Positions 1-36,596 of a stretch of 36,596 nucleotides of DNA are shown here, one piece after another. The DNA comes from Aneurinibacillus terranovensis DSM 18919 (GTDB lineage Bacteria > Bacillota > Bacilli > Aneurinibacillales > Aneurinibacillaceae), in assembly GCF_000430625.1 (NCBI RefSeq), contig NZ_AUMJ01000060.1, positions 1 to 36,596 of the forward strand, written 5' to 3'. The notes below the pieces were generated by a model, which saw only the letters and a program-made list of their open reading frames with translations, was not told where the DNA came from and searched no databases. Numbering within the stretch: the stretch's first letter is position 1; each line of letters begins with the position of its first letter. Both the position numbers and the translations under genes were made by a program.

Positions 1-53
1 CAGTAGAGCGGACTACCCAAGAATCTCGTGGCTTTAGCCATGAGAGGTTCAAT
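1..53 (+). mobile_element. Right end of an IS200/IS605-family element (TnpB omega-RNA 3' end)
   Basis: The first bases match the usual 3' end of IS200/IS605-type elements that carry tnpB: AAGAATCTC leads into a hairpin whose arms TCTCGTGGC and GCCATGAGA (23-44) flank a TTTA loop, followed by GGTTCAA. In this family the right end is cleaved just after TCAA (ending at 53 here), and the same sequence is the scaffold of the omega (re)RNA that guides TnpB, the guide being the flanking DNA downstream. The tnpB ORF itself lies outside the window. The family assignment rests on remembered consensus, not on an alignment. Confidence 0.75.
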
Positions 54-64
54 CACAGGAAAAG

Positions 65-130
65 TCCGGTTTGAGAAACAAAATGGGGAAATCCGGGTGA
101 CTTCGGTACCATACAACCGGACAGCTTTTT
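65..130 (+). other. Structured leader or terminator hairpin before the sigma-54 activator gene
   Basis: Perfect 8-base arms GTCCGGTT (65-72) and AACCGGAC (116-123) enclose a loop of about 43 nt that can form a smaller CCG/CGG hairpin; CTTTTTCCTTT follows. It could be a long-loop terminator for transcripts coming out of the upstream insertion element, or a structured 5' leader. No promoter for the following gene is obvious in this 170-bp stretch. Confidence 0.35.
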
Positions 131-173
131 CCTTTAGTTTGAAAAAAATGCTATCCGAAAGAGGTGGGATTGT

Positions 174-1595
174 TTGCGGATAGAGAATGAAAGCGAAAAA
201 TTAAAAAATCTGCTAAAGATGTACGCCTATATTTTAAACGAAATAAACGAGGGCGTTCACGCTGTGGACGAGCACGGCGTATCGATTGTTTATAATCGGA
301 AGATGATGGAGATTGAATCGATGGAGGATGAAGACGTCCTGCATAAAAACCTGCTTGAGGTTTTTCAATTTATGAGAGAAGAGGACAGTACGCTCCTGCA
401 GGCTTTGCGCGAGCGAAAGACAACGAAAAATGTGAAGCAAACATACTTTAACGATAAAGGAAAAGAAATTACCACGGTGAACCACACGTTTCCCATTATA
501 GAAAACGGGGAGATTCTCGGGGCGATTGAAATTGCGAATGATATTACGAAAATGGAACATATGATGCGCGAGAATATCCTGAAGAAAGGGGACACGCGCT
601 ATACGTTCGACAGCATCATCGGGGATAGTTCGGCCGTTCAGGAGGTTATTGAAAGTGGACGGCGGGCGTCGAGAACGAATTCATCGGTGCTCATCATCGG
701 GGAGACGGGCACAGGCAAAGAGCTGTTTGCCCAGAGCATTCATAATGACAGCGTGCGGGTCGGGGGCCCGTTTATTTCGCAAAATTGTGCGGCACTCCCT
801 GAAACGCTTATTGAAAGCCTGCTGTTTGGTACAAGCCGCGGGGCTTTTACCGGCGCTGTGGAACGTCCGGGATTGTTTGAGGCAGCCAAAGGGGGAACCC
901 TCCTTCTCGATGAAATTAACTCGCTGGAACCCTCGCTCCAAGCCAAATTACTGCGGGCCATTCAGGAACGCAAAATTAAACGGATTGGCAGCACGCAGGA
1001 CATTAGTATTGATGTGCGAATTATAGCGACCATTAATGAAGACCCAGTGGAAGCGATAACGGGAAACCGGCTCCGCAAAGATTTGTATTACCGGTTAAGC
1101 GTAGTTACTTTGTTTATCCCGCCGCTGCGTGAGCGAAAAGAAGACATTCCGATTCTCGTCCGCCATTTTATTCAAAAGTACAACCGCTTGTTTCAGATGA
1201 ACGTAAAAGGGGTGGACGAGGAAGTGCTCCAATTTTTTACCCGGTATGAATGGCCGGGCAATGTGAGGGAGTTGGAACATGTCATTGAAGGGGCGATGAA
1301 TTTCATCTCAAATGAAGATGTCATAGCCTATTCGCATTTGCCCTTTACCATTCGCCGGAAATCCCCGCTCCAACCGAATACTTTCGCTCCCTCGGCAGCC
1401 CCTGTCTATATGCATATCGGAGACGACGGGGGAGACGGTGATTTAAAAAGCAGAGTAGAGGCTTTTGAAAGGCATTACATTAGAGAAGTCATTCAAAAAC
1501 ATAAAGGCAACATCTCACGCGCGGCTAAAGAGATGGGTGTGAGCCGCCAAAGCCTCCAGTATCGGATGCGCAAATATGATATATCCTTGCAGTGA
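174..1595 (+). CDS. Sigma-54-dependent transcriptional activator, PAS + AAA+ + Fis HTH (RocR-like)
   Basis: 473-aa bacterial enhancer-binding protein that would activate sigma-54 promoters. A PAS-type sensor covers about residues 15-125. The AAA+ domain (about 145-375) has Walker A GETGTGKE near residue 176, the sigma-54 contact loop GAFTGA near 223, Walker B GGTLLLDEIN and the LRERKEDIP segment. A Fis-type helix-turn-helix (GNISRAAKEMGVSRQSLQYR) ends the protein. The domain order and the N-terminal ILNEINEGVHAVDEHG signature resemble RocR-type regulators of amino-acid catabolism. The start is TTG at 174, chosen because GAGGTGG lies 5-6 nt upstream. No -24/-12 sigma-54 promoter was seen nearby, so its target is probably outside the window or distant. 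No receiver domain is present. Confidence 0.9.
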   Translation: MRIENESEKLKNLLKMYAYILNEINEGVHAVDEHGVSIVYNRKMMEIESMEDEDVLHKNLLEVFQFMREEDSTLLQALRERKTTKNVKQTYFNDKGKEITTVNHTFPIIENGEILGAIEIANDITKMEHMMRENILKKGDTRYTFDSIIGDSSAVQEVIESGRRASRTNSSVLIIGETGTGKELFAQSIHNDSVRVGGPFISQNCAALPETLIESLLFGTSRGAFTGAVERPGLFEAAKGGTLLLDEINSLEPSLQAKLLRAIQERKIKRIGSTQDISIDVRIIATINEDPVEAITGNRLRKDLYYRLSVVTLFIPPLRERKEDIPILVRHFIQKYNRLFQMNVKGVDEEVLQFFTRYEWPGNVRELEHVIEGAMNFISNEDVIAYSHLPFTIRRKSPLQPNTFAPSAAPVYMHIGDDGGDGDLKSRVEAFERHYIREVIQKHKGNISRAAKEMGVSRQSLQYRMRKYDISLQ

Positions 1596-1630
1596 GTTTG
1601 TTATAATGGAGAAAGGGAGGTTGAAGGACA

Positions 1631-1780
1631 ATGAGACCGCTTCCGATTTCTGCGGAAACAGCCGTTAAGCTCGCCGAGAAATTAAATATTCCGATTGAGG
1701 AATTAATGCATATGCCCCAGCACATTTTAATGAAAAAATTGATGGAGGCAGGCGAAGTCGAAAAAAAAGAAGAAAAATAA
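1631..1780 (+). CDS. yycC: YycC-like small protein (49 aa)
   Basis: Short ORF starting at ATG 1631 with a GGGAGG ribosome binding site upstream. The product begins MRPLPISAETAVKLAEKLNI and contains the segment MHMPQHIL, both characteristic of the YycC family of Bacillales, followed by a charged KKEEK tail. The function of YycC is unknown. It sits 35 bp downstream of the sigma-54 activator gene on the same strand and may be co-transcribed with it; the terminator at 1875-1905 closes the unit. Confidence 0.8.
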   Translation: MRPLPISAETAVKLAEKLNIPIEELMHMPQHILMKKLMEAGEVEKKEEK

Positions 1781-1874
1781 AGGTGTCCCGCCATGTTTAA
1801 AAAAGAAAATGGGGGGAATAATAATGGTTAGTTGCATTAGCAATTGTTTCTCCCTCTTTTCTCCCCCTATTGGG

Positions 1875-1905
1875 CCACCGTTTGTAAAACGGTGGTTATT
1901 TTTTT
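1875..1905 (+). terminator. Rho-independent terminator after yycC
   Basis: Perfect stem CCACCGTTT/AAACGGTGG with a GTA loop, followed by TTATTTTTTT. It separates the first operon from the tetR promoter, which begins only 3 bp beyond the T tract. Confidence 0.85.
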
Positions 1906-1907
1906 GC

Positions 1908-1936
1908 TTGACAAAACATGCCGGACAAGATAAATT
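1908..1936 (+). promoter_or_regulatory. Sigma-A promoter of the tetR gene
   Basis: Consensus -35 TTGACA at 1908-1913, a 17-bp spacer and a -10 TAAATT at 1931-1936. Transcription would start inside the palindrome at 1939-1958, so the promoter looks set up for autorepression. Confidence 0.65.
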
Positions 1937-1938
1937 CG

Positions 1939-1958
1939 AAGCAAGTGAACACTTGCTT
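1939..1958. promoter_or_regulatory. Palindromic operator O1 for the TetR-family repressor
   Basis: AAGCAAGTGAACACTTGCTT is a palindrome with 9-bp arms around a central AA. It begins 3 bp after the -10 element of the tetR promoter and ends 20 bp before the tetR start codon, the usual position for a TetR-family autoregulatory operator. The binding protein is inferred from position only. Confidence 0.7.
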
Positions 1959-1977
1959 TATGATAGGAAGCGATAGA

Positions 1978-2565
1978 ATGGATTGTAATCCCAATGATAC
2001 CGACGATAAAATTCTGCTAGCTACGATTACGTTAATGACGAAAAAAGGTATAAAGGCGACGACAACACGTGCGATTGCGGTAGAAGCAGGAGTTAATGAA
2101 GTTACGCTGTTCCGCCATTTTGGAAATAAGGCAGGTTTGATGAAAGCAGCGGTTGAAAAATTCTCCAACGTTCCAAGCATGACCAAAGCGTTTAAAGAAA
2201 AAATTACCTGGGATTTAGAGAAAGATTTACTTGCCTTTTGCGAAGCGTACCATGATGTCCTGACGATCAATCAGGATGTCATTATTATAAGTTTTAAAGA
2301 AGTGGATGTTCTTCCGGAGCTTGAGCAGGAAATCGCTAAAATACCGCGTCAATTAAAGATTCTCCTGGTTGAATACTTTAATGCTATGCAGGAGAAAGGC
2401 AAGATGATAAGTACAAATACAGAGGCTCAGGCAATGAACTTTATCTGGATGAATTTTGGTTTTTTTATCTCCCGAGCCCGTTTCGGTGACAATGTCACTG
2501 AATTAACTTCGGATGAAATGATTAAAAACTGTGTTCAGCTTTTTGCCAGGGGGTTAACCCCCTAG
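1978..2565 (+). CDS. TetR/AcrR-family transcriptional repressor of the efflux operon
   Basis: 195-aa regulator. The N-terminal helix-turn-helix is clear (KGIKATTTRAIAVEAGVNEV then TLFRHFGNKAGLM, residues about 24-58); the rest is the usual helical ligand-binding and dimerisation domain. The start is placed at ATG 1978 because AGGAAG precedes it. The longer reading frame from 1918 would put the operator inside the coding sequence and has no ribosome binding site. It probably represses itself and the downstream pump genes through the palindromes at 1939 and 2582, being released by a pump substrate. The ligand is not predictable from the sequence. Confidence 0.9.
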   Translation: MDCNPNDTDDKILLATITLMTKKGIKATTTRAIAVEAGVNEVTLFRHFGNKAGLMKAAVEKFSNVPSMTKAFKEKITWDLEKDLLAFCEAYHDVLTINQDVIIISFKEVDVLPELEQEIAKIPRQLKILLVEYFNAMQEKGKMISTNTEAQAMNFIWMNFGFFISRARFGDNVTELTSDEMIKNCVQLFARGLTP

Positions 2566-2574
2566 GTTTTTTTT
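2546..2574 (+). terminator. Terminator overlapping the tetR stop codon
   Basis: CCAGGGGG TTAA CCCCCTAGG followed by eight T. The stem includes the last codons and the TAG stop of tetR, so the repressor transcript is largely separated from the pump genes, which then need their own promoter near 2600. Confidence 0.8.
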
Positions 2575-2581
2575 AAAAGTT

Positions 2582-2601
2582 ATGCAAGCAGGTACTTACT
2601 T
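2582..2601. promoter_or_regulatory. Second, degenerate operator O2 upstream of the efflux genes
   Basis: ATGCAAGCAGGTACTTACTT matches the tetR operator at 13 of 20 positions, keeping the GCAAG and ACTT half-site cores. A possible -10 hexamer TATAGT follows directly at 2603-2608, but the -35 region is weak. It lies just after the tetR terminator, where a promoter for the pump operon is needed. Confidence 0.5.
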
Positions 2602-2690
2602 ATATAGTAAAAGGAGGGGGGAGAGGTTGGGGAATTTGAAAGCATGGGAAATTCATTATTAATTATCAACAGAAAAAAAGGTGAGTAGAA

Positions 2691-3335
2691 GTGGACAAAA
2701 AGAAAGCAGCGCGCATTTTTATTGGAGGTATTATTGTCGCAGTTATTGGAGTTGTAGGCTACTATGCGTACGAAGGTTATTATTACGTAAAAACGGATGA
2801 TGCGATGGTCACGGGTGATATATATAAAATTGCGCCCAAAATTTCCGGTAAAATTTCCAAAGTGGATATTGAGGAAGGCCAGCAGGTAAAAGCAAATCAA
2901 ATCGTGATGGAGCAGGAACAGCTCGGTGTTAACACGGTGGACAGCGCGTTTATCCGCTCTCCGATTTCCGGCGTGATTATTCAGGAAATAGCGAAAAGCG
3001 GGGAAGTAGTCGGAGCAGGGTCGACCGTTGCGATGGTTGTATCAAAGAAAGATTTGTATGTGACGGCGAATGTAGAGGAAACAAATGCCGCATCTGTTAA
3101 AGTTGGCCAGCCGGTCGATATTACAGTGGATATGTATCCCGGAACCGTTTTTCACGGAAGGGTAAAAGAAATTGAGGAAGCGACCCAATCCACCTTTTCC
3201 CTGCTTCCGCCAACAAATGCAGGAGGCAATTTTACCAAGGTTACGCAGCGTATTCCTATTAAAATTGCGTTCACAGATGGACCGTATGACTTTAGGCCGG
3301 GCCTGAGCGCCATTGTTAAAATTCATGTGAAATAG
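2691..3335 (+). CDS. HlyD/EmrA-type membrane-fusion protein, short form
   Basis: 214-aa adaptor with an uncleaved N-terminal membrane anchor (about residues 8-26, IFIGGIIVAVIGVVGYYAY). Biotinyl-lipoyl-like segments follow (VKTDDAMVTGDIYKIAPKIS; SPISGVIIQEI) and then a beta-barrel-type C-terminal half. It is much shorter than Gram-negative EmrA because the long coiled-coil hairpin is missing: VMEQEQLG runs almost straight into the second lipoyl half. The start is GTG 2691, preceded by AAAGGTGAG. It would partner the DHA2 transporter that starts 12 bp after its stop. Confidence 0.85.
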   Translation: MDKKKAARIFIGGIIVAVIGVVGYYAYEGYYYVKTDDAMVTGDIYKIAPKISGKISKVDIEEGQQVKANQIVMEQEQLGVNTVDSAFIRSPISGVIIQEIAKSGEVVGAGSTVAMVVSKKDLYVTANVEETNAASVKVGQPVDITVDMYPGTVFHGRVKEIEEATQSTFSLLPPTNAGGNFTKVTQRIPIKIAFTDGPYDFRPGLSAIVKIHVK

Positions 3336-3347
3336 GATGTGTTAACG

Positions 3348-4895
3348 ATGAGAACTTCATTTTGGCCCGCATTATTTGCGATTGTTATTGGAACGTTCAT
3401 GGCCATCCTTGACACGAGTATCGTTAACGTGGCTCTGCCAAAAATGATGAATGTTTTTGGGGTTTCAACGGATGATATTCAATGGGTTCTAACCGGTTAT
3501 ACGCTGGTGATGGCGTCCGTGATTCCGCTGACAGGGTATCTGGGAGACCGCTTTGGAATGAAACGAATGTATCTGATTTCCTTTATTTTATTTACCCTTG
3601 GGTCCCTTTTGTGCGGACTTGCGTGGAGCAACAGTAGTATGATTTTTGCCCGGGTCATTCAGGCGCTTGGCGGCGGAATGCTCATGCCAATCGGCCAGGC
3701 TCTTATCTACCACGAAGTGCCGAGGGAAAAAATGGGCCCGGCAATGGGAGTGTTCGGTATTTCTGCTATGGTAGCGCCCGCGGTCGGGCCGACTCTGAGC
3801 GGATATATCGTTGAAAATCTTGACTGGCACTTTATTTTTACGATTAATGTTCCCGTTGGACTGATTGGTATTTTACTCGCCTGGACGTTTTTAAGGGAGA
3901 CGGAGCGGAAAGAGAAGATTCAGTTTGATTTTCCCGGATTTATTTATTCTACAGTTATGCTGACTACTTTCCTGCTTGCCGTTGCGAAAGGCGAGGACAA
4001 AGGATGGACTTCTTTTTACATTGTTTCTTTATTTATGGTTTCCGTTGTGAGTTTATCTTTATTTATTTATCGTGAATTAACAACGGATCATCCACTGCTT
4101 GATATACGTCTATTTGTTCTTTCAGATTTTACATACGGGCTGCTTGTCAACAGTTTAATGATGATTGGCATGTTTGGGGTGGTTTTCCTCATCCCGATTT
4201 ACGCGGAATCTCTTCTCGGCCTCACAGCAATGAAGACGGGGATTATGATGCTGCCGCAGACGATTACTCAGGCAGTGGTAACATTTGTTACATCTGCCAT
4301 TCTTATGCCAAAGGTAGGCGGCAAGATTCTCATTATTGTCGGATTATGTATCGCTGCAATTAACAGCTATTATTTATTGCAACTCGATGAGAATACTTCG
4401 TATCAACATATTCAATTTTTACTCGCGATACGCGGGTTTGGGCTGGGTTTCTGTATGATGACCTCCATGCAGCTTCCCCTGCAAAATATTGAAACCGCAC
4501 GTACGGGTGCGGCTTCGGCTTTGTTAAATACCGCACGGCAGATTGCCACTTCGATAGGTGTGGCGGTGTTAACGTCCGTGTTTAGCACACAGGGGACCGT
4601 TCATGCTGTCCGCTATGCAGAAACAGTCACCGGAGATAACCCGGCGGTTGCTGCCTATCTTGCCAATTCCCAGCGGATGTATGCGGGCCTGGGATTGAGC
4701 AATGATAGCGCATATGGAGCGGCTCTTACCTCCATTCTCGGAATGGTAAAAAAGTATGCCACGATACAAGCGTTAGATGATGCGTTGTTAGTGTGTTCGC
4801 TCTTTATCGTAGCTGCCATTCCGCTGACGCTTTTAATTAAGGAAAACCGCAGGGCGGCTGCAAAGGAAAACACGCACGTCGTTGCGGAGATGTAA
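3348..4895 (+). CDS. DHA2-family 14-TM drug:H+ antiporter (EmrB/QacA type, MFS)
   Basis: 515-aa integral membrane pump. DHA2 motifs are visible: LDTSIVNVALP in TM1, GYLGDRFGMKR (motif A) after TM2, ARVIQALGGGMLMPIG, and the TM5 region GPTLSGYI followed by W..IF.INVPVG. Around 14 hydrophobic segments fit the family's usual size of 470-520 aa. The start is taken as ATG 3348 with AGGA at 3334-3337; GTG 3339 is also possible but too close to that site. It lies between two different adaptor genes in one operon, behind the TetR gene. Substrate is unknown; EmrB/QacA relatives export lipophilic and cationic toxicants. Confidence 0.9.
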   Translation: MRTSFWPALFAIVIGTFMAILDTSIVNVALPKMMNVFGVSTDDIQWVLTGYTLVMASVIPLTGYLGDRFGMKRMYLISFILFTLGSLLCGLAWSNSSMIFARVIQALGGGMLMPIGQALIYHEVPREKMGPAMGVFGISAMVAPAVGPTLSGYIVENLDWHFIFTINVPVGLIGILLAWTFLRETERKEKIQFDFPGFIYSTVMLTTFLLAVAKGEDKGWTSFYIVSLFMVSVVSLSLFIYRELTTDHPLLDIRLFVLSDFTYGLLVNSLMMIGMFGVVFLIPIYAESLLGLTAMKTGIMMLPQTITQAVVTFVTSAILMPKVGGKILIIVGLCIAAINSYYLLQLDENTSYQHIQFLLAIRGFGLGFCMMTSMQLPLQNIETARTGAASALLNTARQIATSIGVAVLTSVFSTQGTVHAVRYAETVTGDNPAVAAYLANSQRMYAGLGLSNDSAYGAALTSILGMVKKYATIQALDDALLVCSLFIVAAIPLTLLIKENRRAAAKENTHVVAEM

Positions 4896-4920
4896 ACACA
4901 AAAACAGGTGGGGAAAACGG

Positions 4921-6069
4921 ATGATAAAGCGTAGATATTTTTTGTTGGGTGTTGCTCTGGTGCTTGGTCTTACCGGATGCGGCGGAGTAAAGCCGGCCAG
5001 TCTGGCTGTGCAGGCCGGACAGAAAACGGCGGGATCGTCCCCCGCTCAGGGGGATGTTATTACTTATTCCGGAAAATTGGCAGGGGTTGTCGAAACGAAC
5101 ATTTTTGCAAAAACTTCCGGACGTGTAGCCAGGGTCTATAAAGATGTAGGGGATTTTATTCATGCAGGCGATGTGCTTGTTTCCCTTGAAACTACGGATT
5201 TAAACGCCAATCTTCAAAGCGCGAATGCGGATCTGGCACTGGCGGAAGCGAAATATCAAGAGGTGAAAAACGGCTCAAGGCAGGAGGATATCCGCTCGGC
5301 GCAGGCGGCTTATGAGCAGGCGTATCAAAAATACCTCGACACGAAAAAAGGAAAGCGACCGGAGGAAATCGCCAAGCTTAAGGCATCTCTTCAAGGGGCC
5401 CAAACGAACTACGAAACAGCAAAAGTTATAGTTGATCGGCAAAAGGCGTTATATAGCCAGGGTGCCGCCTCCAAGCAGTCGCTGGATGATGCGGAAGTCG
5501 CATTCCGCCAAGCCGAGTCTCAATATGTGAATGCAAAAAACGATTTGATTCTCGCCATCAAAGGACCTACACAGGAAACATTGAATTCTTTGAAAGCAAA
5601 TGCAGACCAGATGAAAGCTCTGCTTGATAAGGCCAAAGACGGTTCGACTCCGGAATCCATTGCCCAGTCTGCGGCTAGTGTAACCAAAGCCCGGGCGATC
5701 GTTAGTTTAAACGAATATAATTTGCAGAACGGAATTATCAAAAGCCCATTATCAGGGTATGTTGCCGTAAAAAATACGAATGCCGGCGAGATGGTTAGCC
5801 CTTCTGCGCCTCTTATGACGGTTGTTGACCTGGACCAAATGTATCTATCGATCAGTGTACCGGAAAGTGAACTAAAGCTGATGCAGACAGGAAAGGAAGT
5901 GAAGGTACAGGTCGATGCCCTCGGCAAAACGCTGAAAGGCAAAATCAGCATGGTAAGCCCCAAAGCGGATAGCGGCACAGACAAGTTTACTGTAAAAATT
6001 CTAATCGATAATAAAAACCATGAATTGCGGTCAGGAATGACCGGGATTGTCGTAGTCTCTCAATCATAA
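4921..6069 (+). CDS. Efflux periplasmic-adaptor-type lipoprotein with long coiled coil (HlyD_D23/YbhG-like)
   Basis: 382 aa. The N terminus MIKRRYFLLGVALVLGLTGC is a lipoprotein signal with lipobox LTGC, so the mature protein should be anchored outside the membrane by a lipidated Cys20. Next comes a lipoyl-like half (about 60-100), then a long helical hairpin (about 100-265) with four similar breaks (NGSRQEDI, KGKRPEEI, KGPTQETL, DGSTPESI), then SPLSGYVAVKNTNAGEMVS and a beta-barrel region ending SGMTGIVVV. The start at 4921 has AGGTGGGG upstream and is the only one that gives a sensible signal peptide. It starts 25 bp after the pump gene, so the operon has two adaptors. Confidence 0.85.
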   Translation: MIKRRYFLLGVALVLGLTGCGGVKPASLAVQAGQKTAGSSPAQGDVITYSGKLAGVVETNIFAKTSGRVARVYKDVGDFIHAGDVLVSLETTDLNANLQSANADLALAEAKYQEVKNGSRQEDIRSAQAAYEQAYQKYLDTKKGKRPEEIAKLKASLQGAQTNYETAKVIVDRQKALYSQGAASKQSLDDAEVAFRQAESQYVNAKNDLILAIKGPTQETLNSLKANADQMKALLDKAKDGSTPESIAQSAASVTKARAIVSLNEYNLQNGIIKSPLSGYVAVKNTNAGEMVSPSAPLMTVVDLDQMYLSISVPESELKLMQTGKEVKVQVDALGKTLKGKISMVSPKADSGTDKFTVKILIDNKNHELRSGMTGIVVVSQS

Positions 6070-6076
6070 AGTTAAT

Positions 6077-6130
6077 AAAAGGCTGCCATACTATAAAACA
6101 GGTGATGTTTATGAAGAATGGCAGTCTTTT
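6077..6130 (+). promoter_or_regulatory. Strong hairpin spanning the L,D-transpeptidase ribosome binding site and start
   Basis: Arms AAAAGGCTGCCATACT (6077-6092) and AGAATGGCAGTCTTTT (6115-6130) pair over 16 positions with one G-T wobble and one mismatch. The loop holds the AGGTGAT ribosome binding site (6100-6106) and the ATG at 6111, and the 3' arm is codons 2-7 of the gene. With its A and T tracts it looks like a terminator for the efflux operon placed inside the next gene's start. It could also control that gene's translation. Confidence 0.65.
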
Positions 6131-6593
6131 ACTACTTTTGTCTATGATTCTATGCCTCATGACTTTTCTCACGGTTATCCCCGTTACATGCCAGGCCATG
6201 GAAGATGAGATGTATCTACAAATTAATAAACAGCAAAACAGGCTCACCGTTTATGTCAATGATACGCCCGTTTACAAATTTCCTGTTGCTACCGGAAAAA
6301 CTGTGGAGCTTACTCCTGTAGGCGAATACAAAATCGTTACACGCGTGAAAAATCCATGGTATTTACCGCAGGATATTCCGGGCGGCGATAAGAGAAACCC
6401 GCTCGGCACCCGGTGGATGGGTTTGAATGTTCCCGGGACGAACGGGTATAAATATGGAATCCATGGCACAAACAATGAGCGTTCGATTGGCTACGCTGCT
6501 AGTTCTGGCTGTATCCGAATGCACAATGAAGATGTAGAATGGTTATTTCGCCATGTACAGCTGCAAACGAAAGTGGTAATTGTAGAAAAATAG
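6111..6593 (+). CDS. Secreted L,D-transpeptidase (YkuD domain)
   Basis: 160 aa. A signal peptide (KNGSLLLLLSMILCLMTFLT, cleavage probably after CQA) is followed by one YkuD catalytic domain beginning MYLQINKQQNRLTVYVND. The active-site signature is present: HGTN near residue 118 and SSGCIRMHNEDV with the nucleophile at Cys134. Such enzymes cross-link peptidoglycan stems (3-3 links) or remodel spore/cell wall peptides. No LysM domain is present, unlike B. subtilis YkuD. ATG 6111 is preferred over GTG 6102 because AGGTGAT lies 4-5 nt before it. The gene converges on the LytH-like peptidase gene, and a strong hairpin covers its start. Confidence 0.88.
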   Translation: MKNGSLLLLLSMILCLMTFLTVIPVTCQAMEDEMYLQINKQQNRLTVYVNDTPVYKFPVATGKTVELTPVGEYKIVTRVKNPWYLPQDIPGGDKRNPLGTRWMGLNVPGTNGYKYGIHGTNNERSIGYAASSGCIRMHNEDVEWLFRHVQLQTKVVIVEK

Positions 6594-6620
6594 CGGTTTT
6601 CCACCGCTATTTTCTTTTTT
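6589..6620. terminator. Bidirectional terminator between the transpeptidase and lytH-like genes
   Basis: AATAGCGG and CCGCTATT form a stem around TTTTCCA, with TTCTTTTTT on the plus side and an A-rich flank that serves the minus-strand gene. Both stop codons (6593 and 6607-6609) lie in or beside the stem. Confidence 0.85.
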
Positions 6621-7605
6621 TATGAGAAGTTCTTTTCTTTTTCTCTGCCCATTCCCATTTCTTTAAAGACGGATAAGGATCATAGGACCACTCCTGTTTT
6701 CCGTTATCTTTATACATTCCATAATGGAGGTGTGGAGGGAATTTGCCTGCGGTCCCTGGTTTTCCATACCCTGAACTTCCTACGTAGCCGATCACATCAC
6801 CCGGCTTTACGATATCGCCAATCTTGAATTTTTTATTAAATCCGTTTAGATGGCCGTAGTAATGGTAAATATTATCAAGGTCGCGGATGCCGATTCGCCA
6901 GCCGCCATACACGTTCCAGCCCATTATTTCAATGACACCGTAACGTGTGGCGCGGACAGGGGTACCATAGGAGGCAAATATATCAGTGCCTTCATGAATT
7001 CTTCTGCCGCCCCAGCCACGGGGGTCACCCCACGTACTGCGATAGCTGTAATTATAATGGAGGGGTATGGGAAAGGCGCTCCCTGTTAAGTTTAATGTGT
7101 TAAAATGGTGATATACCGAAGCGAACTCGGAGATAATGTCCACGTTTTTTTCACGCCCGTAATAATTCCATAAGGCAATGTGAATATCATCTTCCGTATA
7201 GCCGTAACCAGCAAGAAAACAAGCCATTGTGTAAATGGCGTCGAGTTGATTATTGGAATCGGCTTTTCCATCACCATCGCCGTCTTTGCCAATTCCACCA
7301 AAAAATTCAATGCTCTGTGGATTGGTATCTTCACTATTCGGATTTAACATTCCTGCCCATACTGCAGGGGAAAAGGAAATTCCGACCTGTTTATTGATAT
7401 TGCTTTCATATCTCTCAACTGCTGCTAAATAATACCATGGGATTCCGGTAATCGTCTGCATATGTTGAAAAAGCAACAACTTTTCTTTGTTTGCTTTTTC
7501 GAATGAAGACGTATCGCTGGCTTTAGACGCAGCGAAAGTTTGTGGAGAATAGGTAATGGTACATACGCAAAGTATAAAGACGGTAAGTAGGGCTCTCATC
7601 CGCAT
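6607..7605 (-). CDS. lytH: LytH/YunA-like M23 peptidoglycan endopeptidase
   Basis: 332 aa with a signal peptide (ending near QTFAA, residue about 26). The N-terminal half resembles a lytic-transglycosylase-like fold (TGIPWYYLAAVERYESNIN and an aspartate-rich DGDGDGKAD stretch). The C-terminal M23 metallopeptidase domain has zinc motifs HEGTDIF (His204) and HLHYGM, plus YYGHLNGF. Size, layout and position beside lipA match B. subtilis LytH, a sporulation L-Ala-D-Glu peptidase that trims cortex peptidoglycan. The start at 7605 has GGAGGAG 6 nt upstream. A basic tail (KKKRTSHKKRK) ends the protein. The exact bond cleaved is inferred from the family. Confidence 0.85.
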   Translation of the reverse strand: MRMRALLTVFILCVCTITYSPQTFAASKASDTSSFEKANKEKLLLFQHMQTITGIPWYYLAAVERYESNINKQVGISFSPAVWAGMLNPNSEDTNPQSIEFFGGIGKDGDGDGKADSNNQLDAIYTMACFLAGYGYTEDDIHIALWNYYGREKNVDIISEFASVYHHFNTLNLTGSAFPIPLHYNYSYRSTWGDPRGWGGRRIHEGTDIFASYGTPVRATRYGVIEIMGWNVYGGWRIGIRDLDNIYHYYGHLNGFNKKFKIGDIVKPGDVIGYVGSSGYGKPGTAGKFPPHLHYGMYKDNGKQEWSYDPYPSLKKWEWAEKKKRTSHKKRK

Positions 7606-7799
7606 AGTTACTCCTCCGTTTTAAAAATCTTTACGTATAGTTTGCGCTAATTACCACGGATGCATGAAGTTAGATTCTTCCACCACACCACAGTGTTTTT
7701 TCGGTAGGAACCGATTTCACCGGTGTCGCTCATTGCTTTCGGCTAAAAGCTTTTTTACAATAAAGAAATAGATGATAAAGAAATGGAGTGATGGGCAGC

Positions 7800-8666
7800 A
7801 TGACAGAACGCAAACCGGAATGGTTAAAAATCAAATTAAATACAGGTGAGAATTTTAAAGACCTTAAGAAGATGATGCGCGGGAAGACTCTGCATACTGT
7901 TTGTGAAGAGGCTCGCTGCCCTAACATATATGAATGCTGGGCGAATCGAACAGCGACATTTATGATTTTAGGGGATTTATGCACCCGGGCATGCCGTTTT
8001 TGTGCTGTAAAAACGGGATTGCCTACAGAACTTGATTTAGCCGAACCTGAGCGGGTAGCAGAAGCGACTGAGCGGATGGGATTGAAGCATGTGGTTGTAA
8101 CTTCGGTTGCACGTGATGATTTAACGGATGGCGGAGCTTCCATTTTTGCGGAAACCATCAAAGCGATTCGTAAGCGAGTGCCGCTTTGCGGTGTGGAAGT
8201 ACTGATTCCTGATTTCTTGGGGAACTGGGATTCACTTAAAATTGTGATGGATGCAAAACCCGATATTTTGAACCATAATATTGAAACGGTGGAACGTTTA
8301 TCTGATCGGGTTCGCTCTAAAGCGAAATACGACCGCACGCTCGCACTGCTTTCTCAGGCCAAGACCATGCAGCCTTCCATACCGACAAAATCAAGCATTA
8401 TGATTGGCGTGGGAGAGACAACAGAGGAAATTGTTGCAACGATGGATGATCTGCGTCGTGCGAATGTTGATATTTTAACAATTGGGCAGTATTTACAGCC
8501 AACACCCAAGCATTTGAAAGTAGCGAAGTTTTACCATCCTGACGAGTTTTCATGGCTTAAAGAGGAAGGAATGAAGCGGGGATTTAAACATGTGGAATCC
8601 GGTCCGCTTGTACGCAGTTCTTACCATGCTCATGAGCAGGTGGAATCCGCAGTCGGCCATGCGTAA
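7800..8666 (+). CDS. lipA: Lipoyl synthase
   Basis: 288-aa radical-SAM enzyme that inserts two sulfurs into octanoyl groups on lipoyl-dependent enzyme subunits. Both cluster motifs are intact: auxiliary 4Fe-4S C-x4-C-x5-C ([12 protein letters not shown]) and radical-SAM CTRACRFC. The family C-terminal segment [10 protein letters not shown] is present, as are FCAVKTGLP and LNHNIETV. Possible starts are GTG 7788, ATG 7791 and ATG 7800. GGAG at 7785-7788 is far enough only for 7800, which gives [13 protein letters not shown], aligning with B. subtilis LipA near its [11 protein letters not shown]. It is divergent from the lytH-like gene, as in B. subtilis, and monocistronic with its own terminator. 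Confidence 0.96.
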
Positions 8667-8678
8667 AAAGAAGGAGGA

Positions 8679-8710
8679 AGCCCCGTTTCTTTACAGAAAC
8701 AGGGCTTTTT
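8679..8710 (+). terminator. Terminator after lipA
   Basis: Arms AGCCCCGTTTCT and AGAAACAGGGCT (one mismatch) around TTAC, then TTTTT. It lies between lipA and the convergent YhcN-family gene. Confidence 0.8.
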
Positions 8711-8763
8711 GCTTTAACGCTTAGAGAACGGATTGCTAATAGTTATACATGCCGCAAATACCA

Positions 8764-9786
8764 TTACCGGCTGCTGCTTGGTTGGTTCGTTGCCGATTTC
8801 GTGCAGAGGAAGTCCTGAGGACGGGTGGTGAAGCCAATCATTTTCTCGAACTGGGCGTCTGTCGCGTTGCTGAAAGTATTGGCATTTTGGGCGATTAAGT
8901 TTGACTTGTTGACGTCGTTCGTACTGTATACTTTGTAGTAGCGCGGACAGATGTTCTCAGCAGCCATGTGAACTTTTTGCAGACAGGAACGGGAAGCAGC
9001 CGGACTGGCACCGGCGGTATTACAGCCGACAAACGCTTGGTTATCGCCTGTAAGAACGGTCACTCCATTACAGCCTGGAATATTACTGGCAACGCTTGCT
9101 ATCGCATTGGCTAACTGTTGACGGTCAACGTATACGTTTTGGGCTGCCGTAGTTGACATTCCCTGAACGGAAGTACCAGTGCTTTGAGTAGTTGTGCGGT
9201 TATTCGTTTTGCCTGCGGTATTTCCAACTCGAGTAAATCCAATTATTGGTTTGCTTGTTGTACCAGTTAGGTTGGCAGCAATGTTTGTACCACCAGTCTG
9301 TGCTTTATAAATGGAGTATCCATTGGTTGTCGTGCCGGCATTAGTAAAGCCCTGATTAGTAAACATGTTGTTGCGCGTGTCATACGTACCATAACGCCCC
9401 GGAGTACCACTCAGAATATTACCTCGGGTGTCTGTGTCGTATCGTCCTGCAGCAGTACCGTACGTATTTGTGCCATAGCCTGGAGTGCCGGTGCCATAGC
9501 CAGTAGTGGTGCCGGTACGGTAGCCGGTGCCGTAGCCATAACCGGTAGTACCGTAGTATCCGGTAGTACCTGTGCCGTATCCTGTGGTGCCTGTACCATA
9601 GCCGGTAGTTCTAGTGCCGTAACCGGTCGTTCCGGTTGTCGTTCCGTGTGTATTCGTTCCCGTCGTACCGACTCCGGTACGAGGTGCGCCTACATTGTTT
9701 GTTCTTGTTCCAGGATTTGCGGGACTACAAGCGGCAAGTGACGCGGCAAGGGCAGCTGCAGACAATACTGATATAATTTTTTTCAT
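8764..9786 (-). CDS. YhcN/YlaJ-family sporulation lipoprotein with Gly/Tyr/Thr-rich repeat
   Basis: 340 aa. The start at 9786 follows GGAGGTGG and opens MKKIISVLSAAALAASLAAC, a lipoprotein signal with lipobox LAAC. The reading frame continues upstream to 10050, but that part has no such site. Residues about 30-135 are low complexity, built of TTGYGTG- and GYRTG-type units. The C-terminal part carries the YhcN/YlaJ domain (RQQLANAIASVASNIPGCNG, TVLTGDNQAFVGC) and ends in a Cys-containing tail. Family members are spore-associated lipoproteins, so expression in the forespore is likely by analogy; no sporulation promoter was confidently read. The repeat is longer than in B. subtilis YhcN. Confidence 0.85.
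   Translation of the reverse strand: MKKIISVLSAAALAASLAACSPANPGTRTNNVGAPRTGVGTTGTNTHGTTTGTTGYGTRTTGYGTGTTGYGTGTTGYYGTTGYGYGTGYRTGTTTGYGTGTPGYGTNTYGTAAGRYDTDTRGNILSGTPGRYGTYDTRNNMFTNQGFTNAGTTTNGYSIYKAQTGGTNIAANLTGTTSKPIIGFTRVGNTAGKTNNRTTTQSTGTSVQGMSTTAAQNVYVDRQQLANAIASVASNIPGCNGVTVLTGDNQAFVGCNTAGASPAASRSCLQKVHMAAENICPRYYKVYSTNDVNKSNLIAQNANTFSNATDAQFEKMIGFTTRPQDFLCTKSATNQPSSSR
9465..9665 (-). repeat. Degenerate tandem repeat inside the YhcN-family gene
   Basis: Short units such as GGTAGTACCTGTGCCGTA recur with variation and encode Thr-Gly-Tyr-Gly-Thr-type motifs on the minus strand. Such arrays expand and contract by slippage, so length may vary between strains. It is a coding repeat, not a CRISPR: units are not exact and there are no unique spacers. 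Confidence 0.75.
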
Positions 9787-9843
9787 TGTTCCACCTCCTA
9801 CAATGTAGGCTAACCAGAGTCGGGAAATACTTTTCGTGGCAAA

Positions 9844-9875
9844 TTTGTGCGGATTCCCGAAAAATGTGGTAAAAT
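9844..9875 (+). promoter_or_regulatory. Putative promoter of yutD
   Basis: An extended -10, TGG next to TAAAAT (9867-9875), with a TTGTGC-like -35 at 9845-9850. The 19-bp spacer is long, but the TG extension can compensate. It lies 40 bp before the yutD start. Confidence 0.4.
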
Positions 9876-9912
9876 AAATGCGGCATACCTTGCGTTTTAA
9901 GGAGGGCTCGAA

Positions 9913-10362
9913 GTGATACGGATCCAAGGAAACGTCTATGAGCTGATTGAGGAAAATAAAAATGGTTTTAAACTGGAAGCCGTTAAAGAACGTTACAGTG
10001 ATATTCTTAATAAATTTGACTATCTGGTAGGCGACTGGGGATACGGCCAACTTCGATTAAAAGGCTTGTTTGAAGACACAAACCGGAAAGCTCCTTACGA
10101 TTCACGCCTTAGTTTTCTCGATGAATATCTGTTGGAATATTGCAATTTTGGCTGTGCTTATTTTGTGTTGAAGAAAAGTAAAGAACCGGGCCAATCCAAT
10201 GTAGAGGAAACCGATGTCGTCGAGCCCGAGGATCACGAGAATGAGTCCAGAAAAGCGGAAAAAGCGGAGGGACATTTTACGCAGGATACGAGGGATCCGA
10301 AACGGCGGGAGCGACGCAGACAGCGGCCGCGCAGAAAAAATAAAGAAACGCAGGAAGTATAA
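9913..10362 (+). CDS. yutD: YutD family protein
   Basis: 149 aa of the YutD-like family, conserved in Bacillales and of unknown biochemical function. The conserved core is in the first 95 residues (FDYLVGDWGYGQLRLKGLFE; LDEYLLEYCNFGCAYFVLKK). An acidic linker and a strongly basic tail (RDPKRRERRRQRPRRKNK) follow, which would suit nucleic-acid or membrane contact. The start is GTG 9913 with GGAGGG upstream. Its place near lipA and yutE/yutF matches the B. subtilis order. Confidence 0.88.
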   Translation: MIRIQGNVYELIEENKNGFKLEAVKERYSDILNKFDYLVGDWGYGQLRLKGLFEDTNRKAPYDSRLSFLDEYLLEYCNFGCAYFVLKKSKEPGQSNVEETDVVEPEDHENESRKAEKAEGHFTQDTRDPKRRERRRQRPRRKNKETQEV

Positions 10363-10376
10363 GCTTCGGTCATGAT

Positions 10377-10406
10377 AAAAACAGCCTTAATAAAGGCTGT
10401 TTTTTG
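10377..10406. terminator. Bidirectional terminator between yutD and the DUF3055 gene
   Basis: AAAA ACAGCCTT AATA AAGGCTGT TTTTTT: a perfect 8-bp stem with an A tract before and a T tract after, serving the convergent genes on both sides. Confidence 0.85.
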
Positions 10407-10422
10407 GTCTGATGCGAAGCGT

Positions 10423-10707
10423 TTATATACTGACATAAAGAAATTCGCGAAGTTCTCTGGCTTCTTCTTCTTTCATATTGAACACTTCTTCCAAATAACC
10501 GGGTTCATCTAGGTCTTTTTGCCCGAGAATGGCCATCCGGCTGGTTTGGATATTTAACACAATGCTTTTTCCGTAGAAATTTCCTGTTTTTATAATGGCC
10601 ACATCGTGGCGGCCAACCTCACCCATAAAGCTTACATAACGAATTTTCGTTTCTTCGGAATGGTCATATAAAAACATTAACTCTTCATGTTCCTGCATGG
10701 CAATCAC
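10423..10707 (-). CDS. DUF3055 family protein
   Basis: 94-aa soluble protein matching the DUF3055 family of Bacillales by its pattern LYDHSEETKIRYVSFMGE, then IIKTGNFYGKSIVLNIQTS, then DLDEPGYLEEVF and a C-terminal EEEARELREFLY. Function is unknown. GTG 10707 is taken as start since AAGGAG ends 4 nt upstream; ATG 10698 is the alternative and would leave a 13-nt gap. It is monocistronic and convergent with yutD. Confidence 0.8.
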   Translation of the reverse strand: MIAMQEHEELMFLYDHSEETKIRYVSFMGEVGRHDVAIIKTGNFYGKSIVLNIQTSRMAILGQKDLDEPGYLEEVFNMKEEEARELREFLYVSI

Positions 10708-10817
10708 CCTGCTCCTTTTAGTACTTTTCGAACTATAATCATTGTAACATATATAAAAAAGCCTCGTTGTGCTGTGTATGCTCTAATTTTTTATTCATGT
10801 TAACCGTGTTGCAGTCA

Positions 10818-10826
10818 TGGTATACT
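10818..10826 (+). promoter_or_regulatory. Extended -10 promoter for the 37-aa peptide and yutE
   Basis: TGG TATACT at 10818-10826 is an extended -10 element. No good -35 lies at the standard distance (TTAACC at 10800 is 15 bp away). The leader is about 35 nt before the first start codon. Confidence 0.5.
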
Positions 10827-10860
10827 GTAACGAGATAATCATCGCAGAGGTGATGGAAAA

Positions 10861-10974
10861 GTGAGTAAAATGAACATGATGGATATTATGCAGGGAGTTA
10901 CCATTCTAGTCGCCCTTGTTTTAACTTTTGCGGTAACGATCACATATACTAAATTTAAGAAAAAAAAACCATAG
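10861..10974 (+). CDS. Small single-pass membrane protein (37 aa)
   Basis: GTG start at 10861 with AGAGGTGAT 5 nt upstream. The peptide starts MSKMNMMDIMQG, has one hydrophobic segment (VTILVALVLTFAVTITY, about residues 13-29) and ends in a basic stretch FKKKKP, so the C terminus should face the cytoplasm. Its stop lies 9 bp before the yutE start, and AGGAG beside the stop serves yutE, so the two are translated from one message. I do not recognise a family. Confidence 0.65.
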   Translation: MSKMNMMDIMQGVTILVALVLTFAVTITYTKFKKKKP

Positions 10975-10983
10975 GAGAAAAAG

Positions 10984-11409
10984 ATGTATCAGGTAAATGT
11001 TTCAAAAATAGAAGAAACGCTTTTATTTTTAGAAGAAACACTTCATTCCATCCAGCCCCTGATTAAGGAAAATAAAGTAACCGATAACCCGGTTTATTGC
11101 CTCGCTTTGGAGAGAGCGCTTCATATTGCCATTGAATCGATTGCGGATGTAGGAAATCATTTGATTGACGGGTTTATCATGCGCGACCCGGGGAGCTATG
11201 AAGATATTGTTGAGATTCTGCGTGATGAGAACGTGATTTCAGATGCGATGTCTCAATCCCTTAAGGGAGTAGTCACGTTTCGCCGGGATCTGATTACTCA
11301 TTTTATAAGCATCGATGATGCAAAAGTGTTTTGGCTTCTTTACGATTCCTATGCAATGTTGAATCAATTTCCAGTTTGTGTACGTGAGTATCTGAAAAAT
11401 GAGTTGTAA
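10984..11409 (+). CDS. yutE: YutE, HepT-like (DUF86) family protein
   Basis: 141 aa, all-helical, of the DUF86/HepT-like family. HepT toxins carry an R-x4-6-H-x-Y motif; here RRDLITHF near residues 98-105 keeps Arg and His but has Phe for the Tyr. No MntA-type nucleotidyltransferase antitoxin gene is adjacent, as is usual for the Bacillus yutE position, so a housekeeping role is more likely than a toxin-antitoxin pair. The start is ATG 10984 after AGGAG. Confidence 0.85.
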   Translation: MYQVNVSKIEETLLFLEETLHSIQPLIKENKVTDNPVYCLALERALHIAIESIADVGNHLIDGFIMRDPGSYEDIVEILRDENVISDAMSQSLKGVVTFRRDLITHFISIDDAKVFWLLYDSYAMLNQFPVCVREYLKNEL

Positions 11410-11455
11410 CTCGATAACAATGTTAATATAGTTTTTATATATTTTAATATAAAAA

Positions 11456-11484
11456 TTTACTTACCTTAATAAATCGGGTACAAT
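11456..11484 (+). promoter_or_regulatory. Promoter of the DeoR/SufR-like regulator gene
   Basis: -35 TTTACT (11456-11461), a 17-bp spacer and -10 TACAAT (11479-11484), 24 bp before the start codon. The AT-rich stretch upstream holds a direct repeat of TTAATATA, which may be an upstream or operator element. Confidence 0.55.
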
Positions 11485-11508
11485 AGAATGAGGGAAGGTG
11501 AGGAAGCG

Positions 11509-12156
11509 ATGAACAAAGACAAATCCTCTACTACGAGAAATCAGATACTGCATATGCTTAAAGTAAAAGGTTCCATGACGGTTGGAGATATGGCAGAAGA
11601 GCTGGGAATTACCGAAATGGCTGTACGCCGTCATTTAAATACTCTTGAACGGGACAATCTTATTCAAGCCCGATTGCTGCGGCAGGCGATGGGGCGTCCG
11701 ACGAATGTGTACTCCCTTTCAGAAGAAGCTGACAAAATTTTTCCGAAGAACTATCACGATTTATCGCTCGAATTATTGAATGATATTCAAGAACTCCAGG
11801 GTTCTGAGATGGTGGAAGCGTTATTTAACCGGAGGACGCAGCGATTACAGAATACGTATATGGACATCGTTTCCTCCAACAGCGATTTAGACAGAAAATT
11901 AAAGCTTTTAGCCCAGCTGCAAAATGAAAAAGGGTACATGGTCGAAGTAAAGAAGGATGAAGAAACAGGCAAATATTTCTTTGTTGAGTCTAACTGCCCG
12001 ATTTCTAACGTAGCCAAAGAATACACGTATGCATGTAATTGCGAAAAGACGCTGTTTAAAAAAGTGCTTAACGCCGAAGTTGAGCAGGAAGAATGTATGG
12101 CTACAGGTGGAGACAATTGCGTTTATATTATTGAGGAAAAAAGAAGTGAAGAATAA
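11509..12156 (+). CDS. DeoR/SufR-like HTH regulator with cysteine-rich (Fe-S type) C-terminal domain
   Basis: 215 aa. A winged helix-turn-helix (MTVGDMAEELGITEMAVRRH, about residues 22-42, with wing GRPTNVYSLSEEA) is followed by a sensor domain with five cysteines near the C terminus. These sit in NCPI, then C-N-C twelve residues later, then EECMATGGDNC. The pattern resembles COG2345/SufR-type regulators, in which cysteines hold an Fe-S cluster. The start is ATG 11509 (GGTGAGG upstream), not the in-frame ATG at 11488. It is a single-gene unit with its own promoter and terminator, inside a block rich in Fe-S genes (lipA, yutI, yutM), so Fe-S or redox sensing is a reasonable inference. Confidence 0.82.
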   Translation: MNKDKSSTTRNQILHMLKVKGSMTVGDMAEELGITEMAVRRHLNTLERDNLIQARLLRQAMGRPTNVYSLSEEADKIFPKNYHDLSLELLNDIQELQGSEMVEALFNRRTQRLQNTYMDIVSSNSDLDRKLKLLAQLQNEKGYMVEVKKDEETGKYFFVESNCPISNVAKEYTYACNCEKTLFKKVLNAEVEQEECMATGGDNCVYIIEEKRSEE

Positions 12157-12184
12157 AAGCAACCGGGTATGCGGTTGCTTTTTC
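12157..12184 (+). terminator. Terminator after the SufR-like regulator gene
   Basis: AAGCAACCG and CGGTTGCTT form a perfect stem around GGTATG, followed by TTT. Confidence 0.85.
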
Positions 12185-12241
12185 ATATGTAAGAAATAAG
12201 AAATAATAAATACATAATAAATCCGGAGGGTCACGGGAAAG

Positions 12242-13042
12242 ATGGCAGAAAAATCATATAAAGGGTATTTACTCGATTTAGATGGCACCGTTTATAAAGG
12301 AAAAACGGCGATTGTCGAAGCGGTGCAATTTATCCGTAAATTAAAGGAGCGAAGTCTCCCGTATTTATACGTAACCAATAATTCGTCCTTAACGCCGGCT
12401 CAACTGAAAGAACGCTTGGAAAACATCGGAATAGAAGCAAAGGAGGGTGATTTCTTTACTTCCAGTATGGCTGCCGCGGCTGTCATGAAAAATATGGACA
12501 AGCACAAAAACCACACGCAAGCTTCATCAGAAATACGTGTGCTCGCTATCGGCGAAACAGGACTTCACACCGCACTGGCAACAGCAGGGTTTCAAATCGT
12601 TAATCAGCCGCCCGCTTCTTATGTAGTCGTCGGCATTGACCGCTCGTTTACGTATGAAAAAATGAAGCATGCAACGCTCGCTATTAACCAGGGGGCAGCG
12701 TTTATTTCTACAAACCGTGATCGGGCGGTTCCGACCGAAGAAGGATTGGTGCCGGGAAATGGGGCAATTACCGCATCGATTGCCTGCGCAACAGGGAAGG
12801 AGCCCATGTACGTAGGGAAGCCGGAAGCGGCTATCGTAAATCTGGCTCTTGAACGGTTACATTTACAGACGAAGGAAGTGTTACTGATCGGAGATAATTT
12901 AGAAACCGACATTGCTGCAGGAGCAAAAAGCGGTATGGACACGCTTCTGGTGTATACCGGATTCAGCCGAAAAGAGGACGTCGAAAAATCAGCGGTAAAG
13001 CCAACGTATACAGCGGAACATTTGCTGCAGTGGAATATATAA
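12242..13042 (+). CDS. yutF: YutF, HAD-superfamily (NagD-like) phosphatase
   Basis: 266 aa, HAD class IIA. Motif I is DLDGTVYKG, with nucleophile and acid/base Asp in the N-terminal 20 residues. Motif II is VTNNSS, the C2 cap has STNRDRAVPTEEGLVPGNGA, motif III Lys is in YVGKPEAA, and motif IV is IGDNLETDI. The length fits the TIGR01457 group. It probably dephosphorylates small sugar phosphates or nucleotides; the exact substrate is not set by sequence. GGAGGG precedes the ATG by about 10 nt. Confidence 0.9.
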   Translation: MAEKSYKGYLLDLDGTVYKGKTAIVEAVQFIRKLKERSLPYLYVTNNSSLTPAQLKERLENIGIEAKEGDFFTSSMAAAAVMKNMDKHKNHTQASSEIRVLAIGETGLHTALATAGFQIVNQPPASYVVVGIDRSFTYEKMKHATLAINQGAAFISTNRDRAVPTEEGLVPGNGAITASIACATGKEPMYVGKPEAAIVNLALERLHLQTKEVLLIGDNLETDIAAGAKSGMDTLLVYTGFSRKEDVEKSAVKPTYTAEHLLQWNI

Positions 13043-13048
13043 AGGCAG

Positions 13049-13080
13049 AAGACCCGGAGAACGGGTCTTTGTTTTCTTTA
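13049..13080. terminator. Terminator shared by yutF and yutG
   Basis: AAGACCCG and CGGGTCTT around GAGAA, followed by TGTTTTCTTT. It lies between the convergent yutF and yutG genes, whose ends are about 35 bp apart. Confidence 0.75.
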
Positions 13081-13587
13081 ATCGGCATGAAATTGGCTGT
13101 GCGCCAGACGACTGGCCGACGACGCTGCGATAGCGCCCACAATATCGTCAAGGAACGTATGGATTTTTCCACTCTGCTTATCATTTAATTTAGCGAGAAT
13201 TCCTGGTTTGATTTTATCGATATATCCATAATTTGTAAATCCTATGCTTCCGTATACATTTAGAATAGAGAGAGCGATCACCTCGTCCACACCGTACAAT
13301 CCTTCATCTGCTTTTACCATTTGCTGCAGTGGTTCCATAAGCATGCCCTGTTCAGCCAGCAAATCAAGCTGCACACCGGTTATAATCGCGTTTTGAACTT
13401 CTCTTTTTTTAAGAACCTCATGGATATGCATACGGCATTCTTCCCTGGTAAGTTTCGGGTAGTAATCTTGTTGAAGAAAATAAACGAGTTCTATGATATC
13501 ATCTACGGTTACGCCGCGCTTTTGCAAAAGCCCCAGAGCAGTACTGTGCAGGTCGCTGTTTCGTACGGCTGTCATCAATTTGCTCAT
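13078..13587 (-). CDS. yutG: YutG, phosphatidylglycerophosphatase A-like protein
   Basis: 169 aa matching YutG of Bacillus. Conserved blocks are RGVTVDDIIELVYFLQQDYY, KKREVQNAIITGVQLDLLAE, YGVDEVIALSILNVYGSIG and LNDKQSGKIHTFLDDIVGA. The family belongs to the PgpA-like phosphatases, which dephosphorylate phosphatidylglycerophosphate. YutG lacks the membrane helix of E. coli PgpA, so the real substrate is less certain. ATG 13587 is preferred (AAGGA upstream); the frame stays open to 13629. Confidence 0.88.
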   Translation of the reverse strand: MSKLMTAVRNSDLHSTALGLLQKRGVTVDDIIELVYFLQQDYYPKLTREECRMHIHEVLKKREVQNAIITGVQLDLLAEQGMLMEPLQQMVKADEGLYGVDEVIALSILNVYGSIGFTNYGYIDKIKPGILAKLNDKQSGKIHTFLDDIVGAIAASSASRLAHSQFHAD

Positions 13588-13634
13588 CCGTTTCCGTCCT
13601 TTACAGAGGAATTTATGGGACTTTCCCACTTTTG

Positions 13635-14423
13635 TTACTGTTCCCTGACCTGCCGATATTTATTTAGGACATCTTTGCCACCGGTAACTTCAAGCACAGA
13701 TCCGGTGATAAAATCCGACGATTCCATGCAAAAAAAGGAAATTGCCCTTGCGATATCTTCTCCTGTCCCCGGGCGCCCTACAGGGTTGTCGGGGTCGTAC
13801 ATGCCATGTACATCGGAAATCTTTTTTTGTTTAGCGTCCCCGATGATATCACCGGGACAAACCATATTCGCTGTAATTCCGTACTCCGCCTCTTCGAGCG
13901 AAATGGTGCGGGTCAGCGATACGAGCCCCACTTTCGCGGCTGCGAAAGCTGACCGGTACGCCCACCCGGGAGCGCTCATCGCCTTCTCAAACCCGATAGT
14001 AATAATTCGGCCCCATTTATTTTCCCGCATGTGGGGTATTGCCGAACGGCATAAATAAAAAGCGCTGGAAAGATTGCCGTTTATCATCATGTGCCACTCT
14101 TCTATACTGTATTCGGTTAATTTTTTGCGTTCTTTTATGTAAGGTCCTGCGTTGAGAATCAGGATATCAAGCGAATTCCAGCGGGAAATTACCGTGTTAA
14201 CGATATGAGAGGCGTCATCTGGATTGCTTACATCCCCTTTGACCAGGAGGACATCTGCTTTATACTGGGCTGTTAATGTATCACGAAGGTCTTGCGCTTC
14301 CTTATCGCTTGAGCGATAATTGATGGCGATCCGAATTCCACGGCTTGCCAGCTCATGGGCAATTTGTACGCCAAGCCCTTTTGCGCTTCCTGTAATAAGA
14401 GCAGTCCGACTGTTTTTCAACAA
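13635..14423 (-). CDS. SDR-family protein with altered catalytic residues (FabG-like)
   Basis: 262-aa Rossmann-fold short-chain dehydrogenase/reductase. The cofactor motif TGSAKGLG (residues 11-18) and structural NAG (91-93) are intact, and NYRSSDK suggests NADP(H). The catalytic Tyr-x3-Lys is Phe160-AAA-Lys164, and the expected Ser region reads ITIGFEKA with no Ser, so two of the usual catalytic residues are missing. I recall a similar YRSAFAAAK stretch in Bacillus YmfI-type proteins, so this may be a family trait. It may bind nucleotide without classical reductase activity. The gene ends 48 bp from the yutG start, on the same strand. Confidence 0.82.
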   Translation of the reverse strand: MLKNSRTALITGSAKGLGVQIAHELASRGIRIAINYRSSDKEAQDLRDTLTAQYKADVLLVKGDVSNPDDASHIVNTVISRWNSLDILILNAGPYIKERKKLTEYSIEEWHMMINGNLSSAFYLCRSAIPHMRENKWGRIITIGFEKAMSAPGWAYRSAFAAAKVGLVSLTRTISLEEAEYGITANMVCPGDIIGDAKQKKISDVHGMYDPDNPVGRPGTGEDIARAISFFCMESSDFITGSVLEVTGGKDVLNKYRQVREQ

Positions 14424-14520
14424 AAACCATCCTTCCTGCTTGGAATGTACTGTTAGGTTTGCTTTAATTGTATTATATAAAAGTTAGTGAAAGATAGTCT
14501 GAAAGTGTGGCGAAGGAATA

Positions 14521-15027
14521 GTGGACTTTTACTGTCATGATAAAAAGGGGTATTTGATTTATCTTACATTTAATCCGGAAAAGTTTTTGCCGGACGCTAA
14601 GCATGTGCTCGTATTTGCGTCGCCTGATACAACCGCTGCACGTTCTCCAGGAACACCTTCACAACTGGTTTTAACTCGCCATCGGCGGCGCGGCTGGGAA
14701 GTTCCGGGCGGTAAGGTTGAACCAGGGGAAACACCTGAAGCGGCGGCGCGGCGGGAGATGTACGAGGAAACAGGGATAAAACTCAAAAATCTAAAATGGA
14801 TTGGCCAATATACGATTAGCCCGGGTAAACATGCCGCAGATGTGATTGTGAAAAATATATACCGGGGAAACATTGACGAGTGGTCATCCTTGCCGGAAGG
14901 CTTTGAAACGATCGAATCGCGCCTTTTTCCTTTTACGCTGCAGCCGTTTAAAAAAGGTTACAGCGACTTTATTCAGGACAACTTGTTTCCGCTGGTGCGC
15001 AATTATTTCCAACAAAAAGCCCCCTAA
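14521..15027 (+). CDS. ytkD: Nudix hydrolase, YtkD-like
   Basis: 168 aa. The Nudix box is complete: [20 protein letters not shown] then ETGI (about residues 61-84), giving G-x5-E-x7-REUxEExGU with the metal-binding glutamates. The flanks [19 protein letters not shown] and VIVKNIYRG resemble B. subtilis YtkD, a (d)GTP/8-oxo-GTP pyrophosphatase also active on RNA 5' ends. The start is GTG 14521 with GAAGGA upstream. A 15-residue insert ([14 protein letters not shown]) lies before the third strand. The symbol is by similarity only. Confidence 0.8.
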
Positions 15028-15048
15028 GCATGGCTTAAAGGGCTTTTT
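15014..15048. terminator. Terminator after the Nudix gene
   Basis: AAAAAGCCC and GGGCTTTTT with an inner TAAGC/GCTTA stem. It includes the last codons and stop of the Nudix gene and can also serve the minus-strand yutI. Confidence 0.8.
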
Positions 15049-15083
15049 GTAATCTATGTCCATATGTTGACATTCGAAAGTCA

Positions 15084-15311
15084 TTAAAATACTTGTTGAA
15101 CTTCCGTAATGCCTTCCACTTCTTCAATAAGTGCTCGCTCAATTCCGGCTTTAAGCGTGATTGTTGAACTCGGGCAGCTACCGCAGGCACCATGCAGACG
15201 GAGCTTAACAACGCCATCTTCAACATCAACCAATTCGCAATCCCCGCCATCACGTTGGAGGAACGGGCGTAACTTATCTAAAACCTCTTGCACTTCTTCA
15301 AATTGTGTCAT
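15084..15311 (-). CDS. yutI: NifU-like Fe-S scaffold domain protein YutI
   Basis: 75 aa consisting of the NifU C-terminal domain only: [20 protein letters not shown], then [16 protein letters not shown] with the CxxC pair that holds a transferable Fe-S cluster, and [10 protein letters not shown]. It is an Nfu-type scaffold or carrier. The start at 15311 follows AGGGGTG. It is divergent from mccA and close to lipA, a likely client, since Nfu proteins repair lipoyl synthase clusters in other bacteria. Confidence 0.93.
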
Positions 15312-15415
15312 ACATTTTCACCCCTTTTCGATACATACTTATATTATAGTATTCATTTGTTTATAAATCCATGTTTTTAAACCTATCATTAAAGAAAAGG
15401 TTATTTTCGCCACGG

Positions 15416-15431
15416 TATTGGCTAAATGTCC
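15416..15431. repeat. 16-bp sequence repeated at 19743-19758
   Basis: TATTGGCTAAATGTCC occurs here and, exactly and in the same orientation, inside the decayed mqnE copy near 19.7 kb. Both copies are followed by a similar AT-rich run. Read on the minus strand this one gives LGHLANTV, like the mqnE remnant's IGHLANIV. It may be a further scrap of mqnE-like DNA in the yutI-mccA intergenic region. Confidence 0.5.
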
Positions 15432-15473
15432 AAGCATTTATTATTATTATAATTTAAATGCAATCGGAATAGT

Positions 15474-15486
15474 TGTGATTATCACA
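15474..15486. promoter_or_regulatory. Palindrome upstream of mccA, candidate operator
   Basis: TGTGATTATCACA has 6-bp arms around a central T. It sits 59 bp before the mccA start, next to possible promoter elements (TAAAAT at 15503). The half-site spacing does not fit the FNR or Rex consensus. Control by a cysteine-metabolism regulator is a guess from context. Confidence 0.4.
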
Positions 15487-15544
15487 TTTACATTATCTAT
15501 GATAAAATGGCACTGGGATAATTTTTTTGAAAGGAAGAACCTCA

Positions 15545-16468
15545 ATGAAGGTGTTTAAGAATATTAAGGGATTAATTGGAAATACACCGATTGTGGAAAT
15601 AACCACGTACGAATTGCCGGAAGGCGTTCGGGTATTTGCCAAGCTCGAATATTTTAATCCGGGTGGAAGTGTTAAAGATAGATTGGGCATCGAATTGATT
15701 CGTGATGCGGAAGAACGCGGCGCACTGAAGCCAGGTGGAACCATTATCGAGCCCACCGCTGGTAATACGGGCATCGGATTGGCGCTTGCTGCGGTTGGAA
15801 CAGGCTATCGCGTGATTTTTGTCGTGCCTGAGAAATTCTCTGTGGAAAAACAGGAAATTATGCGCGCGTTGGGTGCTGAAGTTGTGAACACTCCGACTGA
15901 ACTCGGAATTAAAGGTGCGATTGCCAAATCCAAAGAACTGGAGAAAGAAATTGAGGGGGCTTTTGTACCTCAGCAGTTTGGCAATCCAGCCAATCCGGCC
16001 GCTCATTATAAAACAACGGGGCCTGAGATATGGGAACAGATGGAAGGGAATGTTCATGTTTTTGTGGCGGGCGCCGGGTCCGGTGGAACATTTATGGGAG
16101 CCGCCCGTTATTTAAAAGAACAGAATCCCACAATCAAAACGGTTATTGTTGAACCGGTCGGTTCGATTTTAAACGGTGGAGAAGTCGGTCCTCATAAAGC
16201 GGAAGGGATTGGCATGGAGTTTCTTCCTGAATTTATGGATCCCTCTTATTTTGATGCGATCTATACGGTAAAGGACGAGGATTCGTTCCGCCTGGTTAAA
16301 GAGCTGGCGGCAAAGGAAGGAATGCTTGTTGGCAGTTCTGCGGGTGCCGCCATGTATGCGGGACTGGAAGAAGCGAAAAAAGCCAAACGGGGAACGAACA
16401 TCGTTATGCTTTTTGCCGACAGCAGTGACCGTTATCTAAGTAAAAAAATTTATCAGGGAGGAATATAA
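15545..16468 (+). CDS. mccA: O-acetylserine-dependent cystathionine beta-synthase (MccA)
   Basis: 307-aa fold-type II PLP enzyme of the cysteine synthase family. The PLP lysine is in NPGGSVKDR, the substrate loop is EPTAGNTGIGLA, and the phosphate-binding glycine loop is AGAGSGGTFMGA. The EPTAGNTG loop and VPEKFSVEKQ, together with the mccB gene directly downstream, favour MccA (homocysteine + O-acetylserine to cystathionine) over CysK. ATG 15545 is used because AAAGGAAG precedes it; an in-frame start at 15527 has no such site. It is the first gene of an operon mccA-mccB-yuzD-yuzB. Confidence 0.9.
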   Translation: MKVFKNIKGLIGNTPIVEITTYELPEGVRVFAKLEYFNPGGSVKDRLGIELIRDAEERGALKPGGTIIEPTAGNTGIGLALAAVGTGYRVIFVVPEKFSVEKQEIMRALGAEVVNTPTELGIKGAIAKSKELEKEIEGAFVPQQFGNPANPAAHYKTTGPEIWEQMEGNVHVFVAGAGSGGTFMGAARYLKEQNPTIKTVIVEPVGSILNGGEVGPHKAEGIGMEFLPEFMDPSYFDAIYTVKDEDSFRLVKELAAKEGMLVGSSAGAAMYAGLEEAKKAKRGTNIVMLFADSSDRYLSKKIYQGGI

Positions 16469-17605
<1,137 letters not shown>

Positions 17606-17620
17606 GTGGAGGATCTGTGT

Positions 17621-17929
17621 ATGGTAATTAATGTATTCGGTGCGGAACAATTATGCGCGAGTTGTGTAAACTTACCTTCGGCAAAAGATACGGCCGAATG
17701 GCTGCAGGCAGCGTTAGACCGCCGATATGGGCCTCGCATTATCGTTCGGTATGTGGACATTAATGGGGAATTAACCTCTGAAGATGCGGAGTTTGCCAAC
17801 CGTATTCATGCGGAAGAATTCTGGTATCCGCTTGTCGTATTGAATGGCCAAGTAATAGGGGAAGGAAATCCGAAGCTGAAAGATATTCAACAGGTCATTG
17901 AAAGAGAAGGAATACAGGCAATTGTATAA
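17621..17929 (+). CDS. yuzD: YuzD family protein (DUF1462), thioredoxin-like
   Basis: 102 aa. An N-terminal CxxC (GAEQLCASCVNLPSAKDT, Cys11 and Cys14 region) in a beta-alpha-beta start, followed by RRYGPRIIVRYVDI and FWYPLVVLNGQVIGEGNPKL, is the YuzD pattern with a thioredoxin-like fold. Function is unknown; the CxxC and the neighbours suggest sulfur or Fe-S handling. The start is ATG 17621 with GGAGG 8 nt upstream. It lies 15 bp after mccB. Confidence 0.87.
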   Translation: MVINVFGAEQLCASCVNLPSAKDTAEWLQAALDRRYGPRIIVRYVDINGELTSEDAEFANRIHAEEFWYPLVVLNGQVIGEGNPKLKDIQQVIEREGIQAIV

Positions 17930-17947
17930 TAGAAAGAGGGACTTTTT

Positions 17948-18211
17948 ATGCGCCCTATGGTTGAATTCTGTGTTAGTAATCTCGCCAATGGGACAGACGT
18001 GGTAAAGAAAGCATTGGAAGAAGAGAATGAGGTTGACGTATTGGAATACGGCTGCCTCGGAAATTGCGGACAATGCTTTGTCCAACCGTTTGCTCTTGTA
18101 GATGGGATCATTGTAGCCGCAGCCACACCAGAAGCGCTGCTGGCGGCTATTAAAGAGCACATTAAGAAAAAGCAGGAAGAAGATAAGGCATGGAGGAAAC
18201 TGGGGTTTTAG
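17948..18211 (+). CDS. yuzB: YuzB family protein (DUF1450)
   Basis: 87 aa with MVEFCVSNLANGTDVV at the start and YGCLGNCGQCFVQPFALVDG in the centre. The CxxCxxC arrangement, with the earlier Cys, could bind a metal or a 2Fe-2S cluster as in thioredoxin-like ferredoxins; the role is not established. The start is ATG 17948 after AGAGGG. It is last in the mccA operon and ends in a basic, Lys-rich helix. Confidence 0.87.
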   Translation: MRPMVEFCVSNLANGTDVVKKALEEENEVDVLEYGCLGNCGQCFVQPFALVDGIIVAAATPEALLAAIKEHIKKKQEEDKAWRKLGF

Positions 18212-18246
18212 TCGTCTTGTTATCTTAAATTGCGTTTACTGTAGCT

Positions 18247-18294
18247 AAAAAAGAAACCGGTCGTTCTCCACAAGAGGCGGCGGGTTTCTTTTTT
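18247..18294 (+). terminator. Terminator of the mccA-mccB-yuzD-yuzB operon
   Basis: AAAAAAGAAACC and GGTTTCTTTTTT form a 12-bp stem with a partly paired interior, giving both A and T tracts. Confidence 0.8.
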
Positions 18295-18400
18295 AGGAGA
18301 AGTAAGCGGGAAAAAAGCAAAAAATAAGGAAACGGAACATTCCATTGCCCTGCCGAGTCGGATTTTACTTTCGGTCAGGCTCAAGTCCAATGTTTACATT

Positions 18401-18439
18401 AAAAAATAACCGGTAACCATTAGAAAACAGTGATACCGG
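18401..18439 (-). terminator. Terminator of mqnE (minus strand)
   Basis: On the minus strand CCGGTATCAC pairs with GTTACCGG, followed by TTATTTTTT, 18-56 bp after the mqnE stop. A second weaker hairpin with CCTG/CAGG arms lies at about 18345-18380. Confidence 0.65.
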
Positions 18440-18456
18440 ATCTTTTTTGATGGATA

Positions 18457-19563
18457 TTAATATTCCTTGATTACATTATAGAACGTATCACGTTCAACCG
18501 GTTGTTTACCGGCTCCTTTAATAAGCCAGACGAGTTCATCACGGGTTAGCGCGGATTGTGTGAGGGCGCCTACCGCGTGGCTGATCCGTTCTTCGACAAG
18601 TGTGCCGTGAACATCGGATGAGCCGAAGTTTAAGGCCATCTGGGTAAGTTGTGTGCCGATGTTGATCCAGTACGCTTTAATGTGCGGAAAATTGTCCAGC
18701 ATCAGGCGGCTTATTGCAATTGTTTTCATATCGTCAAAAGCGGAAGTCCGACGTTTAATAGATGCGGTAACTTTTTTGGGTTGAATAGCCAGCGGAATGA
18801 ATACATAGAAACCATTCGTTTCATCCTGCAGTTCACGGACGCGCAGCATATGTGTCAGGCGGTCTTCCGGCTTTTCAATTGAGCCGTACAGCATCGTGGA
18901 ATGGGTTTTCATACCCATGTTTTGGGCGATCCGGTGTACGTTAAGCCATTCATCCGTACTCGCTTTTTCCGGGCTCATTTTAAGACGGTATTCTTCTGTA
19001 AGAATTTCTGCCCCGCCGCCTGTTAAGGATTCAACGCCAGCTTTGACCAATTCATTAAGCACTTCCTGTACGGTTAACCCGGACAGTTTAGCGAAGAATA
19101 CAACCTCAGCAGCTGTATAAGATTTAATGGTGACGTGAGGATAATTCTTTTTTAGAGTGCGAACGGTATTAAGATAGTAATCGAAGGGAACGGTATGATT
19201 ATGCCCTCCAACAATATGAAACTCCTGTAGCTGTGGCGTGTAACGTTTCTCAACATATTCCAGGAGCTGTTCTTCATTCATTGTGTAAGCGCCTTCTTCA
19301 TCCGGATCCCGGCGGAATCCGCAGAAAGAGCAGTGGGCTTCACATACATTGGTCGGGTTTATGTACAGGTTTTCGATAAAATAAACACGATTCCCGTTCT
19401 TTTTTGTATTCACGTAGTTAGCTAATTGGCCGATCGTAAGCAAATCATGGGATTGGTACAGCAGCATACCGTCTTCAAGGGTCAGGCGTTCATTGTTTTC
19501 TACTTTTTCAATGACGGGAAGCAGCATCTCATCCTGAACAAACTGTTTCATCAATGTAGTCAT
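18457..19563 (-). CDS. mqnE: Aminodeoxyfutalosine synthase (radical SAM, MqnE)
   Basis: 368 aa. The radical-SAM cluster motif is C74-EAH-C78-SF-C81, followed by GFRRDPDEEGAYTM; FHIVGGHNHTVPFDYY and SLTGGGAEILTEEYR are MqnE signatures. The enzyme joins an enolpyruvyl benzoate to the SAM adenosyl group to make aminofutalosine in the futalosine route to menaquinone, so this organism may lack the classical men pathway. The start at 19563 follows AGAGGTGAG. No other mqn genes are in the window. The remains of a second mqnE-like gene lie directly upstream on the same strand. Confidence 0.93.
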   Translation of the reverse strand: MTTLMKQFVQDEMLLPVIEKVENNERLTLEDGMLLYQSHDLLTIGQLANYVNTKKNGNRVYFIENLYINPTNVCEAHCSFCGFRRDPDEEGAYTMNEEQLLEYVEKRYTPQLQEFHIVGGHNHTVPFDYYLNTVRTLKKNYPHVTIKSYTAAEVVFFAKLSGLTVQEVLNELVKAGVESLTGGGAEILTEEYRLKMSPEKASTDEWLNVHRIAQNMGMKTHSTMLYGSIEKPEDRLTHMLRVRELQDETNGFYVFIPLAIQPKKVTASIKRRTSAFDDMKTIAISRLMLDNFPHIKAYWINIGTQLTQMALNFGSSDVHGTLVEERISHAVGALTQSALTRDELVWLIKGAGKQPVERDTFYNVIKEY

Positions 19564-19582
19564 TGTTTCTCACCTCTAACTT

Positions 19583-19770
19583 TTAATTAAACACGCGCAA
19601 AACGTTGTACAATGTATCGCGTTCGGTTGGAATACGTCCCACCAACGCACAAATTTACGATTCAGGAAACATACATTCGTATCGTTCAAATGCGTATTTA
19701 CAATAAAATAGACATTGTCGCCATTTTTTCGTTCACGAACGATATTGGCTAAATGTCCGATTGCGATATT
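19583..19770 (-). pseudogene. Remnant of a second mqnE-like gene (N- and C-terminal scraps fused by deletion)
   Basis: Translated on the minus strand, 19669-19765 reads AIGHLANIVRERKNGDNVYF then IVNTHLNDTNVC, parallel to TIGQLANYVNTKKNGNRVYF and NPTNVC of the intact mqnE. In another frame, 19583-19645 reads LVGRIPTERDTLYNVLRVFN and stops, parallel to the intact C terminus QPVERDTFYNVIKEY. The 23 bp between look like a damaged NRCKFCAFG codon run. About 0.8-0.9 kb of the middle is therefore gone. Its stop lies 10 bp before the intact mqnE ribosome binding site, so this was once a tandem pair. Confidence 0.8.
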
Positions 19771-19862
19771 TTTATTATAAATATAATTTTAAAATCGAAC
19801 AAGGTCAGGAAAAGTCGGTAACTGCTTATCGAATTAGTAAACATTTGTGTATAATAACGTTT

Positions 19863-19888
19863 GAAATCTTGAGAGAACCAAAGATTTC
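19863..19888. promoter_or_regulatory. Inverted repeat overlapping the yutM promoter, candidate operator
   Basis: GAAATCTT (19863-19870) and AAGATTTC (19881-19888) are perfect 8-bp arms separated by 10 bp. They cover the -35 element and most of the promoter spacer, a typical repressor position. The protein that binds is unknown. Confidence 0.5.
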
Positions 19889-19897
19889 TAGTATGAT
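19869..19897 (+). promoter_or_regulatory. Sigma-A promoter of yutM
   Basis: -35 TTGAGA (19869-19874), a 17-bp spacer and -10 TATGAT (19892-19897). The leader then forms a short hairpin, AGGACT (19905-19910) with AGTCCT (19920-19925), directly before the ribosome binding site. A TATAAT at 19850-19855 could be a second start with a poor -35. Confidence 0.7.
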
Positions 19898-19945
19898 AGA
19901 AGAGAGGACTTCGATGATGAGTCCTTAAAGGAGGGAATGAATCGA

Positions 19946-20299
19946 ATGATTACGCTCACTGAAAGTGCAAGCAAGAAAGTTCAAGAGCTGATGGCTTCTG
20001 AAGATAACAAGAATTTATTCCTGCGAGTCGGTGTAAGACCGGGCGGCTGCAGTGGTTTCTCTTATGGAATGGGTTTTGATGATGAGATAAAAGATGGCGA
20101 CACAGAGATGGACCAGAACGGCGTCAAGATCGTGGTGGATGGCGAAAGTCAACCGTTTGTTGATGGCGTTATCATTGATTATAAAGAATCCATGATGGGC
20201 GGGGGGTTCACCATTGACAACCCGAATGCGATAGCAACTTGCGGCTGCGGGAGCTCGTTTAGAACGAAAGAAAATGCAGGAGCTCCGAGCGAGTGTTAA
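19946..20299 (+). CDS. yutM: A-type Fe-S carrier YutM (IscA/ErpA family)
   Basis: 117 aa of the HesB/IscA family. The three conserved cysteines are present: GGCSGF (near residue 36) and the C-terminal CGCGSSF pair, which together carry a 2Fe-2S or 4Fe-4S cluster to client enzymes. ATG 19946 is preferred over ATG 19937 because AAAGGAGGGA ends at 19936, directly against the earlier codon but 9 nt from this one. The gene is monocistronic with its own promoter, candidate operator and terminator. The C-terminal NAGAPSEC extension is slightly longer than in many relatives. Confidence 0.93.
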   Translation: MITLTESASKKVQELMASEDNKNLFLRVGVRPGGCSGFSYGMGFDDEIKDGDTEMDQNGVKIVVDGESQPFVDGVIIDYKESMMGGGFTIDNPNAIATCGCGSSFRTKENAGAPSEC

Positions 20300-20305
20300 T
20301 GTAAA

Positions 20306-20358
20306 AAACGCGCTTCTTAACGAATTTGCAAGCTTCGTTAAGAAGTGCTTTTTTTTTT
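20306..20358 (+). terminator. Strong terminator after yutM
   Basis: A long stem with arms CTTCTTAACGAA and TTCGTTAAGAAG, extended by GC/GC pairs, followed by ten T. Confidence 0.9.
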
Positions 20359-20478
20359 GTCATTATTTAAATCGTTTCATTTTGGTATATTTATTTATAT
20401 CTGCTGATTTTGTCAGCGTTAGCCTGTGAAAGAATCTTGTTTTATTGTACTTTATAATTACTAAAGGGAACGGAAATA

Positions 20479-20512
20479 CTTTAATAATGAAGATAAAACT
20501 TTATTATTAAAG
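20479..20512 (+). promoter_or_regulatory. Hairpin that pairs part of the DUF1540 gene's ribosome binding site
   Basis: CTTTAATAAT (20479-20488) and ATTATTAAAG (20503-20512) are perfect 10-bp arms with a 14-nt loop. The 3' arm runs into the AAAGGAG ribosome binding site of the gene starting at 20523, so folding could limit translation. The stem is AT-rich and therefore weak. Apart from this, 20359-20520 holds no gene that I can see. Confidence 0.45.
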
Positions 20513-20522
20513 GAGTAGCACA

Positions 20523-20915
20523 ATGCCGGAAGTAAAATGTATCGTTGATACTTGTACGCATTATTTATATGGTGACCGTTGCGGCGCAGGGAATATCGAC
20601 ATTATGCATGAAAACGAACAGAAAATGTCTGTAAACCAAGAACAGACGATGTGCAAAACATTTAGTCACGCAAGAAATGTGTTCAGTTATCTTGGATCTG
20701 CCGATAATGTAAACTGGGCAGGTACAGTCTTAGGAGCGGTCAACCCGGATTATAAGGTCAGTCCGACTATCGAATGTACCGTGGCCTCCTGCAAATACTG
20801 GGGGGAAGGATCTATTTGTATCGCTGAAGCGATCGAGGTTAACGGCGCCAATAGCAATGAATGTCAGGATACGAATTGCATTACCTTTAGTAGGAGGGAT
20901 GGCCATGCAGTATAA
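20523..20915 (+). CDS. Protein with two DUF1540 cysteine-rich domains
   Basis: 130 aa. Two similar cysteine modules are visible: KCIVDTCTHYLYGDRCGAGN with a later CKTF, and ECTVASCKYWGEGSICIAEA with ECQDTNCITF. The spacing C-x4-5-C-x(8)-C...C matches DUF1540, a small metal-binding-type domain common in spore-formers. The linker contains VFSYLGSADNVNWAGTVLGA. Function is unknown; many relatives are small single-domain proteins. The start is ATG 20523 after AAAGGAG. It overlaps the next gene by 11 bp. Confidence 0.83.
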   Translation: MPEVKCIVDTCTHYLYGDRCGAGNIDIMHENEQKMSVNQEQTMCKTFSHARNVFSYLGSADNVNWAGTVLGAVNPDYKVSPTIECTVASCKYWGEGSICIAEAIEVNGANSNECQDTNCITFSRRDGHAV

Positions 20916-21156
20916 GGTGAAGATAAACGAAATCGATGATGGTACAGATTATCCGATTCTTACTTTGTCCGGATTAACCGGATTAGGCCAGGATACCATT
21001 GAGCGTTTGGTACAGGAAGGGAAGTTTCCCGTGCAGGTAAAAGACGGGGTCAAGACGGTTAACGGAAAAAAATTCAGGCAGTGGTCCCATTCTGTTCATG
21101 ATATGGTTGAAGTGGAGAAAAACGATTATCCGACTATGAAAGTGAACGAACACTAA
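20905..21156 (+). CDS. Small protein of unknown function, coupled to the DUF1540 gene
   Basis: 83 aa, no membrane segment or cysteine. The start at 20905 is chosen since TAGGAGG (20891-20897) stands 7 nt before it; the in-frame ATG at 20899 is too close. The reading frame overlaps the 3' end of the DUF1540 gene by 11 bp, suggesting translational coupling. The sequence YPILTLSGLTGLGQDTIERL with EGKFPVQVKDG looks like a short helix-turn-helix-like or ligand-binding fold, but I do not recognise a family. Confidence 0.65.
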   Translation: MQYKVKINEIDDGTDYPILTLSGLTGLGQDTIERLVQEGKFPVQVKDGVKTVNGKKFRQWSHSVHDMVEVEKNDYPTMKVNEH

Positions 21157-21160
21157 GTCT

Positions 21161-21199
21161 GGCTGCCGCCGGTATTAAACTTGGCGCCAGCCCCTTTTT
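21161..21199 (+). terminator. Terminator after the DUF1540 operon
   Basis: GGCTGCCGCC and GGCGCCAGCC form a 10-bp stem with one mismatch around a 12-nt loop, followed by CCTTTTT. Confidence 0.8.
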
Positions 21200-21216
21200 C
21201 TAATATGTAATAATGC

Positions 21217-21257
21217 GGCCAGCATTTGTATAATTTTCTTATTGCTGGCCAAGTTTT
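21217..21257 (+). terminator. Second hairpin before the kinase gene
   Basis: GGCCAGCA (21217-21224) and TGCTGGCC (21243-21250) are perfect arms with an 18-nt AT-rich loop, then AAGTTTTCTTT. It may be a back-up terminator or an operator for the kinase gene that starts 50 bp on. Confidence 0.5.
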
Positions 21258-21299
21258 CTTTAGCTCCAATAAATTTTCACAATAAAGGATGATACTCAT

Positions 21300-22901
21300 A
21301 TGGGGGAAGAGGCTGTCTACATTCGTGAATCAAAAGAGAGGAGTAAACAGTTGGGAATAGACCCGACACAACTCCCGGCGTTCGGCATCGCAATGTCGAA
21401 GGAAGAATTCGAAGGAAAGAGAATGGAGTACGAAGAAATATTATCCGTCGTTCGGTTTTTTCTCGATAAAATTCTGTCTTCGCTGAAAGGCATTCCTATT
21501 TTAATTGTCATTACGGATCAAAAGGGATTTGTTTTAGAAATGGACGGGGATGAAACGATACGGAGTATGGTTAACCAATTAGGTATTAAACCAAGATTTC
21601 AGTTTACAGAAAATGTTTGCGGTACGAATTCGATAAGCCTTAGTTTACAACACCGCCATCCTGTACAACTTATTGGAAGCAATCACTATCATCATTATTT
21701 TCATGGTTCCGCCTGTTACTCTGTCCCGTTTCATTATATGGAAGTAAATAATTTACTAGGTACCATTTCTATTATGATTTCAATTGAACATGCGACACCT
21801 CTTCTGTTAACGATGTTGTCCACAGCGGTAGACTCCATCGAACGGGAATTGCTGCTGCGAAGACAAAACCAACGTTTAAACCTGCTTAATCAAATTATGC
21901 TTGATACAACCGCGAATGGGGTTATTGTTACGGATCAGCGTGGAATTATTACAGAGTTTAATACATTAGCGCAGGAAATCACGGGAATGAAAGCGGAAGA
22001 TGTCATGGGACAGCCTGTGCACGTGATCGAACCAATGGGAAAATATGTTCAACATGTTCTACAGGAGGGAAAAGAATATCAAAACGTGGAGCTTACGCTG
22101 CAAAAGGAAAATGAACGTTCCTACGTATGCCTTTTTGATGCGCTGCAAATCTATGACGATAAAGCCGAATCAATTGGTGCCTTTTGCCAATTCCGGGATA
22201 TTACCGAGCATAAAAAAACAGAGGAATTGCTAAGAAAATCTGAAAAACTTTCGATTGTAGGGCAATTAGCAGCAGGAGTAGCCCACGAAATCAGGAATCC
22301 TTTATCAACTCTTAAAGGGTTTATTCAATTCATGCAATCCAATAACAGTGGGAATCAAAGGTATTTTGACATTATGTTATCCGAATTGAACCGAATTAAT
22401 TTTATTGTCAGTGAATTTTTAATTCTGGCGAAGCCTCAGGCGATGGTCTTTAAACAAAAGAATCCGCTGCATATTCTGCAGGATACGATTTCGCTGCTTA
22501 ATTCGCACGCGACAATGAATGATATCGAGATATTTACAGAGTTTGATGATCACATTCCGGAAATAAAATGCGAAGCAAACCAATTGAAACAAGTTTTTAT
22601 TAATATCATGAAAAATGCCATGGATGCGATGCCCTTTGGCGGTCAAATCGAGATAAAAGCCATGAATACTGAGGATGATAAAATAGTTATTCGCTTTATT
22701 GACCATGGCTGTGGAATTCCTGAAAGCCAAATGACTAAACTAGGAGAAGCATTTTACTCTACAAAGGACAACGGAACCGGTCTCGGTTTGATGGTTAGCC
22801 GAAAAATCGTTGAAAACCACAAAGGGAGTATTTCGATTAAAAGTCAAGTTGACCAGGGAACGACGGTTGATATTGTCTTGCCTGTTTCATTTCAGCGGTA
22901 A
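21300..22901 (+). CDS. Orphan cytoplasmic sensor histidine kinase: GAF (AcoR/DhaR type) + PAS + HisKA + HATPase
   Basis: 533 aa without membrane segments. Residues about 50-185 resemble the GAF-type sensor of AcoR/DhaR activators (ENVCGTNSISLSL, PVQLIGSNHYHHYFHGSACY). A PAS domain follows (about 195-315, TTANGVIVTDQRGIITEFNT). The HisKA box has the phospho-acceptor His in VAHEIRNPLSTLKGFIQFM. The ATPase domain has N box NIMKNAMDAM, G1 DHGCGIP, F box FYSTKDN and G2 GTGLGLMVS. The His box is of the KinA/KinE sporulation-kinase type and no response regulator is adjacent, so input to the Spo0F/Spo0A phosphorelay is plausible. The start is ATG 21300 after AAAGGATG. Confidence 0.9.
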   Translation: MGEEAVYIRESKERSKQLGIDPTQLPAFGIAMSKEEFEGKRMEYEEILSVVRFFLDKILSSLKGIPILIVITDQKGFVLEMDGDETIRSMVNQLGIKPRFQFTENVCGTNSISLSLQHRHPVQLIGSNHYHHYFHGSACYSVPFHYMEVNNLLGTISIMISIEHATPLLLTMLSTAVDSIERELLLRRQNQRLNLLNQIMLDTTANGVIVTDQRGIITEFNTLAQEITGMKAEDVMGQPVHVIEPMGKYVQHVLQEGKEYQNVELTLQKENERSYVCLFDALQIYDDKAESIGAFCQFRDITEHKKTEELLRKSEKLSIVGQLAAGVAHEIRNPLSTLKGFIQFMQSNNSGNQRYFDIMLSELNRINFIVSEFLILAKPQAMVFKQKNPLHILQDTISLLNSHATMNDIEIFTEFDDHIPEIKCEANQLKQVFINIMKNAMDAMPFGGQIEIKAMNTEDDKIVIRFIDHGCGIPESQMTKLGEAFYSTKDNGTGLGLMVSRKIVENHKGSISIKSQVDQGTTVDIVLPVSFQR

Positions 22902-22937
22902 AAATGGAAATTTGAAGTTGTAGCAGCATAAAAACTT

Positions 22938-22972
22938 GGCTGCCGCCGAATCAATATTCAGCGACAGCCTTA
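22938..22972 (+). terminator. Hairpin after the kinase gene
   Basis: GGCTGCCGC and GCGACAGCC pair with one mismatch, followed by only a short TTAT. It shares TGGCTGCCGCCG with the terminator at 21161, so the kinase gene is bracketed by two related hairpins. Confidence 0.5.
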
Positions 22973-23026
22973 TGTTTCCACTGTTATTCTAAATAAAGGC
23001 CGTCATTGGCGTTAGCCATTGATTTT

Positions 23027-23200
23027 TCACGCTCGTTCTTTCCGCTTGTTGCCGAAGAAATAACGAGCTGCATATAACACAATTCCCCAAACAGCTGTGG
23101 CTAAAATAGCTACTGAAAACCAATTCCTTGTGCCGAGAAAGTAATAAAGAGCCAAATGGACGATGAAAATAACAACAATCCACGTTAGTAAGTTCTTCAT
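23027..23200 (-). CDS. Small two-TM membrane protein (57 aa)
   Basis: The start ATG at 23200 follows AGGAGTGAC. The peptide has two hydrophobic helices (LLTWIVVIFIVHLALYYFLG and FSVAILATAVWGIVLYAARY) and a basic end, FFGNKRKERA. The frame stays open far upstream, but only this start has a ribosome binding site. No family recognised. It is divergent from the lysin gene. Confidence 0.6.
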   Translation of the reverse strand: MKNLLTWIVVIFIVHLALYYFLGTRNWFSVAILATAVWGIVLYAARYFFGNKRKERA

Positions 23201-23307
23201 ATGTTTGTCACTCCTATATTTCTTTATTCCTAGGGTTTCCGCTTTTTTACTCTTTATACATGACCTAACCTTACGGGCATCGTTGACATGTAAAGTTGCA
23301 GCATTCA

Positions 23308-23338
23308 TTGTCAAGAGATTTTTTTTCGCATATATAAT
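23308..23338 (+). promoter_or_regulatory. Promoter of the lysin-holin operon
   Basis: -35 TTGTCA (23308-23313), a 17-bp spacer and -10 TATATA (23331-23336), or TATAAT two bases on. It is about 45 bp before the lysin start. Confidence 0.5.
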
Positions 23339-23377
23339 AAGTAAATTACATTCATCCTCACAAAAGGGAGGGAGATC

Positions 23378-24310
23378 ATGAGCAATATTTATGACGGTAC
23401 GTATATGTGGATATGGCAAGCTGACAAAATTTACGGCGGCGATGTACAACAGATGGTCACAAATGCGACATCCCTTGGCCTGAAAGGTGTACTTATTAAA
23501 TTTGCTGACGGTAGTCTGGCAAGGGACTCTGCCAGCCAATCGTACATGCAGCAATTTAAAAGGCTAGTGGGCCCTTTTAAAGCAGCCGGTTTCACAGTGG
23601 GGGGATGGATATACCAGTATTTAACTGATGTAGCCGGCGAAGTGGATGCATGTGCCCAGGCGATACAAGCAGGTGCCGACTGGATTGTGATTGACTCTGA
23701 GAGTGAAATAAACGGAAAAGCAGCTCAGGTTGCGCAATTTGGACAACGTTTGAGGGCACGCTTTCCCAACGTCACTGTTGGCCTTTCTTCTTTTGCGATT
23801 GCTGATTACCATTCGGAAGTTCCGTATCAGGAGTATGCGAAGTTTGTCGACGTTATGATGCCACAGATCTACTGGGGAGAAATGGGATGGGATGTCGGAG
23901 TTGCCTTTCAGGCTTCCGTTACATCTTACAAAAAAATAGGGAAGCCTATCGCTCCAAGCGGGCAGGCATTTGGGAACGTACAGCCGGCAGACATGGCACG
24001 GTTCGTTCAATTATGCGGAAATGCCAGATTCTCACACATAAGCTGGTGGGATTGGCAGGAAGCTTCTCCATCACAGTTAAACGCGATTAAAGCCAATCGT
24101 ATGGTGCCTTCTGATCCGCAGCCTGCCAATCATATAGCCAGAGATGTACCGGACAATGCCTGGTATGCAAAAGCCGTGCAGTACGTTTTACAGAACAATT
24201 TGATGTCAACAAACGAATCCGGAAATTTTAATCCCGATCAGCCGGCGACCCGGGCAATGCTTGCGCAGGTACTGTACAACTTATCCCTAAAAAATGGGGG
24301 AGGTTCATGA
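23378..24310 (+). CDS. Lysin-like TIM-barrel glycoside hydrolase with a C-terminal SLH domain
   Basis: 310 aa, no signal peptide. Residues 1-240 form a GH25-like or related TIM barrel: MWIWQADKIYGGD, then GLKGVLIKFADG, AGFTVGGWIYQYL, GADWIVIDSESE with acidic residues at the end of a strand, MMPQIYWGEMGW, and FSHISWWDWQEAS. Residues about 252-305 are one S-layer-homology domain (DVPDNAWYAKAVQYVLQNNL, FNPDQPATRAMLAQVLYNLS), which would bind pyruvylated cell-wall polymer. Lack of a signal peptide plus an overlapping holin gene indicates a phage-type lysis module. The family of the catalytic part is uncertain. The start is ATG 23378 after GGGAGGGAG. Confidence 0.75.
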   Translation: MSNIYDGTYMWIWQADKIYGGDVQQMVTNATSLGLKGVLIKFADGSLARDSASQSYMQQFKRLVGPFKAAGFTVGGWIYQYLTDVAGEVDACAQAIQAGADWIVIDSESEINGKAAQVAQFGQRLRARFPNVTVGLSSFAIADYHSEVPYQEYAKFVDVMMPQIYWGEMGWDVGVAFQASVTSYKKIGKPIAPSGQAFGNVQPADMARFVQLCGNARFSHISWWDWQEASPSQLNAIKANRMVPSDPQPANHIARDVPDNAWYAKAVQYVLQNNLMSTNESGNFNPDQPATRAMLAQVLYNLSLKNGGGS

Positions 24311-24780
24311 TGCAAGAACAAATCCTGCTGTATACCCAGATGATCGTTTCCATTGTGTTGGTCAGTTTAGTAGGCGCGATCCTTCGTGCCTTATTTAAAA
24401 AGTTGGAAGATTATATAGCCAATCGCTTACCGAAAGATGAAGCGCAGAAGGTAAATGACTTCATCGATGTAATTGAAAGGCTCACAGAGGCGGCCGTGCA
24501 GGATTCGAACAGCAGAATTGTAAGCGGGTTGAAACAGCATAATCTTTTTACCAGGGAAACCGGAGAAGCTGTTAAGCAGGCTGTGATTCAAGATGTCATT
24601 AAAAATTTAGGTCCATTGTCAGAAAAGGCCTCTATGATGGGCCCGCTAGAAAACATTATCGGGCATATGGTTGAAAAGCACGTACAAAACACAAAAAATC
24701 AGGTGAATCAAACGATAGCGAATAAACCGGATCAAGCCACGCCGCAAACCGGTCATTGCGCCAGGCTTTTGCTCCCATAA
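24307..24780 (+). CDS. LLH-family holin-like protein
   Basis: 157 aa with one N-terminal transmembrane helix (MIVSIVLVSLVGAILRALF, about residues 12-30) and a long charged amphipathic helical region (KLEDYIANRLPKDEAQKVND and onward). This layout matches LLH-type phage holins, which are anchored by a single N-terminal segment. It overlaps the lysin stop codon (ATGA), so it is translationally coupled. The C terminus (QTGHCARLLLP) has a different composition and may have been altered by a rearrangement. The start could be either ATG 24307 or ATG 24310. Confidence 0.7.
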   Translation: MMQEQILLYTQMIVSIVLVSLVGAILRALFKKLEDYIANRLPKDEAQKVNDFIDVIERLTEAAVQDSNSRIVSGLKQHNLFTRETGEAVKQAVIQDVIKNLGPLSEKASMMGPLENIIGHMVEKHVQNTKNQVNQTIANKPDQATPQTGHCARLLLP

Positions 24781-24894
24781 GTATCTGAAGAAAATAGAGA
24801 AGTCCGCTCCATTTTGTCGGTCCGAACTTCCGGTCACTAAGCGGCCGTTTCGCTACCCTGCAGAAAAAGGACGAGCGGCAACGCCCGCGAGTTT

Positions 24895-25032
24895 TTCTTA
24901 TATATTTCAAAGCTCCAGCAATGCGATGAGATACAGGGGTATTTATTTAGCGAACCGCTGCCTGTGGAAGAATTCGAGAGTTGGTTGAAGGAGCCGAAAC
25001 ATGCCATGCTAAAAAGTCTTAAAAAATGTTAG
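24895..25032 (+). pseudogene. C-terminal remnant of an EAL-domain c-di-GMP phosphodiesterase gene
   Basis: From 24913 the plus strand reads LQQCDEIQGYLFSEPLPVEE, then FESWLKEPKHAMLKSLKKC, and a stop at 25030-25032. GCDEIQGYLFSxPLP is the hallmark end of EAL domains, where the last conserved strand and helix lie. Nothing upstream in this frame continues the domain, and there is no start signal, so only the last 40 or so codons remain. The stretch 24781-24894 between the holin gene and this scrap holds no gene that I can see. Confidence 0.75.
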
Positions 25033-25125
25033 TTTCCATGTATTTTTTTCCTTGTAATTTGGCAATGATGTGTAATAATAAGAACATATATTCCATTTAC
25101 TCTGTAACCATTGGAGGAAAAGAAG

Positions 25126-25419
25126 ATGAATAAAACTGAATTAATAGCTAAAGTTGCGGAAGCAGCGGATATGACGAAGAAGGATGCAACGCAAGTGGTG
25201 GAGGCTACATTTGATGCGATCGCAGGGGCGTTAAAAGCTGGCGAAAAAGTTCAATTAATTGGTTTCGGCAATTTTGAAGTCCGTGAGCGCGCCGCCCGCA
25301 AAGGACGCAATCCGCAAACCGGGCAGGAAATTGATATAGCGGCCAGCAAAATACCGGCCTTTTCACCCGGAAAAGGATTAAAGGACGCTGTCAACGGAAG
25401 AGAGACGGTTCAGTCATAA
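25126..25419 (+). CDS. hupB: HU-family DNA-binding protein
   Basis: 97 aa, the bacterial HU/IHF histone-like fold: [20 protein letters not shown] at the N terminus, [20 protein letters not shown] with the conserved [16 protein letters not shown] in the beta arm with its intercalating Pro, and [13 protein letters not shown] at the end. A short ETVQS tail makes it a little longer than HBsu. It wraps and bends chromosomal DNA. The start is ATG 25126 with GGAGG 8 nt before it. Single-gene unit. Confidence 0.95.
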
Positions 25420-25437
25420 GCGATTGCAGAGTCTATG

Positions 25438-25470
25438 AAAAGCTGCCTCATGTGAGGCAGCTTTTCTTTA
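25438..25470 (+). terminator. Terminator after the HU gene
   Basis: AAAAGCTGCCTCA and TGAGGCAGCTTTT form a 13-bp perfect stem with a 2-nt apex, followed by CTTTA. Confidence 0.9.
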
Positions 25471-25564
25471 CTATCAGCCAATATGTATATGTCTTGATAT
25501 TTTTTTTTCATTGATATACCGGAAAGAATCAGGCATAATAATTTTAAATGTGTATATTGAACCT

Positions 25565-25687
25565 TTAAATTAGCCCCGTGAGGTTGACAAGGTAACCGGA
25601 CTTACTTTTTGACGGGAGGCGCATGCCTTCTGTTGAAGATGTGCTCATATGGCCTTTGTCAGCACGTGCTACAAAGGCCATTTTTAT
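25565..25687 (+). ncRNA. PyrR-binding attenuator leader of codB-codA
   Basis: The leader contains AGCCCCGTGAGGTT (25572-25585) followed by GACAAGG, closely matching the PyrR RNA-binding loop (AR-UCC-N-G-N-GAGGYU) of Bacillus pyr leaders. GACGGGAGGCGCATGCC (from 25611) matches the segment that follows in those leaders. A terminator comes next: ATGGCCTTTGT (25649-25659) pairs with ACAAAGGCCAT (25671-25681), then TTTTATTT. In this mechanism PyrR with UMP stabilises the first hairpin and lets the terminator form, so codBA would be expressed when pyrimidines are scarce. The alternative antiterminator pairing was not worked out in detail. Confidence 0.85.
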
Positions 25688-25722
25688 TTGTTTTAACTCG
25701 AAAATAGAATGGAGGAATAACA

Positions 25723-27114
25723 ATGGAGGAAAAAGGGCAACGAAGCCAAGAAATAGAGAAAGAGTATGGGGCTGTAGAAGCAGTTCCACAGCACGCGAGG
25801 AACGTAGAATTCTGGGACATGGTCGCCACTTGGATTGGCGCGAATGCAAATAATGGTTCCTGGTATGTGGGTGGAGTTGTCGCGGGTACCGCGTTTGCCG
25901 GATCTGTTTACGTTACTTTGATAGCCAATCCGATTGCCTATTTAATTATGGCGCTTATCGGATATATCGGATACAAAGTAGGCACCTCGACAATGGCATT
26001 AACACGTCCATCCTTCGGGATACGCGGTAGTTATTTGCCCTCCGTTCTTAATACAACCCAATTTATCGGTTGGACGGCAGTGAACACATTCATTGCGGCC
26101 ATCTCTATCAGTTTTATATGCAAAGGCTGGCTTGGATGGCCTGCTTTTGGGGAACCTGGCGGCGGTAAAACGATGTTATTCGGTATTATTGTTATGAGTA
26201 TTCTGCACTTATTGTCCATCGCCACCGGCCACAAATCCGTAAAAATGGTAGAGCGGATTGGTGTTGTTTTTATTTTAATTCTAGGTGTATGGGAAACGGT
26301 CGTTGTTTTACGAAGTGTTTCCTTTGCAGAAATTGTGCACTGGCAGCCACCGACGGATAAAAGAATGCCAATAGGCGCGGCTATGGATGCCATGGCTGCT
26401 TTCAGTCTGGGATGGGTTCCGGCGATTGCCGAATTTACCCGTTATGGAAAAACGAAAAGAACATCCACGATTGCACCAATGATTGGTGCCAATGTTGCAC
26501 TATTCTGGTTTGCCTTTATTGGAATTATTGCCACGATAGGAACGGCTATTTCCACGGGAACATACGACCCGAATAATTCAGACCCAAGTTCAATTGCCAG
26601 TAAACTGGGGCTTGGAGTTGTCGCTCTGTTAGTCATTATTTTAACGAGTACGACGGCAAACGCGGTAAATTTAATGGCCGCGGGGATTTCGTTAACGAAT
26701 ATTACAAAGAAAATCAAACCGATTGCAGCGCTCTGGCTTGTTACGATTCTTGCTGCCATACTCACGGTTGTACCGCTTTATTTAAGCAGTTTTTTGGAAT
26801 CATTTACGGCCTTTTTAGATTATATCGGTATGGTGTTTGGTCCGATCTTTTCTATCACGATTGTGGATTACTACCTAATTCGAAAGCGAAACTATGAGGC
26901 GGCGATTTTCGATGATAAGCGGGGGAAATACTGGTACCAATCCGGGTTTAACTGGGCTGCCATGGTCACGTGGGTCATCGGTGTTGTTGTTTTTTTGCTC
27001 TTGCGCCATCTATCCGCTTTTACAAGTTCAATTGGTGCGACCTATCCGGCGATTGTATTTAGCGGCATTATCTATTACATTTTAAGTAATTTGATGAAGA
27101 AGGGGCGCTTATAA
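25723..27114 (+). CDS. codB: NCS1-family cytosine permease (CodB-like)
   Basis: 463-aa transporter with about 12 hydrophobic helices. NCS1 blocks are visible: [20 protein letters not shown] in TM1, [20 protein letters not shown] in the TM3 region, [16 protein letters not shown], and [20 protein letters not shown]. It sits directly before codA and ends on the codA start codon, so cytosine is the likely substrate. The start is ATG 25723 after ATGGAGGAA. The PyrR attenuator upstream ties it to pyrimidine salvage. Confidence 0.9.
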
Positions 27115-28385
27115 TGTTCATTAAAAATGCACGGTTACGAAATAAAAACGGGCTCTGGAACCTTTTAATCAAGGATGGTAAGATTGCCCGTATCTCAGAA
27201 GAAGTATCAAGCGACGATGAATCGGAAGAGATGATAGATGCTCAGGGAGGATTAGTTCTTCCCCCTTTTATCGAGCCGCATATCCATCTCGATACAACCC
27301 TGACAGCCGGCGAACCGCGCTGGAATATAAGCGGAACCTTATTCGAAGGAATCGAGCGCTGGTCCGAACGTAAGAAGCTGCTATCAAAAGAGGATGTAAA
27401 GCAGCGGGCGACTACGGCCTTGAAGTGGCAGCTGGCACAGGGAATTCAATTCGTCCGGACGCATGTGGATGTGACAGATCCGGAACTGGTGGCCCTGCAG
27501 GCTATGCTGGAAGTAAAGGAAGAGATGGCTCCGTTTGTTGATGTGCAGATTGTCGCCTTTCCTCAGGAAGGAATACACTCATATCCGAATGGGCTGGCCT
27601 TGTTGGAAGAGTCGCTCCGCATGGGCGCCGATGTCGTAGGCGGCATTCCTCATTATGAATTTACAAGAGAGTATGGCGTAGATTCTTTGAAAAAGGTGTT
27701 TGAACTTGCGGCCAAGTACGATAGGCTAGTTGACATTCACTGCGACGAAATTGATGATGAACAATCCCGCTTTCTTGAAGTGGTGGCAGCGGAAGCCTAC
27801 CGCTATGGTATTGGGGAAAAGGTAACGGCCAGCCATACGACCGCCATGCATTCGTACAACAATGCGTATACCTCTAAACTGTTCAGGATATTGAAGCTGT
27901 CCAACATTAATTTTGTCGCGAATCCACTGGTCAACATTCACCTTCAGGGGCGTTTTGATACGTATCCAAAGCGCCGTGGTGTTACCCGGGTTAAAGAATT
28001 ACTTGAGGCAGGGCTCAATGTATGCTTCGGTCATGATGATATTTTTGATCCGTGGTATCCGCTCGGGACGGGCAACATGCTGCAAGTCCTCCATATGGGG
28101 ATTCACGTATGCCAGCTAATGGGATACGAGCAAATCTTGAATTCGATCGACTTAATCACGAACAACAGCGCTAAGACCCTCTATATTCAGGATCGGTATG
28201 GGGTGGAAGAAGGGAAATCAGGGAATCTCATTATTTTGCCGGCTGAAAATGAATATGATGCTATTCGCCGTCAGGTGCCCGTTCGGTACTCGATAAGAAA
28301 CGGCGAAGTCATTGCGGAAACAAGGCCAAGTGAAACCATGCTGCGTCTGAGTGGTAATGAAGAAAGAATAAGTTTTCAAAAGTAA
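27114..28385 (+). CDS. codA: Cytosine deaminase (CodA-like amidohydrolase)
   Basis: 423-aa metal-dependent amidohydrolase converting cytosine to uracil and ammonia. Metal ligands are [10 protein letters not shown] (His-x-His), the His in DIHCDEIDD, the His in [12 protein letters not shown], and the Asp in [15 protein letters not shown], as in E. coli Cod[10 protein letters not shown] is also typical. Its ATG shares one base with the codB stop (TAATG), so the two are coupled. Creatinine- or isoguanine-type activity cannot be excluded from sequence. Confidence 0.92.
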
Positions 28386-28400
28386 TATTGCCTTTTACTA

Positions 28401-28440
28401 AGCTCGTATCACTTTTACAGTTGTTACGGGCTGTTTTTTT
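28401..28440 (+). terminator. Terminator of the codB-codA operon
   Basis: AGCTCGTATCA and TGTTACGGGCT pair imperfectly around CTTTTACAGT, followed by seven T. Confidence 0.75.
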
Positions 28441-28507
28441 GATTTAACACGGAACAATTACCGCTTGTTTTTTTTATCAGAAAAATTTACTATAATATAA
28501 ATGCTTT

Positions 28508-28538
28508 AAATTCGGAACTTATAAACCAAAATTCGGAA
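28508..28538. promoter_or_regulatory. Direct repeat upstream of the iclR-type gene, candidate operator
   Basis: AAATTCGGAA occurs exactly at 28508-28517 and 28529-28538, 21 bp apart, which is two helical turns. A TATAAT at 28491-28496 lies just upstream, so the repeats would fall around the transcription start, fitting autoregulation by the IclR-family product. A standard-spaced -35 was not found. Confidence 0.5.
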
Positions 28539-28550
28539 TGAGGTGCCGGA

Positions 28551-29312
28551 GTGGGGGAAAAGAATAAAACGATCGTGAAATCAATGGAAGTGCTTAGCCT
28601 GTTTTATAAAAACGAACAATTAAGCTTGCAGGACATGGTAGAATTGTCCGGGAGGCCAAAGACGTCTATCTACCGGCTCGTTGGCTCTCTTGAAGAAATG
28701 GGCTTTCTTCAGAAAAATGAAAGCGGAAAATATGTACTCGGGCTTATTTTTCTCCAGCTTGGCCATCTTGTGGCAGAACGTCTTGACATCAGGCAGATTT
28801 CTTTGCCGGTTATGCGCGCGCTGCGGGATGATGTCGGCGAGGCGGTGAATCTCATCATGCAGGACGGCAAGGAAGCCATTTATATTGAAAAAGTGGATAC
28901 GATGCAGCCGGTCCGTGTGTATACGCAAATTGGACGCCGGGCCCCTTTATATGCCGGAGCCTGTCCCCGGATTCTTCTCGCTTTTCTGTCGAGAACGGAA
29001 CAGGATGAGTATATAAACCATACGGAGATGAAAGCCATCGCTTCCGGCACTCTAACAGACCCGGCTGAGCTGCGGTCCGTACTGGATCAGTCGAGAGTGC
29101 TTGGGTACTCCGTTAGCCATTCGGAATTGGAAGATCATACTTCGGCGGTGGCGGTTCCGATCTTTAACCATGCCGGAGAGGTGGCGGCAGGCTTGAGCAT
29201 TGCCGGTCCGGAAGGGCGGTTTAAGCAGGAGAGGCTGCCACAACTAGTGGAAAAAGTAAAGCAAGCCGCCAACCAAATATCACAAAAATTAGGATGGGTA
29301 TACAATAAATAG
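28551..29312 (+). CDS. IclR-family transcriptional regulator
   Basis: 253 aa. The N-terminal winged helix-turn-helix is LSLQDMVELSGRPKTSIYRL (about residues 24-45) followed by LEEMGFLQKNESGKYVLG. The C-terminal IclR effector domain includes GEAVNLIMQDGKEAIYIEKV, GRRAPLYAGACPRILLAFLS and HTSAVAVPIFNHAGEVAAGL. The start is GTG 28551 after GAGGTG. It lies between codBA and pxpBCA and reads in the same direction as pxpB, 27 bp upstream of it, so it most likely controls the pxp genes and itself. Confidence 0.9.
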   Translation: MGEKNKTIVKSMEVLSLFYKNEQLSLQDMVELSGRPKTSIYRLVGSLEEMGFLQKNESGKYVLGLIFLQLGHLVAERLDIRQISLPVMRALRDDVGEAVNLIMQDGKEAIYIEKVDTMQPVRVYTQIGRRAPLYAGACPRILLAFLSRTEQDEYINHTEMKAIASGTLTDPAELRSVLDQSRVLGYSVSHSELEDHTSAVAVPIFNHAGEVAAGLSIAGPEGRFKQERLPQLVEKVKQAANQISQKLGWVYNK

Positions 29313-29339
29313 GATGCCGTTAAAAGAGGGGGTGAAAAA

Positions 29340-30071
29340 ATGGAATTCTTTCCGCTTGGCGATTCGGCAGTGGTGATTCAAGTGGGCGATTCTATAGATG
29401 AAACTGTTCATCATAAAGTGCGAATATTGTCCGCCTATCTCGAAGATCACCCGTTCCCCGGCATGATTGAATATGTCCCGGCTTTTACAACGGTGACCGT
29501 TTTTTATGACCCGGTCCGATTTTGCGATTCGGTTTGTCATTCGAAACCTGTCGGCAATCAACTACACCCTTCCCCTTATACACGGGTTTGTGCCCTTCTG
29601 GAGCAGATGCTAATGAACCTCGATAACAAATCGAATGAACAGCAGAGAACGGTGCAAATTCCGGTTTGTTACGGGGGAGAATTCGGTCCGGATTTGGAAG
29701 ACGTAGCGGAAATGAATGGACTTACAACGGATGAAGTGATTGCGATTCACAGCGGAAATGAATATCTTGTCTATATGATTGGATTTGCGCCCGGTTTTCC
29801 GTACCTCGGTGGAATGTCAGAAAGAATTGCCGCGGCGCGGCGCTCTTCTCCGCGCATGGTGATTCCGGCAGGATCTGTAGGAATTGCCGGGATGCAGACG
29901 GGGGTTTATCCGATAGAAACGCCCGGAGGATGGCAGGTCATTGGACGGACACCTGTTGGTCTGTTTAAACCGGATGAACATCCTCCGACTCTTCTCCGTG
30001 CGGGGGACAGGATTCGATTCCACCCGGTTACCCGGGAAGAATATGAGAGATGGAAGGGGGCAGAAGGTTGA
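29340..30071 (+). CDS. pxpB: 5-oxoprolinase subunit PxpB (KipI-like)
   Basis: 243 aa of the KipI/PxpB family: FFPLGDSAVVIQVGDSID at the N terminus, VPAFTTVTVFYDP, and IGFAPGFPYLGGMS then VIPAGSVGIAGMQTGVYPIE, the cyclophilin-like signature. With PxpC and PxpA it forms an ATP-dependent 5-oxoprolinase that opens 5-oxoproline to glutamate. In B. subtilis the homologue KipI also inhibits sporulation kinase KinA. The start is ATG 29340 after GAGGGGGTG. It overlaps pxpC by 4 bp. Confidence 0.93.
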   Translation: MEFFPLGDSAVVIQVGDSIDETVHHKVRILSAYLEDHPFPGMIEYVPAFTTVTVFYDPVRFCDSVCHSKPVGNQLHPSPYTRVCALLEQMLMNLDNKSNEQQRTVQIPVCYGGEFGPDLEDVAEMNGLTTDEVIAIHSGNEYLVYMIGFAPGFPYLGGMSERIAAARRSSPRMVIPAGSVGIAGMQTGVYPIETPGGWQVIGRTPVGLFKPDEHPPTLLRAGDRIRFHPVTREEYERWKGAEG

Positions 30072-31069
30072 ATATAAACGTGCTACGCCCCGGACTTCTT
30101 ACAACGGTTCAGGATGCTGGCCGATACGGTTTTCAAAAGTACGGTGTTATTGTCGGCGGAGCGATGGATTTGTTTGCGCTGCGCATGGCCAACATACTGG
30201 TCGGTAACGAGGAAGCGGCAGCCGGATTAGAGATGACAGTAATGGGACCGGCGCTGGAGTTTACAGACGATGCGTTGATCGCGATCTGCGGCGGTAGTCT
30301 TTCCCCAGCTGTTAATGGACAGGTAGTCCCGGAGTGGCGTCCCGTATATGTAAAAAAGGGAGCGGTACTGACGTTTGAAGGCTTAGTATCAGGTTGCCGG
30401 GCATACCTCGCCATAGCGGGCGGCTTTCATGTCCCACAGATTCTCGGAAGTTATAGCACGTACTTGCGGGCGGGGATTGGCGGTTATGAAGGACGGGCGT
30501 TAAAAAAGGGTGACGTATTACAGGGCAATTCCCCTTCTGATTGGGCTCGTAGACAGATGTTATCCCTGAAAAAAGCAGAATTTTCATATGGTGCGGTAGC
30601 GGATTGGGGGATAAGCTTTGAACTGGTGCCTGCGTACAGCAGCCAGCCGGTTGTCCGCGTTCTCCGAGGGGCCCAGTTTGAAGCGTTCACGTCGGAGAGC
30701 CGAAAGAAATTTTTTGAAACGCCATACCGGGTGACCCCGCAGTCGGATCGGATGGGATACAGGCTTTCCGGGGAAAAGATGGAGCTATCTTCCCCGCTGG
30801 AACTTATCTCAGAGGCGGTTTCGGCAGGAACCATTCAGGTTCCGCCGGAAGGTCAGCCCATTATACTGCTCTCTGATCGGCAGACAACCGGGGGATACCC
30901 GAAAGTCGCCCACATCATTACCGTAGATTTACCGGTGATCGCCCAGACAAAGCCAGGGGAGAGCGTGAGGTTTCAACAAGTGTCTCTTGAGGAAGCTCAT
31001 GCACTGTATATCAAGAGGGAAAGGGATATTAAGCAAGTAAAGCAGGCCATTGCGCTGCGAAATCCATAG
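30068..31069 (+). CDS. pxpC: 5-oxoprolinase subunit PxpC (KipA/biotin-dependent carboxyltransferase-like)
   Basis: 333 aa. Family blocks are [20 protein letters not shown], then [52 protein letters not shown] and [19 protein letters not shown] 30068 is taken as start because GGGGG at 30056-30060 stands 7 nt before it and the codon overlaps the pxpB stop (TTGA). An in-frame ATG at 30050 would give a longer overlap. It pairs with PxpB. Confidence 0.93.
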
Positions 31070-31079
31070 GGGGAGAGAG

Positions 31080-31847
31080 ATGTATCAGGTAGATTTAAAC
31101 TGCGATATGGGCGAAGGTTTCGGTGCCTATCCAATGGGAACCGATGACGAAATCCTTTCCATTGTTACTTCCGCAAACATTGCCTGCGGCTTTCATGCGG
31201 GTGATCCGTCTGTTATGCGTAAAACAGTATGCCTTGCGCTAGAAAAAGGAGTGGCGATTGGAGCTCATCCCGGCTTGCCGGACCTCGTTGGATTTGGAAG
31301 AAGAAATATGGATATTTCTCCACAGGAAGCGTATGACATGGTTGTATACCAGATTGGCGCATTAGGCGGGTTTGTTAAAGCGGAAGGGGGAAGAATGCAG
31401 CACGTCAAGCCACATGGGGCTCTTTACAACATGGCCGCAAAAAATTTTCCATTGGCGGAAGCGATTGCTGAAGCGGTGTACAAGGTGGATCCGGAGTTAG
31501 TTCTTTTCGGCTTGTCCGGAAGCGAGCTTATCCGGGCAGGACAGAAAGCCGGTCTTTCTACGGCGAGTGAAGTTTTTGCGGATCGTACATACCAGCAGGA
31601 TGGGTCGCTTACACCCCGCCGCCAATCGAATGCCTTGATTACCGACACGGAACAGGCAGTCAGCCAGGTTATTCGCATGGTGAAGGAAGGAAAAGTGTGT
31701 GCTGTTCAGGGAGAAGATGTTGTTCTTCAAGCGAATACGATCTGTATTCATGGGGACGGAACACACGCCCTGCAGTTCGCCCGGCAGATTCGCCAGCGTC
31801 TACTGGGTGCAGGTGTACAGGTTCAAGCTGTTGGACATAAAAAGTAA
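31080..31847 (+). CDS. pxpA: 5-oxoprolinase subunit PxpA (LamB/YcsF family)
   Basis: 255 aa with [20 protein letters not shown] at the start, [44 protein letters not shown] and [17 protein letters not shown], the full LamB/YcsF pattern with its metal-type Asp and His residues. It supplies the 5-oxoproline-binding part of the enzyme. The start is ATG 31080 after GGGGGAGAGAG; an in-frame ATG at 31050 lies inside pxpC. It closes the iclR-pxpB-pxpC-pxpA unit. Confidence 0.94.
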
Positions 31848-32011
31848 TGGGATGCAACGAGTGAGGGCATTGAACTATAGAAATTTAGATAAAGAGAAAG
31901 AGAAAAACTAACCGGGGTGTTTTTGGGATGTCAAACCAGAAATTATGACTACCATACGCCTGGCTATCTGTTTATTATCCACTAGCTGATAGCAGTTAGT
32001 ATATTATAGGC

Positions 32012-32051
32012 AAAAAGCTCACGTCCAAATTAGAGAGGCGTGAGCTTTTTT
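32012..32051 (+). terminator. Terminator after the pxp operon
   Basis: AAAAAGCTCACG and CGTGAGCTTTTT form a 12-bp perfect stem with a 15-nt loop and one more T. It lies 165 bp after pxpA; the stretch between (31848-32011) holds no gene that I can see. Confidence 0.85.
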
Positions 32052-32121
32052 GTAAATGGTAGCATTTATCCCGCAAAAAAGCCTTTTTCTGTTGTTCACT
32101 TCTCGCCACTTGCAATAAAGA

Positions 32122-32393
32122 TTACGAGACTTTTCTTCTTGCTTTATTGCGATTTATATAGTGCATCAAAATAACAGCAATGATTCCAAAGAAAGAGGTT
32201 ACCGATATCCCAGATCCTATACTAAGGAACCCAAATCAATACGAAAACCAAAGGGAATTAGAATAAGTCCGGTAGCTATTGAAATGGAGGGAGGATAAAT
32301 TATCAATTTCTTTGTAAATGGAAACGAATTAAGAATACATGAGATTAGAAAAGCTATCGCTCCAATTATTAATACTATATTCATAGGGGTCAC
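32122..32393 (-). pseudogene. Small multi-TM membrane protein gene with an apparent frameshift
   Basis: From GTG 32393 (AGGAGG 8 nt upstream) the minus strand encodes TPMNIVLIIGAIAFLISCIL, then FPFTKKLIIYPPSISIATGL and GFRIDLGS, stopping at 32217-32219. One base out of frame, the reading continues GFLSIGSGISVTSFFGIIAV then ILMHYINRNKARRKVS and stops at 32122. Joined near 32225, the product would be about 88 aa with three membrane helices and a basic C terminus. It is either a decayed gene, a sequencing error or two overlapping small genes. The family is not recognised. Confidence 0.5.
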
Positions 32394-32402
32394 AGAAAGC
32401 AC

Positions 32403-32600
32403 CTCCTATTCTTACTTATTATAATTGCTCTTTATACTGTAAATGCTTGAAAGGTATCGTTGTATCCATATTGAGTTAGAAGTATTTGAATATCTTCATG
32501 TGAGAGAGTGTTACGTTAGGTTCATCTTCTCTGACCAGTTTACGATATCAAGTTGATGCTAGTTTTTCAATATATGCAAACATTCAATATAAAAAAGTAT
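32403..32600. other. AT-rich intergenic stretch with TTCAATATA repeats
   Basis: No gene is seen between the small membrane protein gene and the cysteine-rich peptide gene. TTCAATATA occurs twice near 32566-32590, and related ATATATTGA and CCAATATAA copies follow into the promoter region (32609-32634). They may be binding sites for one regulator. Confidence 0.4.
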
Positions 32601-32643
32601 TTTTTCAAATATATTGAAAAATATTCCAATATAATGATATAAT
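32601..32643 (+). promoter_or_regulatory. Promoter with overlapping inverted repeat for the cysteine-rich peptide gene
   Basis: -35 TTGAAA (32614-32619), an 18-bp spacer and -10 TATAAT (32638-32643). A perfect inverted repeat, TTTTTCAA (32601-32608) and TTGAAAAA (32614-32621) around ATATA, covers the -35 element, so a repressor or activator probably acts here. The ribosome binding site AAAGGGGGG follows before the ATG at 32672. Confidence 0.6.
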
Positions 32644-32671
32644 TTGGTAAATTCGAAAAGGGGGGTTTTGT

Positions 32672-33227
32672 ATGAAAAGTCGACTTTTTCTTGTAGTAAC
32701 TTTACTTCTCATGACATTTTACACAATTATTCCTTTCATAGCGATAACAGAAAAACAGGCTTATGCTGCTTCACAAAGCAATGTCAGTAAGAAGCCATGT
32801 GGCTGCGGAGGTGGGAACAAATTAAGTGTTAGCGCTACAAAAAGTTTTTCCAATTTGGCAGGTGTTGCAGGTCAAAAAGACGTTGTTAGTTCTAAACAAG
32901 TAATTGACAAAGCAAAGATTAAAGAAAAATTAGAAAAACTCAAAACTGACAAAGCGATACTAAAGGCTAAAAAAGATGCTCGATTTGCAAATACAAACAT
33001 AGACTTAAATAATGCAGAAGTAAGAGATCTCGATATCTCGATGCTAGGAATTAAGAAGCAAATTATGTGTCCTTAATTGCTTCTGTAGTGGCGCAAACTA
33101 TCAAAACTGTGCGATGCAAATTCTAGCTTGTATTGGAGCATGTTGTGGTTGTTCAAGTTGGGTCGTTTGCTTATACTGTGGTTCATGCTGGTATTCTTAC
33201 CTGTATTGTGGATTAGTTGTATGCTAA
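32672..33227 (+). pseudogene. Secreted cysteine-rich peptide precursor, halocin C8-like, with a +1 frameshift
   Basis: The first frame (32672-33076, 134 aa) has a signal peptide (FLVVTLLLMTFYTIIPFIAI, cleaved near AYA-A), then KKPCGCGGGN and a Lys-rich helical region, and stops at TAA 33074. Reading from 33075 in the +1 frame gives 50 residues with 12 cysteines: NCFCSGANYQNCAMQILACI, then GACCGCSSWVVCLYCGSCWY, then SYLYCGLVVC and a stop at 33225. Reading CCT, skipping one T and continuing joins the two exactly at the stop codon. A long leader plus a Cys-dense hydrophobic core recalls halocin C8-type bacteriocin precursors. It may be broken, mis-sequenced or decoded by +1 slippage. Confidence 0.65.
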
Positions 33228-33238
33228 GATACATTAGG

Positions 33239-33272
33239 GCTGTTGATTCCTTTTAATCAACAGCTTCTTCTA
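33239..33272 (+). terminator. Terminator after the cysteine-rich peptide gene
   Basis: GCTGTTGATT and AATCAACAGC form a perfect 10-bp stem around CCTTTT, followed by TTCTTCTAT. Its position 11 bp after the end of the +1-frame segment supports that segment being part of the gene. Confidence 0.75.
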
Positions 33273-33298
33273 TATTCATGGAAATGGGGCTGCGTAAA

Positions 33299-33679
33299 AT
33301 GAAAGAATTGTTTATAAAATCATTTTTAGTCGTAGGGTTGATTATAACGATGATTTCTCACTACAGAGGAGGCTCGTTTTATTGGATATGGATCATTCCT
33401 TTTATTATTGCCGTCTATGATCTGATTCGCTGTATTTTTCTATTGAAAAATCATGGGAAGATAAAAACTTATCAAAATAAAACAACTAACCCTGTAAATA
33501 AATACAAGGCAGGTTTTTACGTCTATTGGATGTGTATGCTTTTTTTAATGGCATCAGTCGTATTAATTTCTTACCACGTACTTTCAATAAAATACGATGT
33601 TCTAATCCTTAACACTGTGGTTAATAGCTTCTTTGCATATATAGTTATAAAATTTTATTTGGGGAAAAAACATAATTAA
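33299..33679 (+). CDS. Small four-TM membrane protein, possible immunity partner
   Basis: 126 aa with about four hydrophobic helices: ELFIKSFLVVGLIITMI, FYWIWIIPFIIAVYDLIRCI, YVYWMCMLFLMASVVLISYH and LILNTVVNSFFAYIVIKFYL. It follows the cysteine-rich peptide gene on the same strand. Many bacteriocin immunity proteins are small membrane proteins of this kind, but no sequence family is recognised, so the role is inference. ATG 33299 is preferred (GGGGC upstream); an in-frame ATG lies at 33278. Base composition is AT-rich, unlike the genes on either side of the island. Confidence 0.55.
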   Translation: MKELFIKSFLVVGLIITMISHYRGGSFYWIWIIPFIIAVYDLIRCIFLLKNHGKIKTYQNKTTNPVNKYKAGFYVYWMCMLFLMASVVLISYHVLSIKYDVLILNTVVNSFFAYIVIKFYLGKKHN

Positions 33680-33768
33680 CAACCCGTGAACGGCTAATAA
33701 GAATTGGTAGAGCCCACATGTGTTGCGGTTCGGCAGGAATTCAAATGACATTTTGTGTTTTGCCCGCC

Positions 33769-34017
33769 CTACTTTCTCATAATTAGGATTTCGTCTGAAG
33801 ACCTTGACTGTGTAGCACCAAAATATTGACTAAGAAAGGAAGCTATGTCTTCTATGGATATATTTTGCGGCAGGGTGCATTCTATGGAATCCATGCAGCG
33901 TAAATAGTCTTCACAGTTAAGATGGTCTGTGAGAATTTCGGTCACCCGTACTGCAATTAAATTGTTTAACTGGATCAATACTTTTTTAGCGGTAATGGGA
34001 TTTATTTTTATGAGCAC
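33769..34017 (-). CDS. Small protein of unknown function (82 aa)
   Basis: A minus-strand ORF whose best start is GTG 34017, since TGAGGTGG lies 6 nt upstream; an ATG at 34032 overlaps that site. The product begins LIKINPITAKKVLIQLNNLI, is mostly helical by appearance, has two cysteines (NCEDYLRC) and ends SRSSDEILIMRK. There is no signal or membrane segment and no family I recognise. Confidence 0.5.
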   Translation of the reverse strand: MLIKINPITAKKVLIQLNNLIAVRVTEILTDHLNCEDYLRCMDSIECTLPQNISIEDIASFLSQYFGATQSRSSDEILIMRK

Positions 34018-34155
34018 TGGACGCCACCTCATGAAACTTTAGATGCACATAGTACCTATTTATTATAATACGTTACGGACTATATAGAAAGTACTAGGTT
34101 AATAGAATTATACACCTTTTATCTAAAGAATTACACAGAACGGCAATAATTCAAT

Positions 34156-34269
34156 ATGATTCGTCCGGAAAAGGGCATGCTAGAGATAAGTGCAGTAAAA
34201 TCACAGGGAAAAACGCAGGGCAAAGCATCTGCTGTTTCTATTGTACAAATTGTCAGCATTAGCGGGTGA
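34156..34269 (+). CDS. Possible 37-aa ORF just before nfo
   Basis: From ATG 34156 the frame reads MIRPEKGMLEISAVKSQGKT, then QGKASAVSIVQIVSISG and a stop 6 bp before the nfo start. There is no clear ribosome binding site, so it may be chance. Its tail overlaps the GGGTGA that serves nfo. The rest of 34033-34275 holds no gene that I can see. Confidence 0.25.
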   Translation: MIRPEKGMLEISAVKSQGKTQGKASAVSIVQIVSISG

Positions 34270-34275
34270 ACATAC

Positions 34276-35112
34276 ATGTTGTTTGGCAGCCATGTGAGCA
34301 TTCGGCACGGTTATTCCTACGCGGCAAAAGCAGCGCATGTCGCTGGATGTGGTTCCTTTCAGTACTTCCCGAAAAATCCGCGCAGTTTATCTATCAAAAC
34401 CTTCGATGCTCATGATGCGATGAATTGCGCGGACTACTGCAAAGCGAACGGTCTTCTCTCTATAGCGCACACCCCGTATCCGACAAACTTTGCCGTCGAT
34501 GAAGGTACAGAAATGGCGGATAAAATTATGGGGTCCTTATTAAATGATCTAGAGATTGCGGAAGCATGCGGCTCCATAGGGGTGGTTGTTCATTTTGGAG
34601 TCTACAAAGGTAAAGATCCGTTAAAGGGCTACGTGAACATTATTGCTTTTTTAAACAGGGTGCTTCGTTCATGGAATGGGAACACTCTCGTCTTGATTGA
34701 AAACCAAGCAGGCCAGGGCACTAAAATAGGAATCACGTTAGAGGAATTAGTGCAAATCAGGAAGCTTGCCGATTATCCGGAAAAAATCGGTTTCTGTTTC
34801 GATACGTGCCATGCCTTTGCCAGTGGATTGTGGACCGGAGAAAACTGGGATGAACTTGTCGCCAGGGGAGAAGAGATCGATTATTTTTCACACCTGAAAG
34901 CTGTACACCTGAATGATTCCATGTTTGCCAGCGGATCCTTTCGCGACCGCCATGCAGATGTGGGACAAGGTTATATCGGTGAGAGAAGGATCAAGAAGCT
35001 TTTGCAAACTCCGCTTATGAAAAGGCTTCCTCTGATTCTTGAGACCCCCGGAAATATTCTCTCTCACTCCGAACAAATTGCGTATTTGAAACGTCTCTGT
35101 AAGGAATCGTAG
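34276..35112 (+). CDS. nfo: Nfo-type AP endonuclease (deoxyribonuclease IV family)
   Basis: 278-aa TIM-barrel repair enzyme of the AP endonuclease 2 family. Metal-ligand motifs are in order: FGSHVSIRHG, IAHTPYPTNF, VVVHFGVYKG, LIENQAGQGTKIG, FCFDTCHAFASG, HLNDSMFASGSFRDRHADVG and the final LETPG. These match the three-zinc site of endonuclease IV, which cuts 5' to abasic sites. In B. subtilis the homologue acts in spores, but no promoter class could be assigned here. The start is ATG 34276 with GGGTGA upstream. Confidence 0.93.
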   Translation: MLFGSHVSIRHGYSYAAKAAHVAGCGSFQYFPKNPRSLSIKTFDAHDAMNCADYCKANGLLSIAHTPYPTNFAVDEGTEMADKIMGSLLNDLEIAEACGSIGVVVHFGVYKGKDPLKGYVNIIAFLNRVLRSWNGNTLVLIENQAGQGTKIGITLEELVQIRKLADYPEKIGFCFDTCHAFASGLWTGENWDELVARGEEIDYFSHLKAVHLNDSMFASGSFRDRHADVGQGYIGERRIKKLLQTPLMKRLPLILETPGNILSHSEQIAYLKRLCKES

Positions 35113-35319
35113 CCACATTTCCGCGAATCGCCTTTGAAATCATGCAGGCTTTTTCTGCGCGTTCTGCCGCCTTCGCCACTATAATCCAACTCCCTTTTTT
35201 TATTGATTCTATTTTGTTACAAAATATCGAAAGTCATTTCACATCGCCCAATAAAGTTTTGCCTCGGCGAACGGTCAATGTTACGATACGGAGTAGAAAC
35301 ATGGGAAGGAGAATCTCTC

Positions 35320-35583
35320 GTGAACAAGCATAAGAATCAGAAACAAAATAACAGACCGCAGGGAAAGGATAACAATAATGATAACGCTACATTAAGTGAA
35401 CGTCTCGATCCCGCAGTGGTAGCAAAACTTAAAGATGCCGGCAAAGCGATGAAACAAAAACAGGAAGAAGATCGTCAGAGGGAAATCGAACGCAAGAAAG
35501 CTGAACAGCGCGCCCGTGAAAAAAATAAAAGTTTTGCAGAATTACTCGAAGAAAGCCATCTCGATTGGAAAAAATTCAAATAG
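35320..35583 (+). CDS. yqkK: YqkK-like small charged protein (DUF3886)
   Basis: 87 aa, GTG start at 35320 with AAGGAG 8 nt upstream; the frame is open further but without such a site. The composition is Lys/Gln/Glu-rich with a predicted single long helix (MKQKQEEDRQREIERKKAEQ) and the conserved C-terminal motif EKNKSFAELLEESHLDWKKF, as in Bacillus YqkK. Function is unknown. Confidence 0.8.
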   Translation: MNKHKNQKQNNRPQGKDNNNDNATLSERLDPAVVAKLKDAGKAMKQKQEEDRQREIERKKAEQRAREKNKSFAELLEESHLDWKKFK

Positions 35584-35688
35584 CGGTTGATATATGTCAT
35601 GAGAATTTAATCCTGAATCCGTGTTCATACTGCAGCCCTGATCTTTTCATTGGGATTTTATGGTTGAAATAAGGCTCTGGCAGTAAAT

Positions 35689-36415
35689 TCATATCGTCAA
35701 CATCGACAATGAGACCCTAATCCTACTTGACATGAGCTTTTTTGCCGACACCGCTTTCGGCGTTTTTCGCAGGTTGACCTTGATGATGTAGTCCGTGTCG
35801 GGATGCTGGTGGCAGACGCGCAAATTGTCCAGACTATCGTTCCCGCCATCCATGCGGACGAGCAGCTTACGATCGGTGATACGCCGAGCGTAGCGAATAC
35901 TTTGTTTCAAGAACGCGTCGGTCCCCTTCTGGCAATGAACACTGCCTTCTCGTAATTCCACGTTGATACCATACCCTTCCTGACCGAGATAGGCGAAGAT
36001 AGGCGCGTATCCATCCGCACCTTTATAGGTACGCGATACGCCTTCCTTCTTGGTGCCCGAATTGTCGAAGGGAGAAACATCGATATCAAGTGGTAGATAG
36101 CATTCATTTCCTGCCATCCATCCGTTGTCGGAGCGTAGGGCTTGAAGGTACTTTTTTTAATGACAAGAAAATAGGAAAGACATCGTCTTGGCGGAACGGC
36201 TCGATGTGATCAAAGTCGCTCTTGCCTTGACAGAGCAAGCCTAGATAGCTTTTCATCACATCGGAGTGAGAGTGAATCGGGTTTTCAAATTCCTTAATGA
36301 CGGAATGGTTCAATTGCTTCGTCAATTTTGTATGAGCAAGCAGAGCACCGACTGTAGCCACCCCTGCGTGAGTGGTTAGAATGAGCTCTTTGGATCTTAC
36401 AAATTGGATTTTCAT
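35689..36415 (-). pseudogene. Degraded IS1380-family transposase
   Basis: From ATG 36415 (GAGGTG upstream) the minus strand encodes MKIQFVRSKELILTTHAGVA, then LGLLCQGKSDFDHIEPFRQD and TLRQRMDGRK, and stops at about 36104. The next frame, from 36117, continues with CYLPLDIDVSPFDNSGTKKE, YKGADGYAPIFAYLGQEGYG and LVRMDGGNDSLDN, then ends early at 35689. These are IS1380-type transposase blocks; the family length is about 430 aa or more, so a segment of perhaps 60 residues is missing at the join and the C-terminal half is gone. The element cannot encode an active transposase. Confidence 0.85.
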
Positions 36416-36506
36416 CGGCACACCTCGATGGTGAAGTTGAATGAGTAGCAATGATCCTACTTTTTCTCCATCAAAGCAGCCATTTCCTTGTTGCACTCCG
36501 GGATGA

Positions 36507-36568
36507 CTCTGCGTGGTATGGAACACATGCCTGAGAATGCAGCCGGCAAAATTCCGGCGGCTGTTTTA
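36507..36568. other. Hairpin near the window's right edge, possibly the IS end
   Basis: GCAGCCGG and CCGGCGGCTG pair around CAAAATT (about 36539-36563), followed by TTTTAT. It lies upstream of the transposase start, where the left end of the insertion sequence should be. No element boundary or target duplication could be fixed because the window stops at 36596. Confidence 0.35.
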
Positions 36569-36596
36569 TGAATTAGCCGAGAACACTCGTGACTTC

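What the first reader, a model, noticed from the sequence alone, without database searches (positions are those of the whole stretch)
32672..33227. Cysteine-dense secreted peptide split by a +1 shift exactly at a stop codon
The signal-peptide-bearing frame ends ATG TGT CCT TAA. One base on, 50 codons with 12 cysteines run uninterrupted to a stop, directly followed by a good terminator. The join falls on CCT-TAA, where skipping one T rebuilds an open protein; slippery codon plus stop is the arrangement used by known +1 frameshifts (prfB, antizyme). The whole recalls halocin C8-like bacteriocin precursors, rare in this type of bacterium. Alternatives are a decayed gene or a base-calling error.
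Basis: partly seen in the sequence, partly recalled or inferred. Interest (0 to 1): 0.85.

Follow-up and report, generated by a model that had tools for sequence, protein, structure and literature searches.

The report
Broken gene for cysteine-rich secreted peptide
A bacterium carries a gene for a small secreted, cysteine-packed peptide (probably a weapon against other bacteria) whose reading frame is broken in the middle, most likely by ordinary mutation and not by a special decoding trick.

Summary
A 134-aa ORF with a signal peptide (32672-33076) ends at TAA. The +1 frame then encodes 50 residues with 12 Cys (33075-33227), followed by a hairpin terminator. The tail is truly coding: of 398 genomes sampled in the class (own included), one other has a relative (19 of 43 residues identical, 9 of them Cys; score 129 against 45±7 for shuffles).
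The halocin C8 domain (TIGR04449) matches neither the own genome nor either half nor the joined protein. Programmed +1 shifting is not supported: the site lacks the Shine-Dalgarno-like element and weak TGA-C stop that the same genome's prfB carries, and no second copy of the junction was found. The +1 frame is open from 33048, so the "exact" join is just the first stop met after a small indel in 33048-33076. The relative is itself cut, by a repeat found at 10 other places in its genome.
Best reading: an acquired, near-orphan, bacteriocin-like precursor beside a candidate immunity protein, inactivated by a small indel. An assembly error, or less likely true recoding, is not excluded.

The parts
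32563..32621 (.). Perfect 13-bp inverted repeat (arms 32563-32575 and 32609-32621, 33 nt apart); its second arm overlaps the -35 box of the promoter match: possible operator
   Evidence: function inferred
32614..32643 (+). Sigma-70-like promoter match TTGAAA-18-TATAAT with TG before the -10
   Evidence: 11 of 12 positions; the region as a whole has no excess of such sites (9 found, 10.4 expected)
32672..33076 (+). ORF1, 134 aa: Sec-type signal peptide (hydrophobic 2-27, AYA-A cleavage by eye), then KKPCGCGGG and a lysine-rich pro-region; ends CCT TAA
   Evidence: the signal type and cleavage site are read by eye
33048..33076 (+). Stretch in which both the ORF1 frame and the +1 frame are open: the change of frame can lie anywhere here
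33075..33227 (+). +1-frame tail, 50 aa, 12 Cys, hydrophobic (GRAVY 1.02, net charge 0), then a stop
   Evidence: homologue in G033
33237..33266 (+). Intrinsic-terminator-like hairpin, 12 pairs, T-rich tail
33278..33679 (+). 133-aa protein with about four hydrophobic segments: candidate immunity protein (start may be 33299)
   Evidence: DUF4181 below cut-off (17.1 bits against 25.4); role inferred from position only

Best explanation
This is a near-orphan gene for a secreted, Cys-rich, bacteriocin-like peptide, probably acquired on a low-GC stretch and inactivated in this strain by a small indel in 33048-33076. The intended product is a signal peptide, a roughly 100-residue pro-region and a hydrophobic Cys-rich peptide of about 50 residues. 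It would be exported by Sec, cross-linked by disulfides, cut from its pro-region, and would act on the membranes of competing bacteria. The next gene, a small membrane protein, would give immunity. In the sequence as it stands, translation stops at TAA 33074-33076 and only a tail-less 134-aa secreted protein is made. Shown: the two frames, the real coding nature of the tail, the lack of a start for the tail, the promoter and terminator matches. Inferred: that the two halves form one product, killing activity, disulfides, processing, immunity, acquisition, and loss by mutation.
For: The tail frame is conserved as protein in G033 (E 1.8e-7 for one genome; 0 of 20000 shuffles reach the score; 7 of 18 identical residues use different codons). 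The tail has no start of its own. The stretch 32001-34000 has GC 0.343 against 0.40-0.51 in the other 2-kb bins. Neither half is detected in the 10 other genomes of the family (E 0.001), nor the joined mature protein in the 14 others of the order (E 0.01). The only relative is also cut: its first 59 nt or so are a repeat found at 10 other places in that genome, and it lies at a contig end. The prfB-type signals are missing. In a survey of 1106 genomes, frame changes seen in one gene only are put down mostly to indels or sequencing errors (PMC3711429, passages).
Against: Apart from the one frame change the gene shows no damage: promoter match, ribosome site, no other stop in 184 codons, 12 Cys, terminator. 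A decayed gene would have to be recently broken. CCTT is a pyrimidine run before a stop, as CTTT is in prfB. The nearest relative is too far away and too incomplete to show an intact in-frame form, so the ancestral state is unseen. The survey just cited says of non-orphan single cases that they are likely indels or errors; [quoted passage not shown] Bacteriocin activity rests on resemblance and layout alone.
Confidence: 0.68

Rival explanations
1. The frame change is an assembly or base-calling error, and the gene is intact in the living strain.
For: The genome is a draft in 98 contigs; apart from this point the gene shows no damage.
Against: No homopolymer longer than AAA lies in 33048-33080, so the usual cause of indel errors is absent. 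Raw reads are not available here, and the sequencing method is unknown.
Confidence: 0.17
2. Programmed +1 frameshifting: tRNA-Pro on CCT slips to CTT at the TAA stop, so that a fraction of ribosomes makes the full Cys-rich precursor.
For: Pyrimidine run CCTT directly before a stop; the tail is real coding sequence with no start of its own; the genome's prfB carries a canonical +1 site. A stem straddles the junction (z -3.6 for a hand-picked 41-nt stretch, 0 of 200 shuffles as good).
Against: No SD-like element at the prfB distance of 3 nt; the nearest AGGA lies 21 nt upstream of CCT. The stop is TAA-T, not the weak TGA-C. The stem is not exceptional: 686 of 5223 stretches of 41 nt in the window fold at least as well, though only 83 of 2250 in the AT-rich 31950-34200; longer stretches have z -1.2 (61 nt) and -0.9 (121 nt), and the stretch after the stop has z 0.18. 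No second copy of the junction was found.
Confidence: 0.09
3. Two independent genes: a 134-aa secreted protein and a separate Cys-rich peptide begun by its own start or by coupled re-initiation.
For: The two open frames overlap by 29 nt (33048-33076).
Against: No ATG, GTG or TTG lies in the tail's open frame before the ATG inside the conserved Cys domain, and no SD is seen by eye before that ATG. The tail alone would lack a signal peptide.
Confidence: 0.04

Closest known systems
Halocin C8-like domain, TIGR04449 (ProC8 of haloarchaea; relatives in some genomes of this class)
   Same: Secreted precursor with a hydrophobic, Cys-containing peptide at the C-terminus (halocin C8: 283-aa precursor giving HalI and a 76-aa peptide; PMC11509114, passages).
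   Different: No match to the model in the own genome or with either half or the joined protein. Profile comparison with three halocin-type tails from the same class gives probability 0.6% over 5 columns, and pairwise score 37 against 32.9±6.2 for shuffles, 1209 of 5000 of which reach it. The part before the Cys-rich peptide is shorter. Any immunity would sit on a separate gene. By eye the signal is Sec-type; halocin C8 leaves by Tat.
prfB programmed +1 frameshift
   Same: Pyrimidine run directly before an in-frame stop; the +1 frame continues.
   Different: No internal SD-like element at the right distance, TAA-T and not TGA-C; no second copy of the junction found.
Unnamed G033 tail (L037/L056)
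   Same: NxxxCxxxILxCIGxCCGCSxxxxCLxCxxCxxxYxxCG pattern, 9 Cys aligned.
   Different: The part upstream of the tail is a repeat of that genome; the N-terminal half was not found there at E 0.1.

Membership tests
Halocin C8-like domain (TIGR04449) | Match to the curated model at 24 bits or more | tested here: not met
   No match in the own genome at E 0.001; none for the two halves or the joined 184 aa with E up to 10, though the filters drop most matches above about 0.1. Control over the cut-off in Haloferax volcanii; 4 of 398 genomes of the class pass.
Halocin C8-like domain (TIGR04449) | Sequence resemblance of the Cys-rich peptide to accepted members | tested here: not met
   three distinct tails from four of the five places over the cut-off stood for the family (L021 left out; one search used one of the three).
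Halocin C8-like domain (TIGR04449) | N-terminal part of the precursor gives immunity | not testable with these tools
   -
prfB-type programmed +1 frameshift | SD-like AGGGGG three nt before the slippery codon | tested here: not met
   Nearest AGGA 21 nt before CCT; own prfB has it; definition from PMC12421855 (passages).
prfB-type programmed +1 frameshift | Slippery pyrimidine run CTTT | tested here: inconclusive
   CCTT: a pyrimidine run, but a different codon and tRNA.
prfB-type programmed +1 frameshift | Weak stop TGA followed by C | tested here: not met
   TAA followed by T.
prfB-type programmed +1 frameshift | Site conserved across relatives | tested here: inconclusive
   No relative holding the junction was found.
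Secreted Cys-rich bacteriocin (broad kind) | Signal peptide, pro-region, Cys-rich C-terminal peptide | tested here: met
   but only if the two frames are joined.
Secreted Cys-rich bacteriocin (broad kind) | Antibacterial activity and immunity | not testable with these tools
   A membrane-protein gene lies next door; role not shown.

The most novel reading that the evidence does not exclude
A new family of secreted Cys-rich bacteriocins, matching none of the models tested, in which this strain makes the active peptide only from ribosomes that slip +1 at CCT-TAA, so that the dose is set by release-factor activity.
Probability: 0.07. Interest if true: 0.75.

Novelty: new member of a known kind. 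Interest (0 to 1): 0.27.

Why it matters
The Cys-rich tail matches no Pfam, NCBIfam, PHROGs, PADLOC or PDB entry at a meaningful score and has one credible relative in the genomes searched, so it may belong to a small uncatalogued family of secreted antibacterial peptides. If the frame change were programmed, it would be a bacterial +1 recoding outside prfB, of which few are known (recalled). As it stands, it is mainly a lead to a near-orphan peptide family, in a copy that is probably broken.

Tried and rejected
Halocin C8 membership: rejected. Weak Nif11-leader hit of ORF1 (E 0.075, 13.3 bits against a 32.3 cut-off; E 0.14 with the joined protein): taken as noise from a lysine-rich helix. Weak class hits of ORF1 (15 genomes besides the own one, E 0.0035-0.097): the best (L003) lies in a 167-aa frame that partly overlaps a DoxX-like gene (named by eye) on the other strand and has no Cys-rich tail; the other 14 were not studied one by one. 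Weak hits of the tail other than G033 (18 genomes, E 0.008-0.046): loci L038-L055 were scanned for open frames of 25 or more residues with 6 or more Cys in 45, and none resembled the tail by eye. Profile hits in 4 phylum genomes besides the own one, of 299 searched, at E 0.0019-0.0047: L068-L071 were looked at in a similar scan and taken as chance. ORF1 and tail in viral contigs, tail in phages, ORF1 and tail in plasmids: no credible relative; ORF1 was not searched in phages. Both genome-contig scans empty (the second is allowed because the first found nothing). Those scans rest on short exact peptide patterns, so distant relatives can be missed; the same holds for the viral scans. Membrane protein: 2 genomes of 396 besides the own one, E 6.4e-4 and 9.9e-4, with stops inside, taken as chance; viral contigs and plasmids none. 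PDB with the tail: best E 0.83. Rfam in 31900-34300: none at E 1. AlphaFold2 without an alignment: mean pLDDT 47, not used. Synteny with G009: its homologue of the 34276-35112 gene (54%) lies among other genes by eye, so no empty site could be read. Literature searches on halocin C8 in Bacillus (all five terms) and programmed frameshifting in bacteriocins returned no paper of the held library, which proves little; some searches gave listings that were not followed.

Full report
WHAT IS THERE. ORF1 runs from ATG 32672 to TAA 33074-33076 and encodes 134 aa. It begins with a hydrophobic stretch (residues 2-27) that ends in a plausible AYA-A cleavage site (read by eye). From 33075 the +1 frame gives 50 residues with 12 Cys and stops at 33227. 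A 12-pair hairpin with a T-rich tail follows at 33237-33266. Upstream lie a TTGAAA-18-TATAAT promoter match, a perfect 13-bp inverted repeat and a G-rich ribosome site (by eye). The next gene, 33278-33679, encodes about four hydrophobic segments.

IS THE TAIL REAL? Yes. No other stop-free stretch of 50 or more codons in the window has more than 9 Cys in 50 codons. Among 398 genomes of the class, the own one included, the tail finds one credible relative, in G033 (E 1.8e-7 for that genome, 47% over 43 residues). In the script's register 19 of 43 positions are identical, nine of them Cys; the local score is 129 against 45.1±7.4 for 20000 shuffles, none of which reaches it. Over 38 codons the identity by codon position is 0.61, 0.61 and 0.45, and 7 of 18 identical residues use different codons. 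This suits protein-level conservation in that frame. With a Markov model of the tail's own composition, 19 of 20000 copies are open with 12 or more Cys.

IS THE JOIN EXACT? Less than it seems. The +1 frame is open from 33048, so a small indel anywhere in 33048-33076 would give the same picture, and the wrong frame would in each case end at the first stop, TAA 33074. The coincidence of the join with a stop codon is therefore expected and is not evidence of design. The tail has no ATG, GTG or TTG before the Cys domain, so it cannot easily be a separate gene.

IS IT PROGRAMMED? The same genome supplies a control. Its prfB carries AGGGGG-TCT-CTT-TGA-C (gene found), the arrangement described for bacteria at large: SD-like AGGGGG three nt before CTTT, and a weak TGA-C stop (PMC12421855, passages). 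The site here has CCTT before TAA-T, and its nearest SD-like tetramer is 21 nt away. A stem straddles the junction: z is -3.6 for a hand-picked 41-nt stretch and -1.2 for 61 nt, -0.9 for 121 nt. In the whole window 686 of 5223 stretches of 41 nt fold at least as well, in the AT-rich 31950-34200 only 83 of 2250. So the stem is somewhat uncommon for its surroundings but not for the window. The stretch after the stop has z 0.18. No second copy of the junction was found: 11 genomes of the family including the own, 15 of the order including the own, 398 of the class including the own and the collection scans (phages with the tail alone). A survey of frame changes in 1106 genomes holds that single cases that are not orphan genes are likely indels or sequencing errors; [quoted passage not shown] This gene is nearly an orphan, so the survey leans towards indel or error but does not settle it.

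WHAT HAS HAPPENED TO THE RELATIVE? In G033 the first 59 nt or so of the fragment occur, at 97-100% identity, at 10 other places of that genome, and the fragment lies at a contig end. The G033 copy is therefore probably cut by a mobile repeat; what kind of element it is was not determined. The N-terminal half was not found in G033 at E 0.1 or better. Thus no intact copy has been seen, and that the two halves belong together rests on this window alone: their adjacency, the signal peptide, and the shared promoter and terminator matches.

WHAT KIND OF THING IS IT? By layout, a secreted precursor with a hydrophobic Cys-rich C-terminal peptide beside a small membrane protein looks like a bacteriocin with its immunity gene. 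This is inference. It is not a member of TIGR04449 as tested. That family does occur in this class: 4 of 398 genomes pass its cut-off, all in one genus. Pfam, PHROGs and PADLOC give nothing meaningful for either half, nor the PDB for the tail. The stretch 32001-34000 has GC 0.343 against 0.40-0.51 in the other 2-kb bins of the window. Neither half is detected in the 10 other genomes of the family, and the membrane protein has no credible match outside the own genome among 396. This suits recent acquisition.

VERDICT. An assembly error comes next (0.17). Programmed +1 frameshifting stays possible (0.09) and is directly testable. The lasting value is a lead to an uncatalogued Cys-rich secreted peptide family.

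Noticed in passing
L088 (G000:C35:20400-21434): prfB of this genome has the canonical programmed +1 site AGGGGG-TCT-CTT-TGA-C.
   Followed up: yes
32563-32621: Perfect 13-bp inverted repeat overlapping the promoter match of the Cys-rich gene: possible operator of an unknown regulator.
   Followed up: no
33050-33090: Quasi-palindromic stem with one bulge straddles the frame junction; such sequences can be indel hotspots (recalled). 686 of 5223 stretches of the window fold as well, 83 of 2250 nearby.
   Followed up: partly
L037, L056-L066 (G033): A repeat end of about 59 nt, present at ten further places in G033, abuts the only credible relative of the Cys-rich tail; reverse-transcriptase-like sequence of the group II intron kind lies nearby (by eye).
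   Followed up: partly
25723-31847: Run of genes for an NCS1-type transporter, cytosine deaminase, an IclR-like regulator (by eye) and 5-oxoprolinase subunits on the + strand, just before the low-GC stretch.
   Followed up: no
L018-L021, L036: Halocin C8-like domain proteins over the curated cut-off in 4 of 398 genomes of the class, all in one genus; one genome has two copies.
   Followed up: partly
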